Positions 1-64,000 of a stretch of 64,000 bases of DNA are shown here, one piece after another. The stretch is taken from the NCBI RefSeq assembly GCF_009696315.1, contig NZ_VUMG01000001.1, positions 744,001 through 808,000 on the forward strand, read 5' to 3'. The position numbers and the translations under genes are program-made. How positions within the stretch are numbered: the stretch's first letter is position 1; every line of letters starts with the position of its first letter. The DNA comes from Cutibacterium porci. GTDB lineage: Bacteria > Actinomycetota > Actinomycetes > Propionibacteriales > Propionibacteriaceae. The notes under the pieces are model-generated. The model was not told the DNA's origin. It saw only the letters and a list, made by a program, of their open reading frames with translations, and made no database searches.

Positions 1-466
1 GAGCGCCGGTCTCTTCGCATACGTCAAGCACGCGAAACAGCGCGGTGGGGGCATTGCCGATAGCGACAATGGCTCCGTCGAGTTTGCCTTCCTCGGCCCA
101 CAAGTCCACTGCGGCGCAGGTCTTCGTCATGTTTTTCGTGTGAGCGATTTCGGCCAGGCGAGGATCCTTGATGTAGCAGATCGTGTCGTTGTCGCGCGGA
201 AGTCGGGATCGGATGATACCAGTGGCCGTCATGGAGGAATCACACAGAATCGGCGCACCATCCCCTAGGGCTTTGCGAGCTGCCGTCACCACTGCCGGGG
301 TAAAAGCGATGTCGTCGGCGATGGCCGGATCGGCAGCGGCGTGGATCATTCGGACGACGACACCCTCCACGTCAGTAGGGAAGCGATCCAGATTCGCCTC
401 GGAGCGAATAATGCGGAAAGACTCGCGGTAGATGTCGGATCCGTTATTGACGTACTCGTGGGCCAC
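1..466 (-). CDS. cobH: Precorrin-8X methylmutase, 3'-truncated by the window edge
   Basis: Reading leftward from a GTG at 466, preceded by CAGGAG, the protein begins V-A-H-E-Y-V-N-N-G-S-D-I-Y. It continues with the family-typical stretch R-M-I-H-A-A-A-D-P and later C-D-S-S-M-T-A-T-G-I. This matches CobH/CbiC, which moves the C-11 methyl group to C-12 to give hydrogenobyrinate or cobyrinate precursors in the cytosol. About 155 residues of an expected ~210 lie in the window and the C-terminus is off the left edge. It diverges from cbiM, so the B12 genes continue to the left. The family call is strong because the active-site region is intact. Confidence 0.93.
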   Translation of the reverse strand, partial: MAHEYVNNGSDIYRESFRIIRSEANLDRFPTDVEGVVVRMIHAAADPAIADDIAFTPAVVTAARKALGDGAPILCDSSMTATGIIRSRLPRDNDTICYIKDPRLAEIAHTKNMTKTCAAVDLWAEEGKLDGAIVAIGNAPTALFRVLDVCEETGA

Positions 467-619
467 GATGTTGCTCCTGACGGCAGGGAAGGCTTAGGGT
501 AATTCCTTGGAAGCGTAACACCAAGCCACCGCCTAGTAATACTGGCGGAATACTGCTTAGGCAATCCTTGGATTTAGCCTTGGGAGCGGCTGTGTTTGAC
601 TGGCTTCTGTACAACTCAA

Positions 620-757
620 GAATGTCCTGATGACGTGGTTGAAGCCGGGGAACGCCGGCACGGACGCGCCACTGTGAACGATCCTATTGTGGATCGGAAG
701 TCAGATCTGCTGCGTATATCAGGCCTTTCCAGGACGGGACGCGAATCCCGAGAAAGG
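620..757 (+). promoter_or_regulatory. Cobalamin riboswitch with RBS-sequestering hairpin before cbiM
   Basis: The B12-box core GCGCCACTGTGA lies at 666-677, preceded by GAAGCCGGGGAA and followed by AAGTCAGA around 698-705, as in adenosylcobalamin riboswitches. Just downstream, CCTTTC (724-729) can pair with GAAAGG (752-757) and CGGGA (735-739) with TCCCG (746-750). The outer stem buries the AAAGGAG ribosome-binding site of cbiM, whose ATG is at 770. This suggests translational control of cobalt import by B12. The exact 5' edge is uncertain. Confidence 0.88.
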
Positions 758-769
758 AGATGACACCTC

Positions 770-1453
770 ATGCACATTGCTGAGGGGATTCTCTCACCCA
801 CCCAGTGTGCAGTCTGGTATGCCGCAGCTGCACCGTTCGTGATCCATGGCGGCTACCGAGTCGTCAAGGAAGTCAAGGAGCACCCCGAGAACAAACTTCT
901 ACTCGCTACTGCGGGTGCTTTCACATTCGTACTCTCGGCCATCAAGCTTCCCAGTGTGACAGGATCGTCCTCGCATCCCACGGGAACCGGAGTCGGTGCC
1001 GCTCTGTTCAAACCGCCGGTCATGGCATTCTTGGGAATGATCGTGCTGATCTTCCAGGCCCTGCTGCTGGCCCACGGGGGAATCTCGACGCTGGGGGCCA
1101 ACACGTTCTCGATGGCTATCGCGGGGCCGTGGGCTGGATACGCCTTCTATAAACTCACGAAGAAACTTCGTGGGCCTGACGCGTTGGCGATCTTTCTATG
1201 CATGGTCTTCTCTGATTTCATCACCTACGTCGTCACGAGCTTCCAGCTAGCTTTTGCCTTCCCGGATCCTGCTAGTGGTTTCTGGGGTGCCGTCGGCAAG
1301 TTCCTCGGCATCTTCGCCACGACCCAGATCCCGCTGGCCCTTATCGAGGGCCTCGTTGGCATCTTGCTGTTCCGTTTCCTTGCCAAGGTCGCAGCCCCGC
1401 AGCTCCAGCAGCTCGGCGTGCTCGGCAACACCAAGGAGGTGGCTCATGCCTGA
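770..1453 (+). CDS. cbiM: Cobalt ECF transporter, substrate-specific membrane subunit CbiM
   Basis: The protein is 227 aa with six or so hydrophobic segments. The N-terminus M-H-I-A-E-G-I-L-S carries the invariant His2, which in this family binds the cobalt ion together with the free amino terminus. It is the S-component of the CbiMNQO energy-coupling-factor importer in the cytoplasmic membrane and supplies Co2+ for corrin-ring insertion. It is the first gene of the operon, sits directly under a cobalamin riboswitch, and overlaps cbiN by 8 bases. Length and start match the family. The start cannot lie further upstream because His2 must be the second residue. Confidence 0.96.
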   Translation: MHIAEGILSPTQCAVWYAAAAPFVIHGGYRVVKEVKEHPENKLLLATAGAFTFVLSAIKLPSVTGSSSHPTGTGVGAALFKPPVMAFLGMIVLIFQALLLAHGGISTLGANTFSMAIAGPWAGYAFYKLTKKLRGPDALAIFLCMVFSDFITYVVTSFQLAFAFPDPASGFWGAVGKFLGIFATTQIPLALIEGLVGILLFRFLAKVAAPQLQQLGVLGNTKEVAHA

Positions 1454-1880
1454 GAACACTGTCGCTAAGGCCCATCAGGACAATTCACTGACCGGCAAAA
1501 GCACATGGGTAACCCCGGTCATCATCGTTCTCGTTGTTGCCCTCTTCGTCATCAGCATGGTTCTCGGTGCCAAGAAGACCAGTGGCGGTGAGGAAGGTTT
1601 CGGGGGAACTGACGACGCCGCAGCTGAGGCCGCAGAGCAGGCCGGTGCCAAGAAATGGATCGAGCCGATCTTCGAACCGAACTCGGGTGAGGTTGAGTCC
1701 GGTCTGTTCGCGCTTCAGGCGGCTCTCGGCGCTGGCATCGCAGGGTATGCTCTCGGGCGCATGAGCGGTCGCGCGAAAGGCCGCGAGGAGGCCGAGCGCG
1801 CCTCCGACCTCCATAGTGTTGACGATGTGCCTGAGGCCGCCGTCATCACATCGGAAGCCAATGCGACTACCAAGTCATGA
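1446..1880 (+). CDS. cbiN: Cobalt ECF transporter accessory subunit CbiN
   Basis: The protein is 144 aa with one N-terminal transmembrane helix (about residues 19-40). It then has the CbiN signature F-G-G-T-D-D-A-A-A-E-A, an E-P-I-F-E-P-x-S-G-E-V-E-S segment, and a second helix ending G-A-G-I-A-G-Y-A-L-G. CbiN assists CbiM in loading cobalt. The ATG overlaps the end of cbiM, indicating translational coupling. After the second helix there is an unusually long charged tail of about 40 residues rich in Arg, Glu and Ala, whereas most CbiN proteins are near 90-105 aa. The identity is clear; the role of the tail is unknown. Confidence 0.93.
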   Translation: MPENTVAKAHQDNSLTGKSTWVTPVIIVLVVALFVISMVLGAKKTSGGEEGFGGTDDAAAEAAEQAGAKKWIEPIFEPNSGEVESGLFALQAALGAGIAGYALGRMSGRAKGREEAERASDLHSVDDVPEAAVITSEANATTKS

Positions 1881-2722
1881 CGATTACCTCTCTCGACGAC
1901 GCCGCCTGGGATTCCCCCTGGCGGCGTCGTCCAGTCGGGGAAAAGGTTGCTCTGTCGGCAGCTCTTCTTCTGACTGCTCTGTGCACCCCATCAATGGAGT
2001 CCTCGCGGTGGGTAAGCCCGGTCGTGGGATCTGGTATTTGGCCTGGTGCCTTACTGGCTGGGATCGTCAGCGTCATTGTTATTTTGGGTCCAGCCCGCAT
2101 TGCTGGACGAGTGCTGTGGCAGGCAGTCGTGGCCCCGCTCGTCTTCCTCATCATCGGCGGAATATCCGTTCTTGTTAGCCTTGGTTCCACCCCGGTCGGG
2201 ACGGTCTGGTGGCATGCCGGATGGTTCAGTATTGGACCGGTCTCCACTGCCCAGGCGATGTCGCTGGTTGAACATGGCGTATGCGGCACCCTCACCCTCA
2301 TGGTGCTGGCGGTCACCACCCCGATGGTCGACCTTCTGACGTGGCTGCGGAAGTTCCATATCCCTGATCCGTTGCTAGAGATCGCCTCCCTGACATATCG
2401 GCTTATTTTTGTGCTGCTTGACACCGTTGTGACGGCCAGCGAAGCCCAGCACGCCCGCCTCGGCGATTCCCCGGCTGGACGATTCGGTGGCCTCAACCGG
2501 CGTATGAATAACACGGCGGCATTGATGGGATCAGTGGGAATCCGGGCATGGACGAGGGCTAACCGCCTCAACGACGGATTGGTCAACCGAGGCTTTGAGT
2601 CCGCACTAGTCACCCTACCCATTACGCGCACCGGTTCGGTGCGCTACAAGATCGTCGTCGTCATTGTCGTTGTTGCCGTGTGGGCGATCAGCTGGACGAC
2701 GACCGGAAGGATTTTCAGATGA
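1877..2722 (+). CDS. cbiQ: Cobalt ECF transporter transmembrane (T) subunit CbiQ
   Basis: The 281 aa membrane protein starts in an ATGA overlap with cbiN. It has several hydrophobic segments and, between about residues 140 and 230, the coupling-helix region [19 protein letters not shown] and A-R-L-G-D, typical of ECF T-components. CbiQ links the cobalt-binding CbiMN to the CbiO ATPase in the cytoplasmic membrane. It also overlaps cbiO by ATGA, so cbiM, cbiN, cbiQ and cbiO form one translationally coupled unit under the riboswitch at 620-757. Confidence 0.93.
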
Positions 2723-3555
2723 GTGCCGACGTCTTGTTGTCCACTGACCACCTGTACGCCACCCACCCGGGCCGTCCTATGGTGCTCACCGACGTCAATG
2801 TCTCATTCAGCGCCGGGGTTCGCGTTGCGATTCTGGGAGCTAATGGGTCTGGAAAGACGACCCTCATGCGTTGCCTGTCCGGTTCACTTAAGCCTGCCAA
2901 GGGCTGCGTCATGAGGGGCAATACCGTGCTCGGCTACGGGCGTGCTCACCTGCGCGAGCATCGACGAGCCGTTCAGCTCGTCCTGCAAGACCCCGACGAT
3001 CAGCTATTTAGTGCTGATGTCAGCCAGGACGTCTCTTTCGGCCCGATGAATATGGGCTTGGATGTTGACGAGGTGCGCGACCGGGTGTCCGAAGCCTTAG
3101 ACCTACTTGGGGCAAGTCACTTGGCCGAGCGTGCGACGTATCAGCTGTCTTATGGTGAGCGCAAACGGATAGCGGTGGCCGGTGCTGTGGCCATGCGTCC
3201 TGATTTGTTGCTCCTTGATGAGCCCACCGCTGGACTTGATCCAGTCGGAGTTACTCAAATGCTCGAAGCTTTGGATAGGTTGCGCGATCACGGAACGACA
3301 GTGGCAATGGCTACCCACGACGTCGACCTGGCTTTGGCTTGGGCGGATGAGGCTCTCATCGTTGTTGATGGCGGAGTGCGTCAAGGTCCGATTGACGAAT
3401 TGCTGGCGGATGCGTCCATTGTGAAGAAGGCTCATTTGCACCTGCCATGGCCCCTCGAGTTGGCTCGCCGCCTTGGCCTAGACGAGCGGCCCCGAACTAT
3501 GGGCGAGGTCGCGGCGATGCTCTCACGTAGGCCTTCACCGAGCGTCGCACATTAA
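2719..3555 (+). CDS. cbiO: Cobalt ECF transporter ATPase CbiO
   Basis: The 278 aa ABC ATPase shows Walker [10 protein letters not shown] at residues 40-48, a Q-loop [11 protein letters not shown], the signature L-S-Y-G-E-R-K-R, Walker [11 protein letters not shown] and a switch His in A-T-H-D-V. The Q-loop sequence with D-P-D-D-Q-L-F is characteristic of ECF-type ATPases. The chosen ATG overlaps the cbiQ stop (ATGA). An in-frame start 39 bases upstream lies inside cbiQ and is less likely. It hydrolyses ATP on the cytosolic face to drive cobalt uptake by CbiMNQ. Confidence 0.96.
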
Positions 3556-3598
3556 CGCAGTTATCCCTAGCGGCCAGGATGATGCAGTATCGCCGCTG

Positions 3599-4195
3599 TC
3601 ATTGTGTGCACTGCCATGTCCACGCCACGACGGTGCGGGCCGGCTTCCAGCCGCGCAGCCGACCGATGCTGTCAGCGGTCTCAACTCCAAGTCTCATCAG
3701 ATCGCCGCCCAGATCGCGGTGTAAAGCCTCGATCAGCATCTCGGCTTCCATCGTCACCCCATGGACGACGAGGCGCCCCCCGATAGGGAGGCGAGCTCGA
3801 CACTGGGTGACGAGGGTTTCGGTGACACCGCCACCGATGAAGATCGCGTCTGGGTCTGGCAGCCCGTCGGGTAGTCCCTGTGTCAGGTCGGCATCCACGA
3901 CCTTGAACTGACCGGGCAAGGTGAGTGCAGCCGCATTGGTACGAGCGTTGGCGGCTCGTTCCGCCTTGCGCTCTACCCCGAGGGCCCGGCAACTCGGATC
4001 AGTGCGGCACCATTCCACTGCGATTGACCCGGCACCAGTCCCCAGATCCCACAGCAGCTGCCCTGGCATCGGCCGCAGGGCAGCCAGCGCAACCGCGCGT
4101 ATTGGGTGTTTGGTGATGAGGCCGTCGTGAACGAAATGCTGTTCGTCCAAGCCAGGGGTACGTCCGAGAAGGGTGGTGTCAGGATCATGGGTCAT
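3599..4195 (-). CDS. cbiT: Precorrin-6Y C15-methyltransferase (decarboxylating), CbiT type
   Basis: The 198 aa protein opens with P-G-L-D-E-Q-H-F-V-H-D-G-L-I-T-K, a conserved CbiT substrate-loop motif. It then has the SAM-binding motif D-L-G-T-G-A-G-S-I-A-V-E-W around residues 50-62 and I-F-I-G-G-G-V near 117. It methylates C-15 and decarboxylates the C-12 acetate of precorrin-6B, or the cobalt form. It stands as a separate protein and not fused to the CbiE domain as in CobL; a CbiE partner is not visible here and may lie left of the window. It is convergent with cbiO and divergent from cobO. Confidence 0.9.
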   Translation of the reverse strand: MTHDPDTTLLGRTPGLDEQHFVHDGLITKHPIRAVALAALRPMPGQLLWDLGTGAGSIAVEWCRTDPSCRALGVERKAERAANARTNAAALTLPGQFKVVDADLTQGLPDGLPDPDAIFIGGGVTETLVTQCRARLPIGGRLVVHGVTMEAEMLIEALHRDLGGDLMRLGVETADSIGRLRGWKPARTVVAWTWQCTQ

Positions 4196-4254
4196 GTGGG
4201 AAGCCTAGGGCAGTGTGGTGTGAGGACAACACGGCCCATATGACAGAATCGGAT

Positions 4255-4394
4255 ACGACCCGCGGGGAGGAATCCGGTGTGAATCCGGAGCGGTCCCGCC
4301 ACTGTGAGCGCCTCAGCGCAAGCCAGGTCGATCCCGCTGGTCAGGTCGCGGAAGTCCCGCGACGCGACGGGCGCGGACCCGCAAGGAGGTTATT
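4255..4394 (+). promoter_or_regulatory. Cobalamin riboswitch before cobO
   Basis: The segment has GGTGTGAATCCGGAGCGG followed by the near-perfect B12 box GTCCCGCCACTGTGA (4293-4307) and AAGCCAGGTCGA (4320-4331), the conserved order of adenosylcobalamin riboswitches. Downstream, CGCGG/CCCGCG and CGGG/CCCG inverted repeats (about 4347-4383) abut the AAGGAGG ribosome-binding site of cobO at 4383-4389. It probably controls cobO and the overlapping cobB-cobC gene. Exact boundaries are approximate. Confidence 0.92.
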
Positions 4395-4395
4395 C

Positions 4396-5007
4396 ATGCC
4401 GCACGCGCGCACTGGCGCCGAACCCAACGACGGACTGTCCACAAGGCAACGGCGGCTACGCCCGGTTTTGGCGGTGAACACCGGTGACGGCAAAGGAAAG
4501 ACAACGGCAGCCGTAGGAACCGCCCTGCGTGCCTGGCATCAGGGATGGCGAGTTGGCGTCTTTCAGTTCGTGAAGTCCGGGCGCTGGCATGTCGGTGAGG
4601 AAGATGCTCTTCGGGCGCTCGGACAGCTGCACGACGAGACCGGCGTCGGGGGGCCTGTTACGTGGGAAGTGATGGGTACCGGGTGGTCGTGGGCGCGGTC
4701 TTTTGATGCTGGCAACCCTGAAGCTGCCGCCCGGGAAGGATGGCGTCACGTTGCTGGCCTGTTGGCTGACGAGGCGCTCGACTTTTACCTTCTTGATGAG
4801 TTCACGTATCCGATGGACTGGGGATGGCTTGACGTCGACGAGGTTGTCAAGGCCCTCGTTAATCGTCCGGGAATCCAGCATGTCGTCATTACTGGTCGTC
4901 GAGCACCCGATGCGCTCATCGACGCGGCCGACATCGTCACCGAGATGACGAAAATTAAGCACCCGTTTGACCTCGGCCAACGTGGCCAGGCAGGAATCGA
5001 GTGGTGA
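4396..5007 (+). CDS. cobO: Cob(I)yrinic acid a,c-diamide adenosyltransferase
   Basis: The 203 aa protein has P-loop G-D-G-K-G-K-T-T-A-A-V-G near residues 32-43, F-Q-F-V-K-S-G-R-W-H-V-G-E and the L-L-D-E-F-T-Y motif, all typical of CobA/CobO (BtuR) adenosyltransferases. It adds the 5'-deoxyadenosyl group from ATP to the cobalt of corrinoids. The ATG at 4396 follows AAGGAGG; the open frame extends upstream but only through the riboswitch. Its stop overlaps the next start (TGATG), so it is coupled to the cobB-cobC fusion. Confidence 0.95.
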   Translation: MPHARTGAEPNDGLSTRQRRLRPVLAVNTGDGKGKTTAAVGTALRAWHQGWRVGVFQFVKSGRWHVGEEDALRALGQLHDETGVGGPVTWEVMGTGWSWARSFDAGNPEAAAREGWRHVAGLLADEALDFYLLDEFTYPMDWGWLDVDEVVKALVNRPGIQHVVITGRRAPDALIDAADIVTEMTKIKHPFDLGQRGQAGIEW

Positions 5008-7430
5008 TGCACCTTCCACGGATTCTCGTTGCTGCTCCGGCCTCAGGCGGCGGAAAGACAACCGTTGCTACCGGCCTCATGGCAGCGCTTCGTGCCAGTG
5101 GCCGGCGGGTTGCACCGTTCAAGGTCGGGCCAGACTACATTGATCCTGGATACCACTCGATGGCGAGCGGACGTCCTGGTCGCAACCTCGACTCCGTGAT
5201 GTGCGGTGACGAGCTTATGGCACCTCTGTTAGCCCACGGGTTCATCACCCCCGACCCGGCCGATATTGCGGTCATTGAGGGGGTGATGGGGCTGTTTGAC
5301 GGTCAGCTTGGGACTGGCCGAGGTTCAAGCGCCGAGATTGCCACAACGACGAAAACCCCGGTCGTTGTGGTCGTTGATACCGCTCATGCATCGCTTACCC
5401 ATGCTGCCGTCGTCTCCGGGTTGGCGACGTTTGACCCCGACGTCACCGTCGCGGGAGTAATCCTTAACCGGGTGGCCTCTGCCCGTCACGGTGCCGAAGT
5501 CGCTCGCGGCCTGGACCGACTAGGCATTCCAGTACTCGGCCAGATCCCGCGCACTGAGTCGATCTTTGTGCCGTCACGTCATCTCGGCTTGGTGCCCGCA
5601 GCGGAATGGGAGGATTCCGCCGCCAAAGTTGCCGGATTGGGAGACCTCATTGCTGAGCATGTGGATCTCGACGCGGTGATGGACCTGGCTGCCGCTGCTG
5701 CGGACCTCGACGTCGAGCCGTGGGATCCGATGGCCGCGCTGGAATCTGTCGACTGGCACGCTCATTCTTTCGACGAGCCGCCACTAGTGGGTATTTTTGC
5801 CGGACGCGCCTTCACGTTCCGCTATCCCGAGACCACCGAGATGCTGACCGCTGCAGGATTCCGGGTCGTCGACGTCGATCCACTCAACGATCGACGCCTT
5901 CCTGACGGCATTCGCGGGCTGTATCTGGGGGGAGGCTTCCCCGAAATGCACGCAGCCGATCTGGAAACTAACTCGGAGCTGGCGGCCGATGTGCGGCGCC
6001 GCGCAGAGGCCGGGATGCCGATCGTCGCTGAGTGCGCCGGATTGCTGTATCTGTGTCGCCATCTTGACGGACACGAGATGGCTGGCGTGCTACCGATGGA
6101 TGCGGCTATGGCAAAGCGGCTTACGATGGGGTACCGCGTCGCGACACGTGACTCCATCAGCGTCGTTGGCCACGAATTCCACCGCACCACGACGACTCTG
6201 CTGTCCGGTCTTGAGCCGGCGTGGCACATCACAATGCCCGACGGAGCCGATCGCGCCGAAGGAGCCTTGGCTGACCCAGCAGGAGTAGGACGGCCCACCA
6301 TCCAGGCGTCGTACCTGCACCTGCATTGGGCCGGCCAGCCTGCCCAAGCAGCGTGGTTTTCTCGCGAGGTGGCCAGGTTCCACGCGAGCCGACGTGGCCG
6401 AGACGGTGAACCCGATCTCAACCATCACGGGGATCGCGACATTGCCGATGGTCTCATCGACCTGGCCGTCAACGTCCGCGTGGCCGAGCCTCCGCAGTGG
6501 CTGCGCGACGCCGTCACCTCTACCGAGCATGAGTGGGCTCGTTACCCTGACGCCACACCAGCTCGCGATGCCCTAGCCGTCATGCATGGGGTGCCAACCG
6601 ACATGGTGCTGCCCACCGCTGGTGCCGCAGAGGCCTTCCCACTCATCGCGGCTCTTGAACCGCGTCGCGCAGTGATCGTCCACCCCCAATTTACCGAGCC
6701 AGAGGTTGCTCTGAGAGGGGCGGGCGTCAGCGTCAACCGGTACATTCTCAAAGCTTCCGACGGGTTCACTCTCGATCCGGCCCTGGTGCCCGATGACGCC
6801 GACCTTGTCATTATCGGGAATCCTACGAATCCCACTGGCAGGCTTCACCCTGCCACTGATCTCACAGCCCTGCGTCGTCCAGGAAGGATCCTCGTCGTGG
6901 ACGAGGCCTTCATGGACGCTACCGATGAGTCCCAGTCTCTCATTGGAGGCGATATGGGTGATCTCCTCGTCCTACGTTCCCTGACGAAGACCTACGGGCT
7001 AGCTGGAATCCGGGCAGGATATGTCGTTGGCGATCGGCGACTCATCGCGCGACTGGCGGACCACCAGACTCCATGGTCGGTGTCAACCCCAGCTGTTGCA
7101 GCCATGATCGCCTGCACTAGTGACGAGGCCAGACGCTTCCGGGCCCAGCTACGCGATGATATCCCGGCCGCCCGCGCCGACCTCGTTGAGAGGCTCACAA
7201 ATCTTGGATTGAGCGTCGTCGACTCCGAGGCCCCCTTCGTTCTTGTCAACACAGCATCCCTCAGCGGGAGCTCGATACGCCAACCCCTTGCTGACCGTGG
7301 TTTCGCGGTGAGACGGGGGGAGACGTTCCCTGGGCTAGGACCTACCTGGATCAGGCTCGCAGTGCGTGACTCGAACATCCACGCTGGGCTTGCTCACGCC
7401 ATCTCCGATCTGACAACACACCGCAACTAA
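5007..7430 (+). CDS. cobB: Fusion of cobyrinate a,c-diamide synthase (CobB) and threonine-phosphate decarboxylase-like aminotransferase (CobC/CobD)
   Basis: The product is about 807 aa. Residues 1-460 form a CobB/CbiA amidotransferase: P-loop-like A-P-A-S-G-G-G-K-T-T, K-V-G-P-D-Y-I-D-P-G-Y-H, E-G-V-M-G-L-F-D-G, and a class I-like glutaminase region with a candidate nucleophile Cys343 in V-A-E-C-A-G-L-L-Y. Residues ~475-807 form a PLP-dependent class I/II aminotransferase: N-P-T-N-P-T-G, V-D-E-A-F-M-D and S-L-T-K-T-Y-G-L-A-G-I-R with Lys661 as the likely PLP lysine. Such proteins provide (R)-1-amino-2-propanol phosphate for the nucleotide-loop arm. The two steps act on different substrates, so the fusion probably serves co-expression or complex formation. 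ATG 5007 is chosen for the overlap; GTGs at 5001 and 5004 are alternatives. Confidence 0.93.
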   Translation: MHLPRILVAAPASGGGKTTVATGLMAALRASGRRVAPFKVGPDYIDPGYHSMASGRPGRNLDSVMCGDELMAPLLAHGFITPDPADIAVIEGVMGLFDGQLGTGRGSSAEIATTTKTPVVVVVDTAHASLTHAAVVSGLATFDPDVTVAGVILNRVASARHGAEVARGLDRLGIPVLGQIPRTESIFVPSRHLGLVPAAEWEDSAAKVAGLGDLIAEHVDLDAVMDLAAAAADLDVEPWDPMAALESVDWHAHSFDEPPLVGIFAGRAFTFRYPETTEMLTAAGFRVVDVDPLNDRRLPDGIRGLYLGGGFPEMHAADLETNSELAADVRRRAEAGMPIVAECAGLLYLCRHLDGHEMAGVLPMDAAMAKRLTMGYRVATRDSISVVGHEFHRTTTTLLSGLEPAWHITMPDGADRAEGALADPAGVGRPTIQASYLHLHWAGQPAQAAWFSREVARFHASRRGRDGEPDLNHHGDRDIADGLIDLAVNVRVAEPPQWLRDAVTSTEHEWARYPDATPARDALAVMHGVPTDMVLPTAGAAEAFPLIAALEPRRAVIVHPQFTEPEVALRGAGVSVNRYILKASDGFTLDPALVPDDADLVIIGNPTNPTGRLHPATDLTALRRPGRILVVDEAFMDATDESQSLIGGDMGDLLVLRSLTKTYGLAGIRAGYVVGDRRLIARLADHQTPWSVSTPAVAAMIACTSDEARRFRAQLRDDIPAARADLVERLTNLGLSVVDSEAPFVLVNTASLSGSSIRQPLADRGFAVRRGETFPGLGPTWIRLAVRDSNIHAGLAHAISDLTTHRN

Positions 7431-7439
7431 GGAAGACCA

Positions 7440-8216
7440 ATGACCTATTCCGCAGATCTCGTTCCCGGCACTGTCACCCTTGTTGGTGGTGGCCCTGGTG
7501 ATCCCGGATTGTTGACCGTCGCAGGGCTAGAGGCGGTGCGTCAGGCTGACGTCATCCTCTACGATCGGCTCGCCCCAGTGGCTGTCATGGATGAGAACCC
7601 CCACGCCGAGCGAGTTCCGGTCGGCAAAGTGCCGCGCGGGCCTTACGTTCCCCAGGAGCGCACCAACGAACTGCTCATCGAGCACGCTCAGGCTGGGCGG
7701 AAGGTCGTGCGCCTCAAAGGTGGTGATTCGTTCGTCTTTGGTCGCGGTGGAGAGGAGTGGCAGGCCTGTGCAGCTGCCGGTGTTCCGGTGCGCATCATCC
7801 CCGGTGTCACCTCATGTGTGGCTGGCCCCGAGCTCATGGGGGTTCCGCTGACCCACCGCCACATGGTGCAGGGATTCACCGTCGTGTCGGGCCACGTTGC
7901 ACCTGGTGATACCCGTTCGGAGTTGGATTGGGCCCAAATCGCCAAAACCGGAACCACCCTAGTCATACTCATGGGCGTGGCCCATATTGATGACATCGCC
8001 GCGCGTCTCATCGACGGTGGGCTGGCCGGGGACACCCCAGTCGCTGTCATCGCTGACGCCTCTTTGCCCACTCAGCGCTCCCTGACGACGACTCTCGAAA
8101 AAGCCGCTGAGGATATGGCAACCGCCGGGATCAAACCGCCGGCTATCAGCATCGTCGGTGATGTTGCTGGGCTTGGCCTCGACGAGACCCGGATCCACGA
8201 ACCATCTGATCACTGA
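7440..8216 (+). CDS. cobA: Uroporphyrinogen-III C-methyltransferase
   Basis: The 258 aa SUMT has V-T-L-V-G-G-G-P-G-D-P-G-L-L-T at residues 13-27, D-V-I-L-Y-D-R-L, and V-V-R-L-K-G-G-D-S-F-V-F-G-R-G-G-E-E at about 89-106, the diagnostic motifs of CobA/CysG methylases. It methylates uroporphyrinogen III at C-2 and C-7 to precorrin-2, the branch point to corrin and siroheme. No fused HemD or CysG dehydrogenase domain is present. It lies 9 bases after cobB-cobC, hence probably in the same riboswitch-controlled operon, and converges with cobK. Confidence 0.96.
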   Translation: MTYSADLVPGTVTLVGGGPGDPGLLTVAGLEAVRQADVILYDRLAPVAVMDENPHAERVPVGKVPRGPYVPQERTNELLIEHAQAGRKVVRLKGGDSFVFGRGGEEWQACAAAGVPVRIIPGVTSCVAGPELMGVPLTHRHMVQGFTVVSGHVAPGDTRSELDWAQIAKTGTTLVILMGVAHIDDIAARLIDGGLAGDTPVAVIADASLPTQRSLTTTLEKAAEDMATAGIKPPAISIVGDVAGLGLDETRIHEPSDH

Positions 8217-8220
8217 GGCG

Positions 8221-8973
8221 TTACTTTTCGGCAGATGACGGCTCGTGATCGCGTACCCACTGCACCGCGTCATCGATCGTGCTGAGTTCATCCCCCCAAC
8301 CGGGGGCTGAGCCACGTGACACCATGACGACGTGGACGCCGGTTTGCGCCGCCAACGTGAGTTTCGGGTCGAGGTCGGTGCCTCCGGAGTCCTTGGAGAC
8401 GAGTGTGGCTACTCCCTGCGAAAAGATTTCGCGCTCGCGGTCGAGGGTGAATGGCCCGCGTTCCTGCAACACCGTCCAGCCGTCGGGAAGGTCCTCGGTC
8501 GGGGCGTCGACGCAGCGGACGATCACGTGGCGGGGGCCGAGTGGCAGGTAGTGGCTGATGGGTTGGCGTCCCACTGTCAACAAGATGGTGTCAGGCATCT
8601 CGACGAGAATTTGAGCAGCGCCATCGTGGTCGTTAACCCAATGCCAGCTGGCCGCTTCGGGTTGGGTTCGCCAACTTGGCGGTGCCAGTCGAGCTAGCGG
8701 AAGGTTGAGGTCGCGGCATGCGCGGGCGGCGTGGTCGTGCATTGTTGCGGCGAAGGGGTGGGAGGCGTCCACCATGACCTTGACCTCGTGGTGAGTCAGG
8801 AATTCCTTGAGCCCGTCGATGCCGCCGAAACCACCCAGCCGGGTTGGGCCAGGAATTGGGCGAGGAGATTTCGTGCGTCCCGCCAACGAGGTGCATAGGC
8901 TCACTCCTTCACCGATCAGTCGGGTTGCCAGCTGCCGGGCCTTCGTCGTACCGCCGAGAATGAGGACGTCCAT
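8221..8973 (-). CDS. cobK: Precorrin-6A reductase
   Basis: The 250 aa protein begins M-D-V-L-I-L-G-G-T-T-K-A-R-Q-L-A, the nucleotide-binding start of CobK/CbiJ. It has D-A-S-H-P-F-A-A-T-M near residues 78-87, R-Q-P-I-S-H-Y and V-S-K-D-S-G-G. It reduces the macrocycle of precorrin-6A with NAD(P)H. The ATG at 8973 is preferred because the motif starts there; the open frame continues upstream into the cobT riboswitch on the other strand. It faces cobA tail to tail with 4 bases between them. Confidence 0.94.
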   Translation of the reverse strand: MDVLILGGTTKARQLATRLIGEGVSLCTSLAGRTKSPRPIPGPTRLGGFGGIDGLKEFLTHHEVKVMVDASHPFAATMHDHAARACRDLNLPLARLAPPSWRTQPEAASWHWVNDHDGAAQILVEMPDTILLTVGRQPISHYLPLGPRHVIVRCVDAPTEDLPDGWTVLQERGPFTLDREREIFSQGVATLVSKDSGGTDLDPKLTLAAQTGVHVVMVSRGSAPGWGDELSTIDDAVQWVRDHEPSSAEK

Positions 8974-9007
8974 GCGTCCATCAAACCAGCCTGTGGAACA
9001 ATGAGCC

Positions 9008-9190
9008 TCAATCGCGGTGGAACACCGGTGAGAATCCGGGACGGTCCCGCCACTGTGACGCTCTTGGGCGAAGTCAGACCAGAACCGCGCACACCTGTCC
9101 CAGCCGGGGCAGGGACCACTACGGCGCACGTGCGTGGCGCCCGGGCTTGCGAGGACACAGGCTTGGGGGATGCGGCGGCGTCCCCGACGA
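9008..9190 (+). promoter_or_regulatory. Cobalamin riboswitch before the cobT-cobU fusion
   Basis: GGTGAGAATCCGGGACGG is followed by the consensus B12 box GGTCCCGCCACTGTGA (9043-9058) and GAAGTCAGACC (9070-9080). The expression platform is less clear: several GC-rich inverted repeats occupy 9095-9190 and no strong AGGAGG is seen before the coding region. Control of the downstream cobT-cobU, cobS and btuF-like genes is inferred from position. Confidence 0.92.
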
Positions 9191-9199
9191 TGGAGCATG

Positions 9200-10867
9200 A
9201 TGGCCCACTTGCCCGAATCCGTATCCACCGAGAGCCTGCTCGCACGCACAGTGCGAAGCATCCGAGGAGCTGACGCTAAAGCCGTGGAGGCGGCTCGAGC
9301 CCGTCAACAAGTACTTACCAAGCCCGAGGGGTCACTGGGGTTATTGGAGGACCTGTCGATTCGGTTGGCTGGAATGTACGGACAGGTGCCGGTCACTGTG
9401 CCGAGCAATCCCGTTGTCGGGCTGTTCGCCGGTGACCACGGGGTATGGGCGCAAGGTGTATCCCCGGATCCTCAGGAGATCACGACTCAGCAGATGGTCA
9501 ATATGGCGGCTGGCGGGGCTGCTATCAGCGTGTTGTCGCGCCAGATGGGTGCGCAGTTGTGGATTACTGACGTCGGTGCTCGTCACGAAGTGGACGCCCC
9601 GATCCGCCAGCGGTGTGTGCGCCGCAGCACCGATGACATGTCTCAGGGACCGGCGATGAGCCTCGACGAGGCTGTCCAAGCCCTTGAGGTCGGCATTGAG
9701 ACCGGGCTGGAAGCTGTCGGGGAGGGGGCGGACATCCTCGTCACTGGAGAGATGGGTATCGCCAACACCACCCCGGCATCGGCCCTCATTAGCGTCTTCA
9801 CTGGATTGCCGCCTGCTGAGGTGACTGGTAGGGGAGCTGGGTCGGATGACCGCCGTCATCAACATAAGATCGGTGTTGTCGCTCGCTCCCTGCAGGTAAA
9901 CCGGCCCGAGGCCGAGCATCCGGTCGAGGCGTTGGCCAAGGTGGGAGGCTTCGAGCATGCCGCTATGGCCGGTTTTATCTTGGCTGCGGCCGCGTCACGA
10001 ATTCCCGTGCTTATTGATGGTGTTATTGCCTGTTCTGCTGCCTTGACGGCGACCGCTATCTGTCCCGAGGCGCGAGATTTTATTATCACTAGCCACGCTG
10101 GTGCCGAGCCGGGAATCACGGCGTCAACTGCTGCCCTCGGTTTGCCCGCTTTGCTGGACCTTGGCATGCGGCTAGGAGAGGGATCTGGTGCCATCTTGGC
10201 TCTGCCGATCGTGCAGGCAAGCGCCCACATCCTCAATGAGATGGCCACCTTCGACGACGCTGAGGTCACCGATATCAAGGTGACTGGGGAAACCGACATT
10301 CCTGACGATGTCGACACGAGTACTCCACCTTGTCGGGTACTCGTCCTGGGTGGCGCAAGGTCGGGTAAGTCGACATTTGCTGAGTCGCGGCTGCCCCGCG
10401 ATTCTCGCGTGACGTATGTTGCGACGTCACAGCGCAATCCCGCAGACCCTGAGTGGGAGGAGAGAATCCGCCTGCACCAGGCCCGACGCCCGGCGGCGTG
10501 GCAAACCGTTGAGACCACCGACATTGCGTCGGTCTTACTGGCCGATGATGACGCCCCGGTGTTGGTGGATTGCCTTGGAGTATGGATCACGCGGATTCTT
10601 GACGAGGTTGGGGCTTGGGCTGCTGACGCCGACGACCGAAGCTGGCAAAACGACCTGGAAAGCCACGTCGACGAATTCATTGATGCCATCCGTCGTACCG
10701 GCCGTGACGTCATCTTCGTTTCCAACGAGGTCGGTATGGGGGTTGTGCCTGACACGCCGGCTGGACGACTCTTCCGCGACGAGCTGGGTCGACTCAATGC
10801 CGCCGTTGGTCAGGCCTGCGACGAAGTGTGGATGTGTGTCGCCGGGATTCCCAAGAGGTGGGCATGA
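9200..10867 (+). CDS. cobT: Fusion of nicotinate-nucleotide:DMB phosphoribosyltransferase (CobT) and cobinamide kinase/guanylyltransferase (CobU)
   Basis: The product is about 555 aa. The N-terminal ~365 residues are CobT: K-P-x-G-S-L-G, F-A-G-D-H-G-V, G-E-M-G-I-A-N-T-T, G-R-G-A-G and S-H-A-G-A-E-P-G. They activate dimethylbenzimidazole to alpha-ribazole phosphate. The C-terminal ~180 residues are CobU: P-loop L-G-G-A-R-S-G-K-S-T, Y-V-A-T-S, V-D-C-L-G-V-W-I-T and V-S-N-E-V-G-M-G-V-V-P. They phosphorylate and guanylylate adenosylcobinamide. These are the two activating enzymes that feed CobS, encoded next with an ATGA overlap. The start is uncertain: ATG 9197 and 9200 are adjacent, with GGAG only a few bases upstream, and ATG 9170 is a longer option. 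Confidence 0.93.
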   Translation: MAHLPESVSTESLLARTVRSIRGADAKAVEAARARQQVLTKPEGSLGLLEDLSIRLAGMYGQVPVTVPSNPVVGLFAGDHGVWAQGVSPDPQEITTQQMVNMAAGGAAISVLSRQMGAQLWITDVGARHEVDAPIRQRCVRRSTDDMSQGPAMSLDEAVQALEVGIETGLEAVGEGADILVTGEMGIANTTPASALISVFTGLPPAEVTGRGAGSDDRRHQHKIGVVARSLQVNRPEAEHPVEALAKVGGFEHAAMAGFILAAAASRIPVLIDGVIACSAALTATAICPEARDFIITSHAGAEPGITASTAALGLPALLDLGMRLGEGSGAILALPIVQASAHILNEMATFDDAEVTDIKVTGETDIPDDVDTSTPPCRVLVLGGARSGKSTFAESRLPRDSRVTYVATSQRNPADPEWEERIRLHQARRPAAWQTVETTDIASVLLADDDAPVLVDCLGVWITRILDEVGAWAADADDRSWQNDLESHVDEFIDAIRRTGRDVIFVSNEVGMGVVPDTPAGRLFRDELGRLNAAVGQACDEVWMCVAGIPKRWA

Positions 10868-11703
10868 CCGACGACCGGCATACGAATCTTGAGAGGCTTG
10901 GGCCGCTGCGTGGAATCGCCGAGGCGGTGTCCCTCTTCACGATCTTGCCTGGACCGTACTTGAGCGACGTCGACCGTCCTCTGGCCCGCCGCGCCATTAC
11001 TGCATTTCCGTGGTTGGGGCTGTGCCTGGGCGTCGTGGCGGGAGGAATCGTCGCCCTCGTGCTTGGGTTAGGGGCTGGGTCCTGGCTTGCTGGGATATTG
11101 GCGCTGTGCTGGCTGGCCGGGGCGACGGGTGGTTTCCATCTAGACGGGGTCGCTGACACTGCCGACGGTCTGGGGTCGAGGGCAACGTCGGAGAAAGCTC
11201 TGGCAATTATGAAGAAGTCTGATATTGGGCCGATGGGCGTCATCAGCATTGTGTTGGTGCTACTCATCGACGCCGCCGCGGTGGTGAGTCTGGCTGGAAC
11301 AGCTGGGCCGGGGGCATGGTGGCGCGTGGCGATTGTGGTGGGACTGGGCCCGGCGTTGGGTCGTGCTGCCATTCTTTTTGCGACGATGACCGCAGTGCCA
11401 TGTGCGCGCCCGGGAGGGTTTGGATCTTTAGTTGCGGGAGTGACGACGCCGAGGTCCGCAGCGATTAATCTCACCGCGTTAGGGTGCGTGTGTGCCTTGG
11501 CCGGGTTATTGGCCGGAGGCTGGGTGTGGTGTCTGGTGGCGATCGGTTGTGCCGGGGCGACCTTGCTCATCGCGCAAGGATGGATCCATCACTTGGTGAG
11601 ACGCCTGTCCGGGATGACAGGCGACACCTTTGGAAGTATTAATGAGGTGACGCAAATGACGTTTTGGGTATTGACCTCGTTGACTTTGGCGGCCGTGTCA
11701 TGA
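10864..11703 (+). CDS. cobS: Adenosylcobinamide-GDP ribazoletransferase (cobalamin synthase)
   Basis: The 279 aa integral membrane protein has about six hydrophobic segments and the CobS signature G-G-F-H-L-D-G-V-A-D-T-A-D-G-L near residues 85-99, the acidic divalent-metal site. It joins alpha-ribazole to adenosylcobinamide-GDP to complete the coenzyme at the membrane. Start and stop overlap its neighbours by ATGA on both sides, so cobT-cobU, cobS and the BtuF-like gene are co-translated. Confidence 0.95.
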   Translation: MTDDRHTNLERLGPLRGIAEAVSLFTILPGPYLSDVDRPLARRAITAFPWLGLCLGVVAGGIVALVLGLGAGSWLAGILALCWLAGATGGFHLDGVADTADGLGSRATSEKALAIMKKSDIGPMGVISIVLVLLIDAAAVVSLAGTAGPGAWWRVAIVVGLGPALGRAAILFATMTAVPCARPGGFGSLVAGVTTPRSAAINLTALGCVCALAGLLAGGWVWCLVAIGCAGATLLIAQGWIHHLVRRLSGMTGDTFGSINEVTQMTFWVLTSLTLAAVS

Positions 11704-12482
11704 TCGACGATCTCGGTGTCGAAGTGCCGGTGGCGGGGACTGTGCAACGGGTAGTGAGCTTGGTGCCGTCGATTACCGAAGCCATCGCAATGACGTGTCC
11801 GCATGTCTTGGTCGGATGTACCGATTACTGCATTCGTCCGGCCAATCTCACTGAGGTCGTGGGACATGACGTCGTGCGAGTCAGGGGGACGAAGAACCCC
11901 GACCGGGCGGCCATCATCGACCTAAAGCCTGACCTTGTCGTCGCCAATCAGGAGGAAAATCGCGAGCACGACGTGACCCTGCTACGCGAGGCAGGGGTGC
12001 CGGTGTGGGTAACGCGGATCGGCACCGTGCTAGAGGCGGTTTCCAGCATGAAACGGATGTTTGAGGAGGGACTCGGTAGCGAGCAACCACAGTGGCTTCG
12101 CGATGCTGACGAGGAGTGGGCACAGCCGTGGCATGGCGCGATCTGCAGTGCAGTTGTCGCGGTGTGGCGGGATCCCTGGATCTGTGTGGGGAAGGACACG
12201 TATATTGCCGATGTACTCAAGCGAGTGGGGGTGGAGCTCATTGACCTTCCGGGGGAGTCTCGGTATCCCCACGCCGAGTTGCCCCTGATCACGTCGGCTC
12301 ATCCTGACCGCGTCATTCTTCCCGACGAGCCGTATCACTTTGGGCCCGACGATGTATCTGCTTTCCCTGGTCTTGATGTGCGACTGGTTGATGGCCAGAA
12401 GCTTGCCTGGTATGGCCCGTCCATGGTCGGTGCGCGGCAGTATTTAGCCCAGGCATTAGCCTGCGATACGGCGGTTAAATGA
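11700..12482 (+). CDS. Cytosolic BtuF-like corrinoid-binding (helical-backbone) protein
   Basis: The 260 aa protein has the periplasmic-binding class III fold start V-V-S-L-V-P-S-I-T-E-A-I (residues ~16-27), then P-D-R-A-A-I-I-D-L-K-P-D-L-V-V-A-N and V-W-R-D-P-W-I-C-V-G-K-D-T-Y, as in BtuF/YvrC cobalamin-binding proteins. It has no signal peptide or lipobox, so it is probably cytosolic. It is the last gene of the cobT-cobU/cobS unit and overlaps cobS by ATGA. It may bind or deliver corrinoid intermediates inside the cell, or be misassigned transport machinery. No ABC permease is next to it. The fold call is firm; the function is inferred. Confidence 0.75.
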   Translation: MIDDLGVEVPVAGTVQRVVSLVPSITEAIAMTCPHVLVGCTDYCIRPANLTEVVGHDVVRVRGTKNPDRAAIIDLKPDLVVANQEENREHDVTLLREAGVPVWVTRIGTVLEAVSSMKRMFEEGLGSEQPQWLRDADEEWAQPWHGAICSAVVAVWRDPWICVGKDTYIADVLKRVGVELIDLPGESRYPHAELPLITSAHPDRVILPDEPYHFGPDDVSAFPGLDVRLVDGQKLAWYGPSMVGARQYLAQALACDTAVK

Positions 12483-12533
12483 CGCGCTCCCGGTAAATGT
12501 GCCACAATGTCCCACGTCGCCGTGAGGCGGCAG

Positions 12534-12609
12534 GCCTCTGTAGCTCAGTTGGTAGAGCGCCGCTCTTGTAAAGCGATGGTCGCGGGTTCGATTCCTGTCA
12601 GAGGCTCCA
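12534..12609 (+). tRNA. tRNA-Thr (anticodon TGT)
   Basis: The acceptor GCCTCTG pairs with CAGAGGC. A GCTC/GAGC D-stem, the anticodon loop CTTGTAA with anticodon TGT, the T-loop TTCGATT and an encoded 3' TCCA complete the 76-base cloverleaf. The anticodon-stem base pair 27-43 is a C-A mismatch. It marks the left border of the accessory island. Confidence 0.97.
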
Positions 12610-12800
12610 CTGATCTTGGGCGTTGATACTGCTGCGCTGGTGTAGTGGTTTTCACGGGATTTGTTTTTCTCCGGGTATCTTGCGCCATGACCACAGCCCA
12701 GCGCGTGCCCTAGTGCGCCTGCGCCATACGACCTACTGCGGTGTCGTGCCAGATTGCGTCGGGTGCTTTCGGCGTCTGAGCGGGAGCGTTGTGGTAAGGT

Positions 12801-12864
12801 ATCATGTAATACAAGTTACCTGGCTATACAAGTTTCTGATTAGACGAATCTCTGCTGATACAAG
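12801..12864 (+). promoter_or_regulatory. Candidate PadR promoter/operator with three ATACAAG repeats
   Basis: The heptamer ATACAAG occurs at 12809-12815, 12826-12832 and 12858-12864. The first two are 17 bases apart and lie within an AT-rich patch unlike the GC-rich surroundings. The third abuts the AAGGAGG of the padR gene. PadR proteins usually repress their own operon, so autoregulation here is an inference. The rest of 12610-12800 shows no convincing gene. Confidence 0.45.
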
Positions 12865-12873
12865 GAGGACCTG

Positions 12874-13200
12874 GTGACGGAGTCCCAGCTGCGTAAGGGA
12901 ACTGTCGAGTTGATTGTGCTCGATTTGCTGGATTCTTCCTCGTCGTACGGCGGTCAGCTTCTCGATCGTCTTGTTGAGGAAGCTGGTGTGGAGGTGTCGT
13001 CTGGCACGCTCTACCCGCTGCTTGGCAGGCTGCGCAAGTCGGGGTTGGTGACGACGACATGGGAGGAGTCTCCGATCGGTCCTCCTCGAAAAATCTACGA
13101 GCTTACGCCTGCTGGTACGAAACGATTGAGTCAACTCAAAGCTGAATGGGACGTACTAGCCCAAGCAGTCACACGAATAACAGTACAAAAAGGGAGCTAG
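12874..13200 (+). CDS. PadR-family transcriptional regulator
   Basis: The 108 aa protein has a winged-helix PadR domain: L-R-K-G-T-V-E-L-I-V-L-D-L-L near residues 6-19, S-Y-G-G-Q-L, S-S-G-T-L-Y-P-L-L-G-R-L and G-P-P-R-K-I-Y-E-L-T-P-A-G. It starts at a GTG after AAGGAGG. PadR regulators of this short class commonly respond to small molecules or antimicrobials and repress an adjacent membrane or transporter operon. Here the next gene, 2 bases on, encodes a DUF5808-like protein. It is presumably co-transcribed and autoregulated through the ATACAAG repeats. Confidence 0.92.
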   Translation: MTESQLRKGTVELIVLDLLDSSSSYGGQLLDRLVEEAGVEVSSGTLYPLLGRLRKSGLVTTTWEESPIGPPRKIYELTPAGTKRLSQLKAEWDVLAQAVTRITVQKGS

Positions 13201-13202
13201 TG

Positions 13203-13919
13203 ATGGCGTGGTTCACTAAAGGCGACGATGATCGCACATACATTTTCGGGCTTCCCCTTTCGAAATTATGGGAGGGGGATGCGAACGCACTTCTTGACAC
13301 GTTCGAACCGGAAAATCCGCATCTTTTTGTCCCTAGAAGCTATGGCTTAGGTTGGACGATCAATTTTGGAAAGATCGCAGTCAAGGCTGGTTGGATTCGC
13401 CCGGATGACTCTATCCCTGATTTAGTTGACTTTATTCCAGATTCTGTACGCCGCTCAATAGTGTTGGCGCAAGTTGCTGGGAACGTCGCGCTCATAGCTA
13501 GCGCAGCGCAGGTAGCCAGACACGACTTTGTGGCAACAGGTTGGAGCCTAGGTGGGCTACCGAAAAGATACTCTCGGGGAAAGAATCTCGCCCTCGCAAT
13601 GATTCTGACTGCCGGGGTTCTCACGGCTCTTCCCAGTGTCGTGAGGTGCCACGAAGCCGAGTCGCATGAGGCAATCAAGCTCAGCTATCACGCAGATCAA
13701 TTGGGTTTCACTTCGGCGTCGGTAGTTGGGCTGGTGGCCGCTAATAGGAGCGCCGGTGCTTCAAACCAACGCCAGTTTGTCGCCGTTGTAGCGCCATTTT
13801 TAGGCTTGCTCGTCAGCGGAGGGGTGAAACTCACCTGCGTCAAAACTGCACTTCGTAACCTCAACAAGCAATTGCGAGCCGGGGTAGTAGGAGATGGAGG
13901 CATTGGCGAGCAACAGTGA
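13203..13919 (+). CDS. DUF5808-like membrane protein
   Basis: The 238 aa protein has an N-terminal segment P-H-L-F-V-P-R-S-Y-G-L-G-W-T-I-N-F-G at about residues 40-57, resembling the DUF5808 motif that follows PadR or DUF1648 contexts in Gram-positive bacteria. Hydrophobic stretches follow at about 93-106, 131-148 and 200-213. The function is unknown. It starts at an ATG 2 bases after padR, with GGGAGC overlapping the padR stop, so it is the probable target of that regulator. The DUF assignment is from memory and moderate. Confidence 0.7.
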   Translation: MAWFTKGDDDRTYIFGLPLSKLWEGDANALLDTFEPENPHLFVPRSYGLGWTINFGKIAVKAGWIRPDDSIPDLVDFIPDSVRRSIVLAQVAGNVALIASAAQVARHDFVATGWSLGGLPKRYSRGKNLALAMILTAGVLTALPSVVRCHEAESHEAIKLSYHADQLGFTSASVVGLVAANRSAGASNQRQFVAVVAPFLGLLVSGGVKLTCVKTALRNLNKQLRAGVVGDGGIGEQQ

Positions 13920-14016
13920 TGGTCTCACAATCGTCGGTGCGCTTAGTAGTCACGCGCGTTACGCTCATGGGGGCATTGGCGAGGGTTGTCGTTCTCCTGA
14001 CCCGGTGGGGCGTTTT
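13920..14016 (+). pseudogene. Decayed fragment related to the membrane gene at 14907
   Basis: The 39 bases from GCTCATGGGGG at 13963 to the TGAC ending near 14001 match the interior of the downstream membrane gene (from 15122) at 32 of 39 positions, and all seven differences are transitions. Translated, L-M-G-A-L-A-R-V-V-V-L-L-T mirrors L-M-G-V-L-A-R-V-V-A-P-L-T. No intact gene surrounds the fragment, and a transposase relic begins directly after it. It is best read as a remnant of a second copy of the cassette. Confidence 0.45.
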
Positions 14017-14017
14017 G

Positions 14018-14275
14018 GCGTTTTCTATGCACTGCACCAACGCGGCGAGCACGTCCTCGCTGCAGCAGAGGACGTGCCGAGCCCGAGCCGGACGCCCGCT
14101 ACGTGCTGGCGGATCATCGTGCGGGCATGGTCGGCCAGCCCGTGACTTAGCCAATTGTGCCCACGATCTCGCCCTTCTCCTGCTTGGGCTACGTCGCCAC
14201 TTGTGAGGACAGGATTGCCTTGCGCTGAGCCACCGTCAACTCCATCCATTCATCCTGAACCCACACGGGAACTTT
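14018..14275 (-). pseudogene. Degraded integrase-core transposase N-terminus
   Basis: On the minus strand one frame reads V-W-V-Q-D-E-W-M-E-L-T-V-A-Q-R-K-A-I-L-S-S-Q-V-A-T then a stop. Further along, other frames give V-T-G-W, D-H-A-R and E-D-V-L-A-A-L-V-Q-C. These pieces follow the order seen in actinobacterial DDE transposases that begin M-E-L-T-x-A-Q-R-K-A and contain T-G-W-x-R-D-x-A-R. At least two frameshifts and one stop make it non-functional. No terminal inverted repeats were recognised. The bases 14276-14400 hold nothing recognisable. Confidence 0.6.
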
Positions 14276-14419
14276 GGGGTGACTCAACGAAGCACTCCAC
14301 GCGGGCATGGTGGATAGCCAATGCGAAGCGTTGAAAAATCTTTGGATAGGGATAGCCTAGCACCTGGTAGATATTTCATATTCAAGTAGCGCAATTCAAC
14401 TCACAATGAAGGTATCGAT

Positions 14420-14500
14420 ATGAGGATAAGGAAGTCCGTCTCGGCTGTGGTGGCGACGGTTATCGTTGCGGCCCTTTCAGTGGCACTGCTGGCTCGATGA
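14420..14500 (+). pseudogene. Signal-peptide segment of a secreted peptide gene, cut off by a frameshift
   Basis: An ATG at 14420, 7 bases after GAAGG, opens a 26-codon frame: two Arg and a Lys, then V-S-A-V-V-A-T-V-I-V-A-A-L-S-V-A-L-L-A-R and TGA. It is a textbook Sec signal-peptide n- and h-region that stops just where the next frame starts (ATGA at 14497). One extra base near 14495 would join the two as ...L-L-A-P-M-T-V-V-A-H-A-E-P, a complete signal peptide with an A-H-A cleavage site. I therefore read it as the 5' part of the gene at 14497-14898, separated by a one-base deletion. Translational coupling is the alternative. Confidence 0.6.
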
Positions 14501-14898
14501 CTGTAGTTGCACATGCGGAGCCGATATCTAACAAGAGTCAAACGGTTACTTTAGCGACGCAGGCCTTGTTGGATCGCAACGATCTGGCCCATGGCGGCGG
14601 TGGTCGTGAAGTTGCGCGATGGCATGGTGGAATGCCAGTAGCGGAAGTGGCCAATTCTCACCAAGTATCCACGTATAGTTGGACATCATGGGGGCGCAGA
14701 GCCGCCCTTTTTGTGCTGCGCCATTCCGTGCACAAACTACCAGCCAAAATCAGGCCTTGGGCCAACAAAATCGCAGATGTTCTTGAGCAAACAGAGATAT
14801 GGGAAAAGGCTCCTATTATTTTCACCTTGGGTAAAGCCGGGATCCCGTACGACGTTGCCAAGGCGGCTGCAGATTGGATCATTTTCTTCCTAGGCTGA
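14497..14898 (+). CDS. Candidate secreted bacteriocin-like peptide (5' part frameshifted)
   Basis: The 133 aa reading starts at an ATG without its own ribosome-binding site; M-T-V-V-A-H-A-E-P looks like the end of a signal peptide. The predicted mature part is about 126 aa: a Gly/His-rich stretch (G-G-G-G-R-E-V-A-R-W-H-G-G), a Trp-rich Y-S-W-T-S-W-G-R-R segment, a cationic region K-L-P-A-K-I-R-P-W and a hydrophobic C-terminus ending D-W-I-I-F-F-L-G. No family was recognised. The small secreted, cationic, Trp-containing product followed within 8 bases by a polytopic membrane gene resembles bacteriocin plus immunity pairs, but no function is established. Local GC is lower than in the flanks. 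Confidence 0.5.
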   Translation: MTVVAHAEPISNKSQTVTLATQALLDRNDLAHGGGGREVARWHGGMPVAEVANSHQVSTYSWTSWGRRAALFVLRHSVHKLPAKIRPWANKIADVLEQTEIWEKAPIIFTLGKAGIPYDVAKAAADWIIFFLG

Positions 14899-14906
14899 GG
14901 TTCGAC

Positions 14907-15353
14907 GTGGTAGTATCTAAGAAATTCGATGATTTGCTGGGGATGTTAGGCGCAATTGTCTTTTTTCTCGTCATCGTTATTCTTGTTATGTCCCCCTTCA
15001 TTATGATTCCAGCGTTGTTCGCCTTGGTATTTCAGGAGTGCTATCTAGATTCGCCGTGGACGTGGGAGACTGTTGTCCTGGGCGGATTAGTGCTGTTCGC
15101 ACTGGGGATGGGTGTTTCCTTGCTCATGGGGGTGTTGGCGAGGGTCGTCGCCCCCTTGACTCATCCTGTGGTTAACAAGGTCTTTAAAGGGGTTCTTGAG
15201 TTCCTTGTGCTGTGGTGGTTTTATTCTACTCTCATGCACCCAACTAGCTATGCCTTTTGGGCGAGCATTGTGGTGATGATTATGACCACTGCTACCGAAC
15301 CCATTCTCGATAGGGCCATCGAACGGCAGAAGCACGCCTCCAACCAGTCTTGA
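14907..15353 (+). CDS. Small polytopic membrane protein, candidate immunity protein
   Basis: The 148 aa protein starts at GTG 14907 after GAGG. It has hydrophobic segments at about residues 9-42 (probably two helices), 55-80, 95-110 and 118-132, with a charged C-terminal tail (D-R-A-I-E-R-Q-K-H). No known family is recognised. Size and position right after a small secreted peptide are typical of immunity or accessory membrane proteins of bacteriocin loci, which is the inferred role. A fragment of a similar gene lies 1.1 kb upstream. Confidence 0.55.
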   Translation: MVVSKKFDDLLGMLGAIVFFLVIVILVMSPFIMIPALFALVFQECYLDSPWTWETVVLGGLVLFALGMGVSLLMGVLARVVAPLTHPVVNKVFKGVLEFLVLWWFYSTLMHPTSYAFWASIVVMIMTTATEPILDRAIERQKHASNQS

Positions 15354-15504
15354 CCCGGTAGGGGCACTGGGTGCTTTCTGTGCGCCGAGAAATCCATGCC
15401 GATTTTCTACTGCTGTGGGGAAGGCAGCCCGATATCTTCGTAGTTGAGGGCGGTAGACGATGCAAGCGGTGTGTCTCGACGAGCTCGGTGTGGTGGCCGA
15501 ATTG

Positions 15505-15969
15505 TCAGGCCATTACCTGTTCCCATTCGTCGCGGTGGTGCAGCATGGTGCGGGCGGCTTTTTGGGCACCGTCGATGGAATGGTTGGCTCCCCATCCGCA
15601 CTGCACTTCGTTAGCGGCGGGGGTGGCGTCGAGTTCGAGGATGTCACGCAGGGTGGTCTCGACGAGTTCGCATGTGCCGGGGATATCTGGCTCGCCGACC
15701 ATGATGAGGTAGAACCCGGTCTGGCATCCCATCGGCCCGAAGTCGACAACGGATTGTGAGTGGTTTCGTACGCACTCGGCGAAGGAATGTTCAAGCGAGT
15801 GCACCGCAGGCATCTCGAGATGGTCCTTATTGGGCTGGCAGAACCTCACGTCGTACTTGGTAAGGGTGTCACCAGCCGGCAGATGCTTCACATCGGCGAC
15901 CCGGATAAATGGTGCCGCTACCTTGGTGTGGTCCAGGTTGAAACTTTCGACGTTCATCTTGTGTGCCAT
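15505..15969 (-). CDS. luxS: S-ribosylhomocysteine lyase LuxS
   Basis: The 154 aa protein has [13 protein letters not shown] near the N-terminus, the metal-binding H-S-L-E-H (His57, His61) and a third ligand Cys in N-E-V-Q-C-G-W-G. It cleaves S-ribosylhomocysteine to homocysteine and DPD, the precursor of autoinducer-2, in the activated methyl cycle. ATG 15969 is preferred because GAGG lies 8 bases before it; a start 33 bases earlier is possible. The luxS and manA genes run in the same direction with about 55 bases between them. Confidence 0.96.
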
Positions 15970-16024
15970 GAGCCCATCCTCTCGCATCGGTGCGAATTCC
16001 ACATAGGTAACCAGTCAGCGACGG

Positions 16025-17206
16025 TCACAGCCCGGCTGCAGCAACAAATCCGTCGCAATTTCCGTCAACTTGCACTTGCTCGCCTGCCGGAATCCACATG
16101 GCCTGACCACGGACGATCTCGTCAGTGTTGTGAGAGCTTGAGCAAACCGCATACCCATCTGTAATGAGGAGTATTCGAGCTAAGTCGCTGGCCGGCATCA
16201 TGACGGGACAGGTGGTGTCGAGGTCGAGCTGCCAGAGTCGGAACTGGTTGTCGACGCCCGGGAATACTCGCATTCCTGGGGCTACCTCCTGCGCCGCAAT
16301 CATCCGTGGCTCCTGGGTCTGGAACGAGACAATGTGGATGAGGGAGTCGACGTCAATGTGCTTATTGGTGAGTCCGCCACGCACAACATTGTCGGAATCG
16401 GCCATGATCTCAATGCCCGTACCCGAAAGGTATGAGTGCATGAGTCCTGGGGGTACAGACAACGCCTGTCCCGGTTTCACATGAACGCGGTTGAGCATCA
16501 GTGCCGCAAGGATCGATGGATCTCCGGGGAAATACTCGTCGAGCTCGACGGCAGTGCGCGCGAACTCGCCCAGCGGTGTGTCTTCTCCCACATGGTTAAC
16601 GGCTCCTGACACTACTTCGGTAACGATCTGACGCCGTAGGTCGTCGCCGGCGAGGCAGTCGAGAAAAGTTTCGGCGAGAGCGGCAGAGCCAGAACGTTCA
16701 GTGAGCGATCCCAATACGGGGTCTGTTGGTGTGCGGACGTCAAGCCCGTCAAAGAGTTGACGGGTCTCGTGGGGATCACGGAACCCACACAGCCCCTCGA
16801 AATCGGTGAGGGCGACGAGAATTTCGGGCTTGGGCCAGTCGTCGACGAAGGTGCGACGGGGGTCGTCAACATCGATACCGGCCTGGTTCTCGCGCAGGAA
16901 TCCTGCTCGTGCCATCGCAGCGTCAGGATGAGCCTGCAGACTTAGCGGATGCCGTGCCGAGAGGATTTTGAGGAGAAAAGGTAAACGGGTGCCGAAGGCG
17001 TCGCGACTGCGATCCCCGAGTTCGTCGGGGTGGGCGTGGATGTAGTCAATGAGCGGTGTGCCGTCGAGGGTCGACGGTGAGGTTTCATGAGCCCCCAACC
17101 AGTACTCGGCCCAGGGCTTTCCATCAGTATCTTTCCCGAGGATGTCTGGGATCGCGTCGTAGGAGCCCCAGGAGTACGTCCGGACCGTTCCGGTCAGGCG
17201 TTTCAT
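16025..17206 (-). CDS. manA: Mannose-6-phosphate isomerase, class I
   Basis: The 393 aa protein shows the type I phosphomannose isomerase zinc-site motifs: L-Q-A-H-P-D near residues 95-100 with the following Glu region, and P-G-L-M-H-S-Y-L-S-G-T-G-I-E-I-M-A-D-S-D-N-V-V-R-G-G-L-T-x-K-H, the catalytic Y-x-D-x-N-H-K-P-E-like region. It interconverts mannose-6-P and fructose-6-P in the cytosol. It starts at ATG 17206 and ends just before luxS, with which it is likely co-transcribed. Confidence 0.95.
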   Translation of the reverse strand: MKRLTGTVRTYSWGSYDAIPDILGKDTDGKPWAEYWLGAHETSPSTLDGTPLIDYIHAHPDELGDRSRDAFGTRLPFLLKILSARHPLSLQAHPDAAMARAGFLRENQAGIDVDDPRRTFVDDWPKPEILVALTDFEGLCGFRDPHETRQLFDGLDVRTPTDPVLGSLTERSGSAALAETFLDCLAGDDLRRQIVTEVVSGAVNHVGEDTPLGEFARTAVELDEYFPGDPSILAALMLNRVHVKPGQALSVPPGLMHSYLSGTGIEIMADSDNVVRGGLTNKHIDVDSLIHIVSFQTQEPRMIAAQEVAPGMRVFPGVDNQFRLWQLDLDTTCPVMMPASDLARILLITDGYAVCSSSHNTDEIVRGQAMWIPAGEQVQVDGNCDGFVAAAGL

Positions 17207-17254
17207 AGTCTGCCTCTCGTCTATGGTGTCGCATCGTTGGAGACGCCGTAGGTG

Positions 17255-17539
17255 TTATCCGAGTAATTGTGCGCTACGGGAGCGGCGTTGCTGGCTGCGA
17301 ACCCGCTGGAGCCGTCCCACCAGGGACGGTGCGTACCGTGCGGCCCTCTCGTCGTCGATGAGCTCGTTGAGCCGCAGGTGGTATCGAGGCGATGACAGGC
17401 CAAGTCTGTCGCGAATGACGGCCTCCTTATCGACGCCCAGATTCCCGGTTTGCCAGGATCCCTCGAGGTCCAAAATCGCGCGGTCCGAGGCACACAGCTC
17501 GTCGGGTTCTGCGGATTCGGGGGTGCTGGAATCTGACAC
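17255..17539 (-). CDS. DUF3263 protein, probably leaderless
   Basis: The 94 aa protein contains D-R-A-I-L-D-L-E, a Trp, then V-I-R-D-R-L-G-L-S-S-P-R-Y-H-L-R-L-N-E-L-I and V-G-R-L-Q-R-V-R. This is the helix-turn-helix-like DUF3263 fold found throughout actinobacteria and presumed to bind DNA. The GTG at 17539 lies 6 bases after TACACT, a good -10 box, so the mRNA probably starts at the GTG. It is transcribed away from groEL and shares the intergenic region holding two CIRCE elements. Confidence 0.82.
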   Translation of the reverse strand: MSDSSTPESAEPDELCASDRAILDLEGSWQTGNLGVDKEAVIRDRLGLSSPRYHLRLNELIDDERAARYAPSLVGRLQRVRSQQRRSRSAQLLG

Positions 17540-17625
17540 AGTGCCAGTGTAGGTGTCACTTCGCAGGTACGGCGTCGTTGCGGTCTCCAGGATCAGCAGA
17601 GTGAGCCATTTTCCGCCATGAAATC

Positions 17626-17652
17626 TTTGCACTCGTAGGGTGTGAGTGCTAA
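17626..17652 (+). promoter_or_regulatory. CIRCE element 1 (HrcA operator)
   Basis: TTTGCACTC (17626-17634), nine bases, then GAGTGCTAA (17644-17652) match the CIRCE consensus TTAGCACTC-N9-GAGTGCTAA at 16 of 18 arm positions. HrcA repressor binds this site and is released on heat stress. Confidence 0.93.
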
Positions 17653-19491
<1,839 letters not shown>

Positions 19492-19515
19492 TCTCGCATC
19501 GCCTTCGCTGACGTG

Positions 19516-19547
19516 AAGTGGGGTGGTCCTCGTGGCCGCCCCACTTT
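19516..19547 (+). terminator. Terminator after groEL
   Basis: AAGTGGGGTGG (19516-19526) pairs with CCGCCCCACTT (19536-19546) with one G-U, followed by a short T run. It is placed 25 bases after the groEL stop. Confidence 0.8.
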
Positions 19548-19615
19548 GCTGTCTTGTCATAACTGTGCTGTCTTGGCATAAGCGTGGTGGCTGCCCGTGC
19601 GGTGCCCGTATACGT

Positions 19616-19647
19616 GAGCTGACCGTGGCAACCGCCACGGTCAGCTC
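19616..19647. terminator. Perfect 14-bp hairpin between convergent genes
   Basis: GAGCTGACCGTGGC (19616-19629), loop AACC, and the exact reverse complement (19634-19647). It lies between groEL and the oppositely oriented transaldolase gene and has no T tract on either side. It is probably a bidirectional transcription stop. Confidence 0.65.
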
Positions 19648-19669
19648 AGCGTCGATCAGCTAAATCCCG

Positions 19670-20746
19670 TCAGATGGCCGGGGTGATGATGTCACGCACC
19701 AACGCGTCGAGATCAGCATCGGCTTGCAGGAACTGTCGAAGAGTCTTGCGAGTGGCGCCAAAGGTGTCGAACTCCTCGATCGTCATTCCGTCTGGTTCGT
19801 AGGCGCGCATGAACTCCGGGATCTTCTTAAGAGCATCGAGATGCTCAGCAGCAACTGGTTCGTCAATGCGTGGGACGGTCTGGTAGTCGGAGTCGTTGAT
19901 GCGCTTCTGCCATTTGAACGGCGGGGAGACGACGAGGTCGCCACCGATGAGTTCGGACCACTGCAAGACGTTGCGGAATGCGGCGCACAGCACCCGGGAG
20001 TGGAACCCGCGCTCGACGAAGATCTGGTGGGCTCGTTTGATCGCGGCAATTCCGGCCCATTCCAGGTGTCCAGGGTCGATGAACAGCCGGTCACGCTCGG
20101 CTACCACCTTGAGCCAGTCGTCAAGGCGGCCAGCCATGATCGTCACCACAGGTCCCATCGTGTCGATGGGTTTGCCCTCGGCTATGCGGCGCTGCAGTCC
20201 CCGTTCGATGGCCTCTGCTGAATTGACTGCCTGAGCCACGGTGAAGGAGACCGTCACATTGACCGAAACGCCACGGTAAGTGGCCTCTTCGATGGCCTCG
20301 ATGCCCACTGAGGTGCAGGGGATCTTGACGATAATGTTTGGCGCAAGGTTGCTGAACTCTTCGGCTTGGTCTGCCAGAGCTGTGGCATCGCGGTGCAGCC
20401 GCGGATCGGTTTGGATGGAGAGGCGCCCGTTTCGGCCCTTGTGCTCGACGAAAATCGGTTCAAGGAGCTTTGCGGCTTCGACCGACATATCTTTGATGGC
20501 CTGCCACCCGATCTGGGATTCTCCCCACGTGGGATTGTTCTCGGCAATAGCGCGAATGCGGTCTTCCCAGATGTCTGGGTGCTTCTTGATCGTCGTGTAA
20601 CCGATAACTGGGTTGCACGTGGCACCGACACCGCCGAATGCAATGGACTGACGAAGTTCGTCTAGATCGGCTGAGTCGTTCCACAGCGCCGTCGGGGTGG
20701 TGCGGCACGCGTCAAGGAGTGGACCTGGGGTGTACTCGATGTTCAT
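19670..20746 (-). CDS. Transaldolase-family protein in the inositol locus
   Basis: The 358 aa TIM-barrel protein has G-A-T-C-N-P-V-I-G-Y near residues 40-49, I-V-K-I-P-C-T near 138-144 with the Schiff-base Lys, V-N-V-T-V-S-F and I-D-P-G-H. These fit the transaldolase family. It could recycle pentose phosphates or act as a specialised aldolase for inositol-derived sugar phosphates; the sequence does not decide. CAGGAG precedes the ATG at 20746. An operator of the presumed GntR regulator (20817-20830) sits in front of it, linking it to the inositol regulon. Confidence 0.83.
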   Translation of the reverse strand: MNIEYTPGPLLDACRTTPTALWNDSADLDELRQSIAFGGVGATCNPVIGYTTIKKHPDIWEDRIRAIAENNPTWGESQIGWQAIKDMSVEAAKLLEPIFVEHKGRNGRLSIQTDPRLHRDATALADQAEEFSNLAPNIIVKIPCTSVGIEAIEEATYRGVSVNVTVSFTVAQAVNSAEAIERGLQRRIAEGKPIDTMGPVVTIMAGRLDDWLKVVAERDRLFIDPGHLEWAGIAAIKRAHQIFVERGFHSRVLCAAFRNVLQWSELIGGDLVVSPPFKWQKRINDSDYQTVPRIDEPVAAEHLDALKKIPEFMRAYEPDGMTIEEFDTFGATRKTLRQFLQADADLDALVRDIITPAI

Positions 20747-20816
20747 GGCAACTCCTGTGCGAGGTCTTTACCGGCGCCTCGTCGTCGCCGGCACAGCACT
20801 AGCCAACACCTGACTA

Positions 20817-20830
20817 TTTGTCCTGTCAAA
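20817..20830. promoter_or_regulatory. Candidate iol-regulon operator before transaldolase
   Basis: TTTGTCCTGTCAAA fits the pattern WWTG-N6-CAAW shared by the promoters of this locus and is the exact reverse complement of the site at 28884-28897. Confidence 0.7.
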
Positions 20831-20846
20831 TGACCTCACTGTGGAG

Positions 20847-21590
20847 TCAGGCATACACCGTGTTCTCGTAGGCGTAGATGGAGGCGCGGTATACGTGCTG
20901 CCCGAACTCGATAACGCGGTTGGATTCGTCGCACGCTGTGCGTTGCATCGTGAGCAGGGCAGCGCCGGGTGGTTCGTTGAGTAGACGTGCCTCCTCGGGG
21001 AGGGCGAGGCGTGCGCTGAATCGCTGATGGCCAACTGCGATGACGATGTCCCTGCTGCGCAAATAGTCATAAAAACCAGTCGTTGCAAGCTCTTCGGCGC
21101 TGGGTGCGAGCTCTACGGGCACCCAGTTCGTCATAATTGCCAGCGGTTCGTCTTGGGACATCCGTAACCGGCGGAAATGGGTCACTTCGGAGTTGCTGGG
21201 CAGGCCTAGTGCTGCGGCGACAGCTGGTGGGGCGATCTCCACTTTCCAGTCGAGCACACTGGTGCGTGGTCGCTGTCCAGATGCTTGTAAGTCGTCGTAC
21301 AGACTTGTGAGGTTCATGGAGCGATGTACCCGAGTGGGGGTTACTTGGGTCCCGACTCCACGGCGACGGATGACGAGGCCACGTTGGGTGAGGGTCTCGA
21401 AAGCACGGCGTGCGGTTGGACGCGATACATGCAGGCGTGTCGCCATGGAAATCTCGTCTTCGATGCGTGTACCGGGCGGGAGCTCCCCAGACTCGATGAG
21501 TTGCGCCAGTGGCTCGGCAATCTGAGTGTGGAGCGGTTCCGGGCGCGACCGGTCGATGGTGATGTCAGCGATATAGGGCTCGTTCTCCAC
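20847..21590 (-). CDS. GntR-family (HutC/UTRA) transcriptional regulator of the inositol locus
   Basis: The 247 aa protein has an N-terminal winged helix: P-L-H-T-Q-I-A-E-P-L-A-Q-L-I, P-P-G-T-R-I-E-D-E, L-H-V-S-R-P-T-A-R-R-A-F-E and G-L-V-I-R-R-R-G-V-G-T. A UTRA effector-binding domain follows from about residue 90 (F-R-R-L-R-M, L-N-E-P-P-G-A-A-L-L). UTRA regulators sense sugar phosphates or related ligands. It starts at a GTG after GAGGAA. It lies between transaldolase and iolC, so repression of the inositol genes is the likely job. The recurring TTTG-N6-CAAA motif is its probable operator. Confidence 0.88.
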   Translation of the reverse strand: MENEPYIADITIDRSRPEPLHTQIAEPLAQLIESGELPPGTRIEDEISMATRLHVSRPTARRAFETLTQRGLVIRRRGVGTQVTPTRVHRSMNLTSLYDDLQASGQRPRTSVLDWKVEIAPPAVAAALGLPSNSEVTHFRRLRMSQDEPLAIMTNWVPVELAPSAEELATTGFYDYLRSRDIVIAVGHQRFSARLALPEEARLLNEPPGAALLTMQRTACDESNRVIEFGQHVYRASIYAYENTVYA

Positions 21591-21730
21591 TGCCGTTCCT
21601 CGTCTGTGTGCGTTTACTGACGCACAGTCTATTGGTGGTCAGGGACGTCGGCCGACTGATTGTGTGGGTTATGTCGGGATGTGGTTCTTTCTTTTGCGGC
21701 CATGGCAGGGGGCATCCGACAGTGTCGTTA

Positions 21731-21744
21731 AATGTATTGACAAA
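21731..21744. promoter_or_regulatory. Weak iol-regulon operator before iolC
   Basis: The reverse strand reads TTTGTCAATACATT, a degenerate match to TTTG-N6-CAAA. The same region also contains ACAAATGC (21740-21747) and its inverted copy GCATTTGT (21761-21768). One of these probably binds the GntR regulator. Confidence 0.4.
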
Positions 21745-21801
21745 TGCGTCGTAGTTGGTAGCATTTGTGGGGTCAGACATCCTCGATGAAGTGGAGTTGT
21801 C

Positions 21802-22791
21802 ATGGTATCCAGCCGCCGTCGTGACCTTGATGTCCTTACGATGGGACGAATCGGTGTCGACATCTATCCGCTGCAGTATGGGGTCGGGTTGGAAGACGTC
21901 ACATCATTCGGAAAGTTTCTTGGTGGTAGCCCCACGAATGTGGCCGTCGCCGCTGCCAGACTGCGGAATTCTGCTGCGGTCATCACGGCAGTAGGAGACG
22001 ATCCCTTCGGGCGATTCTGTCGCCGTGAGATGGCCAGGCTAGGCGTGTATGACGACTATGTGCTCGTTAATTCCGAGCTGCCCACTCCGGTGACATTTTG
22101 TGAGATCTTTCCACCCGACGACTTCCCGCTGTACTTCTACCGACAGCCCACCGCTCCGGACCTCAAGATCACCCCGGACGACGTGCCAGAAGATGCCGTG
22201 AAGAATGCGAAGATCCTGTGGCTGTCGGTGACCGGCCTTTGCCAACAACCCTCATACGATGCCCATTGCCGGGCTCTTGAGGTGCGCGGTAAAGCTGAGC
22301 ACACCGTTCTTGACCTCGACTACCGGTCGATGTTCTGGGATTCTGCTGCAAAAGCCCATGAGGCTGTCTCAGCGATACTGCCTCACGTGACGGTGGCGGT
22401 CGGAAACCGCGAGGAGTGCGAGGTAGCCGTCGGAGAGACTGACCCCGATAAGGCCGCACGCGCACTGCTCGACGCTGGGGTCGAACTTGCCGTCGTGAAG
22501 CAAGGGCCTAAAGGGACGTTAGCGATGACTCGTGAGGAACGTGTGGAGGTCGCTCCCACTCCCATTGACGTTACCAATGGTCTTGGAGCCGGGGACTCTT
22601 TTGGTGGCAGTCTGTGTCATGGACTCCTTGAGGGGTGGAGCCTTACCGAGACAATTCAGGCGGCCTCCGCCGCCGGAGCCCTCGTCGCGACACGGTTGGA
22701 ATGCTCCACCGCGATGCCTTCAGAGCCGGAACTGTTCGCCATGATGGCGAAGCACCCAGACATTGCTATCAAAGAGGAGCATATGTCATGA
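21802..22791 (+). CDS. iolC: 5-dehydro-2-deoxygluconokinase
   Basis: The 329 aa PfkB-family kinase has G-G-S-P-T-N-V-A-V-A-A-A-R-L near residues 41-54 and the C-terminal G-L-G-A-G-D-S-F-G-G ATP/anion-hole motif with catalytic Asp. L-T-M-G-R-I-G-V-D-I-Y-P at the start is typical of IolC. It phosphorylates 2-deoxy-5-keto-gluconate. It is the first gene of the iolC / aldolase / iolB / iolD operon, with ATGA overlaps downstream. Confidence 0.95.
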   Translation: MVSSRRRDLDVLTMGRIGVDIYPLQYGVGLEDVTSFGKFLGGSPTNVAVAAARLRNSAAVITAVGDDPFGRFCRREMARLGVYDDYVLVNSELPTPVTFCEIFPPDDFPLYFYRQPTAPDLKITPDDVPEDAVKNAKILWLSVTGLCQQPSYDAHCRALEVRGKAEHTVLDLDYRSMFWDSAAKAHEAVSAILPHVTVAVGNREECEVAVGETDPDKAARALLDAGVELAVVKQGPKGTLAMTREERVEVAPTPIDVTNGLGAGDSFGGSLCHGLLEGWSLTETIQAASAAGALVATRLECSTAMPSEPELFAMMAKHPDIAIKEEHMS

Positions 22792-23675
22792 CGAGCACAC
22801 CACTTATCGACACATTGCTGGACCGACGACTCGCTGATCCAGTGCGGTTCGCCGACTGCGTCAGGAACCGTACCCGAGCGACGTGGAACCTCACCGAACC
22901 CCTTATGGTCGTCGCGGCTGATCATCCCGCTCGCGGAGCACTCGCAGCCGGTGGACGCGACGATGCTATGGCCGACCGGGAACAACTCCTCGAGCGCTGT
23001 GTGACCGCATTGGGGCGTCCCGGAGTCAATGGATTCCTGGGAACGGCTGACATGGTCGCTGATCTGGCGAACCTCGGAGCTCTAGACGGCAAGGTCGTGT
23101 TCGGATCGATGAACAGAGGAGGGTTCGCTGGCGCTTCCTTTGAACTCGATGACCGAATGACTGGCTATGACCTGCAGGGGATCCTTGAAGAGGACTTGGC
23201 CGGCGGCAAGATGCTGTTGAGGTTCGACCTCTCCGATCCTGGGACGGTCGCTACGACGCAGACTTGTGCCGAGGCTGTCACCGCATTAGCCAGGGCGAGG
23301 CGAATTGCCATGGTGGAACCGTTCATCTCCTATCGCGCTGGTGATGGCAAAGTCGTCAATGACCTTTCCACCGACGCGGTCGTCAAATCGGTGGCCATGG
23401 CTTCAGCTCTGGGTGCCAACACGTCGTGGACGTGGCTTAAATTGCCTGCGGTTGACGACATGGAACGGGTGGCACGAGCGACCTCGTTGCCCATTCTCCT
23501 CCTGGGAGGAGAAGTAAGTGCAGATCCGGATGAAACTCGGCGTCGCTGGGCCAGAGCTCTTGGCCCACGTAACGTTCGTGGACTCGTATTGGGGCGGTCG
23601 GTCCTCTACCCACCGGACTCAGATGTGGCAGCTGCCATTGACAACGCTGTTCAATTGTTGGGAGCACAAGCATGA
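22788..23675 (+). CDS. Cgl0159-type (beta/alpha)8 aldolase, likely IolJ role
   Basis: The 295 aa protein has V-V-A-A-D-H-P-A-R-G-A near residues 40-50, G-S-M-N-R-G-G-F-A-G, and the Lys in W-T-W-L-K-L-P. It resembles the Cgl0159 family found in actinobacterial inositol clusters. Position in the operon and fold suggest cleavage of 2-deoxy-5-keto-gluconate-6-phosphate into DHAP and malonic semialdehyde, replacing the class II IolJ, of which no copy is seen here. The ATG at 22788 overlaps the iolC stop and follows AGAGGAG. The functional assignment is inferred. Confidence 0.82.
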   Translation: MTSTPLIDTLLDRRLADPVRFADCVRNRTRATWNLTEPLMVVAADHPARGALAAGGRDDAMADREQLLERCVTALGRPGVNGFLGTADMVADLANLGALDGKVVFGSMNRGGFAGASFELDDRMTGYDLQGILEEDLAGGKMLLRFDLSDPGTVATTQTCAEAVTALARARRIAMVEPFISYRAGDGKVVNDLSTDAVVKSVAMASALGANTSWTWLKLPAVDDMERVARATSLPILLLGGEVSADPDETRRRWARALGPRNVRGLVLGRSVLYPPDSDVAAAIDNAVQLLGAQA

Positions 23676-24544
23676 CGCAATTAGTTCTTCGATCTGGGAG
23701 CACTGCTTCGGGCTGCTGCGACGTCGTCGTCGACCCTGAGCGGGCTGGCTGGACGTATTCCGGCCTGACTATCGCGACGCTGGCGAAAGGTGAGACTCTC
23801 GAGTTGGTCACTGAGGGCCATGAATACCTCGTTTTGCCGATGGAAGGATCATTCATCGTGCAGAGCGAGGGGTTCCGGGCCGACCTCGCCGGACGCAGCA
23901 CTATCTGGGGTGAGGTCACCGACTATGCCTTCGTGCCTCACCGTAGTGTGCTTACCGTCACTGCCGTCAGTGGTGGACGAGTAGCCCTGCCTAACGCCCT
24001 TGCCAGTGAAGACCTCGAGGCCAGGTATTGCCCATCGGAGGAGGTACGTGTCGAACTGCGCGGAGCAGGCAACTGTTCTCGGCAAGTCGTGAACTACGCG
24101 GTCGCCAATCCTCTGCACACGTCGCGCCTACTGGCATGCGAAGTTCTTACCCCAGGGGGCAACTGGTCGTCGTACCCGCCGCACAAGCACGATGAAGAAT
24201 CGCAGGTCGAGCATGAGCTCGAGGAGATCTACTATTTCGAGATCCGTGGGGACGAGCACGGCCCTGGCATGGCCTTCCACGGGACCTACGGGACTGCGGA
24301 GCGTCCGATCCATGTGGCGGAGATGGTGGCGAACGGAGACGTGGCACTCGTTCCGCACGGTTGGCACGGCCCCTGCGCCGCCGCTCCGGGGTATGACCTC
24401 TACTACCTCAACGTGATGGCAGGGCCAGGTACCGCTGAATGGAAATCGGTCGACGATCCGCACTACGGGTGGATCCGTCAGACATGGGAGGACCACGGCA
24501 TCGATCCCCGTCTGCCGTTGGCAGTGGACGGCTCAAAGGAGTGA
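23672..24544 (+). CDS. iolB: 5-deoxy-glucuronate isomerase
   Basis: The 290 aa bicupin has Y-P-P-H-K-H-D (metal-binding His pair), E-E-I-Y-Y-F and P-H-G-W-H-G-P, characteristic of IolB. It isomerises 5-deoxy-glucuronate to 2-deoxy-5-keto-gluconate, the IolC substrate. Its start overlaps the stop of the aldolase gene (ATGA), and its stop is 2 bases from iolD, so the set is co-translated. Confidence 0.96.
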   Translation: MTQLVLRSGSTASGCCDVVVDPERAGWTYSGLTIATLAKGETLELVTEGHEYLVLPMEGSFIVQSEGFRADLAGRSTIWGEVTDYAFVPHRSVLTVTAVSGGRVALPNALASEDLEARYCPSEEVRVELRGAGNCSRQVVNYAVANPLHTSRLLACEVLTPGGNWSSYPPHKHDEESQVEHELEEIYYFEIRGDEHGPGMAFHGTYGTAERPIHVAEMVANGDVALVPHGWHGPCAAAPGYDLYYLNVMAGPGTAEWKSVDDPHYGWIRQTWEDHGIDPRLPLAVDGSKE

Positions 24545-24546
24545 TT

Positions 24547-26445
24547 ATGACAGAGCAGACTGTGAGGCTCAGCGTCGGGCAGGCCATCGTACGCTATCTA
24601 ACCCATCAGTACACCGAACGAGACGGGGTCGAGCGTCGCTTTATACGTGGCGTCTTTGGGATCTTCGGCCATGGGAATGCTACCGGTTTAGGCCAGGCGC
24701 TGTTGCAGAACGAGGTAGACCCCGACGATGAGGAGGGTCGCCTCGAATACTGGATGGGCCGGAATGAGCAAGGCATGGTTCACGCCTGTGCCGCCTATGC
24801 GCGAGCTACTAACCGGTTACAGGCGTTGGCTGCTACGGCGTCTGTCGGGCCGGGCTCACTGAACATGGTTACTGGTGCGGCCCTCGCGACGACAAACCGG
24901 GTACCGGTGTTGCTCTTCCCAGCCGATATCTTCGCCAATCGAGCACCAGACCCCGTCCTCCAACAGCTGGAGGATCCTACTAATCCCGATGTGTCGTGTA
25001 ATGACGCGTTTCGTCCAGTCTCAAAGTTCTGGGATCGAGTGAATCGTCCCGAGCAGCTCATGGTGTCGCTGCCTCGTGCGATGCGCGTGCTCACCGACCC
25101 TGTAGATACCGGCGCTGCCGTCATATGTCTGCCAGAGGACGTACAGACAGAGGTTTACGACTGGCCAGTGTCTTTTTTTGCTAAAAAAGTGTGGCACGTT
25201 GACCGCCGGATGCCTGATCGTGCCGCCCTGGCGCGTGCAGCAGAGGCCATCCGTGATGCGCGCCGTCCACTGATTATCTCTGGCGGCGGAACAATCTACT
25301 CGGAAGCTAGCCAGGAGCTGCGTGACTTCGCATCTGCTACTGGTATCCCGGTTGCCGACACTCAGGCAGGCAAGGGTGCTATCAATTGGGATCATCCGTG
25401 TGCCGTCGGTGGCGTTGGTGCGACAGGCTCTGATTCAGCGAATGCGCTGGCGGCTCGGGCTGATCTCGTCATCGGCATCGGCACTCGGTATTCCGATTTC
25501 ACCACCGGGTCGCAGACAGCTTTCAAGAATCCAGACGTGACATTCGTCAACGTCAATGTGGGATCCTTTGACGCCGCCAAGCAGGGTGCGCAGATGGTAG
25601 TGGCTGATGCGCGTGAGGCACTCGTGGCCTTGTCAGAAGCTCTTGACGGCTACCGCGTTTCCCAGGAATGGAGTGACTTCGCCAGCACACAGGTCAAGGC
25701 GTGGGCAGAAGTGACTGACCGTTGCTACCATCTGGGGCACGGCCCGCTCCCGGCGCAGACGGAGGTGTTCGGAGCGCTCAACGAGCTCATGGGTGACGAT
25801 GATGTGGTCATCAATGCTGCCGGTTCGATGCCCGGGGACTTGCAATGCTTGTGGCGTGCTCGCACCCCCGTGCAGTATCACGTCGAGTACGCGTTCTCAT
25901 GCATGGGTTACGAAATTCCGGCGTCACTGGGTGTGAAGATGGCATTGCCGGACTCTGAGGTTGTTGCCATCGTCGGTGATGGCACCTATCAGATGCTGCC
26001 GATGGAGTTGGCAACGATTGTCCAGGAGGGCGCGAAGGTCATCCTCGTATTGCTTCAGAACTACGGGTTCGCCTCCATTGGGGCGCTCTCGGAGTCCCAC
26101 GGCTCCCAGCGGTTCGCGACGAAATATCGTCGCCATGATGACGGTCAGGGACATGTCGTGGGTGACGACACCCTGCTGCCCCTTGATATTGCCGCCAATG
26201 CGCGGTCGTGGGGCATCGACGTCATTGAGGTTCACACCATCGAGGAGTTTAAGGAGGCTTACCGTAAAGCGGAGGCGTCTGATCGTGCCACGATGATCCA
26301 CATCGAGACTGATCTGTATGGGCCTAACCCGCCTGCATCGGGATGGTGGGATGTCCCGGTCACGTCGCAGTCGCGCTTGGAGTCGACGCAAAAAGCCCAT
26401 GACGAATACACCGAACACGTCGCTGCACAGCGTCGGTTCTTTTGA
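24547..26445 (+). CDS. iolD: 3D-(3,5/4)-trihydroxycyclohexane-1,2-dione hydrolase
   Basis: The 632 aa ThDP enzyme has G-I-F-G-H-G-N near residues 34-40, N-E-Q-G-M-V-H-A with catalytic Glu, E-I-P-A-S-L-G and the ThDP motif V-G-D-G-T-Y-Q-M-L...Q-N-Y-G-F. It hydrolyses the ring of the trione to 5-deoxy-glucuronate. The ATG at 24547 follows AAGGAG. It is the last gene of the iolC operon and a strong hairpin terminator follows at 26510. Confidence 0.96.
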   Translation: MTEQTVRLSVGQAIVRYLTHQYTERDGVERRFIRGVFGIFGHGNATGLGQALLQNEVDPDDEEGRLEYWMGRNEQGMVHACAAYARATNRLQALAATASVGPGSLNMVTGAALATTNRVPVLLFPADIFANRAPDPVLQQLEDPTNPDVSCNDAFRPVSKFWDRVNRPEQLMVSLPRAMRVLTDPVDTGAAVICLPEDVQTEVYDWPVSFFAKKVWHVDRRMPDRAALARAAEAIRDARRPLIISGGGTIYSEASQELRDFASATGIPVADTQAGKGAINWDHPCAVGGVGATGSDSANALAARADLVIGIGTRYSDFTTGSQTAFKNPDVTFVNVNVGSFDAAKQGAQMVVADAREALVALSEALDGYRVSQEWSDFASTQVKAWAEVTDRCYHLGHGPLPAQTEVFGALNELMGDDDVVINAAGSMPGDLQCLWRARTPVQYHVEYAFSCMGYEIPASLGVKMALPDSEVVAIVGDGTYQMLPMELATIVQEGAKVILVLLQNYGFASIGALSESHGSQRFATKYRRHDDGQGHVVGDDTLLPLDIAANARSWGIDVIEVHTIEEFKEAYRKAEASDRATMIHIETDLYGPNPPASGWWDVPVTSQSRLESTQKAHDEYTEHVAAQRRFF

Positions 26446-26509
26446 CGGTGCTCGCGCCAGGTGACCGGGGCCGTTGAGCTTGGGTGACACTGACTCGGGT
26501 CATGCCGAA

Positions 26510-26543
26510 AGGGGTTCCAGTTCTGCTGGAACCCCTCGCGAGC
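26510..26543 (+). terminator. Terminator after iolD
   Basis: AGGGGTTCCAG (26510-26520), loop TTCTG, CTGGAACCCCT (26526-26536): a perfect 11-bp stem, 65 bases after the iolD stop and before the opposing small gene. Confidence 0.82.
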
Positions 26544-26577
26544 TCGTTTTGTCACCGTGACGGCGTCCAGCTGTGGC

Positions 26578-26805
26578 TCAGTCGTTGTCGAAGAAATGCA
26601 CCATGCTCAGTGTGATCGTCAGGGCGACGGTGATGAGGCCGGAGACGATGGTCAGGATCGGGGCTTCGTTAATGATGCCCGCGATAGCTAGAGCGAAGAG
26701 GACCAGTGCTGCCGGAATAAAGCGAAGAAGGATAGCTGCCTGGCTGTGCCTGATCGCAGGTGGGGTGCGCGGAATGATTCCAGAGTCAATGTAACTCAAG
26801 GACAT
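26578..26805 (-). CDS. Small two-helix membrane protein in the inositol locus
   Basis: The 75 aa protein has a short polar N-terminus (M-S-L-S-Y-I-D-S-G) and two hydrophobic helices, about residues 23-42 and 48-68, ending in F-F-D-N-D. No family is recognised. It is transcribed divergently from iolA, with two candidate operators of the inositol regulator between them, so it may be a small transport or stress partner. The ribosome-binding site is weak (GGGAG about 13 bases away). Confidence 0.6.
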   Translation of the reverse strand: MSLSYIDSGIIPRTPPAIRHSQAAILLRFIPAALVLFALAIAGIINEAPILTIVSGLITVALTITLSMVHFFDND

Positions 26806-26921
26806 GTGTGGTGTCTTAACTCCCTCTCGGGTGCCGAGGCATGGCCGTACGGTCGTGCTCGGCACGACCGTGTGCATAACTCGAGGCTCCTCGAGCGGTT
26901 GGGAACTGTCCCAACGCACAG

Positions 26922-26935
26922 AATGTTAGCACAAT
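26922..26935. promoter_or_regulatory. Candidate iol-regulon operator
   Basis: AATGTTAGCACAAT fits WWTG-N6-CAAW. A 13-base core, ATGTTAGCACAAT, is repeated exactly in reverse orientation at 34396-34408 before iolG. Confidence 0.65.
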
Positions 26936-26993
26936 AAGACGGGGCTCTGCATCATCTGTGGAGCGCCAGCTGATTGTGCTGACGGCGTGGCTA

Positions 26994-27007
26994 TTTGTTA
27001 GTACAAA
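26994..27007. promoter_or_regulatory. Candidate iol-regulon operator before iolA
   Basis: TTTGTTAGTACAAA is the core of the palindrome ATTTGT-TAGT-ACAAAT (26993-27008), 86 bases before the iolA start. It shares TTAG and ACAA with the site at 26922. Confidence 0.7.
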
Positions 27008-27092
27008 TGACGTCATATGAGCTACTATGAGATGCGTTGGGCACCGAGTTGGTTAGCCCTGATGTTCATCGACAACGAAGGAGTTCTCGAAT

Positions 27093-28586
27093 ATGAAGAC
27101 CATTAAGCATTGGGTTGGCGGTGAGTACTACGAGGGGTCCCCGCTGGGTGTAATTCCCGTGGAGAATCCCGCAACTGGCGAGATCACAGCAGAGCTGTTG
27201 CAGGCATCCAAGCAAGACTTGGACCACACTGTTGAGGTGGCCCGCAATGCGCAGAAGGAGTGGGCGAGCTACTCGCTGTCGAAACGGGTAGCGATCATGT
27301 TTAAGATGCGTCAGCTCGTGCTCGACCATCAAGACGAGATGGCGCGGCTTATCGTCGAGGAGCATGGCAAGAACTACTCCGACGCCATTGGCGAAATTCA
27401 GCGTGGTCGAGAGACCCTTGACTTCGCAACAGCGATCAACGTTGCCCTCAAGGGCGAGTATTCTCACGACGTTTCCACCGGAGTCGACATCCATACCACC
27501 CGTCAACCGGTTGGTGTGGTTGCCGGCATTTGTCCGTTTAACTTCCCGGCCATGGTCCCGATGTGGATGCACCCGCTAGCCATTGCTACTGGGAATGCCT
27601 TCATTCTTAAGCCGGCATCTCCCACGCCATCAGCCTCGCTTCTCACTGCAGAGCTCTACAAAGAGGCCGGACTTCCCGACGGCGTGTTCAATGTGCTTTC
27701 GGGGGATCGCCGCAGCGTTCAGGACATCTTGGTTCATCCAGGCATCGACGCGATTTCTTTCGTTGGCTCGACGCCGGTGGCCCACATCGTCCAGGACACT
27801 GGCGTAAGCCACGGCAAGCGCGTCCAGGCTCTTGGCGGCGCGAATAACCATGCCATTGTTATGCCCGACAGTGATCTGGACTTCGCAGCCCAGCACATCA
27901 GCGCATCTGCCTTCGGTGCTGCTGGTGAGCGTTGCATGGCCCTTCCTGTGGTTGTCGCTGTCGGTGGTTGTGGTCCGGAATTGGCCGAGAAGGTCAAGAA
28001 GCACGCTGAAGCCATCAAGGTCGGCGAGGGTATGGGCGAGGGCGTCGAGATGGGACCTGTCATCTCCGCCAAGGCCAAGGATCGTATTGTCGGCCTCATT
28101 GATGATGCGCAGAAGCGTGGATCGACAGTCGTCCTTGACGGACGCGGCCTTGTCGTTCCCGGTTACGAGAACGGGCACTTCCTCGGACCGACGATCCTTG
28201 ACGACGTCCCGCTGGATGCTCCGGTCTACACCGAAGAGGTTTTCGGCCCCGTGCTAGCCATCGTCCACGCTGACAGCTATGACGAGGCGCTGAAGATCGT
28301 CAACGCTCAGCCTTTCGGTAACGGCTCTGCGATTTTCACCAATGACGGCGGTGTGGCCCGTCGCTTTACCCTCGACGTGGAGGCTGGCATGGTTGGCGTC
28401 AATGTTCCGATCCCGACCCCAGTCGCGTTCTATTCATTCGGCGGTTGGAAGGAATCGTTGTTGGGCGATACCCATATCCATGGCCCCGAGGGCGTCACGT
28501 TCTACACCCGCGCTAAGGCCATCACTGAGCGTTGGCCAACTGAGAAGACCTACGCAGCAACGATGTCGTTCCAGCGTGAGGAGTGA
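27093..28586 (+). CDS. iolA: CoA-acylating (methyl)malonate-semialdehyde dehydrogenase
   Basis: The 497 aa aldehyde dehydrogenase has G-I-C-P-F-N-F-P-A-M-V-P near residues 146-157, F-V-G-S-T-P-V, the Glu-less G-G-A-N-N-H and the catalytic Cys in G-E-R-C-M-A, as in MmsA/IolA and unlike ordinary ALDHs. It converts malonic semialdehyde to acetyl-CoA and CO2, or methylmalonate semialdehyde to propionyl-CoA. AAGGAG precedes the ATG. It is monocistronic between two operators and a terminator. Confidence 0.95.
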   Translation: MKTIKHWVGGEYYEGSPLGVIPVENPATGEITAELLQASKQDLDHTVEVARNAQKEWASYSLSKRVAIMFKMRQLVLDHQDEMARLIVEEHGKNYSDAIGEIQRGRETLDFATAINVALKGEYSHDVSTGVDIHTTRQPVGVVAGICPFNFPAMVPMWMHPLAIATGNAFILKPASPTPSASLLTAELYKEAGLPDGVFNVLSGDRRSVQDILVHPGIDAISFVGSTPVAHIVQDTGVSHGKRVQALGGANNHAIVMPDSDLDFAAQHISASAFGAAGERCMALPVVVAVGGCGPELAEKVKKHAEAIKVGEGMGEGVEMGPVISAKAKDRIVGLIDDAQKRGSTVVLDGRGLVVPGYENGHFLGPTILDDVPLDAPVYTEEVFGPVLAIVHADSYDEALKIVNAQPFGNGSAIFTNDGGVARRFTLDVEAGMVGVNVPIPTPVAFYSFGGWKESLLGDTHIHGPEGVTFYTRAKAITERWPTEKTYAATMSFQREE

Positions 28587-28601
28587 CACTGCGTGTCTCA
28601 T

Positions 28602-28637
28602 CGAGGCGGTCGGGGTCCCCGGCCGCCTCGTTTATTC
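28602..28637 (+). terminator. Terminator after iolA
   Basis: CGAGGCGG (28602-28609) pairs with CCGCCTCG (28623-28630) around an inner GGGG/CCCC, then TTTATTCTT. The bases 28640-28880 hold no recognisable gene. Confidence 0.82.
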
Positions 28638-28883
28638 TTGGGGGGTTGATCGGCCGAGCCCACGCGTCATCATATGCGCTGTATATCGGGTGCGTGGGAA
28701 CTGTGAGCCGTCCATGCAGTGCCGATCCGCATCCTCCTGCGAGTGGCTTGTCCTAGCCACCGCCGTGAGTGTCTAAATCACTGGTCCCGTGGGCCGGTCG
28801 GTCATCCCGTTGCTGGCACTAGCGGGGTGGCACAAAAACTCGATGGTGTAGACGCTGGACACCGGTGGTCAACGTGCTATCCT

Positions 28884-28897
28884 TTTGACAGGACAAA
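28884..28897. promoter_or_regulatory. Candidate iol-regulon operator before the Gfo/Idh gene
   Basis: TTTGACAGGACAAA matches WWTG-N6-CAAW on both strands and is identical, reversed, to the site before transaldolase at 20817. It lies 63 bases before the dehydrogenase start. Confidence 0.7.
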
Positions 28898-28959
28898 CAC
28901 ACGAGGTTGTGTGCGGGTCCGTCGGCCACGGGAGCTGACGGTGATTCATGGGAGTCGTG

Positions 28960-30159
28960 ATGGATATGGGTCGAACCATTGGTGTAGGTGTGGTTTCACT
29001 GGGATGGATGGGGAGGCTACATACGCGCGCATATAAGGCGCTTGCTGAGAAGTTTCCAGAAGTTGACGCAGATATTCAATTGGTATCGTGCTGTGACGTG
29101 GTAGAGGAGAACCGAAAACAAGCTGTAGAAAGGCTTGGATTCTCTACTGCAGTTGAGGACTATAGGGAGCTAATCAACAACCCAGATGTGGACGTCGTGT
29201 CTATATGCGCTCCGAACTTCTTGCACCGAGATATTGCCCTTACTGCAGCTGAGGCTGGAAAGCCATTCTGGATCGAAAAACCGATGGGAATTAATGCTGC
29301 ACAGTCTCGTGAGATCGCCGAAGCAGCGGAGGCTAAAGGTCTCGTCACCTCGGTTGGGTTTAATTACCGACACACTCCAGCTATTGAGTTCGCGCGTCAG
29401 CTGATCTCTGAGGGACGTCTAGGTGTAGTGACTAATGCCAGAGTGTGGCTTATTGCAGACTATGCATCTGACCCCCGCGGTCCGTTGACGTGGCGTTATG
29501 ACACCGAGCGTGCTGGTGCCGGCGTAGTACTCGATCTCATGGGGCACGGAGAAGATCTTGTTCAGTATTTATTAAAGAAACGATTCACCGAGGTATCCGC
29601 TGTCTCTGAGACATTCATTCGCCAGCGGCCTAAGCCACTTAAAGAGGGTATTGGACACACAGGCTGGGTCGTCTCTGACGAGCTTGGGCCGGTAGGCAAT
29701 GAGGATTACTGCGCCGTCATAGCACGTATGGAAAATGGCGTGATGTGCACATTGGAGTCCAGTCGGGTCAGTGTGGGGCCGCGTGCAGAGTACATCGTCG
29801 AAATCTATGGAACCGATGGATCTATTAGATGGAACTTCGAGGATCTCAACCATCTACAAGTCTGTCTGGGACGAAATAACGGCGCCTTGCAGGGATACGT
29901 CAACTGCATGGCCGGACCTGATTTTCCCGAGTTTATGCGTTTTCAACCGGGAGCCGGAACATCTATGGGCTTCGACGACATGAAGGTCATTGAAGCTGCG
30001 AAATTCGTTCAAGGAGTTTTAGACGGGCAACAACACGGCCCATCCGTCGCTGACGGTTGGGCCTCAGCAGAGGTCAACGACGCCATCGTTGCCTCCTGCG
30101 GAGACCGTGCCTGGCATGACGTCAAGCCAGTAACGGGGAGAACCACATTTGATAAGTGA
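28960..30159 (+). CDS. Gfo/Idh/MocA-family NAD(P)-dependent dehydrogenase
   Basis: The protein is about 399 aa. A Rossmann start V-G-V-V-S-L-G-W-M-G-R-L-H-T-R-A-Y, then I-C-A-P-N-F-L-H, and the catalytic E-K-P-M-G-I are visible, with V-G-F-N-Y-R-H-T-P later. These define the Gfo/Idh/MocA family that includes inositol dehydrogenases. It may oxidise another inositol isomer or a related polyol, or convert scyllo-inositol; the sequence alone does not tell. ATG 28960 has GGGAG at good spacing; ATG 28948 is an alternative. It probably shares a transcript with iolT, 105 bases on. Confidence 0.85.
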   Translation: MDMGRTIGVGVVSLGWMGRLHTRAYKALAEKFPEVDADIQLVSCCDVVEENRKQAVERLGFSTAVEDYRELINNPDVDVVSICAPNFLHRDIALTAAEAGKPFWIEKPMGINAAQSREIAEAAEAKGLVTSVGFNYRHTPAIEFARQLISEGRLGVVTNARVWLIADYASDPRGPLTWRYDTERAGAGVVLDLMGHGEDLVQYLLKKRFTEVSAVSETFIRQRPKPLKEGIGHTGWVVSDELGPVGNEDYCAVIARMENGVMCTLESSRVSVGPRAEYIVEIYGTDGSIRWNFEDLNHLQVCLGRNNGALQGYVNCMAGPDFPEFMRFQPGAGTSMGFDDMKVIEAAKFVQGVLDGQQHGPSVADGWASAEVNDAIVASCGDRAWHDVKPVTGRTTFDK

Positions 30160-30264
30160 CCGCGTCATCGCGTGTCTGTGAATAGGCCCGGCAGCATATT
30201 CGGGCCACTGGTGGGGAATTAACCCCCCGGATGGGCTGAAGCTGCCCCTGACTGAAAGGGTGAC

Positions 30265-31911
30265 ATGGGTACACCTTCACACATCAGAGAAGACATTCGC
30301 CGGATGGTCGATGAGACTCCTCCGTCCGGCAAGCATCGGGGCATTGGCGCTCTCGCTGCTGTAGCAACTCTGGGATCGTTGCTTTTTGGATATGACACAG
30401 GTGTTATTTCTGGAGCGCTTCCCTATTTGTATATGCCCCAACTGGCTGGTGGGCTCGCCCTAACTCCAGTGCAGGAGGGTGCCATCGGCGGCACGCTCCT
30501 TATCGGGGCCGCAATTGGCGCGGTAACCGGCGGCATTATGTCGGACCGGTGGGGGCGTCGTCACAACATCACGATCCTCGCGGTGGTTTTCCTGCTCGGG
30601 GCTTTGGGGACGACGTTCTCCCCGAATGTCTTTGTGATGTACGTGTTTCGCTTTGTGCTGGGGTTTGCTGTTGGCGCGGCATCAGCCACTGTTCCGGTGT
30701 ATCTCGCCGAAAATGCGCCCAAACGCATTAGAGGGTCGATTGTTGCTATCGACCAGCTCATGATTGTCACCGGTCAGCTCCTGGCGTTCTCTATGAACGC
30801 CATCATCAACGCCGCCCATGGTGGTCCGCAGCTGGTCGTCAAGGCTAACAACAACTCCGACAGCCTTGGCATCACGCAGGGCACCTATTCATGGGATCAG
30901 ATCCTGGCCTTACAGGCTTCGAAGGGCGGCCCTTTGGAGGGAGACCAGTACCGCGCATTTGTGGATAATCTCGTCATTCAGTCTGGCAACGGTGCAGCGT
31001 GGCGCTGGATGTTGGTGCTGTGCTCAATTCCGGCTATTGCGTTGTGGATTGGTATTCGCTTGATGCCGGAGTCGGCGCGCTGGTACTTGGCAAAGGGTCG
31101 GATTGCTGATGCCGTTGGGGCGCTTAAACGGGTGCGCGATCCTAAGAAAGATGGCCCCCTGGATGCTGAGGTCGAGGAGATGCTCATCTCCCAGCAACGC
31201 GAGCTGGAAAATAAGTATCAAGGCAATGCCTTTGCGCACGTGTGGCGCACACCGTGGCTGCGCAAACTCATGCTGGTGGGCATCTTCTTAGCCATCGTCA
31301 ATCAGACGACGGGTGTCAACACCGTGATGTATTACGCGCCGAAGGTACTGGAATACGCGGGTATGACGACCTCGGCATCGATTACTGCACAAGTGGCTAA
31401 TGGCATTATGTCCGTCATCGGCTCCGTTGCTGGTCTGTGGCTTATTCTCAAGTTTAGCCGACGCAGTTTGCTCATTTTCGATGTGTCTGCCGTAGGTGTC
31501 ACTCTGCTCGTCATTGCGGCGACTTTCCAATTCACGATCGCTCCACATATTAATGACAAGACCACACCACCGGCCTGGGCACCATATCTCATCCTCGGCC
31601 TCATGGCGGTGTTTATGCTCATTGTGCAGTCCACCAACGGGACGGTGGTATGGACGATGCTCGGCGAGATGTTCCCATCGAATGTTCGCGGTATTATGAA
31701 TGGAACGGCTATCTTCTTCATGTGGGTGGTAAACGCCATCATAACCTTTACATTCCCGTCCATGATGGCCGGTCTGGGAGGCGGACTCACATACACCATT
31801 TACGGCATCATGAACATTGTTATCGCTGTGATTCTCTTCAAGATCATGCCGGAGACTCGGAACAAGTCTCTTGAGCAAATTGAAACGTACATGGAGGAGC
31901 GCTATTCCTGA
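30265..31911 (+). CDS. iolT: MFS sugar porter, myo-inositol:H+ symporter type
   Basis: The 548 aa protein has twelve predicted helices and the sugar-porter signatures G-Y-D-T-G-V-I-S-G-A-L near residues 43-53, D-R-W-G-R-R, P-V-Y-L-A-E, P-E-S-A-R-W and P-E-T-R-N-K. A large insertion (residues ~185-235) between helices 5 and 6 fits the IolT-like group. It imports inositol across the cytoplasmic membrane. It lies inside the inositol locus after the Gfo/Idh gene and is followed by a strong terminator. A close paralogue lies at 53705. Confidence 0.88.
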   Translation: MGTPSHIREDIRRMVDETPPSGKHRGIGALAAVATLGSLLFGYDTGVISGALPYLYMPQLAGGLALTPVQEGAIGGTLLIGAAIGAVTGGIMSDRWGRRHNITILAVVFLLGALGTTFSPNVFVMYVFRFVLGFAVGAASATVPVYLAENAPKRIRGSIVAIDQLMIVTGQLLAFSMNAIINAAHGGPQLVVKANNNSDSLGITQGTYSWDQILALQASKGGPLEGDQYRAFVDNLVIQSGNGAAWRWMLVLCSIPAIALWIGIRLMPESARWYLAKGRIADAVGALKRVRDPKKDGPLDAEVEEMLISQQRELENKYQGNAFAHVWRTPWLRKLMLVGIFLAIVNQTTGVNTVMYYAPKVLEYAGMTTSASITAQVANGIMSVIGSVAGLWLILKFSRRSLLIFDVSAVGVTLLVIAATFQFTIAPHINDKTTPPAWAPYLILGLMAVFMLIVQSTNGTVVWTMLGEMFPSNVRGIMNGTAIFFMWVVNAIITFTFPSMMAGLGGGLTYTIYGIMNIVIAVILFKIMPETRNKSLEQIETYMEERYS

Positions 31912-31929
31912 GTTTTCCTGTAGCGTGCT

Positions 31930-31970
31930 AAGTGGGGTGCATGGATTTTCTGGCCATGCACCCCACTTTC
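31930..31970 (+). terminator. Terminator after iolT
   Basis: AAGTGGGGTGCATGG (31930-31944) pairs perfectly with CCATGCACCCCACTT (31953-31967), followed by TTC. It is among the longest perfect stems in the window (15 bp). Confidence 0.85.
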
Positions 31971-32098
31971 GCGCCTGAGGATGGGGGATTGCTCGGATTA
32001 TGGCGGCGAAATAACGTCAATGTATAAGTGGTGGGGATTTCGCACTGTGGTGCGGTTGGGTCTTGCGCAACATGTGGGCTTGTGATGTAATGACATTT

Positions 32099-32112
32099 AA
32101 TGTACGGACAAA
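32099..32112. promoter_or_regulatory. Candidate iol-regulon operator before the alcohol dehydrogenase
   Basis: AATGTACGGACAAA fits WWTG-N6-CAAW and ends 13 bases before the start codon, overlapping the probable promoter. Confidence 0.55.
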
Positions 32113-32125
32113 GGGGTGAAAGGTT

Positions 32126-33256
32126 ATGGCCTCCTTACCAACAACTATGCGTGCCGCCGTGCTACGGGAGCCCGGTGAACCGCTTGTCATCGAAACCCTC
32201 AACGTTCCCAAACCACGTCACGGCGAGGTTCTTCTTAAAGTCATCGCGTGCGGCTTGTGTCACTCGGACCTACATGTCTTAGGTGGGGCGATCAGCTTTC
32301 CGGTCCCGGCCGTCCTCGGGCATGAGGTCAGCGGCGTCATTGTCGAACTCGGTGATGGCCTAGATCATTCCGGCCTCAGCATTGGACAACGCGTCTCGGG
32401 TGGATTCCTCATGCCTTGCGGTGAGTGTGACGCGTGTCGTCGGGGACGTGACGACCTGTGCGGGCCGTTCTTCGAGATGAACCGGCTAAACGGGACCCTC
32501 TACGACGGGCAAACCCGGTTGTTTACCCCAAGCGGCGATCCGGTGGCTATGTATTCGATGGGTGCTCTCGCGCAGTACTGCGTGGTTCCAGCTACTGCCG
32601 TCGTGCCGCTGCCTGATGGGCTTGATCCGCGCAATTCCGCCATTCTCGGGTGCGCAGCTATGACTGCCTATGGGGCGGTTCGACGTGGCGCAGACCTGAG
32701 GTATGGCGAGTCTGTGGCAGTCGTCGCCACAGGGGGAGTGGGGTCGAATATCTTGCAATTCGCCAGTGTGATGGGCGCCAATCCCATTATTGCTATTGAC
32801 GTCAAGGAAGAGAAACTGGCAGAAGCCAAGGAGCTTGGCGCCACCCATACCGTCAACTCTGCTCAGGAAGACGTCAGGCAGAGAGTGCTCGAGATTACGG
32901 GCGGACGAGGTGTTGAGATCGCCTTCGAGGCGTTAGGTATTCCCGCCACGTGGACAACAGCTTTGGATGTTCTAGCTGATGGCGGACGCATGGTTCCCGT
33001 GGGGCTAGGGGCGGGAGTACAGACCGCCGGCGTGGAGATCAATAGGACGGTCCGGCGCGGCCAGTCGATTCTGGGGTCGTATGGTGCCCGCACTCGAGTG
33101 GACTTGCCTGCAGTCGTCGCCATGGCTGCGCGCGGCGTCATTGATGTCAACAGAGTTGTCCACAAAGTCTTTAGCCTCGATGAGGTCAATGACGGTTATG
33201 CCATGCTTCGGGATGGTTCGATGGTTGGTCGTGGCGTGATTGACATGTCCTTGTGA
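32126..33256 (+). CDS. Zinc-dependent alcohol dehydrogenase (MDR family)
   Basis: The 376 aa protein has C-G-L-C-H-S-D with the catalytic-zinc Cys, G-H-E-V-S-G near residues 70-75, the structural-zinc Cys set C-G-E-C-D-A-C-x7-C, and the cofactor motif V-A-T-G-G-V-G-S-N-I-L. It oxidises an alcohol or polyol with NAD(P). Its place between iolT and iolE and the operator in front suggest a polyol linked to inositol use, but no substrate can be named. AAGGGGTGAAAGG precedes the start. Confidence 0.85.
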   Translation: MASLPTTMRAAVLREPGEPLVIETLNVPKPRHGEVLLKVIACGLCHSDLHVLGGAISFPVPAVLGHEVSGVIVELGDGLDHSGLSIGQRVSGGFLMPCGECDACRRGRDDLCGPFFEMNRLNGTLYDGQTRLFTPSGDPVAMYSMGALAQYCVVPATAVVPLPDGLDPRNSAILGCAAMTAYGAVRRGADLRYGESVAVVATGGVGSNILQFASVMGANPIIAIDVKEEKLAEAKELGATHTVNSAQEDVRQRVLEITGGRGVEIAFEALGIPATWTTALDVLADGGRMVPVGLGAGVQTAGVEINRTVRRGQSILGSYGARTRVDLPAVVAMAARGVIDVNRVVHKVFSLDEVNDGYAMLRDGSMVGRGVIDMSL

Positions 33257-33267
33257 GGACCTGATGT

Positions 33268-33302
33268 AGGCCCGGGACCGAGTGACGGTCCCGGGCCTGT
33301 TG
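33268..33302 (+). terminator. Terminator after the alcohol dehydrogenase
   Basis: AGGCCCGGGACCG (33268-33280), loop AGTGA, CGGTCCCGGGCCT (33286-33298): a perfect 13-bp stem with a short TGTTG tail. Confidence 0.82.
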
Positions 33303-33345
33303 CTGACAACGGTGGTGATCGCTTGCCAGTGTCAGGTGGCCCATC

Positions 33346-33400
33346 TCAGCGTCAGGTGGCCCGTCCTCGATGGAGAACGGGCCACCTATCGCTGAGTTTC
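33346..33400. terminator. Second hairpin between convergent genes, with a direct repeat
   Basis: CTCAGCG and AGGTGGCCCGT pair with ACGGGCCACCT and CGCTGAG (to 33397), giving a long stem that ends in TTT. GTCAGGTGGCCC is also duplicated directly, starting at 33332 and 33352. It probably ends both the alcohol dehydrogenase and iolE transcripts. Confidence 0.65.
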
Positions 33401-33405
33401 AGGGC

Positions 33406-34269
33406 TTACCGTCCCAACGATGCCAATGCTTGGTAAGACTTCTTCGCATTGATGATCGGGCCGCCGCCAGCGGGTGGTTCCTCGTCGATCATGATGTCTT
33501 GCTCTAGGACGTAGTAGCCGTCAAAGCCGGCCTCATCGAGGAGTTTCACGATGGTGCCGAAGTCGATGTCTCCGTCACCGATAGGCGCGAACATCCCGGC
33601 ACGGATGCCTTCTGACCAGGTGATCTCGCCAGGTAGAAGCTTGTCGGTCATGTCCTTATGAACGTCTTTGGCGTGGACGATGTCGACGCGGTCGGCGTAC
33701 TCGCTGACTAGCTCGACGACGTCCGTGCCACCACAGGCCAGGTGGCCTGTATCGAGGCACAGCCCAATCGAGGAGCCCTCGAGCACCCGGACCACCTCGT
33801 CACGGTTTTGGACCATCGTTCCCCAGTGGGGATGTAGACAGGCGGTGACGTTGCGGTGGGCGCAGACGTCGCGGATGCGGTCAAGGTTGGTGAACAGCGT
33901 CTTCCAGCCTGCCTCGTCGAGGACTGGGCGGTTATCGTATCCGTCGCGTCCAGAATCCGTGGCGAGGATGAGGTAGTCGCCTCCAGCGGCTTCGAAGGCG
34001 TCAAGCTCCTTGTTCACCATAGGGATCGGATCGAAATTCGGATCGTGCATGACGGCCAGGAAGAATGCTCCTACGGGTTTGAGGCCGTACTTTTTCACTT
34101 CAGTGGCGCGGGCCTCAGCCTCGATGGGTAGCCAGCCTTGGGGGCCAAACTCGGTGGCGGTAAGGCCGATTTGTTTCATCTCGGTGAGGACGCGCTCTGG
34201 AGTCATCTGGTAACCCCAGTTCGGGACCTCGCAGACGCCCCAGCTGATGGGCGCTCCGGCAATCTTCAT
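33406..34269 (-). CDS. iolE: Sugar-phosphate isomerase/epimerase-fold protein, likely inosose dehydratase IolE (or IolH)
   Basis: The 287 aa TIM-barrel protein starts M-K-I-A-G-A-P-I-S-W-G-V-C-E-V-P-N-W-G. It has the metal-site pieces C-L-H-P-H-W-G-T-M-V, C-L-D-T-G-H, V-H-A-K-D-V-H-K-D and Y-V-L-E-Q-D of the AP-endonuclease-2 family. IolE dehydrates 2-keto-myo-inositol to the trione used by IolD. It is the only such protein in the window, so the dehydratase role is assigned by pathway need. The N-terminus also resembles IolH/IolI-like members. ATG 34269 has GAGGAG upstream. It is divergent from iolG. Confidence 0.78.
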   Translation of the reverse strand: MKIAGAPISWGVCEVPNWGYQMTPERVLTEMKQIGLTATEFGPQGWLPIEAEARATEVKKYGLKPVGAFFLAVMHDPNFDPIPMVNKELDAFEAAGGDYLILATDSGRDGYDNRPVLDEAGWKTLFTNLDRIRDVCAHRNVTACLHPHWGTMVQNRDEVVRVLEGSSIGLCLDTGHLACGGTDVVELVSEYADRVDIVHAKDVHKDMTDKLLPGEITWSEGIRAGMFAPIGDGDIDFGTIVKLLDEAGFDGYYVLEQDIMIDEEPPAGGGPIINAKKSYQALASLGR

Positions 34270-34330
34270 TGATGTGCTCCTCATGTCTCGGAGGCCTGAG
34301 CCTCTGTGCGTCAGGCCGCTTCTAGAAGTA

Positions 34331-34344
34331 TATGTCCTGTCAAA
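34331..34344. promoter_or_regulatory. Candidate iol-regulon operator before iolE
   Basis: TATGTCCTGTCAAA differs by one base from the transaldolase operator (20817-20830). It lies 61 bases in front of iolE in the iolE-iolG divergent region. Confidence 0.65.
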
Positions 34345-34395
34345 TGAAGGAGCAAGAACTGCTTTTGGTGGGTGGTATCGGTGTCACGTGTGTTA

Positions 34396-34409
34396 ATTGT
34401 GCTAACATA
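34396..34409. promoter_or_regulatory. Candidate iol-regulon operator before iolG
   Basis: The reverse strand reads TATGTTAGCACAAT. It shares 13 contiguous bases with the site at 26922-26935, 59 bases before the iolG ATG. Confidence 0.65.
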
Positions 34410-34467
34410 ATAGAATCTTACCGTCAGTGGTGAGGTCTCAGCTTTGTCGAACACGGGGGTTCACAGC

Positions 34468-35454
34468 ATGATCAATATCGCCATTATTGGAGCCGGACGC
34501 ATCGGGCACGTCCACGCTCGAGCTCTCGGGGCCCGTGACGACGTCACGTTGACGCTCGTGTGCGATCCATTCGAGCAGAACGCGCGTGCTCTCGCCGAGA
34601 AATACCACGTGAAGTACTGCCTGGATCCTGATGAGGTATTCGACGACGCTACCGTCGACGCCGTCGTCATTGGATCTCCCACTCAGTTTCACGTTGACCA
34701 CATACTCAAGGCGGTCAACAGCGGAAAACGAGTGATGTGTGAGAAGCCGATTGCACTCGACCTCGAGTCTGCCAAGCGCTGCATCGACGAGCTCGGCGAT
34801 CGCGCCGATCATGTCATGATGGGCTTTAACCGTCGCTTTGATCCGACGTTCAGTGCCTTGAAAGATCGCCTCGACGATGGGGAGATTGGCGATCTGCAAC
34901 AACTCACTGTGGTGTCTCGAGACCCGGCAGCTCCGCCGGCGTCGTACATTGCAGGTTCTGGAGGCATCTTTAAGGACATGACGATCCACGACTTTGACAT
35001 GGTGCGGAACTTCCTCGGCGACATCGCCGAGGTCAATGCTGTGGGCACTAATGTCTCTCCGGAGATTGCTGAACAGGGAGACTTCGATCAGGTGATCGTC
35101 ACGTTGAAGTCCCGTGACGGCAAGCTCGCTACCATCATCAACTCGCGGACCTGCGCCTTTGGGTACGACCAGCGCATTGAGGCCTTCGGTGCCGACGGCA
35201 TGCTCAGTGCCGACAACCTGACGGCAACTGCGGTTCGTAAAGCCACCAGCACCCAGACTGAGGCGAAGACCGCAGTCATGGACTTTTTCCTTGAGCGTTA
35301 CGAGGATGCATACCGTATCGAGTTGGACGCATTCCTTGACTCGATCACCATTGGCGGCGCGGTCTGTCCGTCAGTGCGCGACGGCTACCAGGCCCTAGTC
35401 CTGGCCGAGGCAGCAGCGCGCAGCGCCAAGGAGCATCGCGCCGTCACTGTGTAA
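34468..35454 (+). CDS. iolG: myo-inositol 2-dehydrogenase
   Basis: The 328 aa Gfo/Idh protein has the Rossmann motif I-A-I-I-G-A-G-R-I-G-H-V-H-A-R near residues 3-17, C-E-K-P-I-A-L-D with catalytic Lys, G-F-N-R-R-F-D-P and D-M-T-I-H-D-F-D-M, the IolG pattern. It oxidises myo-inositol to 2-keto-myo-inositol with NAD+, the first step of the pathway. ATG 34468 is chosen over an upstream TTG because GGGGG lies 8 bases before it and the motif begins here. It is divergent from iolE. Confidence 0.92.
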   Translation: MINIAIIGAGRIGHVHARALGARDDVTLTLVCDPFEQNARALAEKYHVKYCLDPDEVFDDATVDAVVIGSPTQFHVDHILKAVNSGKRVMCEKPIALDLESAKRCIDELGDRADHVMMGFNRRFDPTFSALKDRLDDGEIGDLQQLTVVSRDPAAPPASYIAGSGGIFKDMTIHDFDMVRNFLGDIAEVNAVGTNVSPEIAEQGDFDQVIVTLKSRDGKLATIINSRTCAFGYDQRIEAFGADGMLSADNLTATAVRKATSTQTEAKTAVMDFFLERYEDAYRIELDAFLDSITIGGAVCPSVRDGYQALVLAEAAARSAKEHRAVTV

Positions 35455-35477
35455 TGCCGCTCGGTACGATCACCTAG

Positions 35478-36458
35478 GTGAGCACTGACAATCAACACGT
35501 CGCGGATTCAGAATCGCCTACCGAGGGCGCTGAATCCGCGAAAGTGCCGTCTAGTGCAGGTGCGTCCGGTGTATCTGCGAAGCCATCTGGTGCTCGCAAG
35601 CGACCTGTTGATGAGTTCCTTGCCGGAGCCGGAACACTCCACCCACTGCTGTCGTTATTAGCCGCAATGGTCATCTTTGGGGTGGGGCAAGCTGGATTCG
35701 GCGTGGTATTGACCGCATTGTTCGGCGGTCACCCAGATGCCCATACTTCGACGGTCTTGCTCTTGGCGTCCTTCGCTGGAGTTTGGCTGACGCTATGGGC
35801 ATGGATGCGCTTCGTCGAGCAGCGGCCCATGAGCTGTCTTGGATTTCGCGGGCGTGGCCGCGACGTCTGGGTTGGGGTGGCAATCGCGGTCGCAATCCTT
35901 GTGATTGATGTTGTCGTCATGACAGCTACTGGCCAGGTGACGATGTTGTGGGCACACCCGAACGTCATGGCTGCGGGACTCATCGTTGCCGCGATCGTGC
36001 TGTTTGTCGTGCAAGGATGTGCCGAAGAAGCTGTGCTGCGCGGCTACCTCATGCAGTCGCTGGCGGCAAGATGGGGGATTCCTGCCGGAGTGGCCATACA
36101 AGCTGTCGTCTTCGCTGCGTTGCATGGTGCGAATCCCGGAACGACATGGGTGGCCCTGGTCAACATCGCAGGATTCGGTGTTATGTCGGGACTGCTGGTG
36201 ATCTGGCGAGGCAATTTACTCGCGGCGATGGGTTTCCACACTGTCTGGAATTGGTTACAGGGCATGGTGTTGGGATTCGACGTTTCGGGCCTGGAATTGG
36301 ACCAGAGCGTCATGACGACCACGGGCACGACTGGCTCGCGTCCTTGGCTCACCGGGGGAACCTTCGGCGCGGAAGGATCCATCATTAATACGATCGCCTT
36401 AGCCGTGCTGATTGCCGTTCTTCTCGTGACGATTCAGCGCGACTGGCGCAACAATTAG
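35478..36458 (+). CDS. CPBP-family intramembrane metalloprotease
   Basis: The 326 aa protein has a disordered N-terminus (about 45 residues rich in Ser, Ala and Glu), then about eight hydrophobic segments. The CAAX-protease/bacteriocin-processing motifs are present: E-E-A-V-L-R-G-Y near residues 179-186, F-A-A-L-H-G with a metal His, and F-H-T-V-W-N-W. It probably cleaves membrane substrates or confers protection. The GTG at 35478 lies 7 bases after TACGAT, with no ribosome-binding site, so it looks leaderless. cutC follows 4 bases on. Confidence 0.87.
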   Translation: MSTDNQHVADSESPTEGAESAKVPSSAGASGVSAKPSGARKRPVDEFLAGAGTLHPLLSLLAAMVIFGVGQAGFGVVLTALFGGHPDAHTSTVLLLASFAGVWLTLWAWMRFVEQRPMSCLGFRGRGRDVWVGVAIAVAILVIDVVVMTATGQVTMLWAHPNVMAAGLIVAAIVLFVVQGCAEEAVLRGYLMQSLAARWGIPAGVAIQAVVFAALHGANPGTTWVALVNIAGFGVMSGLLVIWRGNLLAAMGFHTVWNWLQGMVLGFDVSGLELDQSVMTTTGTTGSRPWLTGGTFGAEGSIINTIALAVLIAVLLVTIQRDWRNN

Positions 36459-36462
36459 GTCC

Positions 36463-37149
36463 ATGGCATTGCTCGAGGTCATCTGTCTGCACGAAAACGA
36501 CGCCAAACGGGCAGCTCAGGGAGGTGCCGATCGCATCGAGCTGGTCGGTACGATGGACGACGGCGGGTTGGCACCCAGCCCCGAACTGTTGGCGCGCGTC
36601 CTTACTGCCGTTGATATTCCGGTGCGACCCATGCTGCGTCTTGACGGCGGGTTTCGGGCCGACCCCGGTCGACGCGACGAGATCCTCCGTCTGGCCAGTA
36701 TTTACCGGGATTTAGGGGCTGACGGGCCAGTGCTCGGTTTCCTCGACGAGGCGACCGGAGTTGACGTCGACACTGTTATCGAATTGACGGACGATTTCCC
36801 ACGCTGGACCTTCCACCGCGCCATTGACAGCAGTTTGGAGCCGGATAAAGCATGGGTGCAATTGCTCGGGTTACCCGGGCTCGACCAAGTGCTGACGGCC
36901 GGATCGCCACGAGGTGTAGAGCATGGTATTGACGACCTCATTGAGCGGGCCAATGCCGATCCTCGAGTAGCAGCACTCATCATGGCTGGGGGCGGATTGC
37001 GAGCCGAGCACGTTCCGTGGCTATACCAGGCTGGCGTGAGGGCTTTTCATATTGGCAGCCCTGCTCGGCCTCAGGGGTCATGGAAGGCGTGGGTTGATGC
37101 TGATCTGGTGAGGTCGTGGCGAGAACTCCTCGACCGTTTGACCAGGTAA
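36463..37149 (+). CDS. cutC: CutC-family copper homeostasis protein
   Basis: The 228 aa TIM-barrel protein starts M-A-L-L-E-V-I-C-L and contains G-G-A-D-R-I-E-L-V near residues 20-28, R-P-M-L-R, F-H-R-A-I-D and V-L-T-A-G-S-P, the CutC family motifs. The family was linked to copper tolerance, but its enzymatic role is unsettled. It follows the CPBP gene by 4 bases, so the two are probably co-transcribed. Confidence 0.92.
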   Translation: MALLEVICLHENDAKRAAQGGADRIELVGTMDDGGLAPSPELLARVLTAVDIPVRPMLRLDGGFRADPGRRDEILRLASIYRDLGADGPVLGFLDEATGVDVDTVIELTDDFPRWTFHRAIDSSLEPDKAWVQLLGLPGLDQVLTAGSPRGVEHGIDDLIERANADPRVAALIMAGGGLRAEHVPWLYQAGVRAFHIGSPARPQGSWKAWVDADLVRSWRELLDRLTR

Positions 37150-37162
37150 TGCCAGGTTCGCG

Positions 37163-38167
37163 TCAGAACCCTTGGATCCACACATCCCGGGTGCCCGGTG
37201 CCCGTACCGGAATATGCCCATGATCGCTCACCGTCTGGCTGGCCGGTGCGTCGGTCTGTCTGCGGGCCGATGAAGAAGAAGCCGTGACATTGTGTCGCTG
37301 ATGGCGGGCAATGATGCGTGCCATTCCCTCGATGGTTTCGACGAGGTCATCCATGGACGCCGTGGAGGAATGGGCGAGACCGACAGCGGTGTAGCCGTTG
37401 ACCCCGGTGGAGGCTACTGAATTCACATGCCAACCGTCGTCGCGCGGCAGCCACCCATTCTTGACGAAGGGAGTTGCCATGCCCGCTGTCATGCCCCAGT
37501 CTTGATCGTCTTCGACGTTGGACATGAGTTTGCGAGCGTACGCACGCATGGACGCGGGAATGATGGTGTTGGGGCAGAAGATGTGGTCAGCAAGTACGAC
37601 TTGATCGGCGGCAGTCGTTGACGTCAGGCCCCAACGGTTCTGAGGATCGAAAGTCGTATGGGTGGCTCCCATCCGACGCATTGCAGTGCGAACACCGTCA
37701 GCTTTGCCAACCTTTCTCCACAACGCAGTTGCGGCGTCATTGCTCGAGTTCTCGATCATGGGGACGAGAAGGTCTTTTTCCTCCTCAGTGAGCTGACGTT
37801 TCTTACCGGCAGCTTGGATCATGACAGTTTCCATAATCGCCAATTTGATGATGGACGCTGTGATGTAGGTGGTAGCTCCGTGGTTGAGAACGTGGATATT
37901 ACGCTGCCCATGCACCCTCATCGCCACAGACTGCTCTCCGCTACGCGTTTTGAGGTATTTCGTCAGTTCACTGTGGTAAGGAAATGGCACGTATGGTCCT
38001 GGAGCCGCAGGGCTCGCGACCTTAGTCGGGGCGGGTTTGCGTGGTGCAGAAGTCTTTGTCCTATTGGCTGCTCGCACTACGGGCATCCCGATGGCAGCTC
38101 CGGTAGCGACAATCAAACCCCCGAGTGCCGTACGTCTGGAGATGATCGCTTTCGCAGACAAAACCAT
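37163..38167 (-). CDS. Exported serine hydrolase, beta-lactamase/D-Ala-D-Ala peptidase fold
   Basis: The 334 aa protein has a twin-arginine-like signal S-R-R-T-A-L-G-G-L-I-V-A-T-G-A-A-I-G near residues 10-27. A Pro/Lys-rich linker and a class A beta-lactamase-like domain follow: S-I-I-K (Ser nucleophile and Lys), S-S-N-D-A-A-T-A-L-W in place of S-D-N, and V-K-N-G-W near the position of K-T-G. It probably acts on peptidoglycan stems outside the cell and not on drugs. A C-terminal tail of about 50 residues is low-complexity. It runs with the XPB helicase gene, 33 bases away. Confidence 0.8.
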   Translation of the reverse strand: MVLSAKAIISRRTALGGLIVATGAAIGMPVVRAANRTKTSAPRKPAPTKVASPAAPGPYVPFPYHSELTKYLKTRSGEQSVAMRVHGQRNIHVLNHGATTYITASIIKLAIMETVMIQAAGKKRQLTEEEKDLLVPMIENSSNDAATALWRKVGKADGVRTAMRRMGATHTTFDPQNRWGLTSTTAADQVVLADHIFCPNTIIPASMRAYARKLMSNVEDDQDWGMTAGMATPFVKNGWLPRDDGWHVNSVASTGVNGYTAVGLAHSSTASMDDLVETIEGMARIIARHQRHNVTASSSSARRQTDAPASQTVSDHGHIPVRAPGTRDVWIQGF

Positions 38168-38200
38168 GTCCTCCTATACGTGGACTATTCAACCTTATTG

Positions 38201-39862
38201 TCACGTCGCTCGGTCCAATGCGTCCAGATCGTCTGCATCAATAATGCGATATGAGTATCCCTGTTCGGCGAGGAACCGCTGACGATGGCTAGCAAAATCG
38301 GCGTCAACAGTATCGCGAGAGACGACCGCATAAAAACGCGCGACCAGGCCGTCCTTGGGGCGCAGTAGACGGCCCAAACGTTGAGCCTCTTCTTGGCGTG
38401 ATCCAAATGCTCCAGAGACCTGGATAGCGACTTCAGCACTCGGTAAGTCAATAGAGAAATTAGCGACTTTAGAGACCACGAGCAGATCAATCTCACCGTC
38501 GCGGAAATTCTGGTAGATCTCTTGACGCCGGGCGGGTGTCGTTGAGCCGGTGATAATCGGGCACGATAACTCCTCGGCCAATTCTTCCAGCTGATCGACG
38601 TACTGGCCGATGATGAGAGTGGGCTGGCCGCGGTGACGCTCGACGAGGTCTCTGACAACCCGATTTTTAATCGGAAGGGTCGCGGCCATCCGGTAACGGA
38701 CATCGGGTTCGGCCATGGCGCAGGCCATTCGATCGGATTCAGACAAACTCACCCGCACCTCGACGCAGTCAGCAGGCGCGATCCACCCCTGGGCCTCGAT
38801 TTCCTTCCACGGGGCGTCGTAGCGCTTGGGCCCAATGAGGGTAAATACATCGTCCTCATGCCCGTCCTCGCGCACCAGGGTAGCCGTCAAGCCGAGACGA
38901 CGGCGTGCCTGCAAGTCAGCCGTCATGCGGAAGACCGGGGCTGGCAGCAAGTGAACCTCGTCATAGATGACCAAACCCCAGTCACGGGCCTCGAAGAGCT
39001 CTAGATGTGGATGCACGCCGTGACGTTTGGTCGTGATGACCTGATACGTGGCGATTGTTACTGGGCGCACCTGTTTGCGCGACCCGGAATACTCTCCGAT
39101 CTCGTCAGGGGTGAGTGAGGTGCGGCGAACAAGCTCCTCTTTCCACTGCCGAGCCGAGACCGTGTTGGTGACGAGGATCAGAGTGGTGCAGCGGGCGAGG
39201 CTCATCGCGGTGGCTCCGACAATCGTCTTGCCAGCACCGCACGGCAGTACAACAACTCCCGATCCGCCGTCCCAGAATGACTCTGCGGCCACGCGTTGAT
39301 ACGGCCGCAGATCCCACCCATCCTCGTTGAGGTCGATGTCGTGGTGCTCACCATCGACGTACCCGGCGAGGTCCTCTGCGGGCCAGCCGAGCTTCAACAG
39401 AGCCTGTTTCAGTGTGCCGCGCTGTGACGGATGAACTACTGCCGTTTCATCGTCGATCTGGTCGCCAACAAGTCCGCGTACCGACTTCGAGCGCAACACT
39501 TCGGTGAGCACAGCCCGGTCAGTCGATACCAGCACGAGTCCGTGGCTGGGGTGCTTTTCAATGCGCAACCGGCCATACCGTGACATCGTCTCGGTAACGT
39601 CGATCAGCAGGCCAGAGGCTACCGGGTAGCGTGAATACTTCATGAGAATGTCAACAACCTGCTCAGCGTCGTGGCCGGCGGCCATGGCGTTCCATAGCCC
39701 TAACGGGGTAAGCCGATAGGTGTGGATGTGCTCGGGGGCACGCTCCAATTCCGCGAACGGAGCTATAGCGTGACGACACTCATCTGCTAAGGAGTGATCT
39801 ACCTCCAGTAGAAGAGTGTGGTCGGACTGGACGATGAGTGGGCCGGGTTCAGAAGTCATCAT
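38201..39862 (-). CDS. XPB-family superfamily 2 DNA helicase
   Basis: The protein is about 553 aa: an N-terminal helicase-associated domain (~1-170), then L-R-P-Y-Q, Walker A L-P-C-G-A-G-K-T, the DEAH-like box Y-D-E-V-H-L-L, G-L-T-A-T-L-V-R, and a helicase C domain with G-R-L-L-R-P-K. It matches bacterial XPB (ERCC3/Ssl2 type), thought to act in DNA repair. ATG 39862 and 39859 are both possible. The gene downstream of the helicase-associated protein (39981-42110) is on the same strand, and the two look like partners. Confidence 0.92.
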   Translation of the reverse strand: MMTSEPGPLIVQSDHTLLLEVDHSLADECRHAIAPFAELERAPEHIHTYRLTPLGLWNAMAAGHDAEQVVDILMKYSRYPVASGLLIDVTETMSRYGRLRIEKHPSHGLVLVSTDRAVLTEVLRSKSVRGLVGDQIDDETAVVHPSQRGTLKQALLKLGWPAEDLAGYVDGEHHDIDLNEDGWDLRPYQRVAAESFWDGGSGVVVLPCGAGKTIVGATAMSLARCTTLILVTNTVSARQWKEELVRRTSLTPDEIGEYSGSRKQVRPVTIATYQVITTKRHGVHPHLELFEARDWGLVIYDEVHLLPAPVFRMTADLQARRRLGLTATLVREDGHEDDVFTLIGPKRYDAPWKEIEAQGWIAPADCVEVRVSLSESDRMACAMAEPDVRYRMAATLPIKNRVVRDLVERHRGQPTLIIGQYVDQLEELAEELSCPIITGSTTPARRQEIYQNFRDGEIDLLVVSKVANFSIDLPSAEVAIQVSGAFGSRQEEAQRLGRLLRPKDGLVARFYAVVSRDTVDADFASHRQRFLAEQGYSYRIIDADDLDALDRAT

Positions 39863-39980
39863 GACAAGTATCGTCCTGCAGCGTGTGTTTGTTCCCGAGC
39901 GGGGTGCGTCGGTGTCGTCGTCCGAAGCGCTGCGGCAATCGACCATACAGAAGGCAGGGATATATGCGACGTCGACTGCC

Positions 39981-42110
39981 TCAGGCGGGCTGGCAAGAAG
40001 TGATTCGAGAAACGGGAACGATGGCTACCCCGCCCCCGCCTCGAATAACGCAGCGCACTGCTCCGGCGGCTACCGCCATGATCCGTACGGTTTGACGCAC
40101 CGTCGTGCCGTCGTCAATGACTCGTTCGATGTGCATCCACGAGCCATCGTGGTGGGCTTGGTGTAATTGGGCGATGAGTTGTCGTCGATCGGAGAATCCG
40201 CGTCCCCGATTGTCCAGCAGGCACGCAGCTAATTCATCGGGGTTAGAGTGGGGAGCCGAGGATGCCGGTGCCTCTGCCTTTGCTCGTGGCGGCGGAGGAG
40301 TCGAGAACACGTCACCGTGAGCGTCGCGGGCTACCGGTGACATCCCCAACTCGCGCAGCCCAGCCAGCACTTGGTCGGGTTCTGCCTGGGCTACGAGTAC
40401 TTGGGGGCCGATGCGACGAAGACCGACATCGTTGGCCAGCGAGCTTCGCAAAATTGCTTCGACGGCGGCTGGATCGTCGTCCTCCAAGAGCGCCCCGGCA
40501 GCCGCTACTGACACCCGACCGTGGTCGCGTACAACGTCGTCGAGGAGCACGAGAAGGCTCTGTGGAACATCACCAAGGGAGTGTTCAGTCCACCATTGGC
40601 GCACTCGCTCACCGGTCCATCCGGCGTCGAGAGCACGGCGCAGGCTTGCGCGGTTGAACCGCCGTACTCCGGCGATACCAGTAGATTCTCGATCGGCCAG
40701 CAGAGCCAGATCGGCGGCGGTATCGGGGGTTAGCGGGCCAGGGGCAATCGCGGTGAGGTCAGATTGCAAGATGACGTCGTCAGTGCGTTCTGGCATGTCT
40801 GCACGGGTGCGTGCGTCAACGAGATCGGTGCGCGCGTCGAGTGCGACCATCCCGAGCACCCGGCACTCGTCGAGGACGGCCTCCACTAAGGCGTCGTCGA
40901 CGGTTGTGCCAGGCTGACGCCACCGGATCCGATCCGCGACGGCCGTTGCCGTAATGGGGGTGCCTGGCTCGGCGGTGCGCAGCTCCTGATGCACTAGTCG
41001 ACGCCATGCTTGAGCAGTTGCCGGTGCTGACGCGTCGAGAGTGTTATCGAGGCTGCCGGGCATCTGCGGAATATGCCGCCACGCATGTCGCAGGCTCACC
41101 CATTGCCCCCATAGCGAGTCAGTACGCCAACGGTCGGCCAACGGTGTCGGAAGCCAGCTGCGCCCGTCAGCGCCAATGAGGCCTCCTGCGGCAGCCAGAG
41201 CCAGGTAAACCCAACCGTCACCCTCGGGTGCGACCCGGGATAGCACGATGCGTGCGTCCCGTTTGGCGATGCCACCGTTGGCTAGCAGAGCACAGTTGTG
41301 GCGTTCCACCCCTTCCAAGAGAGCAGACATTGCGCTGACAGCTTCAAGAGCGGTGCCCAGCCCGGCCCGGTTCACCAACGTGACCTGACTCGGCTCGGGC
41401 CATGGTGGCGGAGTGGGGCGTGGTTGTTCGGTAAAGAGGCGGTTCTCTCGCAGCACCAGAGCCACTTCGCGGGGCAATATAACGGTGTCGTCGTCGAGGG
41501 GACGCAAGAGGCGATAGGCCAGAGCGGTTTCGACGGGGGTGGTGGCTGTTTCGGGGGTAACTGCGCGACGAGCATTGGGGACATGACCCGTGGGGGACCA
41601 CACCAGACGCTCGAGCACCGAGCGGGCCTTGGAACCAGCTGCTGCTAGTTTCTCGGTGACCTCGTCAGGATTCATAGGCATGACGGATGCTGGAGCAAGC
41701 CCCGCAGGGTATTGAGACAGATGAGTGGTGACGATCTGGATGACGTGTAGCTGTCCGGAGTCCTCTAAGACGAGGGCCATATCGAGGAGATCTGAGATTC
41801 CGGCGGCGACGTCAGCCTGGATGTCTTCTGGAGAGGTAAGCCAGCCTCGACACAATGCTTCGGCTAATTCAGTAAGGCTGAGGTCCCCCAATGCAGCTAA
41901 TGAGGTTAGCAGACTCAATCGCCAACGATCCAGACTGGAGATGGCAGCATTGATGGACGCATGGGTGCTTGCGCGCGACGACACCTCAGCCAAATCTCTG
42001 GGGGCGGGGTTGGCTAGGTCGGGGCGCAGGGCTAATAGCCGGGACAAACTCTGCTTATCGAGATTTCGGATAGTGGAGGCAAGGGTCGTCGGCTCCTCGG
42101 CCGCGCTCAT
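39981..42110 (-). CDS. Helicase-associated domain protein (XPB/Ssl2-like)
   Basis: The 709 aa protein resembles the XPB/Ssl2-like helicase-associated family of actinobacteria. It has helical repeats with L-A-A-L-G-D-L-S-L-T-E-L-A-E-A-L at ~72-87, a winged-helix-like middle region, and near residue 530 I-L-Q-S-D-L-T-A-I-A-P-G, the signature of this family. No Walker motifs are present, so it is not itself an ATPase. It overlaps a membrane protein gene upstream (ATGA at 42107) and precedes the XPB gene, suggesting a repair complex. Confidence 0.82.
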   Translation of the reverse strand: MSAAEEPTTLASTIRNLDKQSLSRLLALRPDLANPAPRDLAEVSSRASTHASINAAISSLDRWRLSLLTSLAALGDLSLTELAEALCRGWLTSPEDIQADVAAGISDLLDMALVLEDSGQLHVIQIVTTHLSQYPAGLAPASVMPMNPDEVTEKLAAAGSKARSVLERLVWSPTGHVPNARRAVTPETATTPVETALAYRLLRPLDDDTVILPREVALVLRENRLFTEQPRPTPPPWPEPSQVTLVNRAGLGTALEAVSAMSALLEGVERHNCALLANGGIAKRDARIVLSRVAPEGDGWVYLALAAAGGLIGADGRSWLPTPLADRWRTDSLWGQWVSLRHAWRHIPQMPGSLDNTLDASAPATAQAWRRLVHQELRTAEPGTPITATAVADRIRWRQPGTTVDDALVEAVLDECRVLGMVALDARTDLVDARTRADMPERTDDVILQSDLTAIAPGPLTPDTAADLALLADRESTGIAGVRRFNRASLRRALDAGWTGERVRQWWTEHSLGDVPQSLLVLLDDVVRDHGRVSVAAAGALLEDDDPAAVEAILRSSLANDVGLRRIGPQVLVAQAEPDQVLAGLRELGMSPVARDAHGDVFSTPPPPRAKAEAPASSAPHSNPDELAACLLDNRGRGFSDRRQLIAQLHQAHHDGSWMHIERVIDDGTTVRQTVRIMAVAAGAVRCVIRGGGGVAIVPVSRITSCQPA

Positions 42111-42862
42111 CGGGAGGGCCTCGGATCTTGAGGTGTGAGCTGACGGTCAATGAGGAGGAACCCTAGGCCAAGCATGATGAGGCAACCGAGCCGAGACATC
42201 CACGCACATTGCTCCAGCACGGTGCGTACCGGTGATGTGATCGCTCCGCCAATAATGACGGCTACCGTCACGGCAGTGAGAGCTTTGGTGAGGTGTCCTG
42301 CCGCAAAGGGGTGACGCCATGCCAGCCACCATGCGATGACGAGGGCCGGTATGGATAACGGAGTCCACACGGATCCCACCGCGAGGATGACGATCCATGG
42401 CCACCCCAACCCTCGACACAGGTCGAGGAAGGATCGGCTACCGGCTTTCGCAGGGGGCCGCGGATCGAGGCGGGTAAGCATTTTGGGTGACGAGATGCGG
42501 GGCGGTGGTGTCGTTGACACCGGCGTCTCAGTCGGCGCCGACCAAGTGGAATACCCACGAGCTAGTCGACTGGTGCGGATCGGTTCATGCGGATCGCGGT
42601 GCTCGATGCGTGGTCCTGTCAGCCCGGCCTGCGTGGAGAACGGGTCCAGAGGCTGACGGCAACTGCGCCGACGTGGCAGCAGCTCTGCGAGCGGACGGCG
42701 ATCGCCCCCCTGATATTCGCGTGGGGCGGTAACGGGCTTTCCGGCAGCGGGATTGGCGGGTTGGGTCGGCGTCTCCAATGGTTCGATCCGAGGTGCCTGG
42801 AAGGCGCGCGGGGCAGGCCGTGATCCGACGACGTCGACGGGTGCGGTGATGCTGCGTGCCAT
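42107..42862 (-). CDS. Proline-rich membrane protein of unknown function
   Basis: The 251 aa protein has a long, basic, Pro/Arg-rich cytosolic N-terminus (about 1-140), then three or four hydrophobic segments (about 150-245). No family is recognised. Its stop overlaps the start of the helicase-associated gene, so it is the first gene of the XPB operon. How a membrane protein with a disordered tail relates to a repair helicase is unknown; recruitment to the membrane is a speculation. Confidence 0.65.
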   Translation of the reverse strand: MARSITAPVDVVGSRPAPRAFQAPRIEPLETPTQPANPAAGKPVTAPREYQGGDRRPLAELLPRRRSCRQPLDPFSTQAGLTGPRIEHRDPHEPIRTSRLARGYSTWSAPTETPVSTTPPPRISSPKMLTRLDPRPPAKAGSRSFLDLCRGLGWPWIVILAVGSVWTPLSIPALVIAWWLAWRHPFAAGHLTKALTAVTVAVIIGGAITSPVRTVLEQCAWMSRLGCLIMLGLGFLLIDRQLTPQDPRPSR

Positions 42863-43024
42863 AACTCCATGGTAGGGGGTGGGTCCGACGATGCGGCACG
42901 CTCACCTTGGCCGGGCCAACGCTCATGGCTGGTGAGTGTGATCGCTCATAAGCACTCACGTAGCCCTAGTCTCAATCAGGCACGTCGAGGACGTTACCCG
43001 TGGTCCCGTCAAGGAGGGTTCGAC

Positions 43025-43810
43025 ATGGAGGTCATCATCTGCTCCGATGAGCAGGCCGTCGGGCGGATCGCCGCCAACCGGATTGCGAAGGTGCTAGGCC
43101 GGGAAAAGAATCCGGTGTTGGGGGTGGCGACTGGATCGACGCCGCTGACGACGTACGCCAGCCTGGCCGCTCTCGCGGCGGAGGGTAAGGCTGATTTCAC
43201 GGGGCTGCGCGCATTCGCACTCGACGAATATGTGGGGCTCCCCGCAGACGATGAGCGCTCTTACGCGGCCACGATCCGTCACACCGTCACTGAGCAGCTT
43301 GGACTCGATCCAGCAAACGTCCACACCCCCGACGGCATGGCCGATGACCTTGACTCCGCCTGTGCTGCCTATGAGGCGGCCATCCAGGAAGCTCACGGGA
43401 TTGACGTTCAGATTCTTGGCATTGGGGCTAATGGTCATATCGGTTTCAACGAGCCCACTAGCTCGCTGTCGTCGCGCACCCGCGTCAAGACTCTCGCGGA
43501 GCGCACTAAGGCCGATAACGCCCGGTTCTTTGAGGCGGGCGAAACGGTGCCGAGCCACTGCGTCACCCAAGGGCTTGGCACGATCATGGCTGCCCGCAAT
43601 GTTGTGCTACTAGCGATCGGGGCCAACAAGGCTGATGCGCTAGCTAAGGCTGTTGAAGGGCCGGTTTCAGCGATGTGCCCGGCATCGGTGCTGCAATTCC
43701 ACCCGCACGTGTTGGTTATCGCTGACGAGGCTGCCGGAGCGAAGCTCACTATGGCTGAGTATTTCCGGTGGACCGATTCTCAGCGAGGCGAGCTTTCCGG
43801 AGCGATGTGA
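43025..43810 (+). CDS. nagB: Glucosamine-6-phosphate deaminase
   Basis: The 261 aa protein has G-V-A-T-G-S-T-P near residues 36-43, F-A-L-D-E-Y-V-G-L, the lid I-G-A-N-G-H-I-G-F-N-E-P and S-H-C-V-T-Q-G-L-G-T-I. These are the NagB active-site motifs. It converts glucosamine-6-P to fructose-6-P and ammonia. AAGGAGG precedes ATG 43025. nagA lies 6 kb away at 49984, so amino-sugar use is split into two loci. Confidence 0.96.
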   Translation: MEVIICSDEQAVGRIAANRIAKVLGREKNPVLGVATGSTPLTTYASLAALAAEGKADFTGLRAFALDEYVGLPADDERSYAATIRHTVTEQLGLDPANVHTPDGMADDLDSACAAYEAAIQEAHGIDVQILGIGANGHIGFNEPTSSLSSRTRVKTLAERTKADNARFFEAGETVPSHCVTQGLGTIMAARNVVLLAIGANKADALAKAVEGPVSAMCPASVLQFHPHVLVIADEAAGAKLTMAEYFRWTDSQRGELSGAM

Positions 43811-43938
43811 GATCTGACGCCCCGGACCGATGAGTGTCCTCGGGGTGATGATCGAAAGTGAGTGGTGGACCGTCGTCAAGGCTTGTAACCTTGTATGGCG
43901 GTCCATTGGCCGTCATGACCGGAAGGAGTGAGCCAGAG

Positions 43939-44322
43939 ATGCCAACCGGAAGGGTGCGTTTCTACGATGCCACCAAGGGGTTCGGTTTCCTGACGAAGGA
44001 CGGTGGCGGCGACGTGTACGTCAACGCTTCCGCCTTACCCGCAGGGGTGAATACCCTGAAGCCCGGTCAGAAGGTTGACTTCGGGGTTGTTGAGGGTCGT
44101 CGAGGAGAGCAGGCCCTGTCCCTGCAGATCGTCGAGACTCCTGCCTCGCTGTCCAAGGCTAGTCGCAAGAAGCCGCAAGAGATGGCAGTGATCTGCGAAG
44201 ACCTCATCAAGATGCTCGACAAGATGGGTAATGGTTACCGGCACGGGCGCTATCCTGATCCGCGCACGTCCGTCGCGGTGGCCAAGATGCTGCGCGCAGT
44301 CGCTGACGAGTTGGAGCTGTAA
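43939..44322 (+). CDS. Cold-shock-domain protein with C-terminal helical extension
   Basis: The 127 aa protein has an N-terminal cold-shock fold (residues 1-68): G-R-V-R-F-Y-D-A-T-K-G-F-G-F-L replaces the usual K-W-F-N-x-x-K-G-F-G-F-I, and D-V-Y-V-N-A-S-A-L replaces D-V-F-V-H. A helical extension of about 55 residues follows. It probably binds single-stranded nucleic acid. AAGGAG precedes the ATG, and it overlaps the DUF3027 gene by one base. That pairing is common in actinobacteria. Confidence 0.88.
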   Translation: MPTGRVRFYDATKGFGFLTKDGGGDVYVNASALPAGVNTLKPGQKVDFGVVEGRRGEQALSLQIVETPASLSKASRKKPQEMAVICEDLIKMLDKMGNGYRHGRYPDPRTSVAVAKMLRAVADELEL

Positions 44323-45122
44323 TGACACCGGTGACGTCGAAGTCGCGCACGGCGACCCGAGCTATCAAGGCTGATGCGACCATCGCGAAAGCTGTGGACC
44401 AGGCGCGGGAAGCTGCCGAACACCGCGCTGGTGATTTCGGTGTGGGTGAGCACGTCGGGACCATCACCGAGAGCGAGCGTGTCCTTACTCACCTCTTCGA
44501 GTGTCCGCATCCCGGTTATCGAGGGTGGCGTTGGGCTGTGACGATGTCGCGTGCTCTGCGTGGCCGTAACGTCACCGTCAATGAGGTTGTCCTCATCCCT
44601 GGCGAGGATTCCCTGCTGGCCCCTGAATGGGTGCCGTGGCGTGACCGGGTGCGGGCGGGTGACATCGCTGCTGGCACCCTCATGCCGACTGCCGACAATG
44701 ACCCACGTCTGGAGCCTGGATACACCGGCGGTGAATTAGCCCCAGATGAGGATCCAGCCGAATGGGCTGCCACTCGTGCCGTCGCCTCTGAGTTAGGGCT
44801 GGGGCGTGAGCGGCTGCTGTCGCGAGAGGGCCGTGACTCCACCGCTGAGCGCTGGCTCGCCGGTGAGGGTGGCCCAGACAATGCGACGAGTCGTCATGCG
44901 CCGGCCAGTTGCGTGACGTGCGGGTACTTCGTGCGCCTTGAGCATTCGCTGGGGCGAGTTTTTGGGGTGTGCTCGAACGAGTACTCTCCCTCTGACGGCT
45001 CGGTGGTCCACGTTGATCACGGTTGCGGAGGTCACTCTGATGTCGTTGAGAAGCGGCGGGGAATTGAACTCCCCGAGCCGGTTTTCGACACAATCTCGAT
45101 TGACGAGTCGCTGTTTGACTGA
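44322..45122 (+). CDS. DUF3027 protein
   Basis: The 266 aa protein has A-G-D-F-G-V-G-E-H-V and H-L-F-E-C-x-H-P-G-Y-R-G-W-R-W near residues 36-70, then P-W-R-D-R-V-R-A-G-D near 105. The C-terminal part has C-V-T-C-G-Y-F with a later C-S-N and D-H-G-C-G-G-H, which looks like a zinc site. This is the DUF3027 family, function unknown. It is coupled to the cold-shock gene by a one-base overlap (TAATG). Confidence 0.88.
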   Translation: MTPVTSKSRTATRAIKADATIAKAVDQAREAAEHRAGDFGVGEHVGTITESERVLTHLFECPHPGYRGWRWAVTMSRALRGRNVTVNEVVLIPGEDSLLAPEWVPWRDRVRAGDIAAGTLMPTADNDPRLEPGYTGGELAPDEDPAEWAATRAVASELGLGRERLLSREGRDSTAERWLAGEGGPDNATSRHAPASCVTCGYFVRLEHSLGRVFGVCSNEYSPSDGSVVHVDHGCGGHSDVVEKRRGIELPEPVFDTISIDESLFD

Positions 45123-45150
45123 GCCCTCTCTCGCCGTCCTGCCAGAGAGC

Positions 45151-45375
45151 TCAGGAACGTCGCCAACAGTATGCTGTGCCGGTAATTCCTAGGCCGGTAC
45201 CCGTGAGGCAGATCCATAGCCAGTCGCGGTAACCAGACACAGTGAGGCGGTCGAGCATCATCCAGCAGATAAGCGATGCCACGGCGAAGGCGATGGTGCC
45301 CACGATGCCGACCGTCACGCCGTTTTCGTCTATTGGAGCGACGTTCGCCTGAGTAAGCAGATGACGGTTGGACAC
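45151..45375 (-). CDS. DUF2530-like small membrane protein, leaderless
   Basis: The 74 aa protein has two hydrophobic helices (about 21-40 and 51-68) and ends W-R-R-S. Size, topology and its place between DUF3027 and an NCS2 permease fit DUF2530. The GTG start at 45375 lies exactly 6 bases after TACGAT on the minus strand, indicating a leaderless transcript. It is divergent from the permease gene, whose promoter is also leaderless. Confidence 0.72.
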   Translation of the reverse strand: MSNRHLLTQANVAPIDENGVTVGIVGTIAFAVASLICWMMLDRLTVSGYRDWLWICLTGTGLGITGTAYCWRRS

Positions 45376-45430
45376 GGCTCTATCGTAATGCCCCCCGCAA
45401 GCCGTGACACGTTATCTCTAGAATGCCTGC

Positions 45431-46942
45431 GTGCCTAGCAATACCGCATCAGCAAGACTCGATCATTGGTTTCATCTGACAGAACGGGGCTCGACGAGAT
45501 CTCGTGAAGTTCGTGGCGGCATCGTCACCTTCTTCACGATGGCCTACATCCTGGCCCTCAATCCCCTCATTATCGGCACCGCTGCCGATAAAAATGGCAA
45601 GCTCCTCAACGGCGCTCCGAAATTCCTTGATGCTGCCGGGACCACCCTTAATACCGTCGGCATTGATGACAACAAAATCATGGTAATGGCGGTGACAGCC
45701 TTTGTGGCTGCCATTATGACGATTGCGATGGGCATTTGGGGACGATTCCCGATGGGTATCGCGACAGGCCTAGGTATTAACTCTCTGCTTGCCTACGTTG
45801 TCGCTCCGACGATGACGTGGTCTCAGGCTATGGGCTTGGTCGTCTGGGAGGGCGTCCTCATTTTGGTGTTCGTTCTTACAGGGGTCCGGGAGATGATCTT
45901 CCGAGCTGTGCCCGATTCTTTGCGGGCGGCGATCAGCGTAGGAATAGGCCTGTTCATCGCGTTTGTCGGGTTCGTCGATTCTGGTGTTATTCGCCCCGGT
46001 TCGGGTACCCCCGTCACTTTGGGAGTTGGTGGCAGCTTAGTGGGTTGGCCCATCTTTCTGTGCCTATTCGGTTTTCTGCTGCTGGTGGTGTTGCATCAGC
46101 GTCACGTTAAAGGGTCCATGCTCATAGCAATCATCGGTACCTCACTTGTCGGAGTGATCATTGAGGCCATAGGAAACATCGGTGCCCAGAGCGACAAGAA
46201 TCCGACCGGCTGGGCCCTTAACGTCCCCCGGCTACCCGCAGCCTCAGATTTCCGCTGGCCCGACCTGGGGCTACTCGGTCATGTTGACCTTGTTGGCGGG
46301 TTTCTTGTCGACGGTCATTTCCGTATTGGAGTCTTCTTGGGCACCCTGCTCGTGGTGTTTTCCCTGATGCTCGCTGATTTCTTCGACACCATGGGGACGG
46401 TTGTCGCGATCGGTGACCAAGCCGGCATCCTTGACGAGACCGGTAACCCTGAGCATCTCAAGGGAATCCTCGTCGTCGACGCCTTGGCTGCAGTAGCCGG
46501 CGGTCTTGGCTCAGCGTCGTCGGCAACCGGGTACGTCGAGTCGGCCGCTGGTGTAGGGGAGGGGGCCCGTACCGGTATCGCCTCCATCGTCACCGGGCTG
46601 GGCTTCTTGCTCGCGATGTTCCTGTCTCCGATCGTGTCCATCATCCCGTCTGAGGCAGCCGCTCCGGTGCTCGTTTTTGTCGGATTCCTTATGATGGCTC
46701 AGGTCACGCACATTGACTGGAAGCACGCAGAGGAAGGTCTACCAGCTTTTCTGGGCATGGTACTCATGCCTTTCGCCTACTCGATTACGACCGGTATTGG
46801 TGCTGGCCTCATCATGTTCTGCATCGCCAAGGCCATTTCTGGTAAGGCTCGCAGCGTGCATCCCCTGCTGTGGGTTGTTGCTCTGCTCTTTGTGGTGTAC
46901 TTCAGCCAGTCCCTTCTTATGAAGCTGTTTGGCCAGCTCTGA
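45431..46942 (+). CDS. NCS2-family (AzgA-like) purine permease
   Basis: The 503 aa protein has about 12-14 helices and the NCS2 AzgA motifs: G-I-V-T-F-F-T-M-A-Y-I-L near residues 27-38, G-L-G-I-N-S-L-L-A-Y, S-L-M-L-A-D-F-F-D-T-M-G-T and S-A-T-G-Y-V-E-S-A-A-G-V-G-E-G-A-R-T-G. It imports adenine, guanine or hypoxanthine with protons. GTG 45431 lies 6 bases after TAGAAT with no ribosome-binding site, so it is probably leaderless. Its 3' end overlaps the convergent gene at 46917. Confidence 0.93.
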   Translation: MPSNTASARLDHWFHLTERGSTRSREVRGGIVTFFTMAYILALNPLIIGTAADKNGKLLNGAPKFLDAAGTTLNTVGIDDNKIMVMAVTAFVAAIMTIAMGIWGRFPMGIATGLGINSLLAYVVAPTMTWSQAMGLVVWEGVLILVFVLTGVREMIFRAVPDSLRAAISVGIGLFIAFVGFVDSGVIRPGSGTPVTLGVGGSLVGWPIFLCLFGFLLLVVLHQRHVKGSMLIAIIGTSLVGVIIEAIGNIGAQSDKNPTGWALNVPRLPAASDFRWPDLGLLGHVDLVGGFLVDGHFRIGVFLGTLLVVFSLMLADFFDTMGTVVAIGDQAGILDETGNPEHLKGILVVDALAAVAGGLGSASSATGYVESAAGVGEGARTGIASIVTGLGFLLAMFLSPIVSIIPSEAAAPVLVFVGFLMMAQVTHIDWKHAEEGLPAFLGMVLMPFAYSITTGIGAGLIMFCIAKAISGKARSVHPLLWVVALLFVVYFSQSLLMKLFGQL

Positions 46943-47627
46943 GACCAGCGGAATGGGTGCATTCGAGGGTGTCCGGCTGCCAGGCTACGAAGAGGTTTGG
47001 CGCCGGGCGGCCCAGGTCGACGGCCAGCTGATTCCAGCCCGGATATGAGTTGAGGAAGGTGAGCACGGCGCTCGCTTCACCTCGTCGTGTAGACGGTATT
47101 GCTCCGATGACCTTCGACAGTTCAACCCGCGTGGCCAATATTTGTCCGGTCCCTGCATAACCGATTTGCATTCCGGGTGCTGGCCGCAGCGGAATCTGGG
47201 GGTCCCTGGCCATGAGCCGTTGAAGCGAGTAGGCGCTGGGTAGCCCGGCGGATGCGAGATCACGATCGAGCTCTTCGAAGCGTGCCACCGTCATGGGGAT
47301 CTCCGTCCATCCCCATGACATATGGGTGAGCCAGTGATTGACAAGCCGCCAGCATCGCGTCAACCGCTCGGTTTCGATAGAGCGTCCGCGGACGAGGTCT
47401 TCGACGTCGTTGGGGGTTGGCCAGCCGGTTGGTAGCATCGGGCCTTCAACGTTAGGCCTGTAGAGCGGGTGGAACGGGCTATGCCACCGTGCCCGACGAT
47501 GATGGTGAACAGGCACGTTGAACCGAGCTTCCGTCCACCTACGTAGTTTCATGGCGAGGCCCTCGTCGGCCTCGAAAATGTCGCGAACTTCGTCGATCGC
47601 GATGGCGTTGAGTCTCAACCCACCCAT
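46917..47627 (-). CDS. Hypothetical protein, possibly DUF7691-like
   Basis: The 236 aa cytosolic protein begins M-G-G-L-R-L-N-A-I-A-I-D-E-V-R-D-I-F and has Trp-rich runs such as L-V-N-H-W-L-T-H-M-S-W-G-W and G-W-P-T-P-N-D-V-E-D-L. No signal peptide or transmembrane helix is seen. The N-terminus resembles small actinobacterial DUF7691 proteins, but I am not sure. Its last 26 bases overlap the 3' end of the permease gene on the other strand. Confidence 0.6.
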   Translation of the reverse strand: MGGLRLNAIAIDEVRDIFEADEGLAMKLRRWTEARFNVPVHHHRRARWHSPFHPLYRPNVEGPMLPTGWPTPNDVEDLVRGRSIETERLTRCWRLVNHWLTHMSWGWTEIPMTVARFEELDRDLASAGLPSAYSLQRLMARDPQIPLRPAPGMQIGYAGTGQILATRVELSKVIGAIPSTRRGEASAVLTFLNSYPGWNQLAVDLGRPAPNLFVAWQPDTLECTHSAGLRAGQTAS

Positions 47628-47670
47628 AGTGACAGGGTATAAGACTGCGGGTCGGCATAAGGTGTCGTCC

Positions 47671-47754
47671 ATGAATCCACGCTCCAGGCAACACATCATT
47701 AGCGGGGTTCTCATCATCCTCGTACTTCTCGTCGTGGTGGGATCCCTGCTGTGA
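47671..47754 (+). CDS. 27-residue hydrophobic peptide
   Basis: The frame M-N-P-R-S-R-Q-H followed by one hydrophobic helix of about 17 residues ending G-S-L-L runs from ATG 47671 to a TGA at 47752. AAGGTG lies 7 bases before the ATG. Very small single-helix proteins of this shape are common and often missed in actinobacteria. It precedes the secreted protein gene by 32 bases. Confidence 0.45.
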   Translation: MNPRSRQHIISGVLIILVLLVVVGSLL

Positions 47755-47786
47755 TTGGTCGATCCGGCATGGCAGGATGTGACATT

Positions 47787-48776
47787 GTGACCCACCGATC
47801 CCGGACTCGACGCCGCGCATCCCAAGCTGCGAGCGCATTGCTGGCACTCGGATGCGCTTGGGGATTGTCGGTCGGCCCGGCAGCAGCTGCTGACCTCACC
47901 ATCGCCACAGGTAAAAAGCTCGGGAATCCCGTTGGTATGGCTGCTGACCTTTCTCATGACTGGTATTGGATAACCGATGGTTCCTCATCGACGGTCCACT
48001 CGCTACTTGCTCTTGACACCTCAGGAAAAGAGGTTCACCGGGTGGCATGGGAGCCGGCCTTTCATGATGTCGAGGCGATGTCGTGGGCTAATGGGGCGCT
48101 GTACGTTGCAGACATTGGCGACAAGAAAGCCCAGCGTCGCGGGATTCGGGTGATATCCCCGACCTCAACAACAGCGAAGCAATCGACGTATTACGAGTGG
48201 ATGTTCACCTATCCAGACGGCGCTCACGATGCCAAAGCGTTGTCCGTCAGTCCCAAGGGGACTTTTTACATCATTACCGATGGTCCACATCCTGCGATTT
48301 ACCGGGGCGGCCCACAGGTGAGTCGCACTGAATCGAATCCACTAGAAAAGGTCGCTGACGCGCCAGCTGGAGTCAAAGACGCCACATTTCTGCCGGACGG
48401 GTCACGAATGGCCATCCTTACCGACCGTGAAGTGCGTGTTGTTGACGCTTATTCCTGGAAGACGGTCGCCAATGCCGCCTTCTCTGGTGGCCAAGCCATC
48501 ACGACGGACACCACTCAAAAAACTCTGCAGATTGCGACCTCAGGGAACAAGGTGAAGGGGATCGCATTCCCGACCACGTTGACGTCGATCACGCCGTCCC
48601 CGTCACATTCCGCAAAATCTATCTCGGCGGCCTCTCAGGCCAAGGGCACACCGACGTCAAAGGCGCGGTCAGGCACCCTCACCGCGGTGGTCGGGGCTGT
48701 CGCCATTGCGGTGTGCGCCGGCGTCGTCACTTTTTTCTACGGCCGCTCCCGGGATACCACCTGGCGTCACCGCTAG
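47787..48776 (+). CDS. Exported beta-propeller-like protein with C-terminal membrane anchor
   Basis: The 329 aa protein has an Arg-rich signal peptide (R-S-R-T-R-R-R-A, then A-L-L-A-L-G-C-A-W-G-L-S-V-G-P-A-A-A-A). It then has repeats with W-Y-W-I-T-D, L-Y-V-A-D-I-G-D, F-Y-I-I-T-D-G and M-A-I-L-T-D that look like propeller blades. A Ser/Thr-rich stretch and a final helix plus basic tail (G-R-S-R-D-T-T-W-R-H-R) suggest cell-surface anchoring. No named family fits. GTG 47787 is chosen for the AGGA at good spacing. Confidence 0.72.
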   Translation: MTHRSRTRRRASQAASALLALGCAWGLSVGPAAAADLTIATGKKLGNPVGMAADLSHDWYWITDGSSSTVHSLLALDTSGKEVHRVAWEPAFHDVEAMSWANGALYVADIGDKKAQRRGIRVISPTSTTAKQSTYYEWMFTYPDGAHDAKALSVSPKGTFYIITDGPHPAIYRGGPQVSRTESNPLEKVADAPAGVKDATFLPDGSRMAILTDREVRVVDAYSWKTVANAAFSGGQAITTDTTQKTLQIATSGNKVKGIAFPTTLTSITPSPSHSAKSISAASQAKGTPTSKARSGTLTAVVGAVAIAVCAGVVTFFYGRSRDTTWRHR

Positions 48777-49891
48777 TCGTGGTGTTCAAGCAGCCAGTCC
48801 AGACATGCTGACAACGCTTCAACGTCGCTCGGTTCAATCGAGCTGAAGGTTGCGACTCGGATCTGATTGCGACCCAGTTTGCGATACGGCTCAATGTCGA
48901 GGATGCCGTTGGCTCGAGCACGAGCGCACAGCTGTGCGGCGTCGACGGACTCGTCGATGTCGATGGTCACGACCACCGGGCTACGTAGCGCCGGATCGGT
49001 GACGAACGGGGTCGTCAGGGGGTTGTCTTCGGCCCAGCGATAGAGGGTTCCCGACGTCGACGCGGTACGCAATGCTGCCCACGCCATGCCGCCTTGGTCG
49101 AGGAGCCAACGGCACTGCGCCTCTAACATGATGAGGGTCGCCAAAGCCGGAGTATTGAGGGTCTGATCGGCTCGAGAGTTCGTCACGGCAAGGCTGAGGT
49201 CCAGCATCTGAGGCACCCAACGAGCCGAGGACGTCATTTTATTCGAGCGTTCGATCGCTGCAGGTGACAGAATCGCAAGCCATAATCCACCATCCGAGGA
49301 CAGATTTTTCTGCGGCGAAAAGTAGTAGGCGTCGGTGGTTGAGACATCTGCTGCGATGCCGCCGGCGGCCGAAGTGGCGTCAATGAGGACGAGAGAATCG
49401 TCGTCGGTGTCGTCAGGTCGTCGGATGGGGGCGACGACGCCGGTAGACGTTTCGTTGTGGGCCCATGCATAGGTATCGACCCCGCTGACGGCCTGGGGCA
49501 GGCGGAGTTTGCCAGGTTCGGCGTGAAATACGGCGGGGTCGGCGAGGAAGGGGGCGCGCTGCAGGGCCGAGGAGAATTTTCGCGTGAACTCGCCGTAAAC
49601 GCCAGTGGCAGCTCGTTTTTCGACGAGACAGACGGTTGCCATATCCCAGAACAAGGTGGCCCCACCATTGCCGAGTGCTACCTCATAACCGGCGGGCAGG
49701 TCATACAGCTCCCTCAACTCTTCGCGAATCGCCGCGACGACATGACGGACCGGTGGCTGGCGGTGAGAGGTGCCCATCACTGATCCTGGTTCGGCGAGGC
49801 TGGCTACCACGTCCCGGCGGATTCGAGACGGCCCACTCCCGAATCGGGGGTCAGCGGGCAAAAGGTCACGGGGGATTTTTGGCTCAGCCAT
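48773..49891 (-). CDS. serC: Phosphoserine aminotransferase
   Basis: The 372 aa PLP enzyme of the actinobacterial SerC type has F-G-S-G-P-S-R-I-R near residues 17-25, G-T-S-H-R-Q, W-A-H-N-E-T-S-T-G-V, I-D-A-T-S-A-A-G-G and F-S-P-Q-K-N-L-S-S-D-G-G with the PLP Lys. It makes 3-phosphoserine (and 4-phosphohydroxythreonine) in the cytosol. ATG 49891 is the start of the conserved region. The 3' end overlaps the convergent gene by 4 bases. Confidence 0.94.
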   Translation of the reverse strand: MAEPKIPRDLLPADPRFGSGPSRIRRDVVASLAEPGSVMGTSHRQPPVRHVVAAIREELRELYDLPAGYEVALGNGGATLFWDMATVCLVEKRAATGVYGEFTRKFSSALQRAPFLADPAVFHAEPGKLRLPQAVSGVDTYAWAHNETSTGVVAPIRRPDDTDDDSLVLIDATSAAGGIAADVSTTDAYYFSPQKNLSSDGGLWLAILSPAAIERSNKMTSSARWVPQMLDLSLAVTNSRADQTLNTPALATLIMLEAQCRWLLDQGGMAWAALRTASTSGTLYRWAEDNPLTTPFVTDPALRSPVVVTIDIDESVDAAQLCARARANGILDIEPYRKLGRNQIRVATFSSIEPSDVEALSACLDWLLEHHD

Positions 49892-49983
49892 ACCCCGATA
49901 CTCCCAGATCATGGAGTGCACAACGGCACAGTTCACGCTGTGATCGTGTGGCAGGATGAGGGAAACCGGGCTAGGAGGCATAG

Positions 49984-51114
49984 ATGATCACCCGCATTGC
50001 TTCTCACCACGTCGTCGACCGTGATGGCAATGATTCACCAGCGACGATCACTGTTGAGGCTGGACGCATTAGGACAATCAGCGAGGGTATTGATCCAGAG
50101 GCTGAACTCGTCGACGAATGGATTTTGCCCGGATACGTCGATACTCACTGCCATGGTGGTGCCGGAGCTGACTTCACCGATCCCGACCACGAGGCCGCGT
50201 TGCGGGCGGTCCGCTATCACCGCAGCCAGGGATCGACGACTTTGTTCGCGTCGACGGTGACCGCAGCGATTGACGACGTCGTCACGCAGATTGGGCGACT
50301 TCGCCGGCTCGTCGATAGTGATGAGGTTGCCGGTATTCACCTGGAGGGTCCGTTCCTGGCTGAGTCGCGCAAAGGTGCTCACGCTGTTGAGCTGCTGTGT
50401 GATCCAGATCCGGTGTCCGTGGACCGTCTCATCGAGGCTGGCGGATCCGCTCTGAAGATGGTGACAATTGCGCCGGAACGTGCCCATGGCTTAGAGGCGG
50501 TGGCTACCTTTAGCCGCGCGGGAGTTCACGCTGCCATTGGTCATACCGAGTGCGACAATGTTACGGCTAGCGCTGCAGTCAACGCTGGGGCAGACGTCGT
50601 CACCCATCTATTCAACGCGATGCCATCCATTCATCATCGCCAGCCCGGTCCAGTGCCACCGATGCTCACTGATACGCGGGTGGTCTGTGAACTCATTTGC
50701 GACGGCGTCCATCTGGCCCCAGACGTCATTCGGATGGCGATGTCTACTGCCGGCCCACAGCGCATTGCTCTCGTGACCGATGCTATGAGCGCGACTGGAC
50801 AACCCGACGGCGACTACATCCTGGGTAGCTTGCCGGTAAAGGTTCTTGACGGAAAAGCCCGCTTGGTGGCTGCTGATGGTTCGCTGGGAGCGATCGCGGG
50901 ATCGACTCTCACGATGGGTCGAGCGGTCGAGTTCGTCACGTCTGTCGTGGGTATCCCGTTGGGGCAGGCTGCCGTGATGGCGGCCACCACACCCGCCAAA
51001 CTGCACGGTTTGGACGCGGTTGGCGTCATCGAGGAGGGCCGCTGGGCTGATTTGTGTCTGACTGACGCGAAAGGTCATCTGGTGCGTGTCATTCGTCGTG
51101 GTGAAGCGGTCTGA
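49984..51114 (+). CDS. nagA: N-acetylglucosamine-6-phosphate deacetylase
   Basis: The 376 aa amidohydrolase has P-G-Y-V-D-T-H-C-H-G near residues 48-57, H-L-E-G-P-F, G-A-H (ligand region), G-H-T-E-C, T-H-L-F-N-A-M and L-V-T-D-A-M-S-A-T-G with the catalytic Asp. It deacetylates GlcNAc-6-P. AGGAGG precedes the ATG. It is not linked to nagB (43025) but feeds it. Confidence 0.96.
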   Translation: MITRIASHHVVDRDGNDSPATITVEAGRIRTISEGIDPEAELVDEWILPGYVDTHCHGGAGADFTDPDHEAALRAVRYHRSQGSTTLFASTVTAAIDDVVTQIGRLRRLVDSDEVAGIHLEGPFLAESRKGAHAVELLCDPDPVSVDRLIEAGGSALKMVTIAPERAHGLEAVATFSRAGVHAAIGHTECDNVTASAAVNAGADVVTHLFNAMPSIHHRQPGPVPPMLTDTRVVCELICDGVHLAPDVIRMAMSTAGPQRIALVTDAMSATGQPDGDYILGSLPVKVLDGKARLVAADGSLGAIAGSTLTMGRAVEFVTSVVGIPLGQAAVMAATTPAKLHGLDAVGVIEEGRWADLCLTDAKGHLVRVIRRGEAV

Positions 51115-51263
51115 GAGTCGGCGCGGGTGATTGAGCACTAAGCTCTAGGCAGGTCGCTCGGGCGTGAGTCATGGCGCCTAAGGGATTGTTGGGAGGTTAG
51201 CTTGCCCAGTGGGCAGGCGGCTAGTGTCGCCCCTTGGCTGTGAGGGCGAGGAAGAGGTGCACC

Positions 51264-51962
51264 GTGAGTAGTGAGCTCGTCGACACGACGGAGATGTATC
51301 TGCGGACCTTCTATGAGCTACTCGAAGAGGGCGTCGAATTGCGTCGGGCTCGTATCGTTGAGCGGCTGCACCAGTCCGGCCCGACGGTCTCCCAAACGGT
51401 TGCCCGCATGGAGCGTGACGGCCTTGTCGTGGTCGAGTCCAATCGCTCGATCTCGTTGACCCAGCAAGGTCACGACGTAGCTCAGACCGTCATGCGCAAG
51501 CATCGTTTGGCCGAGTGTCTGCTTACCGAGGTCATTGGGCTGCGTCCCGATTTGGTGCATGACGAAGCCTGCCGGTGGGAACACGTCATCTCCGGCGAGG
51601 TCGAGAAGCGACTCACAGAACTCCTCAAGAACCCTGATGTGTCCCCATATGGCTGCCCGTTGCCGCCGGAACGGACCGGGTGTCGTCCAGACGATTCCGC
51701 CCGTTTTCGCGACGACTCCAAGCCTCTGGACGAGGTTATTGCTGAGGCTGGGTGTCCGGTCCGTGTGACCATCATGAGGTTGTCGGAGTTTTTCCAAGCT
51801 ACCGAAGGAAATCTTGCCGACGTCTACGCTGCCGGGCTATTGCCGGGTAAGAGCATCGAGGTCGACGACGACGCCGACGGCATCCGATTGACCGGAGCCG
51901 ACGGCTCGGTCGTTGTCGATCCGGAGATCCTTTCGGGTCTGTTTGTTGCCCGGAACTCCTGA
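51264..51962 (+). CDS. Metal-dependent repressor of the DtxR/IdeR family
   Basis: The 232 aa protein has the DtxR winged helix with V-D-T-T-E-M-Y-L-R-T and V-S-Q-T-V-A-R-M-E-R-D-G-L, then the metal site V-H-D-E-A-C-R-W-E-H with Cys and His. A C-terminal SH3-like FeoA domain follows. It likely senses Fe2+ (IdeR) or Mn2+; the family does not decide. GTG 51264 follows GAGGAAGAGG. The target genes are not visible here. Confidence 0.92.
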   Translation: MSSELVDTTEMYLRTFYELLEEGVELRRARIVERLHQSGPTVSQTVARMERDGLVVVESNRSISLTQQGHDVAQTVMRKHRLAECLLTEVIGLRPDLVHDEACRWEHVISGEVEKRLTELLKNPDVSPYGCPLPPERTGCRPDDSARFRDDSKPLDEVIAEAGCPVRVTIMRLSEFFQATEGNLADVYAAGLLPGKSIEVDDDADGIRLTGADGSVVVDPEILSGLFVARNS

Positions 51963-51982
51963 GCCGCGGTGACGACGCCACT

Positions 51983-53059
51983 ATGGGTGTGCTTCAAACA
52001 TTGCGGCCCAGTGAGCCTCTGGACCTGGATCAGATTGCCATTTTATGCGAGTCAGGCTGGTACGACACCGCCGATTCCATGTTGAGGATGGCGCGCGCAT
52101 CTGAGTCCGAGAATCCGCACCTCGTGCAGGCCGCTGCCGTGACGGCGGTCGCTCGCCGAGTATTGACGTTGGACGCCGAAGATTTCGAAGAAATCGGTGA
52201 CGTCCTGCCTGCCGATTTGCGATCGCGCCTCGTTGATGCCGGGTTTCCGCACCAGCCGCGGTCTGTCGCCAGAGGAGCGCTTGGTAACCTCGTTCCGCTA
52301 TACGAGCTCATGCTTGAGGTCCTCGACATCCGGATGCATCGTGAGGAGCCTCAGCAAGTCGTCGTAGCATGTCACATCCTGGGAGAATACTTGCCGCAGC
52401 TAGCGTGGCAGTCGACGCTAGGCGACGGCGGGGACCCTCTTACCCTGCCTGACAAGGTTGGCGAGAAGTGGGGTGGCGATGGCCAAGGGTGTGCCCACAC
52501 ATCTGCGATGAATGCCACGGCGCGACGCAGCCTGCACGCCGCTCTGGGAGACGAGGAGGGGTATACCTCGTATCTTGACAAGTTTCACTCCCGGCTGGGA
52601 GAGGCCCTCGGGGTGTGCGCGATGAACCATGCCACTGTTGACGCGGGGGAGCGTCCCGACGTGGGTATCACCTGCCCCGATCCGTGCCAATGGGTTTTGT
52701 CTGGAACGAGGGAAGAACGCAGAGCTTTAGACGCTCGGGTGCGTCTGGCTCGGATATTCCAAGAGTCTGGTTTGGTGGCTTTGCGGCATCATGCCCCGGT
52801 GGGTCACTTCTTTGGGGTGCCGTCGGGCAGCGAGATCGGGAACGCCTGGGTGACGACGTGGAACAAGCTCAACGAGCAATGGGCTGATGGTTCTAACCCG
52901 ATGCTCGAGGAGGCCCCCGGCTATGACGTCGATGTCTGCGACGAGGCACTTCCGGGGCTATCTCGGTTGGTATCGGTGATCGCCGCGCGTCCGATGAGAG
53001 CTGGCCATCTGCTTCGAGATCTGGGTGCCACCGCTATCGCCGAATTGAGAGCAGCCTGA
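51983..53059 (+). CDS. Unknown protein next to the IdeR-like gene
   Basis: The 358 aa protein contains Trp and Cys at conserved-looking places: E-S-G-W-Y-D-T-A near residue 25, G-G-D-G-Q-G-C-A-H near 170, C-P-D-P-C-Q-W-V-L-S-G-T-R-E near 230 and H-F-F-G-V-P-S-G-S-E-I-G-N-A-W near 275. No signal peptide, helix bundle or cofactor motif is recognised. It follows the regulator by 20 bases and may be co-transcribed. A role in metal homeostasis is only a guess from position. Confidence 0.6.
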   Translation: MGVLQTLRPSEPLDLDQIAILCESGWYDTADSMLRMARASESENPHLVQAAAVTAVARRVLTLDAEDFEEIGDVLPADLRSRLVDAGFPHQPRSVARGALGNLVPLYELMLEVLDIRMHREEPQQVVVACHILGEYLPQLAWQSTLGDGGDPLTLPDKVGEKWGGDGQGCAHTSAMNATARRSLHAALGDEEGYTSYLDKFHSRLGEALGVCAMNHATVDAGERPDVGITCPDPCQWVLSGTREERRALDARVRLARIFQESGLVALRHHAPVGHFFGVPSGSEIGNAWVTTWNKLNEQWADGSNPMLEEAPGYDVDVCDEALPGLSRLVSVIAARPMRAGHLLRDLGATAIAELRAA

Positions 53060-53181
53060 GATTTCGTCACGTGTCGGAGCATCGGGAATAGTTCGGTCCT
53101 TGGTGCTGTTTGACGGCATATGGGCCGAGGCGCCACGGCGTTGCGGTCGACCGAACCCAAGCAATTACCGGGAGGTATAAC

Positions 53182-53547
53182 GTGGCTACCGTCGCATTGA
53201 CCAAGGACAATTTTTCCTCGACCATCGATTCTAACGATGTTGTTCTGATCGACTTTTGGGCGTCCTGGTGTGGGCCGTGCCAGCGGTTCTCGCCGATCTA
53301 TGACGACGCTAGCGGGCGTCATACCGACGTGACCTTCGCCAAGGTCGATACCGAGGACCAGCAGGAACTGTCTGCCGGTTTGGAGATCACGTCCATCCCG
53401 ACGATTATGGCCTTCCGCGCTGGATACCTGGTATTCCGTCAGTCTGGCCTGTTACAGGGTCGTCAGCTCGATGAGCTGATCGAGAAGGTTAAGGCGATCG
53501 ATGTCGAGGATCTCAAGAAGCAGGCTGAGGCTCAGGCTCAGAGCTGA
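53182..53547 (+). CDS. trxA: Thioredoxin
   Basis: The 121 aa protein has F-W-A-S-W-C-G-P-C near residues 27-35 (redox pair C-G-P-C), the later cis-Pro in T-S-I-P-T and G-L-L-Q-G-R-Q-L-D-E, typical of a thioredoxin with a short charged C-terminal extension. It reduces disulfides in the cytosol with thioredoxin reductase. GGGAGG precedes the GTG at 53182. Confidence 0.95.
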   Translation: MATVALTKDNFSSTIDSNDVVLIDFWASWCGPCQRFSPIYDDASGRHTDVTFAKVDTEDQQELSAGLEITSIPTIMAFRAGYLVFRQSGLLQGRQLDELIEKVKAIDVEDLKKQAEAQAQS

Positions 53548-53572
53548 TGTAGCAATGTGAACCGCAAATCTG

Positions 53573-53618
53573 CGGGCCGACGGCAGGATGGTAACGTCCT
53601 GCCGTCGGCCCGTCTTTC
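53573..53618 (+). terminator. Terminator after thioredoxin
   Basis: CGGGCCGACGGCAGGA (53573-53588) pairs perfectly with TCCTGCCGTCGGCCCG (53597-53612), loop TGGTAACG, then TCTTTC. The 16-bp stem is the strongest in the window. Confidence 0.9.
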
Positions 53619-53704
53619 GTCATATCTAACGACAGTCGATAGGGCGGGGCGTGGGGCTGAGCGCAGAGGTGCGTAGGCCGACAAGCTGTTCCTAGGAGTT
53701 ATCC

Positions 53705-55318
53705 GTGACATCAATTGAGGTGGCTGAGCTCGTCGAGACGACGCAGCCGGCCGGTCCGAAGCGCCGGATAGGGGTGGTTGCCGCCGTCGCTACTCTGGGC
53801 TCACTGCTCTTTGGCTACGATACCGGAGTCATTTCTGGTGCGCTGCCCTTCATGTATCTACCCCATGGCGCCGGTGGGCTGGCTTTGACAGTGGGCCATG
53901 AGGGTGCCATCGGTGGCACGCTCACCCTGGGTGCCGCGTTCGGTGGCCTTATCGGCGGCATGATGAGCGATCGCTGGGGTCGTCGTCATAATCTCCTGAC
54001 CCTGGCTGTCCTCTTCATCGTGGGAGCGCTGGGGACTGCCGTCGCTCCCAGCGTGTGGGTGATGTACCCATTCCGTCTGGTACTCGGATTCGCCGTGGGA
54101 GCGGCCTCAGCGACAGTGCCAGTCTATTTGTCAGAGACCTCGCCGAAACGGATGCGGGGTCGGATCGTCGCACTCGACCAGTTCATGATCGTTTTCGGTC
54201 AGCTACTCGCCTTTTCCGTCAACGCTGCCATTTCAGCGGCTCACGGTGGCCCGACGCTGACGGTGACGGCCGATCCATCCGGGCGGCTGGCGCCGGGGAC
54301 GTATACCTGGGACACGTTGCAGGCCATGACGATCTCCCACGGCGGGCAGATGAACGACGAGGCATTCCACGCCTTCCTCACTCAGCTGTCGGTGTCTGCA
54401 GGATCTGGTGGAGCATGGCGATGGATGCTCGTAGTGTGCACGCTGCCCGCTATCGCGCTGTGGATCGGTATGAGGAGGATGCCCGAGTCGGCTCGCTGGC
54501 ATCTGAGCCACGGCCAGCTCACGGAAGCTATCGCATGTCTTAAGCAGGTGCGTGTCGAGGGGGTTGACGAGCCCATCGTCGATGAGGTCACTGAGATGGT
54601 TGAACTCAATGGCGAGGGTGGCAGGCTGACTCATCGTCAGCAATGGGCCGTCGTGCTGGAGTCGCGATGGGCGCGTCGCCTGCTGCTGGTTGGGGTCTTC
54701 CTGGCGGCGGTGAACCAGACCACTGGCGTCAATACCGTCATGTACTACGCACCGAAGGTGCTGGAGTTTGCGGGAATGAGCACCCAGGCGTCAATTATCG
54801 CTCAGGTGGCCAATGGCGTTATGTCCGTGATTGGTGCCGCAGCAGGCTTGTGGCTCATCGAACGGTTCGACCGCCGCCACCTGCTCATTTTCGACGTCAC
54901 CGCGGTCGGAGTGTGCCTTCTCGGTATTGCAGCCACGTTCGGGTTGGTGATTGCTCCTCACGCAGGTAAGGGGGTCCCGAAGTGGGCGCCGATCCTCGTG
55001 CTCGTCCTCATGAGCATCTTCATGCTCATCGTGCAATCCACTAACGGCACAGTGGTGTGGACGATGCTAGGTGAGATGTTTCCGACACGAATGCGCGGGG
55101 CGATGAACGGTGCCGCAGTGTTTTGCGGGTGGCTGGCTAATGCGACGATTACGTGGACATTTCCGGCCATGCTCGCGGGGCTTGGTGGTGCAGGAACGTA
55201 CCTGACGTACGGCCTGGTAAACCTCGTGATTGCCGTGATACTCGTTAAGGTCATGCCCGAGACGAAGGGACGCTCGCTAGAAGAGATCGAGGTCGAGATG
55301 AAGCGACGCTATGCCTGA
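53705..55318 (+). CDS. MFS sugar porter, paralogue of the iolT product at 30265
   Basis: The 537 aa protein closely follows the IolT-like protein at 30265 through all signature motifs (G-Y-D-T-G-V-I-S-G-A-L, D-R-W-G-R-R, P-E-S-A-R-W, T-T-G-V-N-T-V-M-Y-Y-A-P-K-V-L, P-E-T-K-G-R), with the same long loop between helices 5 and 6. It imports a sugar or inositol. Its substrate is unclear because it lies outside the inositol regulon and lacks the TTTG-N6-CAAA operator. AGGAG precedes the GTG at 53705. Confidence 0.85.
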   Translation: MTSIEVAELVETTQPAGPKRRIGVVAAVATLGSLLFGYDTGVISGALPFMYLPHGAGGLALTVGHEGAIGGTLTLGAAFGGLIGGMMSDRWGRRHNLLTLAVLFIVGALGTAVAPSVWVMYPFRLVLGFAVGAASATVPVYLSETSPKRMRGRIVALDQFMIVFGQLLAFSVNAAISAAHGGPTLTVTADPSGRLAPGTYTWDTLQAMTISHGGQMNDEAFHAFLTQLSVSAGSGGAWRWMLVVCTLPAIALWIGMRRMPESARWHLSHGQLTEAIACLKQVRVEGVDEPIVDEVTEMVELNGEGGRLTHRQQWAVVLESRWARRLLLVGVFLAAVNQTTGVNTVMYYAPKVLEFAGMSTQASIIAQVANGVMSVIGAAAGLWLIERFDRRHLLIFDVTAVGVCLLGIAATFGLVIAPHAGKGVPKWAPILVLVLMSIFMLIVQSTNGTVVWTMLGEMFPTRMRGAMNGAAVFCGWLANATITWTFPAMLAGLGGAGTYLTYGLVNLVIAVILVKVMPETKGRSLEEIEVEMKRRYA

Positions 55319-55382
55319 GGCCGGCTCGATTGTTGATAGGTCTCGCGTGAACTGGGGTTCCGTCCCCAGAAGTGGTGTGATG

Positions 55383-55455
55383 CGGCCCCGATAGGATTCG
55401 AACCTACGACACATGGTTTAGGAAACCACTGCTCTATCCCCTGAGCTACGGGGCC
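55383..55455 (-). tRNA. tRNA-Arg (anticodon CCT)
   Basis: On the minus strand GGCCCCG pairs with CGGGGCC. A GCTC/GAGC D-stem, the anticodon loop TTCCTAA with anticodon CCT, and the T-loop TTCGAAT complete the 73-base gene. The CCA is not encoded. Confidence 0.97.
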
Positions 55456-55659
55456 ATGCCCATAAAGGGCCCTCCTAGATTAGTCCGGTCAGGCCATCTG
55501 GACCAACCTTGGCCCCCCATGACGGAAGTGGACCTGACGAGTTGTGCGCCCGCGTTGAAGATTGGCCGGGACGGCGGTCACCGTCAGTGCGTGCTCTGGC
55601 TCACTCGTGAATTGTCCTCGATAGACTGACCGCACCTATGGATATGCAAGGGGGCCAGG

Positions 55660-57057
55660 ATGAGTGAAGAAGGGCTTGCGGCCGCACGCCAGAAAATGAC
55701 CGAGGCAGGCGTCGATCCCGTCGCCGTCGAGGTCTTTACCTCCTACTACCACCAGCTGGAAACCGGCGATACTGGGCTCATTCGCGAGGACACCATTTCC
55801 CCGCTCACTGATCCACCGATGCTTGACGACGTTGAGGTCAGCGAGGAGCAGGCTGCTCAGGCCCTCGACAAGACCGTTATTATCAAGCTCAACGGCGGGC
55901 TTGGAACCTCCATGGGACTCGACCGCGCTAAGTCACTGCTTGAGGTGCGTGACGGCAAGTCTTTCCTTGACATTATCGCCACGCAGGTACTCTCGGCGCG
56001 CAAGACCTTCGGTGCCCGGCTGCCGCTGATGTTTATGAACTCTTTCAATACCCGCGAGGACACCCTCAAGGCCCTCAAAAAGTACCCGGATTTGGTTGTC
56101 GACGGTCTGGAGCTCGATTTCCTTCAGGATCAGGAACCGAAGCTCGATGCTGAAACTCTTGCGCCGGTGACGTGGCCGAAGAATCCTTCCCTCGAGTGGT
56201 GCCCGCCGGGCCACGGCGACCTCTACACCGCCTTGCTCGGATCCGGCGTCCTGGACCATCTGCTCGAAGCTGGATACAAGTACGCGTCGGTGTCCAACGG
56301 TGACAATCTCGGCGCTGTCCCGGATGGTCGCCTCGCAGGCTGGTTTGCGGCGTCTGGCGCCCCCTACGCCGCCGAGCTGTGCCGTCGCACTGTTAACGAC
56401 AAGAAGGGCGGCCATCTTGCCATTCGCAAATCCGACGGCCAACTCATCCTGCGCGATACCGCACAGACGCCCGCCGAAGAGATGGATTACTTTACCGACG
56501 AGCATCGGCACCCGTTCTTTCACACCAACAATCTGTGGTTCGACCTTGAGGCCCTCAAGAGAGTGCTCGATCAGCGCCATGGCGTGATGGGCTTGCAGCT
56601 TATTCGCAACGAGAAGGCGGTCGACCCGAAGGATTCCTCTTCGACCCCGGTTATTCAGATTGAGTCCGCTATGGGTGGGGCTATCGAGGTTTTCGAAGGC
56701 GCCACGTGCATCTGCGTCGATCGGTCGCGATTCTTGCCGGTCAAAACGACCAATGAGCTGCTGCTGCTTCGCTCCGATGTCTACGATCTTGACGACTCGG
56801 GCCACCTCGTCAAGACCACTGACGAGACGTGCGCTATTGATCTTGACAAGGCGTTTTACAAGAAGCTCGGCGATTTCACCGAACGTATCCCTGAACCGCC
56901 GTCCCTGCGTCGCGCCACGTCGCTCACCGTCACAGGAGACTGGACGTTTGGCGCGGGGGTTGTCGTCGACGGGGATGCCTCGCTGGTCACCGAGACCCCC
57001 AAAATCATCCCCGATGGGACTGTCCTCACGGGCGACATTCCCGGTGGGGCACAGTGA
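55660..57057 (+). CDS. UTP-glucose-1-phosphate uridylyltransferase, UDPGP (eukaryotic) type
   Basis: The 465 aa protein has K-L-N-G-G-L-G-T-S-M-G near residues 75-85, the Lys in D-R-A-K-S-L-L-E-V, W-C-P-P-G-H-G-D-L-Y and N-G-D-N-L-G. These define the UDPGP family, unlike the bacterial GalU type. It makes UDP-glucose. It stands near the mscL-FmdB-cyclo-ligase-Glp block, where other actinobacteria carry galU. AGGATG precedes the start, and GTGA overlaps the next gene. Confidence 0.93.
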   Translation: MSEEGLAAARQKMTEAGVDPVAVEVFTSYYHQLETGDTGLIREDTISPLTDPPMLDDVEVSEEQAAQALDKTVIIKLNGGLGTSMGLDRAKSLLEVRDGKSFLDIIATQVLSARKTFGARLPLMFMNSFNTREDTLKALKKYPDLVVDGLELDFLQDQEPKLDAETLAPVTWPKNPSLEWCPPGHGDLYTALLGSGVLDHLLEAGYKYASVSNGDNLGAVPDGRLAGWFAASGAPYAAELCRRTVNDKKGGHLAIRKSDGQLILRDTAQTPAEEMDYFTDEHRHPFFHTNNLWFDLEALKRVLDQRHGVMGLQLIRNEKAVDPKDSSSTPVIQIESAMGGAIEVFEGATCICVDRSRFLPVKTTNELLLLRSDVYDLDDSGHLVKTTDETCAIDLDKAFYKKLGDFTERIPEPPSLRRATSLTVTGDWTFGAGVVVDGDASLVTETPKIIPDGTVLTGDIPGGAQ

Positions 57058-57425
57058 CACCGGATCGACAGTGCTGGGAGGCGGTAGCCGCAGTTCTGAC
57101 TGGACAGCGACTGACCGCCCCCACCTCGCCAGGGTGGCGGGCTACCGACCTTGTAGCGTGGCTGGCTGAAGAAGGATGGTCGGCACCGCGATTGGTCGAC
57201 AGGCGTGCCAGATTCCAGCAGGCTGGACAATCGTGGCCTGAGCCGATCCCCGACGATTTATCCACAGGCTTAGAGTTTGCTCGCTATGGGGCAGTGCTTG
57301 CCGAGGTTCGTCGGATCGTTGGGCTCGATGGTTTGAGCGCCACAGTGCACCGGGGCGCAGTGGTTATTGGGCCAGACGAAGCTCGCTTGTTGGCCGAACG
57401 TCCGCCTCACAGCGTGTTGCACTGA
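57054..57425 (+). CDS. Small protein coupled to the UGPase gene, unknown
   Basis: The 123 aa protein begins M-T-P-D-R-Q-C-W-E-A-V-A-A-V-L and has W-L-A-E-E-G-W-S-A-P-R-L, F-A-R-Y-G-A-V-L-A-E and V-I-G-P-D-E-A-R-L-L. No family is recognised and there are no membrane helices. The GTG start overlaps the UGPase stop, so it is translated with it. It might be an accessory factor of UDP-glucose metabolism, which is only inference. Confidence 0.65.
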   Translation: MTPDRQCWEAVAAVLTGQRLTAPTSPGWRATDLVAWLAEEGWSAPRLVDRRARFQQAGQSWPEPIPDDLSTGLEFARYGAVLAEVRRIVGLDGLSATVHRGAVVIGPDEARLLAERPPHSVLH

Positions 57426-57518
57426 ACTCAATGACGCCGACCCTCACGACAGTGACTCGAAATAACACTGACTCTCATAGCCCTGGGTAAGAAGGCGGTG
57501 CCGTGACTCCCAGCCCTC

Positions 57519-57887
57519 TCAATGGATCTGACGGGACCGTAGCTCGTCGCGGATCTCGACAAGCAGGTCGGTAGTGGTCGGGGCAGGCACTGGTTCGGCC
57601 TCGGTGTGTGTGAGCTTCGCCGTTGTCAACTCAATGGGCTTGATTAGCCCGGCATAGATCACGAGGGACATGACGAAGAACGAGATGACGTCGGTGATGA
57701 ATGCGCCGACGTGGACCCCGCCCGGAACCCAGCCTGAAAAGTTCGGGGTGCCGCCCAGTTTGCCGATCAGATCCATGATGATTGTCGTCAATGATGTGAC
57801 GACGGTCGAGAACGCGCCGCCGAGGATAAATGCGACGGCGAGTTCCATGAGGTTGCCGCGCATGAGAAAATCCTTGAATCCCTTCAT
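57519..57887 (-). CDS. mscL: Large-conductance mechanosensitive channel
   Basis: The 122 aa protein has M-K-G-F-K-D-F-L-M-R-G-N-L-M-E-L-A-V-A-F-I-L-G-G-A-F at the start (pore helix TM1) and F-I-T-D-V-I-S-F-F-V-M-S-L-V-I-Y (TM2), and a short cytosolic tail. It opens under membrane tension during osmotic downshock. GGAGC and AAAGG precede the ATG at 57887. Confidence 0.95.
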   Translation of the reverse strand: MKGFKDFLMRGNLMELAVAFILGGAFSTVVTSLTTIIMDLIGKLGGTPNFSGWVPGGVHVGAFITDVISFFVMSLVIYAGLIKPIELTTAKLTHTEAEPVPAPTTTDLLVEIRDELRSRQIH

Positions 57888-57989
57888 CGGGCTCCTTTCA
57901 CGTTGGTTACTGCCCTCACACCGGGCCCGGTAATGGACGGTATCGCAGCGCCCTGACTAGTTCACCTGCCGATCTGGGTAGTCGTCCTG

Positions 57990-58643
57990 TCATTCCACCA
58001 CCAATCCCAAAGGCTGTCCTTGGCCAGCCACCGCGATCGCTGCGGCATCGGCTGACCCGGTGGACACGACGACGAGCTCCGTTGACGGGGAACCCTGAAT
58101 GAGACCGCCTCCGCTACTAGGCAAGCTCCGAATGATGGCGCCGCGCGTCAGAATGCGCGGGGTCCCATCCTCGCTAGGAGATACCACGGACACTCGCTGG
58201 CCCACCTGCAGCATTCCGACCATCGAGGAGTCAGCAACATGGATGCCGACGAGGGCTTTGCCAGGACCGATCGCGGACCCGGAGAGCACCGCTGACGTCG
58301 TCAAGATTGTTCCCTCGGTGATTCGCACTGACGCTTGGTGCCCTTCCACTTGCGCAAGGCTGGCCGTCTCATGGGGAAGAATGCCCGGATCAATCCGAAC
58401 GATGCGCACGTCAGTAGGCTGGATGACGCGACCGCCTTCAATAGCATGCGCGGCGACGACGACTTCACGCCCAGACGCCGAGGTTGCTGGGGATGCCACC
58501 AGAAGTACTGCGATGGCCGCGAGAATGGCAGCTAGCCCGCGCCGGTGGCGGGCTACCAGGATATGTACGCGTCGCCGCACGGTGGTTTTATGGGTGTGGG
58601 CTGGGCGTCGAGGGTCCTTGGTGTTCTTCGATGTCAGTCTCAT
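57990..58643 (-). CDS. SAF-domain protein (CpaB/RcpC-like), membrane-anchored
   Basis: The 217 aa protein has a basic N-terminus, one helix (about residues 36-56, G-L-A-A-I-L-A-A-I-A-V-L-L-V-A), then the SAF fold with V-V-A-A-H-A-I-E-G-G-R-V-I and I-L-T-T-S-A-V. CpaB proteins assemble Flp pili, but no other tad genes are near, so a related envelope role is possible. ATG 58643 is chosen; the GTG at 58649 is an alternative. Confidence 0.78.
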   Translation of the reverse strand: MRLTSKNTKDPRRPAHTHKTTVRRRVHILVARHRRGLAAILAAIAVLLVASPATSASGREVVVAAHAIEGGRVIQPTDVRIVRIDPGILPHETASLAQVEGHQASVRITEGTILTTSAVLSGSAIGPGKALVGIHVADSSMVGMLQVGQRVSVVSPSEDGTPRILTRGAIIRSLPSSGGGLIQGSPSTELVVVSTGSADAAAIAVAGQGQPLGLVVE

Positions 58644-58722
58644 ACCCACAGTTATCGTCGCGGGAGAGCGAATAATTCAGTTATCCACAGGGCAATTGTG
58701 TTCTGGTTGAGGCGCGCCCATG

Positions 58723-59025
58723 TCACGATGCGCTATCAGAGGCCTTCGTTGATGACGATGGTGACGAGGAGGTCGACTCAGATTTCGGTGTGGACTCCGA
58801 GGATGCCGATGAGGAGCTGTCCCCTGTGGCTGCCCTTGAGGCGCCCTTCGTGTGGTTATCGGTGGAGTAGAACCCTGAGCCTTTAAAAACCACGCCGACC
58901 GCGCTGAAGACCTTGCGCAGGGATCCCTCGCAGGACGGGCAGACGGTCAGCGCGGGGTCACTGAACTTTTGCACGACCTCGAGGTCACGGCCACAGTCAT
59001 TGCATTGGTACTGGTAGGTGGGCAT
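58723..59025 (-). CDS. FmdB-type zinc-ribbon protein
   Basis: The 100 aa protein begins M-P-T-Y-Q-Y-Q-C-N-D-C-G and has V-C-P-S-C-E-G near residue 33, giving two CxxC pairs for one zinc. A Ser-rich low-complexity tail of about 45 residues follows. The family's role is unclear. The same order (mscL, FmdB, cyclo-ligase) occurs near galU and moeA1 in mycobacteria (from memory). Confidence 0.92.
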   Translation of the reverse strand: MPTYQYQCNDCGRDLEVVQKFSDPALTVCPSCEGSLRKVFSAVGVVFKGSGFYSTDNHTKGASRAATGDSSSSASSESTPKSESTSSSPSSSTKASDSAS

Positions 59026-59102
59026 AATCTCCTCGTTCTGGCGGTATCGGGCGCCTGTCGAATGATAGGCGCGTCACCGAGTACCAGGAAATCCCGCGCC
59101 GC

Positions 59103-59732
59103 CTACTGGCCCAGTGGGTGCAATCCGCTGGGGGTGAGAGCTGCAGTGACGGGCTCGTCCCATGGCTCGTGGGGCACCTCGTCGACAATCTCGTCGTCAT
59201 TGACGACTGCCCACACGGGAGTGTCACATGCCCGGTAGGTAAGGACACGGTCATACCAGCCGCCGCCGACCCCGACGCGGTATCCGGATCGGTCGACGAG
59301 CAGCGCAGAGCACAGCACCACCTCGACCTGATCGATGGCCGAGGCGGGTAGAATCGGAGCTATCGGTTCAGGGATCTGCCACAGGCCAGTTCGTACGTTC
59401 TTGCTGTCGTACCATGCCCACGCCGGTTCGTGGAGAGAGTGGCCATGGCCGTCGGTGAGAACGGGTGCCAAGACTCTCTTACCCATCATGACAAGGGTGT
59501 CAGCAAGATCCATGGTGTCGGGCTCGTCGCCACGAGATAGATAAAGGGCGATCTTGCGGGCCCACAACAATCGGCTCATGGCGTGCTCAGTACGCCGATC
59601 GTCGCGGCTCATTCGTGTTCGGTGATCCAACGCGGCACGATGAGCGAGGCATCGACGTCGCAACTCCTCCTTGCTGACTTGAGGATCCACTCCGGCGGGT
59701 CTCCCATCTGACGGAACATGGTCTGTCGTCAT
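59103..59732 (-). CDS. 5-formyltetrahydrofolate cyclo-ligase
   Basis: The 209 aa protein has S-K-E-E-L-R-R-R near residues 19-26, and G-Y-R-V-G-V-G-G-G-W-Y-D-R-V-L near 153-167, the characteristic ATP/folate motif of the family. It converts 5-formyl-THF to 5,10-methenyl-THF. It is divergent from the Glp-like gene. Confidence 0.93.
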   Translation of the reverse strand: MTTDHVPSDGRPAGVDPQVSKEELRRRCLAHRAALDHRTRMSRDDRRTEHAMSRLLWARKIALYLSRGDEPDTMDLADTLVMMGKRVLAPVLTDGHGHSLHEPAWAWYDSKNVRTGLWQIPEPIAPILPASAIDQVEVVLCSALLVDRSGYRVGVGGGWYDRVLTYRACDTPVWAVVNDDEIVDEVPHEPWDEPVTAALTPSGLHPLGQ

Positions 59733-59800
59733 TACTTCATGCTATGCCCTAGCCGAGTCGCTGCCGGGCAGACGCCGTCATGCCCTCTAGGGTGATGCCC

Positions 59801-61108
59801 ATGGCGTTGTTTCACAGGAAGAAGCAGGTCGAGGCCGCTGAACCCGACGTCGAGCCTCTCGGCTTGCCGGGAGCGCCGGAGACGGATATGTCAGGTCGTC
59901 GGTCTATCGACGATCATCGTGATTACCTATGCAGCCTGGTGCAAGCCGTCCCGCCAGTAGCTGTTGAGGTTCCCAAGGCTGTTGGTCTGGCTGTGTGTGA
60001 GGACGTCCATGCGCCCCATGACGTCCCAATCGTGACGACGGCGATCAGTGACGGCTATGCCCTTGATTCGGCATCGACCCGAATGGCTGGACGGCCTGGT
60101 GCTATCACAATTCAGGTTGACCGACGTCCGCCTAGCCCAGTCGTCTCTGGTACTGCTGTGCGCGTCACGGCTGGATCGCTGCTTCCTGAGGGGACCGACT
60201 GTGTTATTCCATTGGAGCTGCGTGATGCCGGTGGCGACATCGTGCTGTTCTCTGCGGTGAAGAGGTGGGCTGGGGCTCGATTAGCGGGCTCTGATTACGG
60301 TGCTGGCGAAGTTTTGGTACGTAACGGGACCATCCTTCACCCCGGCATCATCTCGATGCTCGCTTCGGCCGGAATCAACGAGGTGTTCGCCCGTCCACAC
60401 CCCAAGGTTGTCATTGTTGCGGTGCGTGCTGACGAGGACCATCGCGAGGAGATGATGCGAAGGGCTCGGGCCAATGGTGCTGAGGACGTCGCACCCCTTG
60501 ACGCTACGGCTGCCGCTATCGAGTCTGCTACCCGAGCCCTCGACGTCAATGTCACCGTCGTGTCCACCAGTACCTCCAACGAGACCGAGTTGACGCGTCT
60601 GCTAGCGAATGCCGCGCATGGTGCTGACCTCGTCATCGCCACCAGCGACCGGATAGCTGTAGGTCGGCCCGACCCTGTGTCCTCGGTGCTGCCGCGAATG
60701 GGGGCCACCGATTTCGCCAGGGTGGCAATGGAGCCGGGCTCAAATCAAGGGTTCGCCCTGATAGACCCGGGCTTGGTTCCCCTCATCGTCTTGCCGGTGG
60801 GGCCTGGGCCAGCTCTGGTCTCCTTTTTGGCCTTTGTACGGCCACTGCTACGCAAATTGTCGGGACTCCCGCCAGCCGAAAGTCTTTCCGCCGAGACGGA
60901 TCGACCGATTGCGCGGCACCCGGAATCGACCACCTTCATCCCGGTACGTTTAGCGCGGGTAGGCGGCCGTCCGGTGCTCTCACGAGCTGGGATGGGGGAC
61001 GTTACCCATGTCGTCGATTTGTCGATGGCAGACGCCATCGCTGTTGTCGGGGCAGGGGATGAGCCAGTTCCCACCGGAATGCCGCTCACCTGCTGGCGGT
61101 TGAGGTGA
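59801..61108 (+). CDS. Degenerate MoeA/gephyrin-like protein, candidate Glp
   Basis: The 435 aa protein has the MoeA layout: N-terminal D-H-R-D-Y-L with I-S-D-G-Y-A-L, T-A-G-S-L-L-P-E-G-T-D-C-V-I-P-L-E, then a MoeA-like central domain and C-terminal barrel. The catalytic pieces G-G-V-S-V-G and S-T-G-D-E-L are lost (T-S-D-R-I-A-V-G at one place, A-D-E-D-H at the other). In Corynebacterium the moeA1-type protein Glp binds FtsZ and its receptor Glpr. The gene order here (cyclo-ligase, MoeA-like, RimJ, membrane protein) matches that locus as I remember it. So a cell-division role is inferred over molybdopterin synthesis. ATG 59801 is chosen for AGGG at 8 bases. Confidence 0.78.
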   Translation: MALFHRKKQVEAAEPDVEPLGLPGAPETDMSGRRSIDDHRDYLCSLVQAVPPVAVEVPKAVGLAVCEDVHAPHDVPIVTTAISDGYALDSASTRMAGRPGAITIQVDRRPPSPVVSGTAVRVTAGSLLPEGTDCVIPLELRDAGGDIVLFSAVKRWAGARLAGSDYGAGEVLVRNGTILHPGIISMLASAGINEVFARPHPKVVIVAVRADEDHREEMMRRARANGAEDVAPLDATAAAIESATRALDVNVTVVSTSTSNETELTRLLANAAHGADLVIATSDRIAVGRPDPVSSVLPRMGATDFARVAMEPGSNQGFALIDPGLVPLIVLPVGPGPALVSFLAFVRPLLRKLSGLPPAESLSAETDRPIARHPESTTFIPVRLARVGGRPVLSRAGMGDVTHVVDLSMADAIAVVGAGDEPVPTGMPLTCWRLR

Positions 61109-61112
61109 TGGC

Positions 61113-61820
61113 GTGACGTCATCTCGTCTGCCGTGGGGGGTGTCGATGCCTCGCCATCACCACTGGCCAGTGACGTTGCAGGCCGGTGGGGTGGTGCTGC
61201 GTCCGTTGCGGCGTGCTGACGAGGTGAGGTGGACGACGATGCGGGAACGTGATTGGGATTGGTTGGGCCCATGGGAAGCCACCAAGCCCCCCGGCTCTCG
61301 CGAGCGAGTCGGAGGCTACGGCGCGATGATTTCGCGAAACCGCCGACGAGCCAGGGAAGGCGCATCGTTGCCGTGGGCAATTGGATGGGACGATGGTTGG
61401 CCCGATCATCCCGCCATGAACCGAGCCACCACACCCCTCATTGGACAACTGACGGTGTCGGCGATTTCGCTGGGATCTGCGATGTCGTGCTCGATGGGCT
61501 ATTGGGTGGCTTCTGCCTATGCCGGTATAGGTATCGCACCGACCGCAGTGGCGCTGGCCTGCGATTACGTATTCCAGGTTATGGGATTGCACCGCGTCGA
61601 GATTTGTGTGCGGCCGGAAAACAGCAAGAGCTTGCGGGTTGTCGACAAACTCGGCATGGCGGAGGAGGGCATGAGGCCGTCATATCTGCATATCGATGGC
61701 CAGTGGCGCGATCATCGAGTATTCCGCCTACTAGCTGACGATTACCCCGACGGCGTTCTGCGTAATTACCTTGTTAACCACCTTCTTCCAGGGGCTGAGC
61801 TGGGGGAAGACGAGGGCTGA
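61113..61820 (+). CDS. RimJ-like GNAT acetyltransferase
   Basis: The 235 aa protein has V-L-R-P-L-R-R-A-D-E near residues 28-37, and the acetyl-CoA-binding region G-Y-W-V-A-S-A-Y-A-G-I-G-I-A-P-T-A-V, then H-R-V-E-I-C-V-R-P-E-N-S-K-S-L-R-V-V-D-K-L-G-M, typical of RimJ/RimL N-acetyltransferases. It may acetylate a protein N-terminus. GTG 61113 follows GAGGTGAT and the gene starts 4 bases after the Glp-like gene. Confidence 0.88.
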   Translation: MTSSRLPWGVSMPRHHHWPVTLQAGGVVLRPLRRADEVRWTTMRERDWDWLGPWEATKPPGSRERVGGYGAMISRNRRRAREGASLPWAIGWDDGWPDHPAMNRATTPLIGQLTVSAISLGSAMSCSMGYWVASAYAGIGIAPTAVALACDYVFQVMGLHRVEICVRPENSKSLRVVDKLGMAEEGMRPSYLHIDGQWRDHRVFRLLADDYPDGVLRNYLVNHLLPGAELGEDEG

Positions 61821-61892
61821 ACCACATCATTGTGATTCGTTTCCCGACACTCCGTGTGTGGTCCCCGCGACACGCCGAGGCATCCCCGTAGC

Positions 61893-62696
61893 GTGTCCTT
61901 CGTGCAAGCCCTCCAAGCTGTTCTCATCGCCATTGTTCTCGTGGGATGGATCGCCTATCTCGTCCCGATGGTCGTCAATCGACGACGGAATCACGAGGTA
62001 TCTGACGATAAGCGCCAGGATTTTCCCGACACCATGAGCGTGGTGTCTCGGGGGTCATGCACAGTCACTCCTAACGACATCGACGAGGGCCCCGAGGTGG
62101 AGTTGTCCACCCCATACACCAGGTCTTATGCACGTTGGGATCTGAGGCGGTCCTGGGCGGGGGCAGCCCGACGCCGAATGACGACCATGCTTGTGCTACT
62201 AGGACTGACGGTGCTGTCGATAGTGTTCGCCGTTGTTGGCATGACGCCGTGGTGGCTGGTGGCTGTCTTCGCGCTGCTGTTGGTTGGCTTCTTTGTTCTA
62301 GCGCGCTGGTCCGTGGTGGCCATGGCTAAGCGTTTCGACCGTAGATACGCGCTGATCGATAGCGGATGGGACGAGGATACCGTGGTGCTGGAGGTGAGTA
62401 CAGAACCCTTTCGTTGCCAGAACGAGCCCACGTCCTGGAGAGTCGACCTCGACCGTCCGGTGACGGCGTCGGAAGGTTCGCTGTGGGATGACGTCGTTGT
62501 CACTGCTCCGACCTATGTCTCGACGCCACTGAGCGCTCGGACCGTCCGCACCATCGACTTATCCGCTCCCGGGCCAGTTCCCGGCCAGGTCGACACCCCT
62601 GTTGTCGCCGAGGAACCGGTCGAGAAGTCCGACGGTGAGCAGGTTGCGGGGGCTCACGAGGGGCCGTCGGGGGTTTTAGGAGTCGCGTCGGCCTGA
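61893..62696 (+). CDS. Membrane protein, candidate Glpr (Glp receptor)
   Basis: The 267 aa protein has one N-terminal helix (residues ~4-26), a cytosolic stretch of about 65 residues with N-R-R-R-N and D-D-K-R-Q-D, two adjacent helices (~92-135), and a C-terminal tail of about 130 residues. Topology and position after the MoeA-like and RimJ-like genes match Glpr of corynebacteria, which anchors Glp at the septum. Sequence homology was not checked. GTG 61893 (M-S-F-V-Q-A-L) is chosen; an upstream GTG at 61854 gives a less hydrophobic start. Confidence 0.65.
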   Translation: MSFVQALQAVLIAIVLVGWIAYLVPMVVNRRRNHEVSDDKRQDFPDTMSVVSRGSCTVTPNDIDEGPEVELSTPYTRSYARWDLRRSWAGAARRRMTTMLVLLGLTVLSIVFAVVGMTPWWLVAVFALLLVGFFVLARWSVVAMAKRFDRRYALIDSGWDEDTVVLEVSTEPFRCQNEPTSWRVDLDRPVTASEGSLWDDVVVTAPTYVSTPLSARTVRTIDLSAPGPVPGQVDTPVVAEEPVEKSDGEQVAGAHEGPSGVLGVASA

Positions 62697-62719
62697 ACGA
62701 TCTGGCGCGGCCTGGCACA

Positions 62720-63733
62720 ATGGCACCCGTGTTATCCGGTTTGACGCTGTGTGCTGTTCTCCTTGCTGTTGTGCTTGTCGTTTCGGGCGTCAGCAAGGTT
62801 CAGTCACGCGATGCTGTTGGTGACGCACTCGACGCGCTGGGCCTTCCTGGTTCTCAGTTGCCGTCGAGGGTGTTGTCGACGTTGCCATGGGCAGAGGTCG
62901 CGTTGGGAGTCCTGTTAGTGGTCGCGGGCGGTACGTTTGGTGTCGTCGTTGCCGCATGTGCTGTCGGGTTGTTTTGCGCGTACCTCATCATTATCGTTCG
63001 GGCGGTCGCGACGATTCCTGACCCGGTTGACTGCCACTGTTTTGGCGATGTGGCTCCCGGTGACATCGGAGCTCGGACTATCGTGCGCAACGTCCTTCTC
63101 GTCGTGGCGTCCGTGTTGGCTCTCCTTGTAGCGATTGATGATCGTCGTCCGGTGGTTGTAAGGGTAATTAGGGCTCCCGAGGCGGACTTGTGGTGGTGGT
63201 TGGCGGCGGTGCTAACGGCTGCCGTCGTCGCTCTCATCCTCTATCGGCCGGCGGGTGAACGAAAAAAGGTTACTGACGCCGAAGATCTCGCCGATTACGA
63301 ATCCACCCCAATCCCTCTCGCGTCAGTTGTTGACGTCGATGGCGCCACAAAAACTCTTCGCGCGCTAGTGCGGGAACGCCCTGTTCTGCTGCTGTTTATT
63401 AAGCCTGGCTGCGCGCCATGCGAGCAGGTGTTGTCGAAAGCTCTGGGATGGGTGCGGTTGCTGCCAGAGGTCGATGTGCGGTGCGTGGTCACGAGTGAAT
63501 CTGTTCGCGAGAACCTGCCAGAAGCGTTGGGTTCGCTGTGCTTGGTAGATAAGGCAGGCTCGGCCACACTCGTTTTTGAGGTGGATAGATACCCGACGGC
63601 ATGGCTGCTGGGCGTTGACGGTCGTATCGCTGGGGGTCCGCAGATGGGACCACCAAACATTGAGACGATGATCCATGACATGCGTCGTGCTCTCGATGAC
63701 GTCGCTAACGAACGAGAAATCCCCGCAGAATGA
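62720..63733 (+). CDS. MauE/DoxX-like membrane protein with C-terminal thioredoxin-like domain
   Basis: The 337 aa protein has four or five helices within residues 1-175 with V-S-G-V-S-K-V and the C-H-C-F-G-D pair (MauE region). A thioredoxin-like domain follows from about residue 210, with I-K-P-G-C-A-P-C-E-Q. It probably moves electrons or forms disulfides across the membrane. ATG 62720 is used; GTG 62729, 7 bases after CACAAT, could be a leaderless start. Confidence 0.82.
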   Translation: MAPVLSGLTLCAVLLAVVLVVSGVSKVQSRDAVGDALDALGLPGSQLPSRVLSTLPWAEVALGVLLVVAGGTFGVVVAACAVGLFCAYLIIIVRAVATIPDPVDCHCFGDVAPGDIGARTIVRNVLLVVASVLALLVAIDDRRPVVVRVIRAPEADLWWWLAAVLTAAVVALILYRPAGERKKVTDAEDLADYESTPIPLASVVDVDGATKTLRALVRERPVLLLFIKPGCAPCEQVLSKALGWVRLLPEVDVRCVVTSESVRENLPEALGSLCLVDKAGSATLVFEVDRYPTAWLLGVDGRIAGGPQMGPPNIETMIHDMRRALDDVANEREIPAE

Positions 63734-63781
63734 TGAGCATGGCGCGTGACTGTCTGGGTGTGGTAACGTAACCGCGTTGTT

Positions 63782-63854
63782 GGGGCATTGGCGCAGTTGG
63801 TAGCGCGTCTCGTTCGCAATGAGAAGGTCAGGGGTTCGAATCCCCTATGCTCCA
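63782..63854 (+). tRNA. tRNA-Ala (anticodon CGC)
   Basis: GGGGCAT pairs with ATGCTCC (one G-U). A GCGC/GCGC D-stem, the anticodon loop TTCGCAA with anticodon CGC, and the T-loop TTCGAAT complete the 73-base gene. CCA is not encoded (A, C, G follow the acceptor). Confidence 0.97.
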
Positions 63855-63877
63855 CGTAAGATGAGAAAATCGAAACT

Positions 63878-63908
63878 TGCCCCGCCTGATGGCGGGGCAG
63901 TTTTGTTT
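63878..63908 (+). terminator. Terminator after tRNA-Ala
   Basis: TGCCCCGCC (63878-63886), loop TGAT, GGCGGGGCA (63891-63899), then GTTTTGTTT: a perfect 9-bp stem with a T-rich tail. Confidence 0.92.
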
Positions 63909-64000
63909 CTGCGGTGACTTTGGCCGGGGCGTCGATGCTGGCGTGGGCAAGGACGCTGGCGGTGGTCTCGTCGGGTGTGTAGGTGGCGTTCTCTTCGTCG
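63909..64000. other. Right-edge tail, unassigned
   Basis: On the minus strand one frame reads D-E-E-N-A-T-Y-T-P-D-E-T-T-A-S-V-L with high GC at third positions. It could be part of a gene lying to the right, but the same frame runs without a stop through the terminator and tRNA, so no gene can be called from the bases present. Confidence 0.3.

What the first reader, a model, noticed from the sequence alone, without database searches (positions are those of the whole stretch)
14420..15353. Frameshifted secreted peptide plus membrane protein: candidate bacteriocin-immunity cassette
A well-formed signal peptide with a good ribosome-binding site (ATG 14420) ends in a stop that overlaps the ATG of a second frame (14497). 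Adding one base near 14495 joins both into a single protein with an A-H-A cleavage site and a cationic, Trp-containing, hydrophobic-tailed mature part of about 126 residues. A polytopic 148-residue membrane protein starts 8 bases later. Neither product matches a family I know. It may be an undescribed secreted antimicrobial system, switched off by a one-base deletion in this strain or by a sequencing error.
Basis: partly seen in the sequence, partly recalled or inferred. Interest (0 to 1): 0.75.

Follow-up and report, generated by a model that had tools for sequence, protein, structure and literature searches.

The report
Broken bacteriocin gene beside kept immunity
A skin-type Cutibacterium carries a small two-gene cassette, probably an unnamed secreted antibacterial peptide and the membrane protein that protects against it, in which the peptide gene is broken while the protector gene is intact, as also happens in some relatives.

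Summary
In detail: a signal-peptide ORF (14420-14500), an overlapping second frame (14497-14898), and a membrane-protein gene (14907-15353) 8 bases later. Nine of 293 genomes of the order (own included, two genera) carry the peptide core. Five of the 9 have one intact 164-173-residue secreted precursor; four are broken or lack the signal, each at a different place. The membrane gene follows directly and is open in 9 of 9. A second cassette in one genome keeps only a peptide remnant. The cassette differs by 3.4% from its closest relative against 11.8% downstream, so it was shared recently. The C-terminal 70 residues model as four helices. No named family or solved structure matched credibly. 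Best reading: an undescribed Sec-secreted bacteriocin-immunity cassette, here with a dead (or misread) bacteriocin gene and kept immunity. Killing and immunity are inferred, not shown. It is a new family of a known kind; repeated loss of the weapon with retention of the shield is the interesting part.

The parts
14420..14500 (+). 5' part of the broken peptide gene: n-region and part of the hydrophobic core of a Sec signal peptide, then a premature stop
   Evidence: the relative L021 reads on through this place into the rest of the signal peptide
14497..14898 (+). Remainder of the peptide gene in another frame: end of signal peptide (ending A-H-A), variable linker, C-terminal core
   Evidence: 58% identical to the intact L022 peptide over residues 3-133
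14686..14895 (+). Conserved C-terminal core, 70 residues, net charge +4, four Trp, no Cys; predicted four-helix domain in the intact relative
   Evidence: alignments A3 and A6, AlphaFold2 model
14907..15353 (+). Putative immunity protein, 148 aa, hydrophobic, four long helices in a low-confidence model; GTG start, GAGG at 14897-14900
   Evidence: dN/dS about 0.2
14414..15313 (.). Block of low divergence to G001/L021: 31 mismatches in 900 aligned bases, against 484 in 4,094 at 15414-19513
15505..16002 (-). luxS, downstream neighbour; the cassette lies beside it in the four Cutibacterium genomes found to have the peptide
   Evidence: Pfam LuxS E 2.8e-50
12610..14413 (.). Variable stretch between tRNA-Thr and the cassette (PadR regulator, DUF5808 protein, remainder without a recognised gene) with no blastn counterpart in the 13-kb stretches L021, L022 or L023

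Best explanation
This is a two-gene bacteriocin-immunity cassette of an unnamed family. In intact relatives the first gene makes a 164-173-residue precursor. Sec exports it, signal peptidase cuts after an A-x-A motif, and the conserved C-terminal 70 residues, a cationic four-helix domain after a poorly conserved linker, would act on the membrane of close relatives (inferred). The second gene, directly downstream, makes a membrane protein that protects the producer (inferred). In the window the peptide gene has lost its frame inside the signal sequence, so no secreted peptide is expected, while the membrane gene is open and constrained: an immunity-only state. Shown here: the gene pair, its conservation, its recent sharing between species, and breaks of the first gene while the gene behind it stays open. 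Inferred: export, killing, membrane action, immunity, the selective reason.
For: (1) 9 of 293 genomes of the order carry the peptide core. In 9 of 9 the membrane gene follows at once: 8-18 bases after the stop that ends the core frame, or overlapping it in L041. (2) Peptide intact in 5 of 9 (L022, L026, L041, L042, L044). Broken or signal-less in 4 of 9, differently: window inside the signal; L021 in the middle plus an in-frame stop; L023 near the end; L043 with no signal peptide in its open frame. The first membrane gene is open in 9 of 9 (one-sided Fisher p 0.041); the one stop counted for G005 and G540 is the gene's own end. (3) A second cassette in the genome of L021 keeps an open membrane gene with only a C-terminal peptide remnant, 23 aligned residues, 0 of 2000 shuffles as good. 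(4) Window vs L021: peptide 2 synonymous and 11 nonsynonymous changes, membrane gene 12 and 8 (p 0.015); dN/dS of the membrane gene 0.16-0.30 in the 13 of 15 pairs with an estimate, some with dS above 1. (5) Cassette 3.4% divergent against 11.8% downstream, p about 1e-16; dS 0.12 in the membrane gene against 0.41-0.55 in luxS, manA and groEL. (6) Tandem membrane-gene copies in 3 loci (L026, L042, and L044, where the second is broken), as immunity genes often are (recalled). (7) Core charge +1 to +5 in the 5 intact copies; four helices, pLDDT mostly above 90. (8) A 207-aa secreted protein on plasmid pLME106, taken as propionicin SM1 because length and 27-residue signal fit the review and by recall of the plasmid, has the same layout, with a small hydrophobic protein gene 52 bases behind it.
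Against: No activity data exist. No family library or solved structure names either protein, and fold searches gave nothing clear. The peptide core is strongly conserved between the window and L022 (dN/dS 0.10), so the window break may be recent or a base-call error; strain data were not available. Counts are small: 9 genomes, of which the window and L021 share a recently exchanged cassette. No transporter gene was recognised by the window cassette, and the nearest regulator, PadR, lies 1.2 kb upstream without evident link. The signal-less L043 core has charge -1. Simple hydropathy flags only 2 segments in the window membrane protein (2-4 in ten members), and its model is of low confidence (mean pLDDT 62). 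One tandem membrane copy (L044) is broken too, so membrane genes are not immune to decay.
Confidence: 0.7

Rival explanations
1. The cassette is as above, but the window copy is really intact and the break is a sequencing or assembly error.
For: The window shows a single frame loss in an otherwise well conserved gene; the core is strongly conserved against L022 (dN/dS 0.10). The assembly is a draft of 19 contigs.
Against: Peptide codons show an excess of nonsynonymous change against L021 (2:11) while the adjacent membrane gene does not; part of that excess may stem from the L021 side, which is broken too. Other genomes have different breaks, including L021 in a one-contig genome with two lesions.
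Confidence: 0.25
2. The secreted peptide is a signal or surface factor and the membrane protein its receptor or export partner, not toxin and immunity.
For: No activity is known; in three other-genus loci (L026, L042, L044) a LuxR-type response regulator lies near the pair (domains).
Against: A receptor or exporter would be expected to decay with its partner, but the membrane gene is kept without a working peptide, duplicated in tandem and shared between species, as expected of immunity.
Confidence: 0.17
3. A membrane-active toxin used on siblings (cannibalism), of the SdpC-SdpI type by mode of action.
For: Sec-exported precursor with a hydrophobic active part and a polytopic membrane immunity protein is also how SdpC-SdpI works (recalled).
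Against: No SdpC or SdpI family match was returned; no processing genes were recognised beside it.
Confidence: 0.06
4. A phage lysis pair (holin-like membrane protein and partner).
For: Small membrane protein beside a small helical protein.
Against: No PHROG match at E 0.1 for either window protein; core profile not confirmed in viral contigs; the neighbours tested are not phage genes; the first protein has a signal peptide in intact relatives.
Confidence: 0.02

Closest known systems
Propionicin SM1 of Acidipropionibacterium jensenii (taken to be the 207-aa protein of plasmid pLME106, NC_005705)
   Same: Same bacterial family; secreted precursor of about 200 residues; a small hydrophobic protein gene directly downstream.
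   Different: No sequence relation: best BLASTP E 0.18, in the signal peptide; hhalign probability 0.2% (peptide) and 0.4% (membrane protein). It carries DUF2599, the window peptide does not.
Propionicin T1 / thoenicin 447
   Same: Sec-exported bacteriocin of propionibacteria, small positively charged product (passages of PMC5756557).
   Different: 96-residue precursor; resistance was proposed to come from an ABC transporter gene, not a small membrane protein. Sequence not compared.
Arachnicin and other aureocin A53-like leaderless bacteriocins of Actinomycetota
   Same: Cationic Trp-containing peptides, one of them from Arachnia (PMC11580447, abstract and part 1 of Results).
   Different: Those average 50 residues without leader, often with PH-domain and ABC genes; here a signal peptide, 164-173 residues and one or two membrane genes of one family.
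Hypothetical protein WP_237894224.1 of a Priestia megaterium plasmid
   Same: Signal-like start, linker and a C-terminal core that aligns over 74 columns to the core profile (hhalign 95.8%, E 7e-9 for one comparison).
   Different: The membrane-protein profile finds nothing credible within the 6.3 kb held around it; the protein was first found at tblastn E 3, so a lead only.
Immunity-only 'cheater' bacteriocin loci of pneumococci (blp)
   Same: Frameshifts remove production while immunity is kept (passages of PMC4517551).
   Different: There the exporter BlpA is the gene reported broken; here the peptide gene itself.

Membership tests
Sec-dependent unmodified (class II-like) bacteriocin with dedicated immunity | Sec signal peptide on the precursor | tested here: met
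   Seen by eye in 5 of 5 intact copies; simple hydropathy at threshold 1.6 flags only 3 of 5, and no dedicated predictor was run. Window copy: signal code present but frame lost.
Sec-dependent unmodified (class II-like) bacteriocin with dedicated immunity | Small cationic helical active part | tested here: met
   Core net charge +1 to +5 in 5 intact copies, +4 in the window; signal-less L043 -1; four helices in the model of one intact copy.
Sec-dependent unmodified (class II-like) bacteriocin with dedicated immunity | Membrane protein gene directly beside the peptide gene | tested here: met
   9 of 9 peptide-bearing genomes.
Sec-dependent unmodified (class II-like) bacteriocin with dedicated immunity | Growth inhibition of related bacteria and protection by the second gene | not testable with these tools
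   Needs bench work.
Propionicin SM1 family (DUF2599) | Sequence homology of peptide and membrane partner | tested here: not met
Aureocin A53-like leaderless bacteriocins | About 50 residues, no leader peptide | tested here: not met
   Intact relatives have 164-173 residues with a signal peptide.
Circular bacteriocins | Saposin-like helical fold | tested here: inconclusive
Circular bacteriocins | Several membrane and transport genes in the cluster; head-to-tail circularisation | tested here: inconclusive
   Only one or two membrane genes of one family were recognised in the operon; ORFs around the loci were listed, few tested against a library, and L022 has an MFS-type transporter gene upstream. 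Circularisation is not testable.
SdpC-SdpI | Match to SdpC or SdpI family models | tested here: inconclusive
   No such match in Pfam or NCBIfam; that these libraries hold such models is recalled.

The most novel reading that the evidence does not exclude
An undescribed bacteriocin family, perhaps spanning Actinomycetota and Bacillota, moves as a compact cassette beside luxS among Cutibacterium species. Selection keeps its immunity half while the weapon is lost again and again, so that skin species, one with two immunity-only copies, are shielded against a producer that still exists in other Cutibacterium and oral-type relatives.
Probability: 0.35. Interest if true: 0.65.

Novelty: new member of a known kind. 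Interest (0 to 1): 0.5.

Why it matters
If true, it adds an unnamed Sec-secreted bacteriocin family to human skin and probably oral Actinomycetota. It would also give a compact natural case for testing the idea that commensals keep immunity after giving up the weapon. Intact relatives exist, so the test needs no change to the broken copy.

Tried and rejected
Named-family searches: Pfam, NCBIfam, PHROGs, PADLOC gave no credible match for peptide or membrane protein. Solved-structure searches by profile (best E 0.052 and 0.017, unrelated proteins, one a designed channel) and fold searches gave nothing to rely on; circular and leaderless bacteriocins did not appear among the rows shown, which excludes nothing. 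Wider genome searches: core profile A3 in 1 of 396 sampled genomes of the phylum (the window's own); core profile A6 in 3 of 394 of the class (own, G007 and one weak match at E 0.009 over 35 columns, not pursued); viral contigs none confirmed; genome contigs none with the single protein and 4 loci with the profile, of which the Alcaligenaceae match (16 residues) was dropped as chance. Plasmids: membrane protein no match; peptide 7 weak hits in two searches, of which only the Priestia one was followed. Weak matches of the first relatives search (G054, G063, G085, G103, G139; E 0.003-0.010) were dropped; G103 and G139 also as weak membrane-protein matches (E 0.002).

Programmed frameshift or a working two-gene split: not supported, since 5 of 9 relatives have one open frame and the others break elsewhere; not strictly excluded for this strain. 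Promoter and terminator scans gave no more than shuffled sequence. Literature (top-ranked titles and abstract openings only, unless stated): searches for Cutibacterium bacteriocin with immunity and pseudogene, class II, luxS with frameshift (no paper), Arachnia bacteriocin, orphan immunity and cheaters, Sec-dependent and saposin, propionicin, strain competition showed no description of this pair. That covers only the open-access library held.

Full report
What is there. The window lies in a draft Cutibacterium genome (G000, 19 contigs; genus inferred from the named relatives). ATG 14420 opens a 26-codon frame with the charged start and hydrophobic core of a signal peptide and stops at 14498-14500. 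ATG 14497 opens a 133-codon frame to 14898. GTG 14907, with GAGG six bases before it, opens a 148-codon hydrophobic protein to 15353. The neighbours are luxS (15505-16002, minus), a mannose-6-phosphate isomerase gene and groEL downstream, and tRNA-Thr, a PadR regulator and a DUF5808 protein upstream. GC falls to about 50% over the cassette, and to 51-53% at the PadR-DUF5808 stretch, against about 60% around.

Relatives. Searching with the unmodified second frame found matches in 4 of 9 genomes of the genus, own included. A profile of the C-terminal core found 9 of 293 genomes of the order, own included, in two genera. Contig lengths identify G007 as Cutibacterium sp. MAG S24M_St_45, G005 as C. 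modestum M12 and G074 as [Pseudopropionibacterium] massiliense; that the latter belongs with Arachnia is recalled. G001 is unnamed; that its size fits C. acnes is recalled. The membrane-protein profile found 11 of 293 genomes: the same nine plus G008 and G573. No core was found in the 13.5 kb held around the G008 gene. In G573 the gene lies near a contig end, so a missing peptide there says nothing.

Intact and broken copies. One open secreted precursor is present in L022/L037 (166 aa), L026/L039 (170), L041 (164), L042 (170 with its start codon) and L044 (173). The other four of nine are not intact: the window (inside the signal peptide), L021 (middle of the gene, plus an in-frame stop in the core), L023 (near the end, the remainder found in another frame) and L043 (open frame without a signal peptide). 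The membrane gene directly behind is open in 9 of 9; in L044 a second tandem membrane copy is itself broken. Four of nine against none of nine gives a one-sided p of 0.041. This is modest, and the window and L021 are not independent in origin. They are independent in lesion: each is open where the other is broken. The genome of L021 has a second cassette (L024) whose membrane gene is open and whose peptide is reduced to a C-terminal remnant; the core profile did not pick that remnant up.

Movement. Window and L021 differ by 31 of 900 aligned bases at 14414-15313 but by 484 of 4,094 at 15414-19513 (p about 1e-16). dS is 0.12 in the membrane gene against 0.41, 0.55 and 0.51 in luxS, manA and groEL. 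Alignment starts 6 bases before the peptide start; upstream, blastn found no further match back to the tRNA-Thr region. L021 carries a 163-base duplicate of the luxS 3' end on the other side of the cassette (also the partial luxS). In C. modestum the cassette lies on the other side of luxS. These point to recent exchange at a variable site; the mechanism of transfer is inferred.

Selection. Against L021 the peptide codons compared (119, own frames only) show 2 synonymous and 11 nonsynonymous changes, the membrane gene 12 and 8 (Fisher p 0.015). Over all pairs the membrane gene has dN/dS 0.16-0.30 in the 13 of 15 with an estimate, some with saturated dS. The core, compared between the window and the intact L022, has 0.10. 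The peptide was thus under constraint until recently and the membrane gene still appears to be. A base-call error in the window cannot be excluded without reads or other strains.

Structure. AlphaFold2 on the intact L037 mature peptide (4 sequences) gives residues 1-60 pLDDT under 50 and four helices between 54 and 132, mostly above 90 from residue 70. The membrane protein models as four long helices at mean pLDDT 62. Foldseek and VIA-align found no clear match for the peptide; the membrane model was not searched.

How it most likely works. By established knowledge of Sec-secreted bacteriocins (propionicin SM1 and T1 in the passages read of PMC5756557), the precursor is exported and cut after A-x-A, and the helical core acts on the membrane of relatives that lack the membrane protein. 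The arrangement matches the locus of pLME106 taken to be propionicin SM1, whose sequences are unrelated. The window organism would be an immunity-only carrier, a state described for pneumococcal blp loci (passages of PMC4517551). Killing, immunity and benefit are inference.

Novelty. No family library searched names either protein and the paper searches named in Tried and rejected listed no description. A Priestia plasmid protein shares the layout and the core by profile comparison (95.8%), against 0.2% and 0.5% for two unrelated proteins with the same profile and 0.4% for the membrane profile. It was picked from seven weak tblastn hits of two searches, the others not profile-tested, so it is a lead. 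I rate the find as a new family of a known kind.

Noticed in passing
window 13963-13991 and 15122-15150: A 29-base near-repeat (90%) of the membrane gene lies upstream of the cassette and reads LMGALARVV in an ORF there; perhaps a remnant of an older membrane-gene copy.
   Followed up: no
L041:3130-3940 (-): About 400 bases upstream of the intact cassette in G540 lies another signal-peptide-like protein (176 aa) overlapped by a small hydrophobic protein (108 aa); no Pfam match for either, no NCBIfam match for the 176-aa protein and no relation to the core profile. Possibly a second bacteriocin pair.
   Followed up: partly
L026:5867-6517, L042:5712-6347, L044:3339-3992: A LuxR-type response regulator lies near the cassette, on the opposite strand, in three loci of the other genus (domains). 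It may regulate the cassette there.
   Followed up: partly
L021:5161-5323 and 7257-7419: A 163-base direct repeat of the luxS 3' end (91%) flanks the cassette.
   Followed up: partly
L045:2782-3258: Priestia megaterium plasmid protein WP_237894224.1 with the same layout and a core aligning to this family; LytTR and LuxR-type regulators nearby, no credible match to the membrane-protein profile in the 6.3 kb held.
   Followed up: partly
window 12874-13919: PadR regulator overlapping a 257-residue protein with a DUF5808 match, after tRNA-Thr, in a low-GC stretch without blastn counterpart in L021-L023.
   Followed up: no
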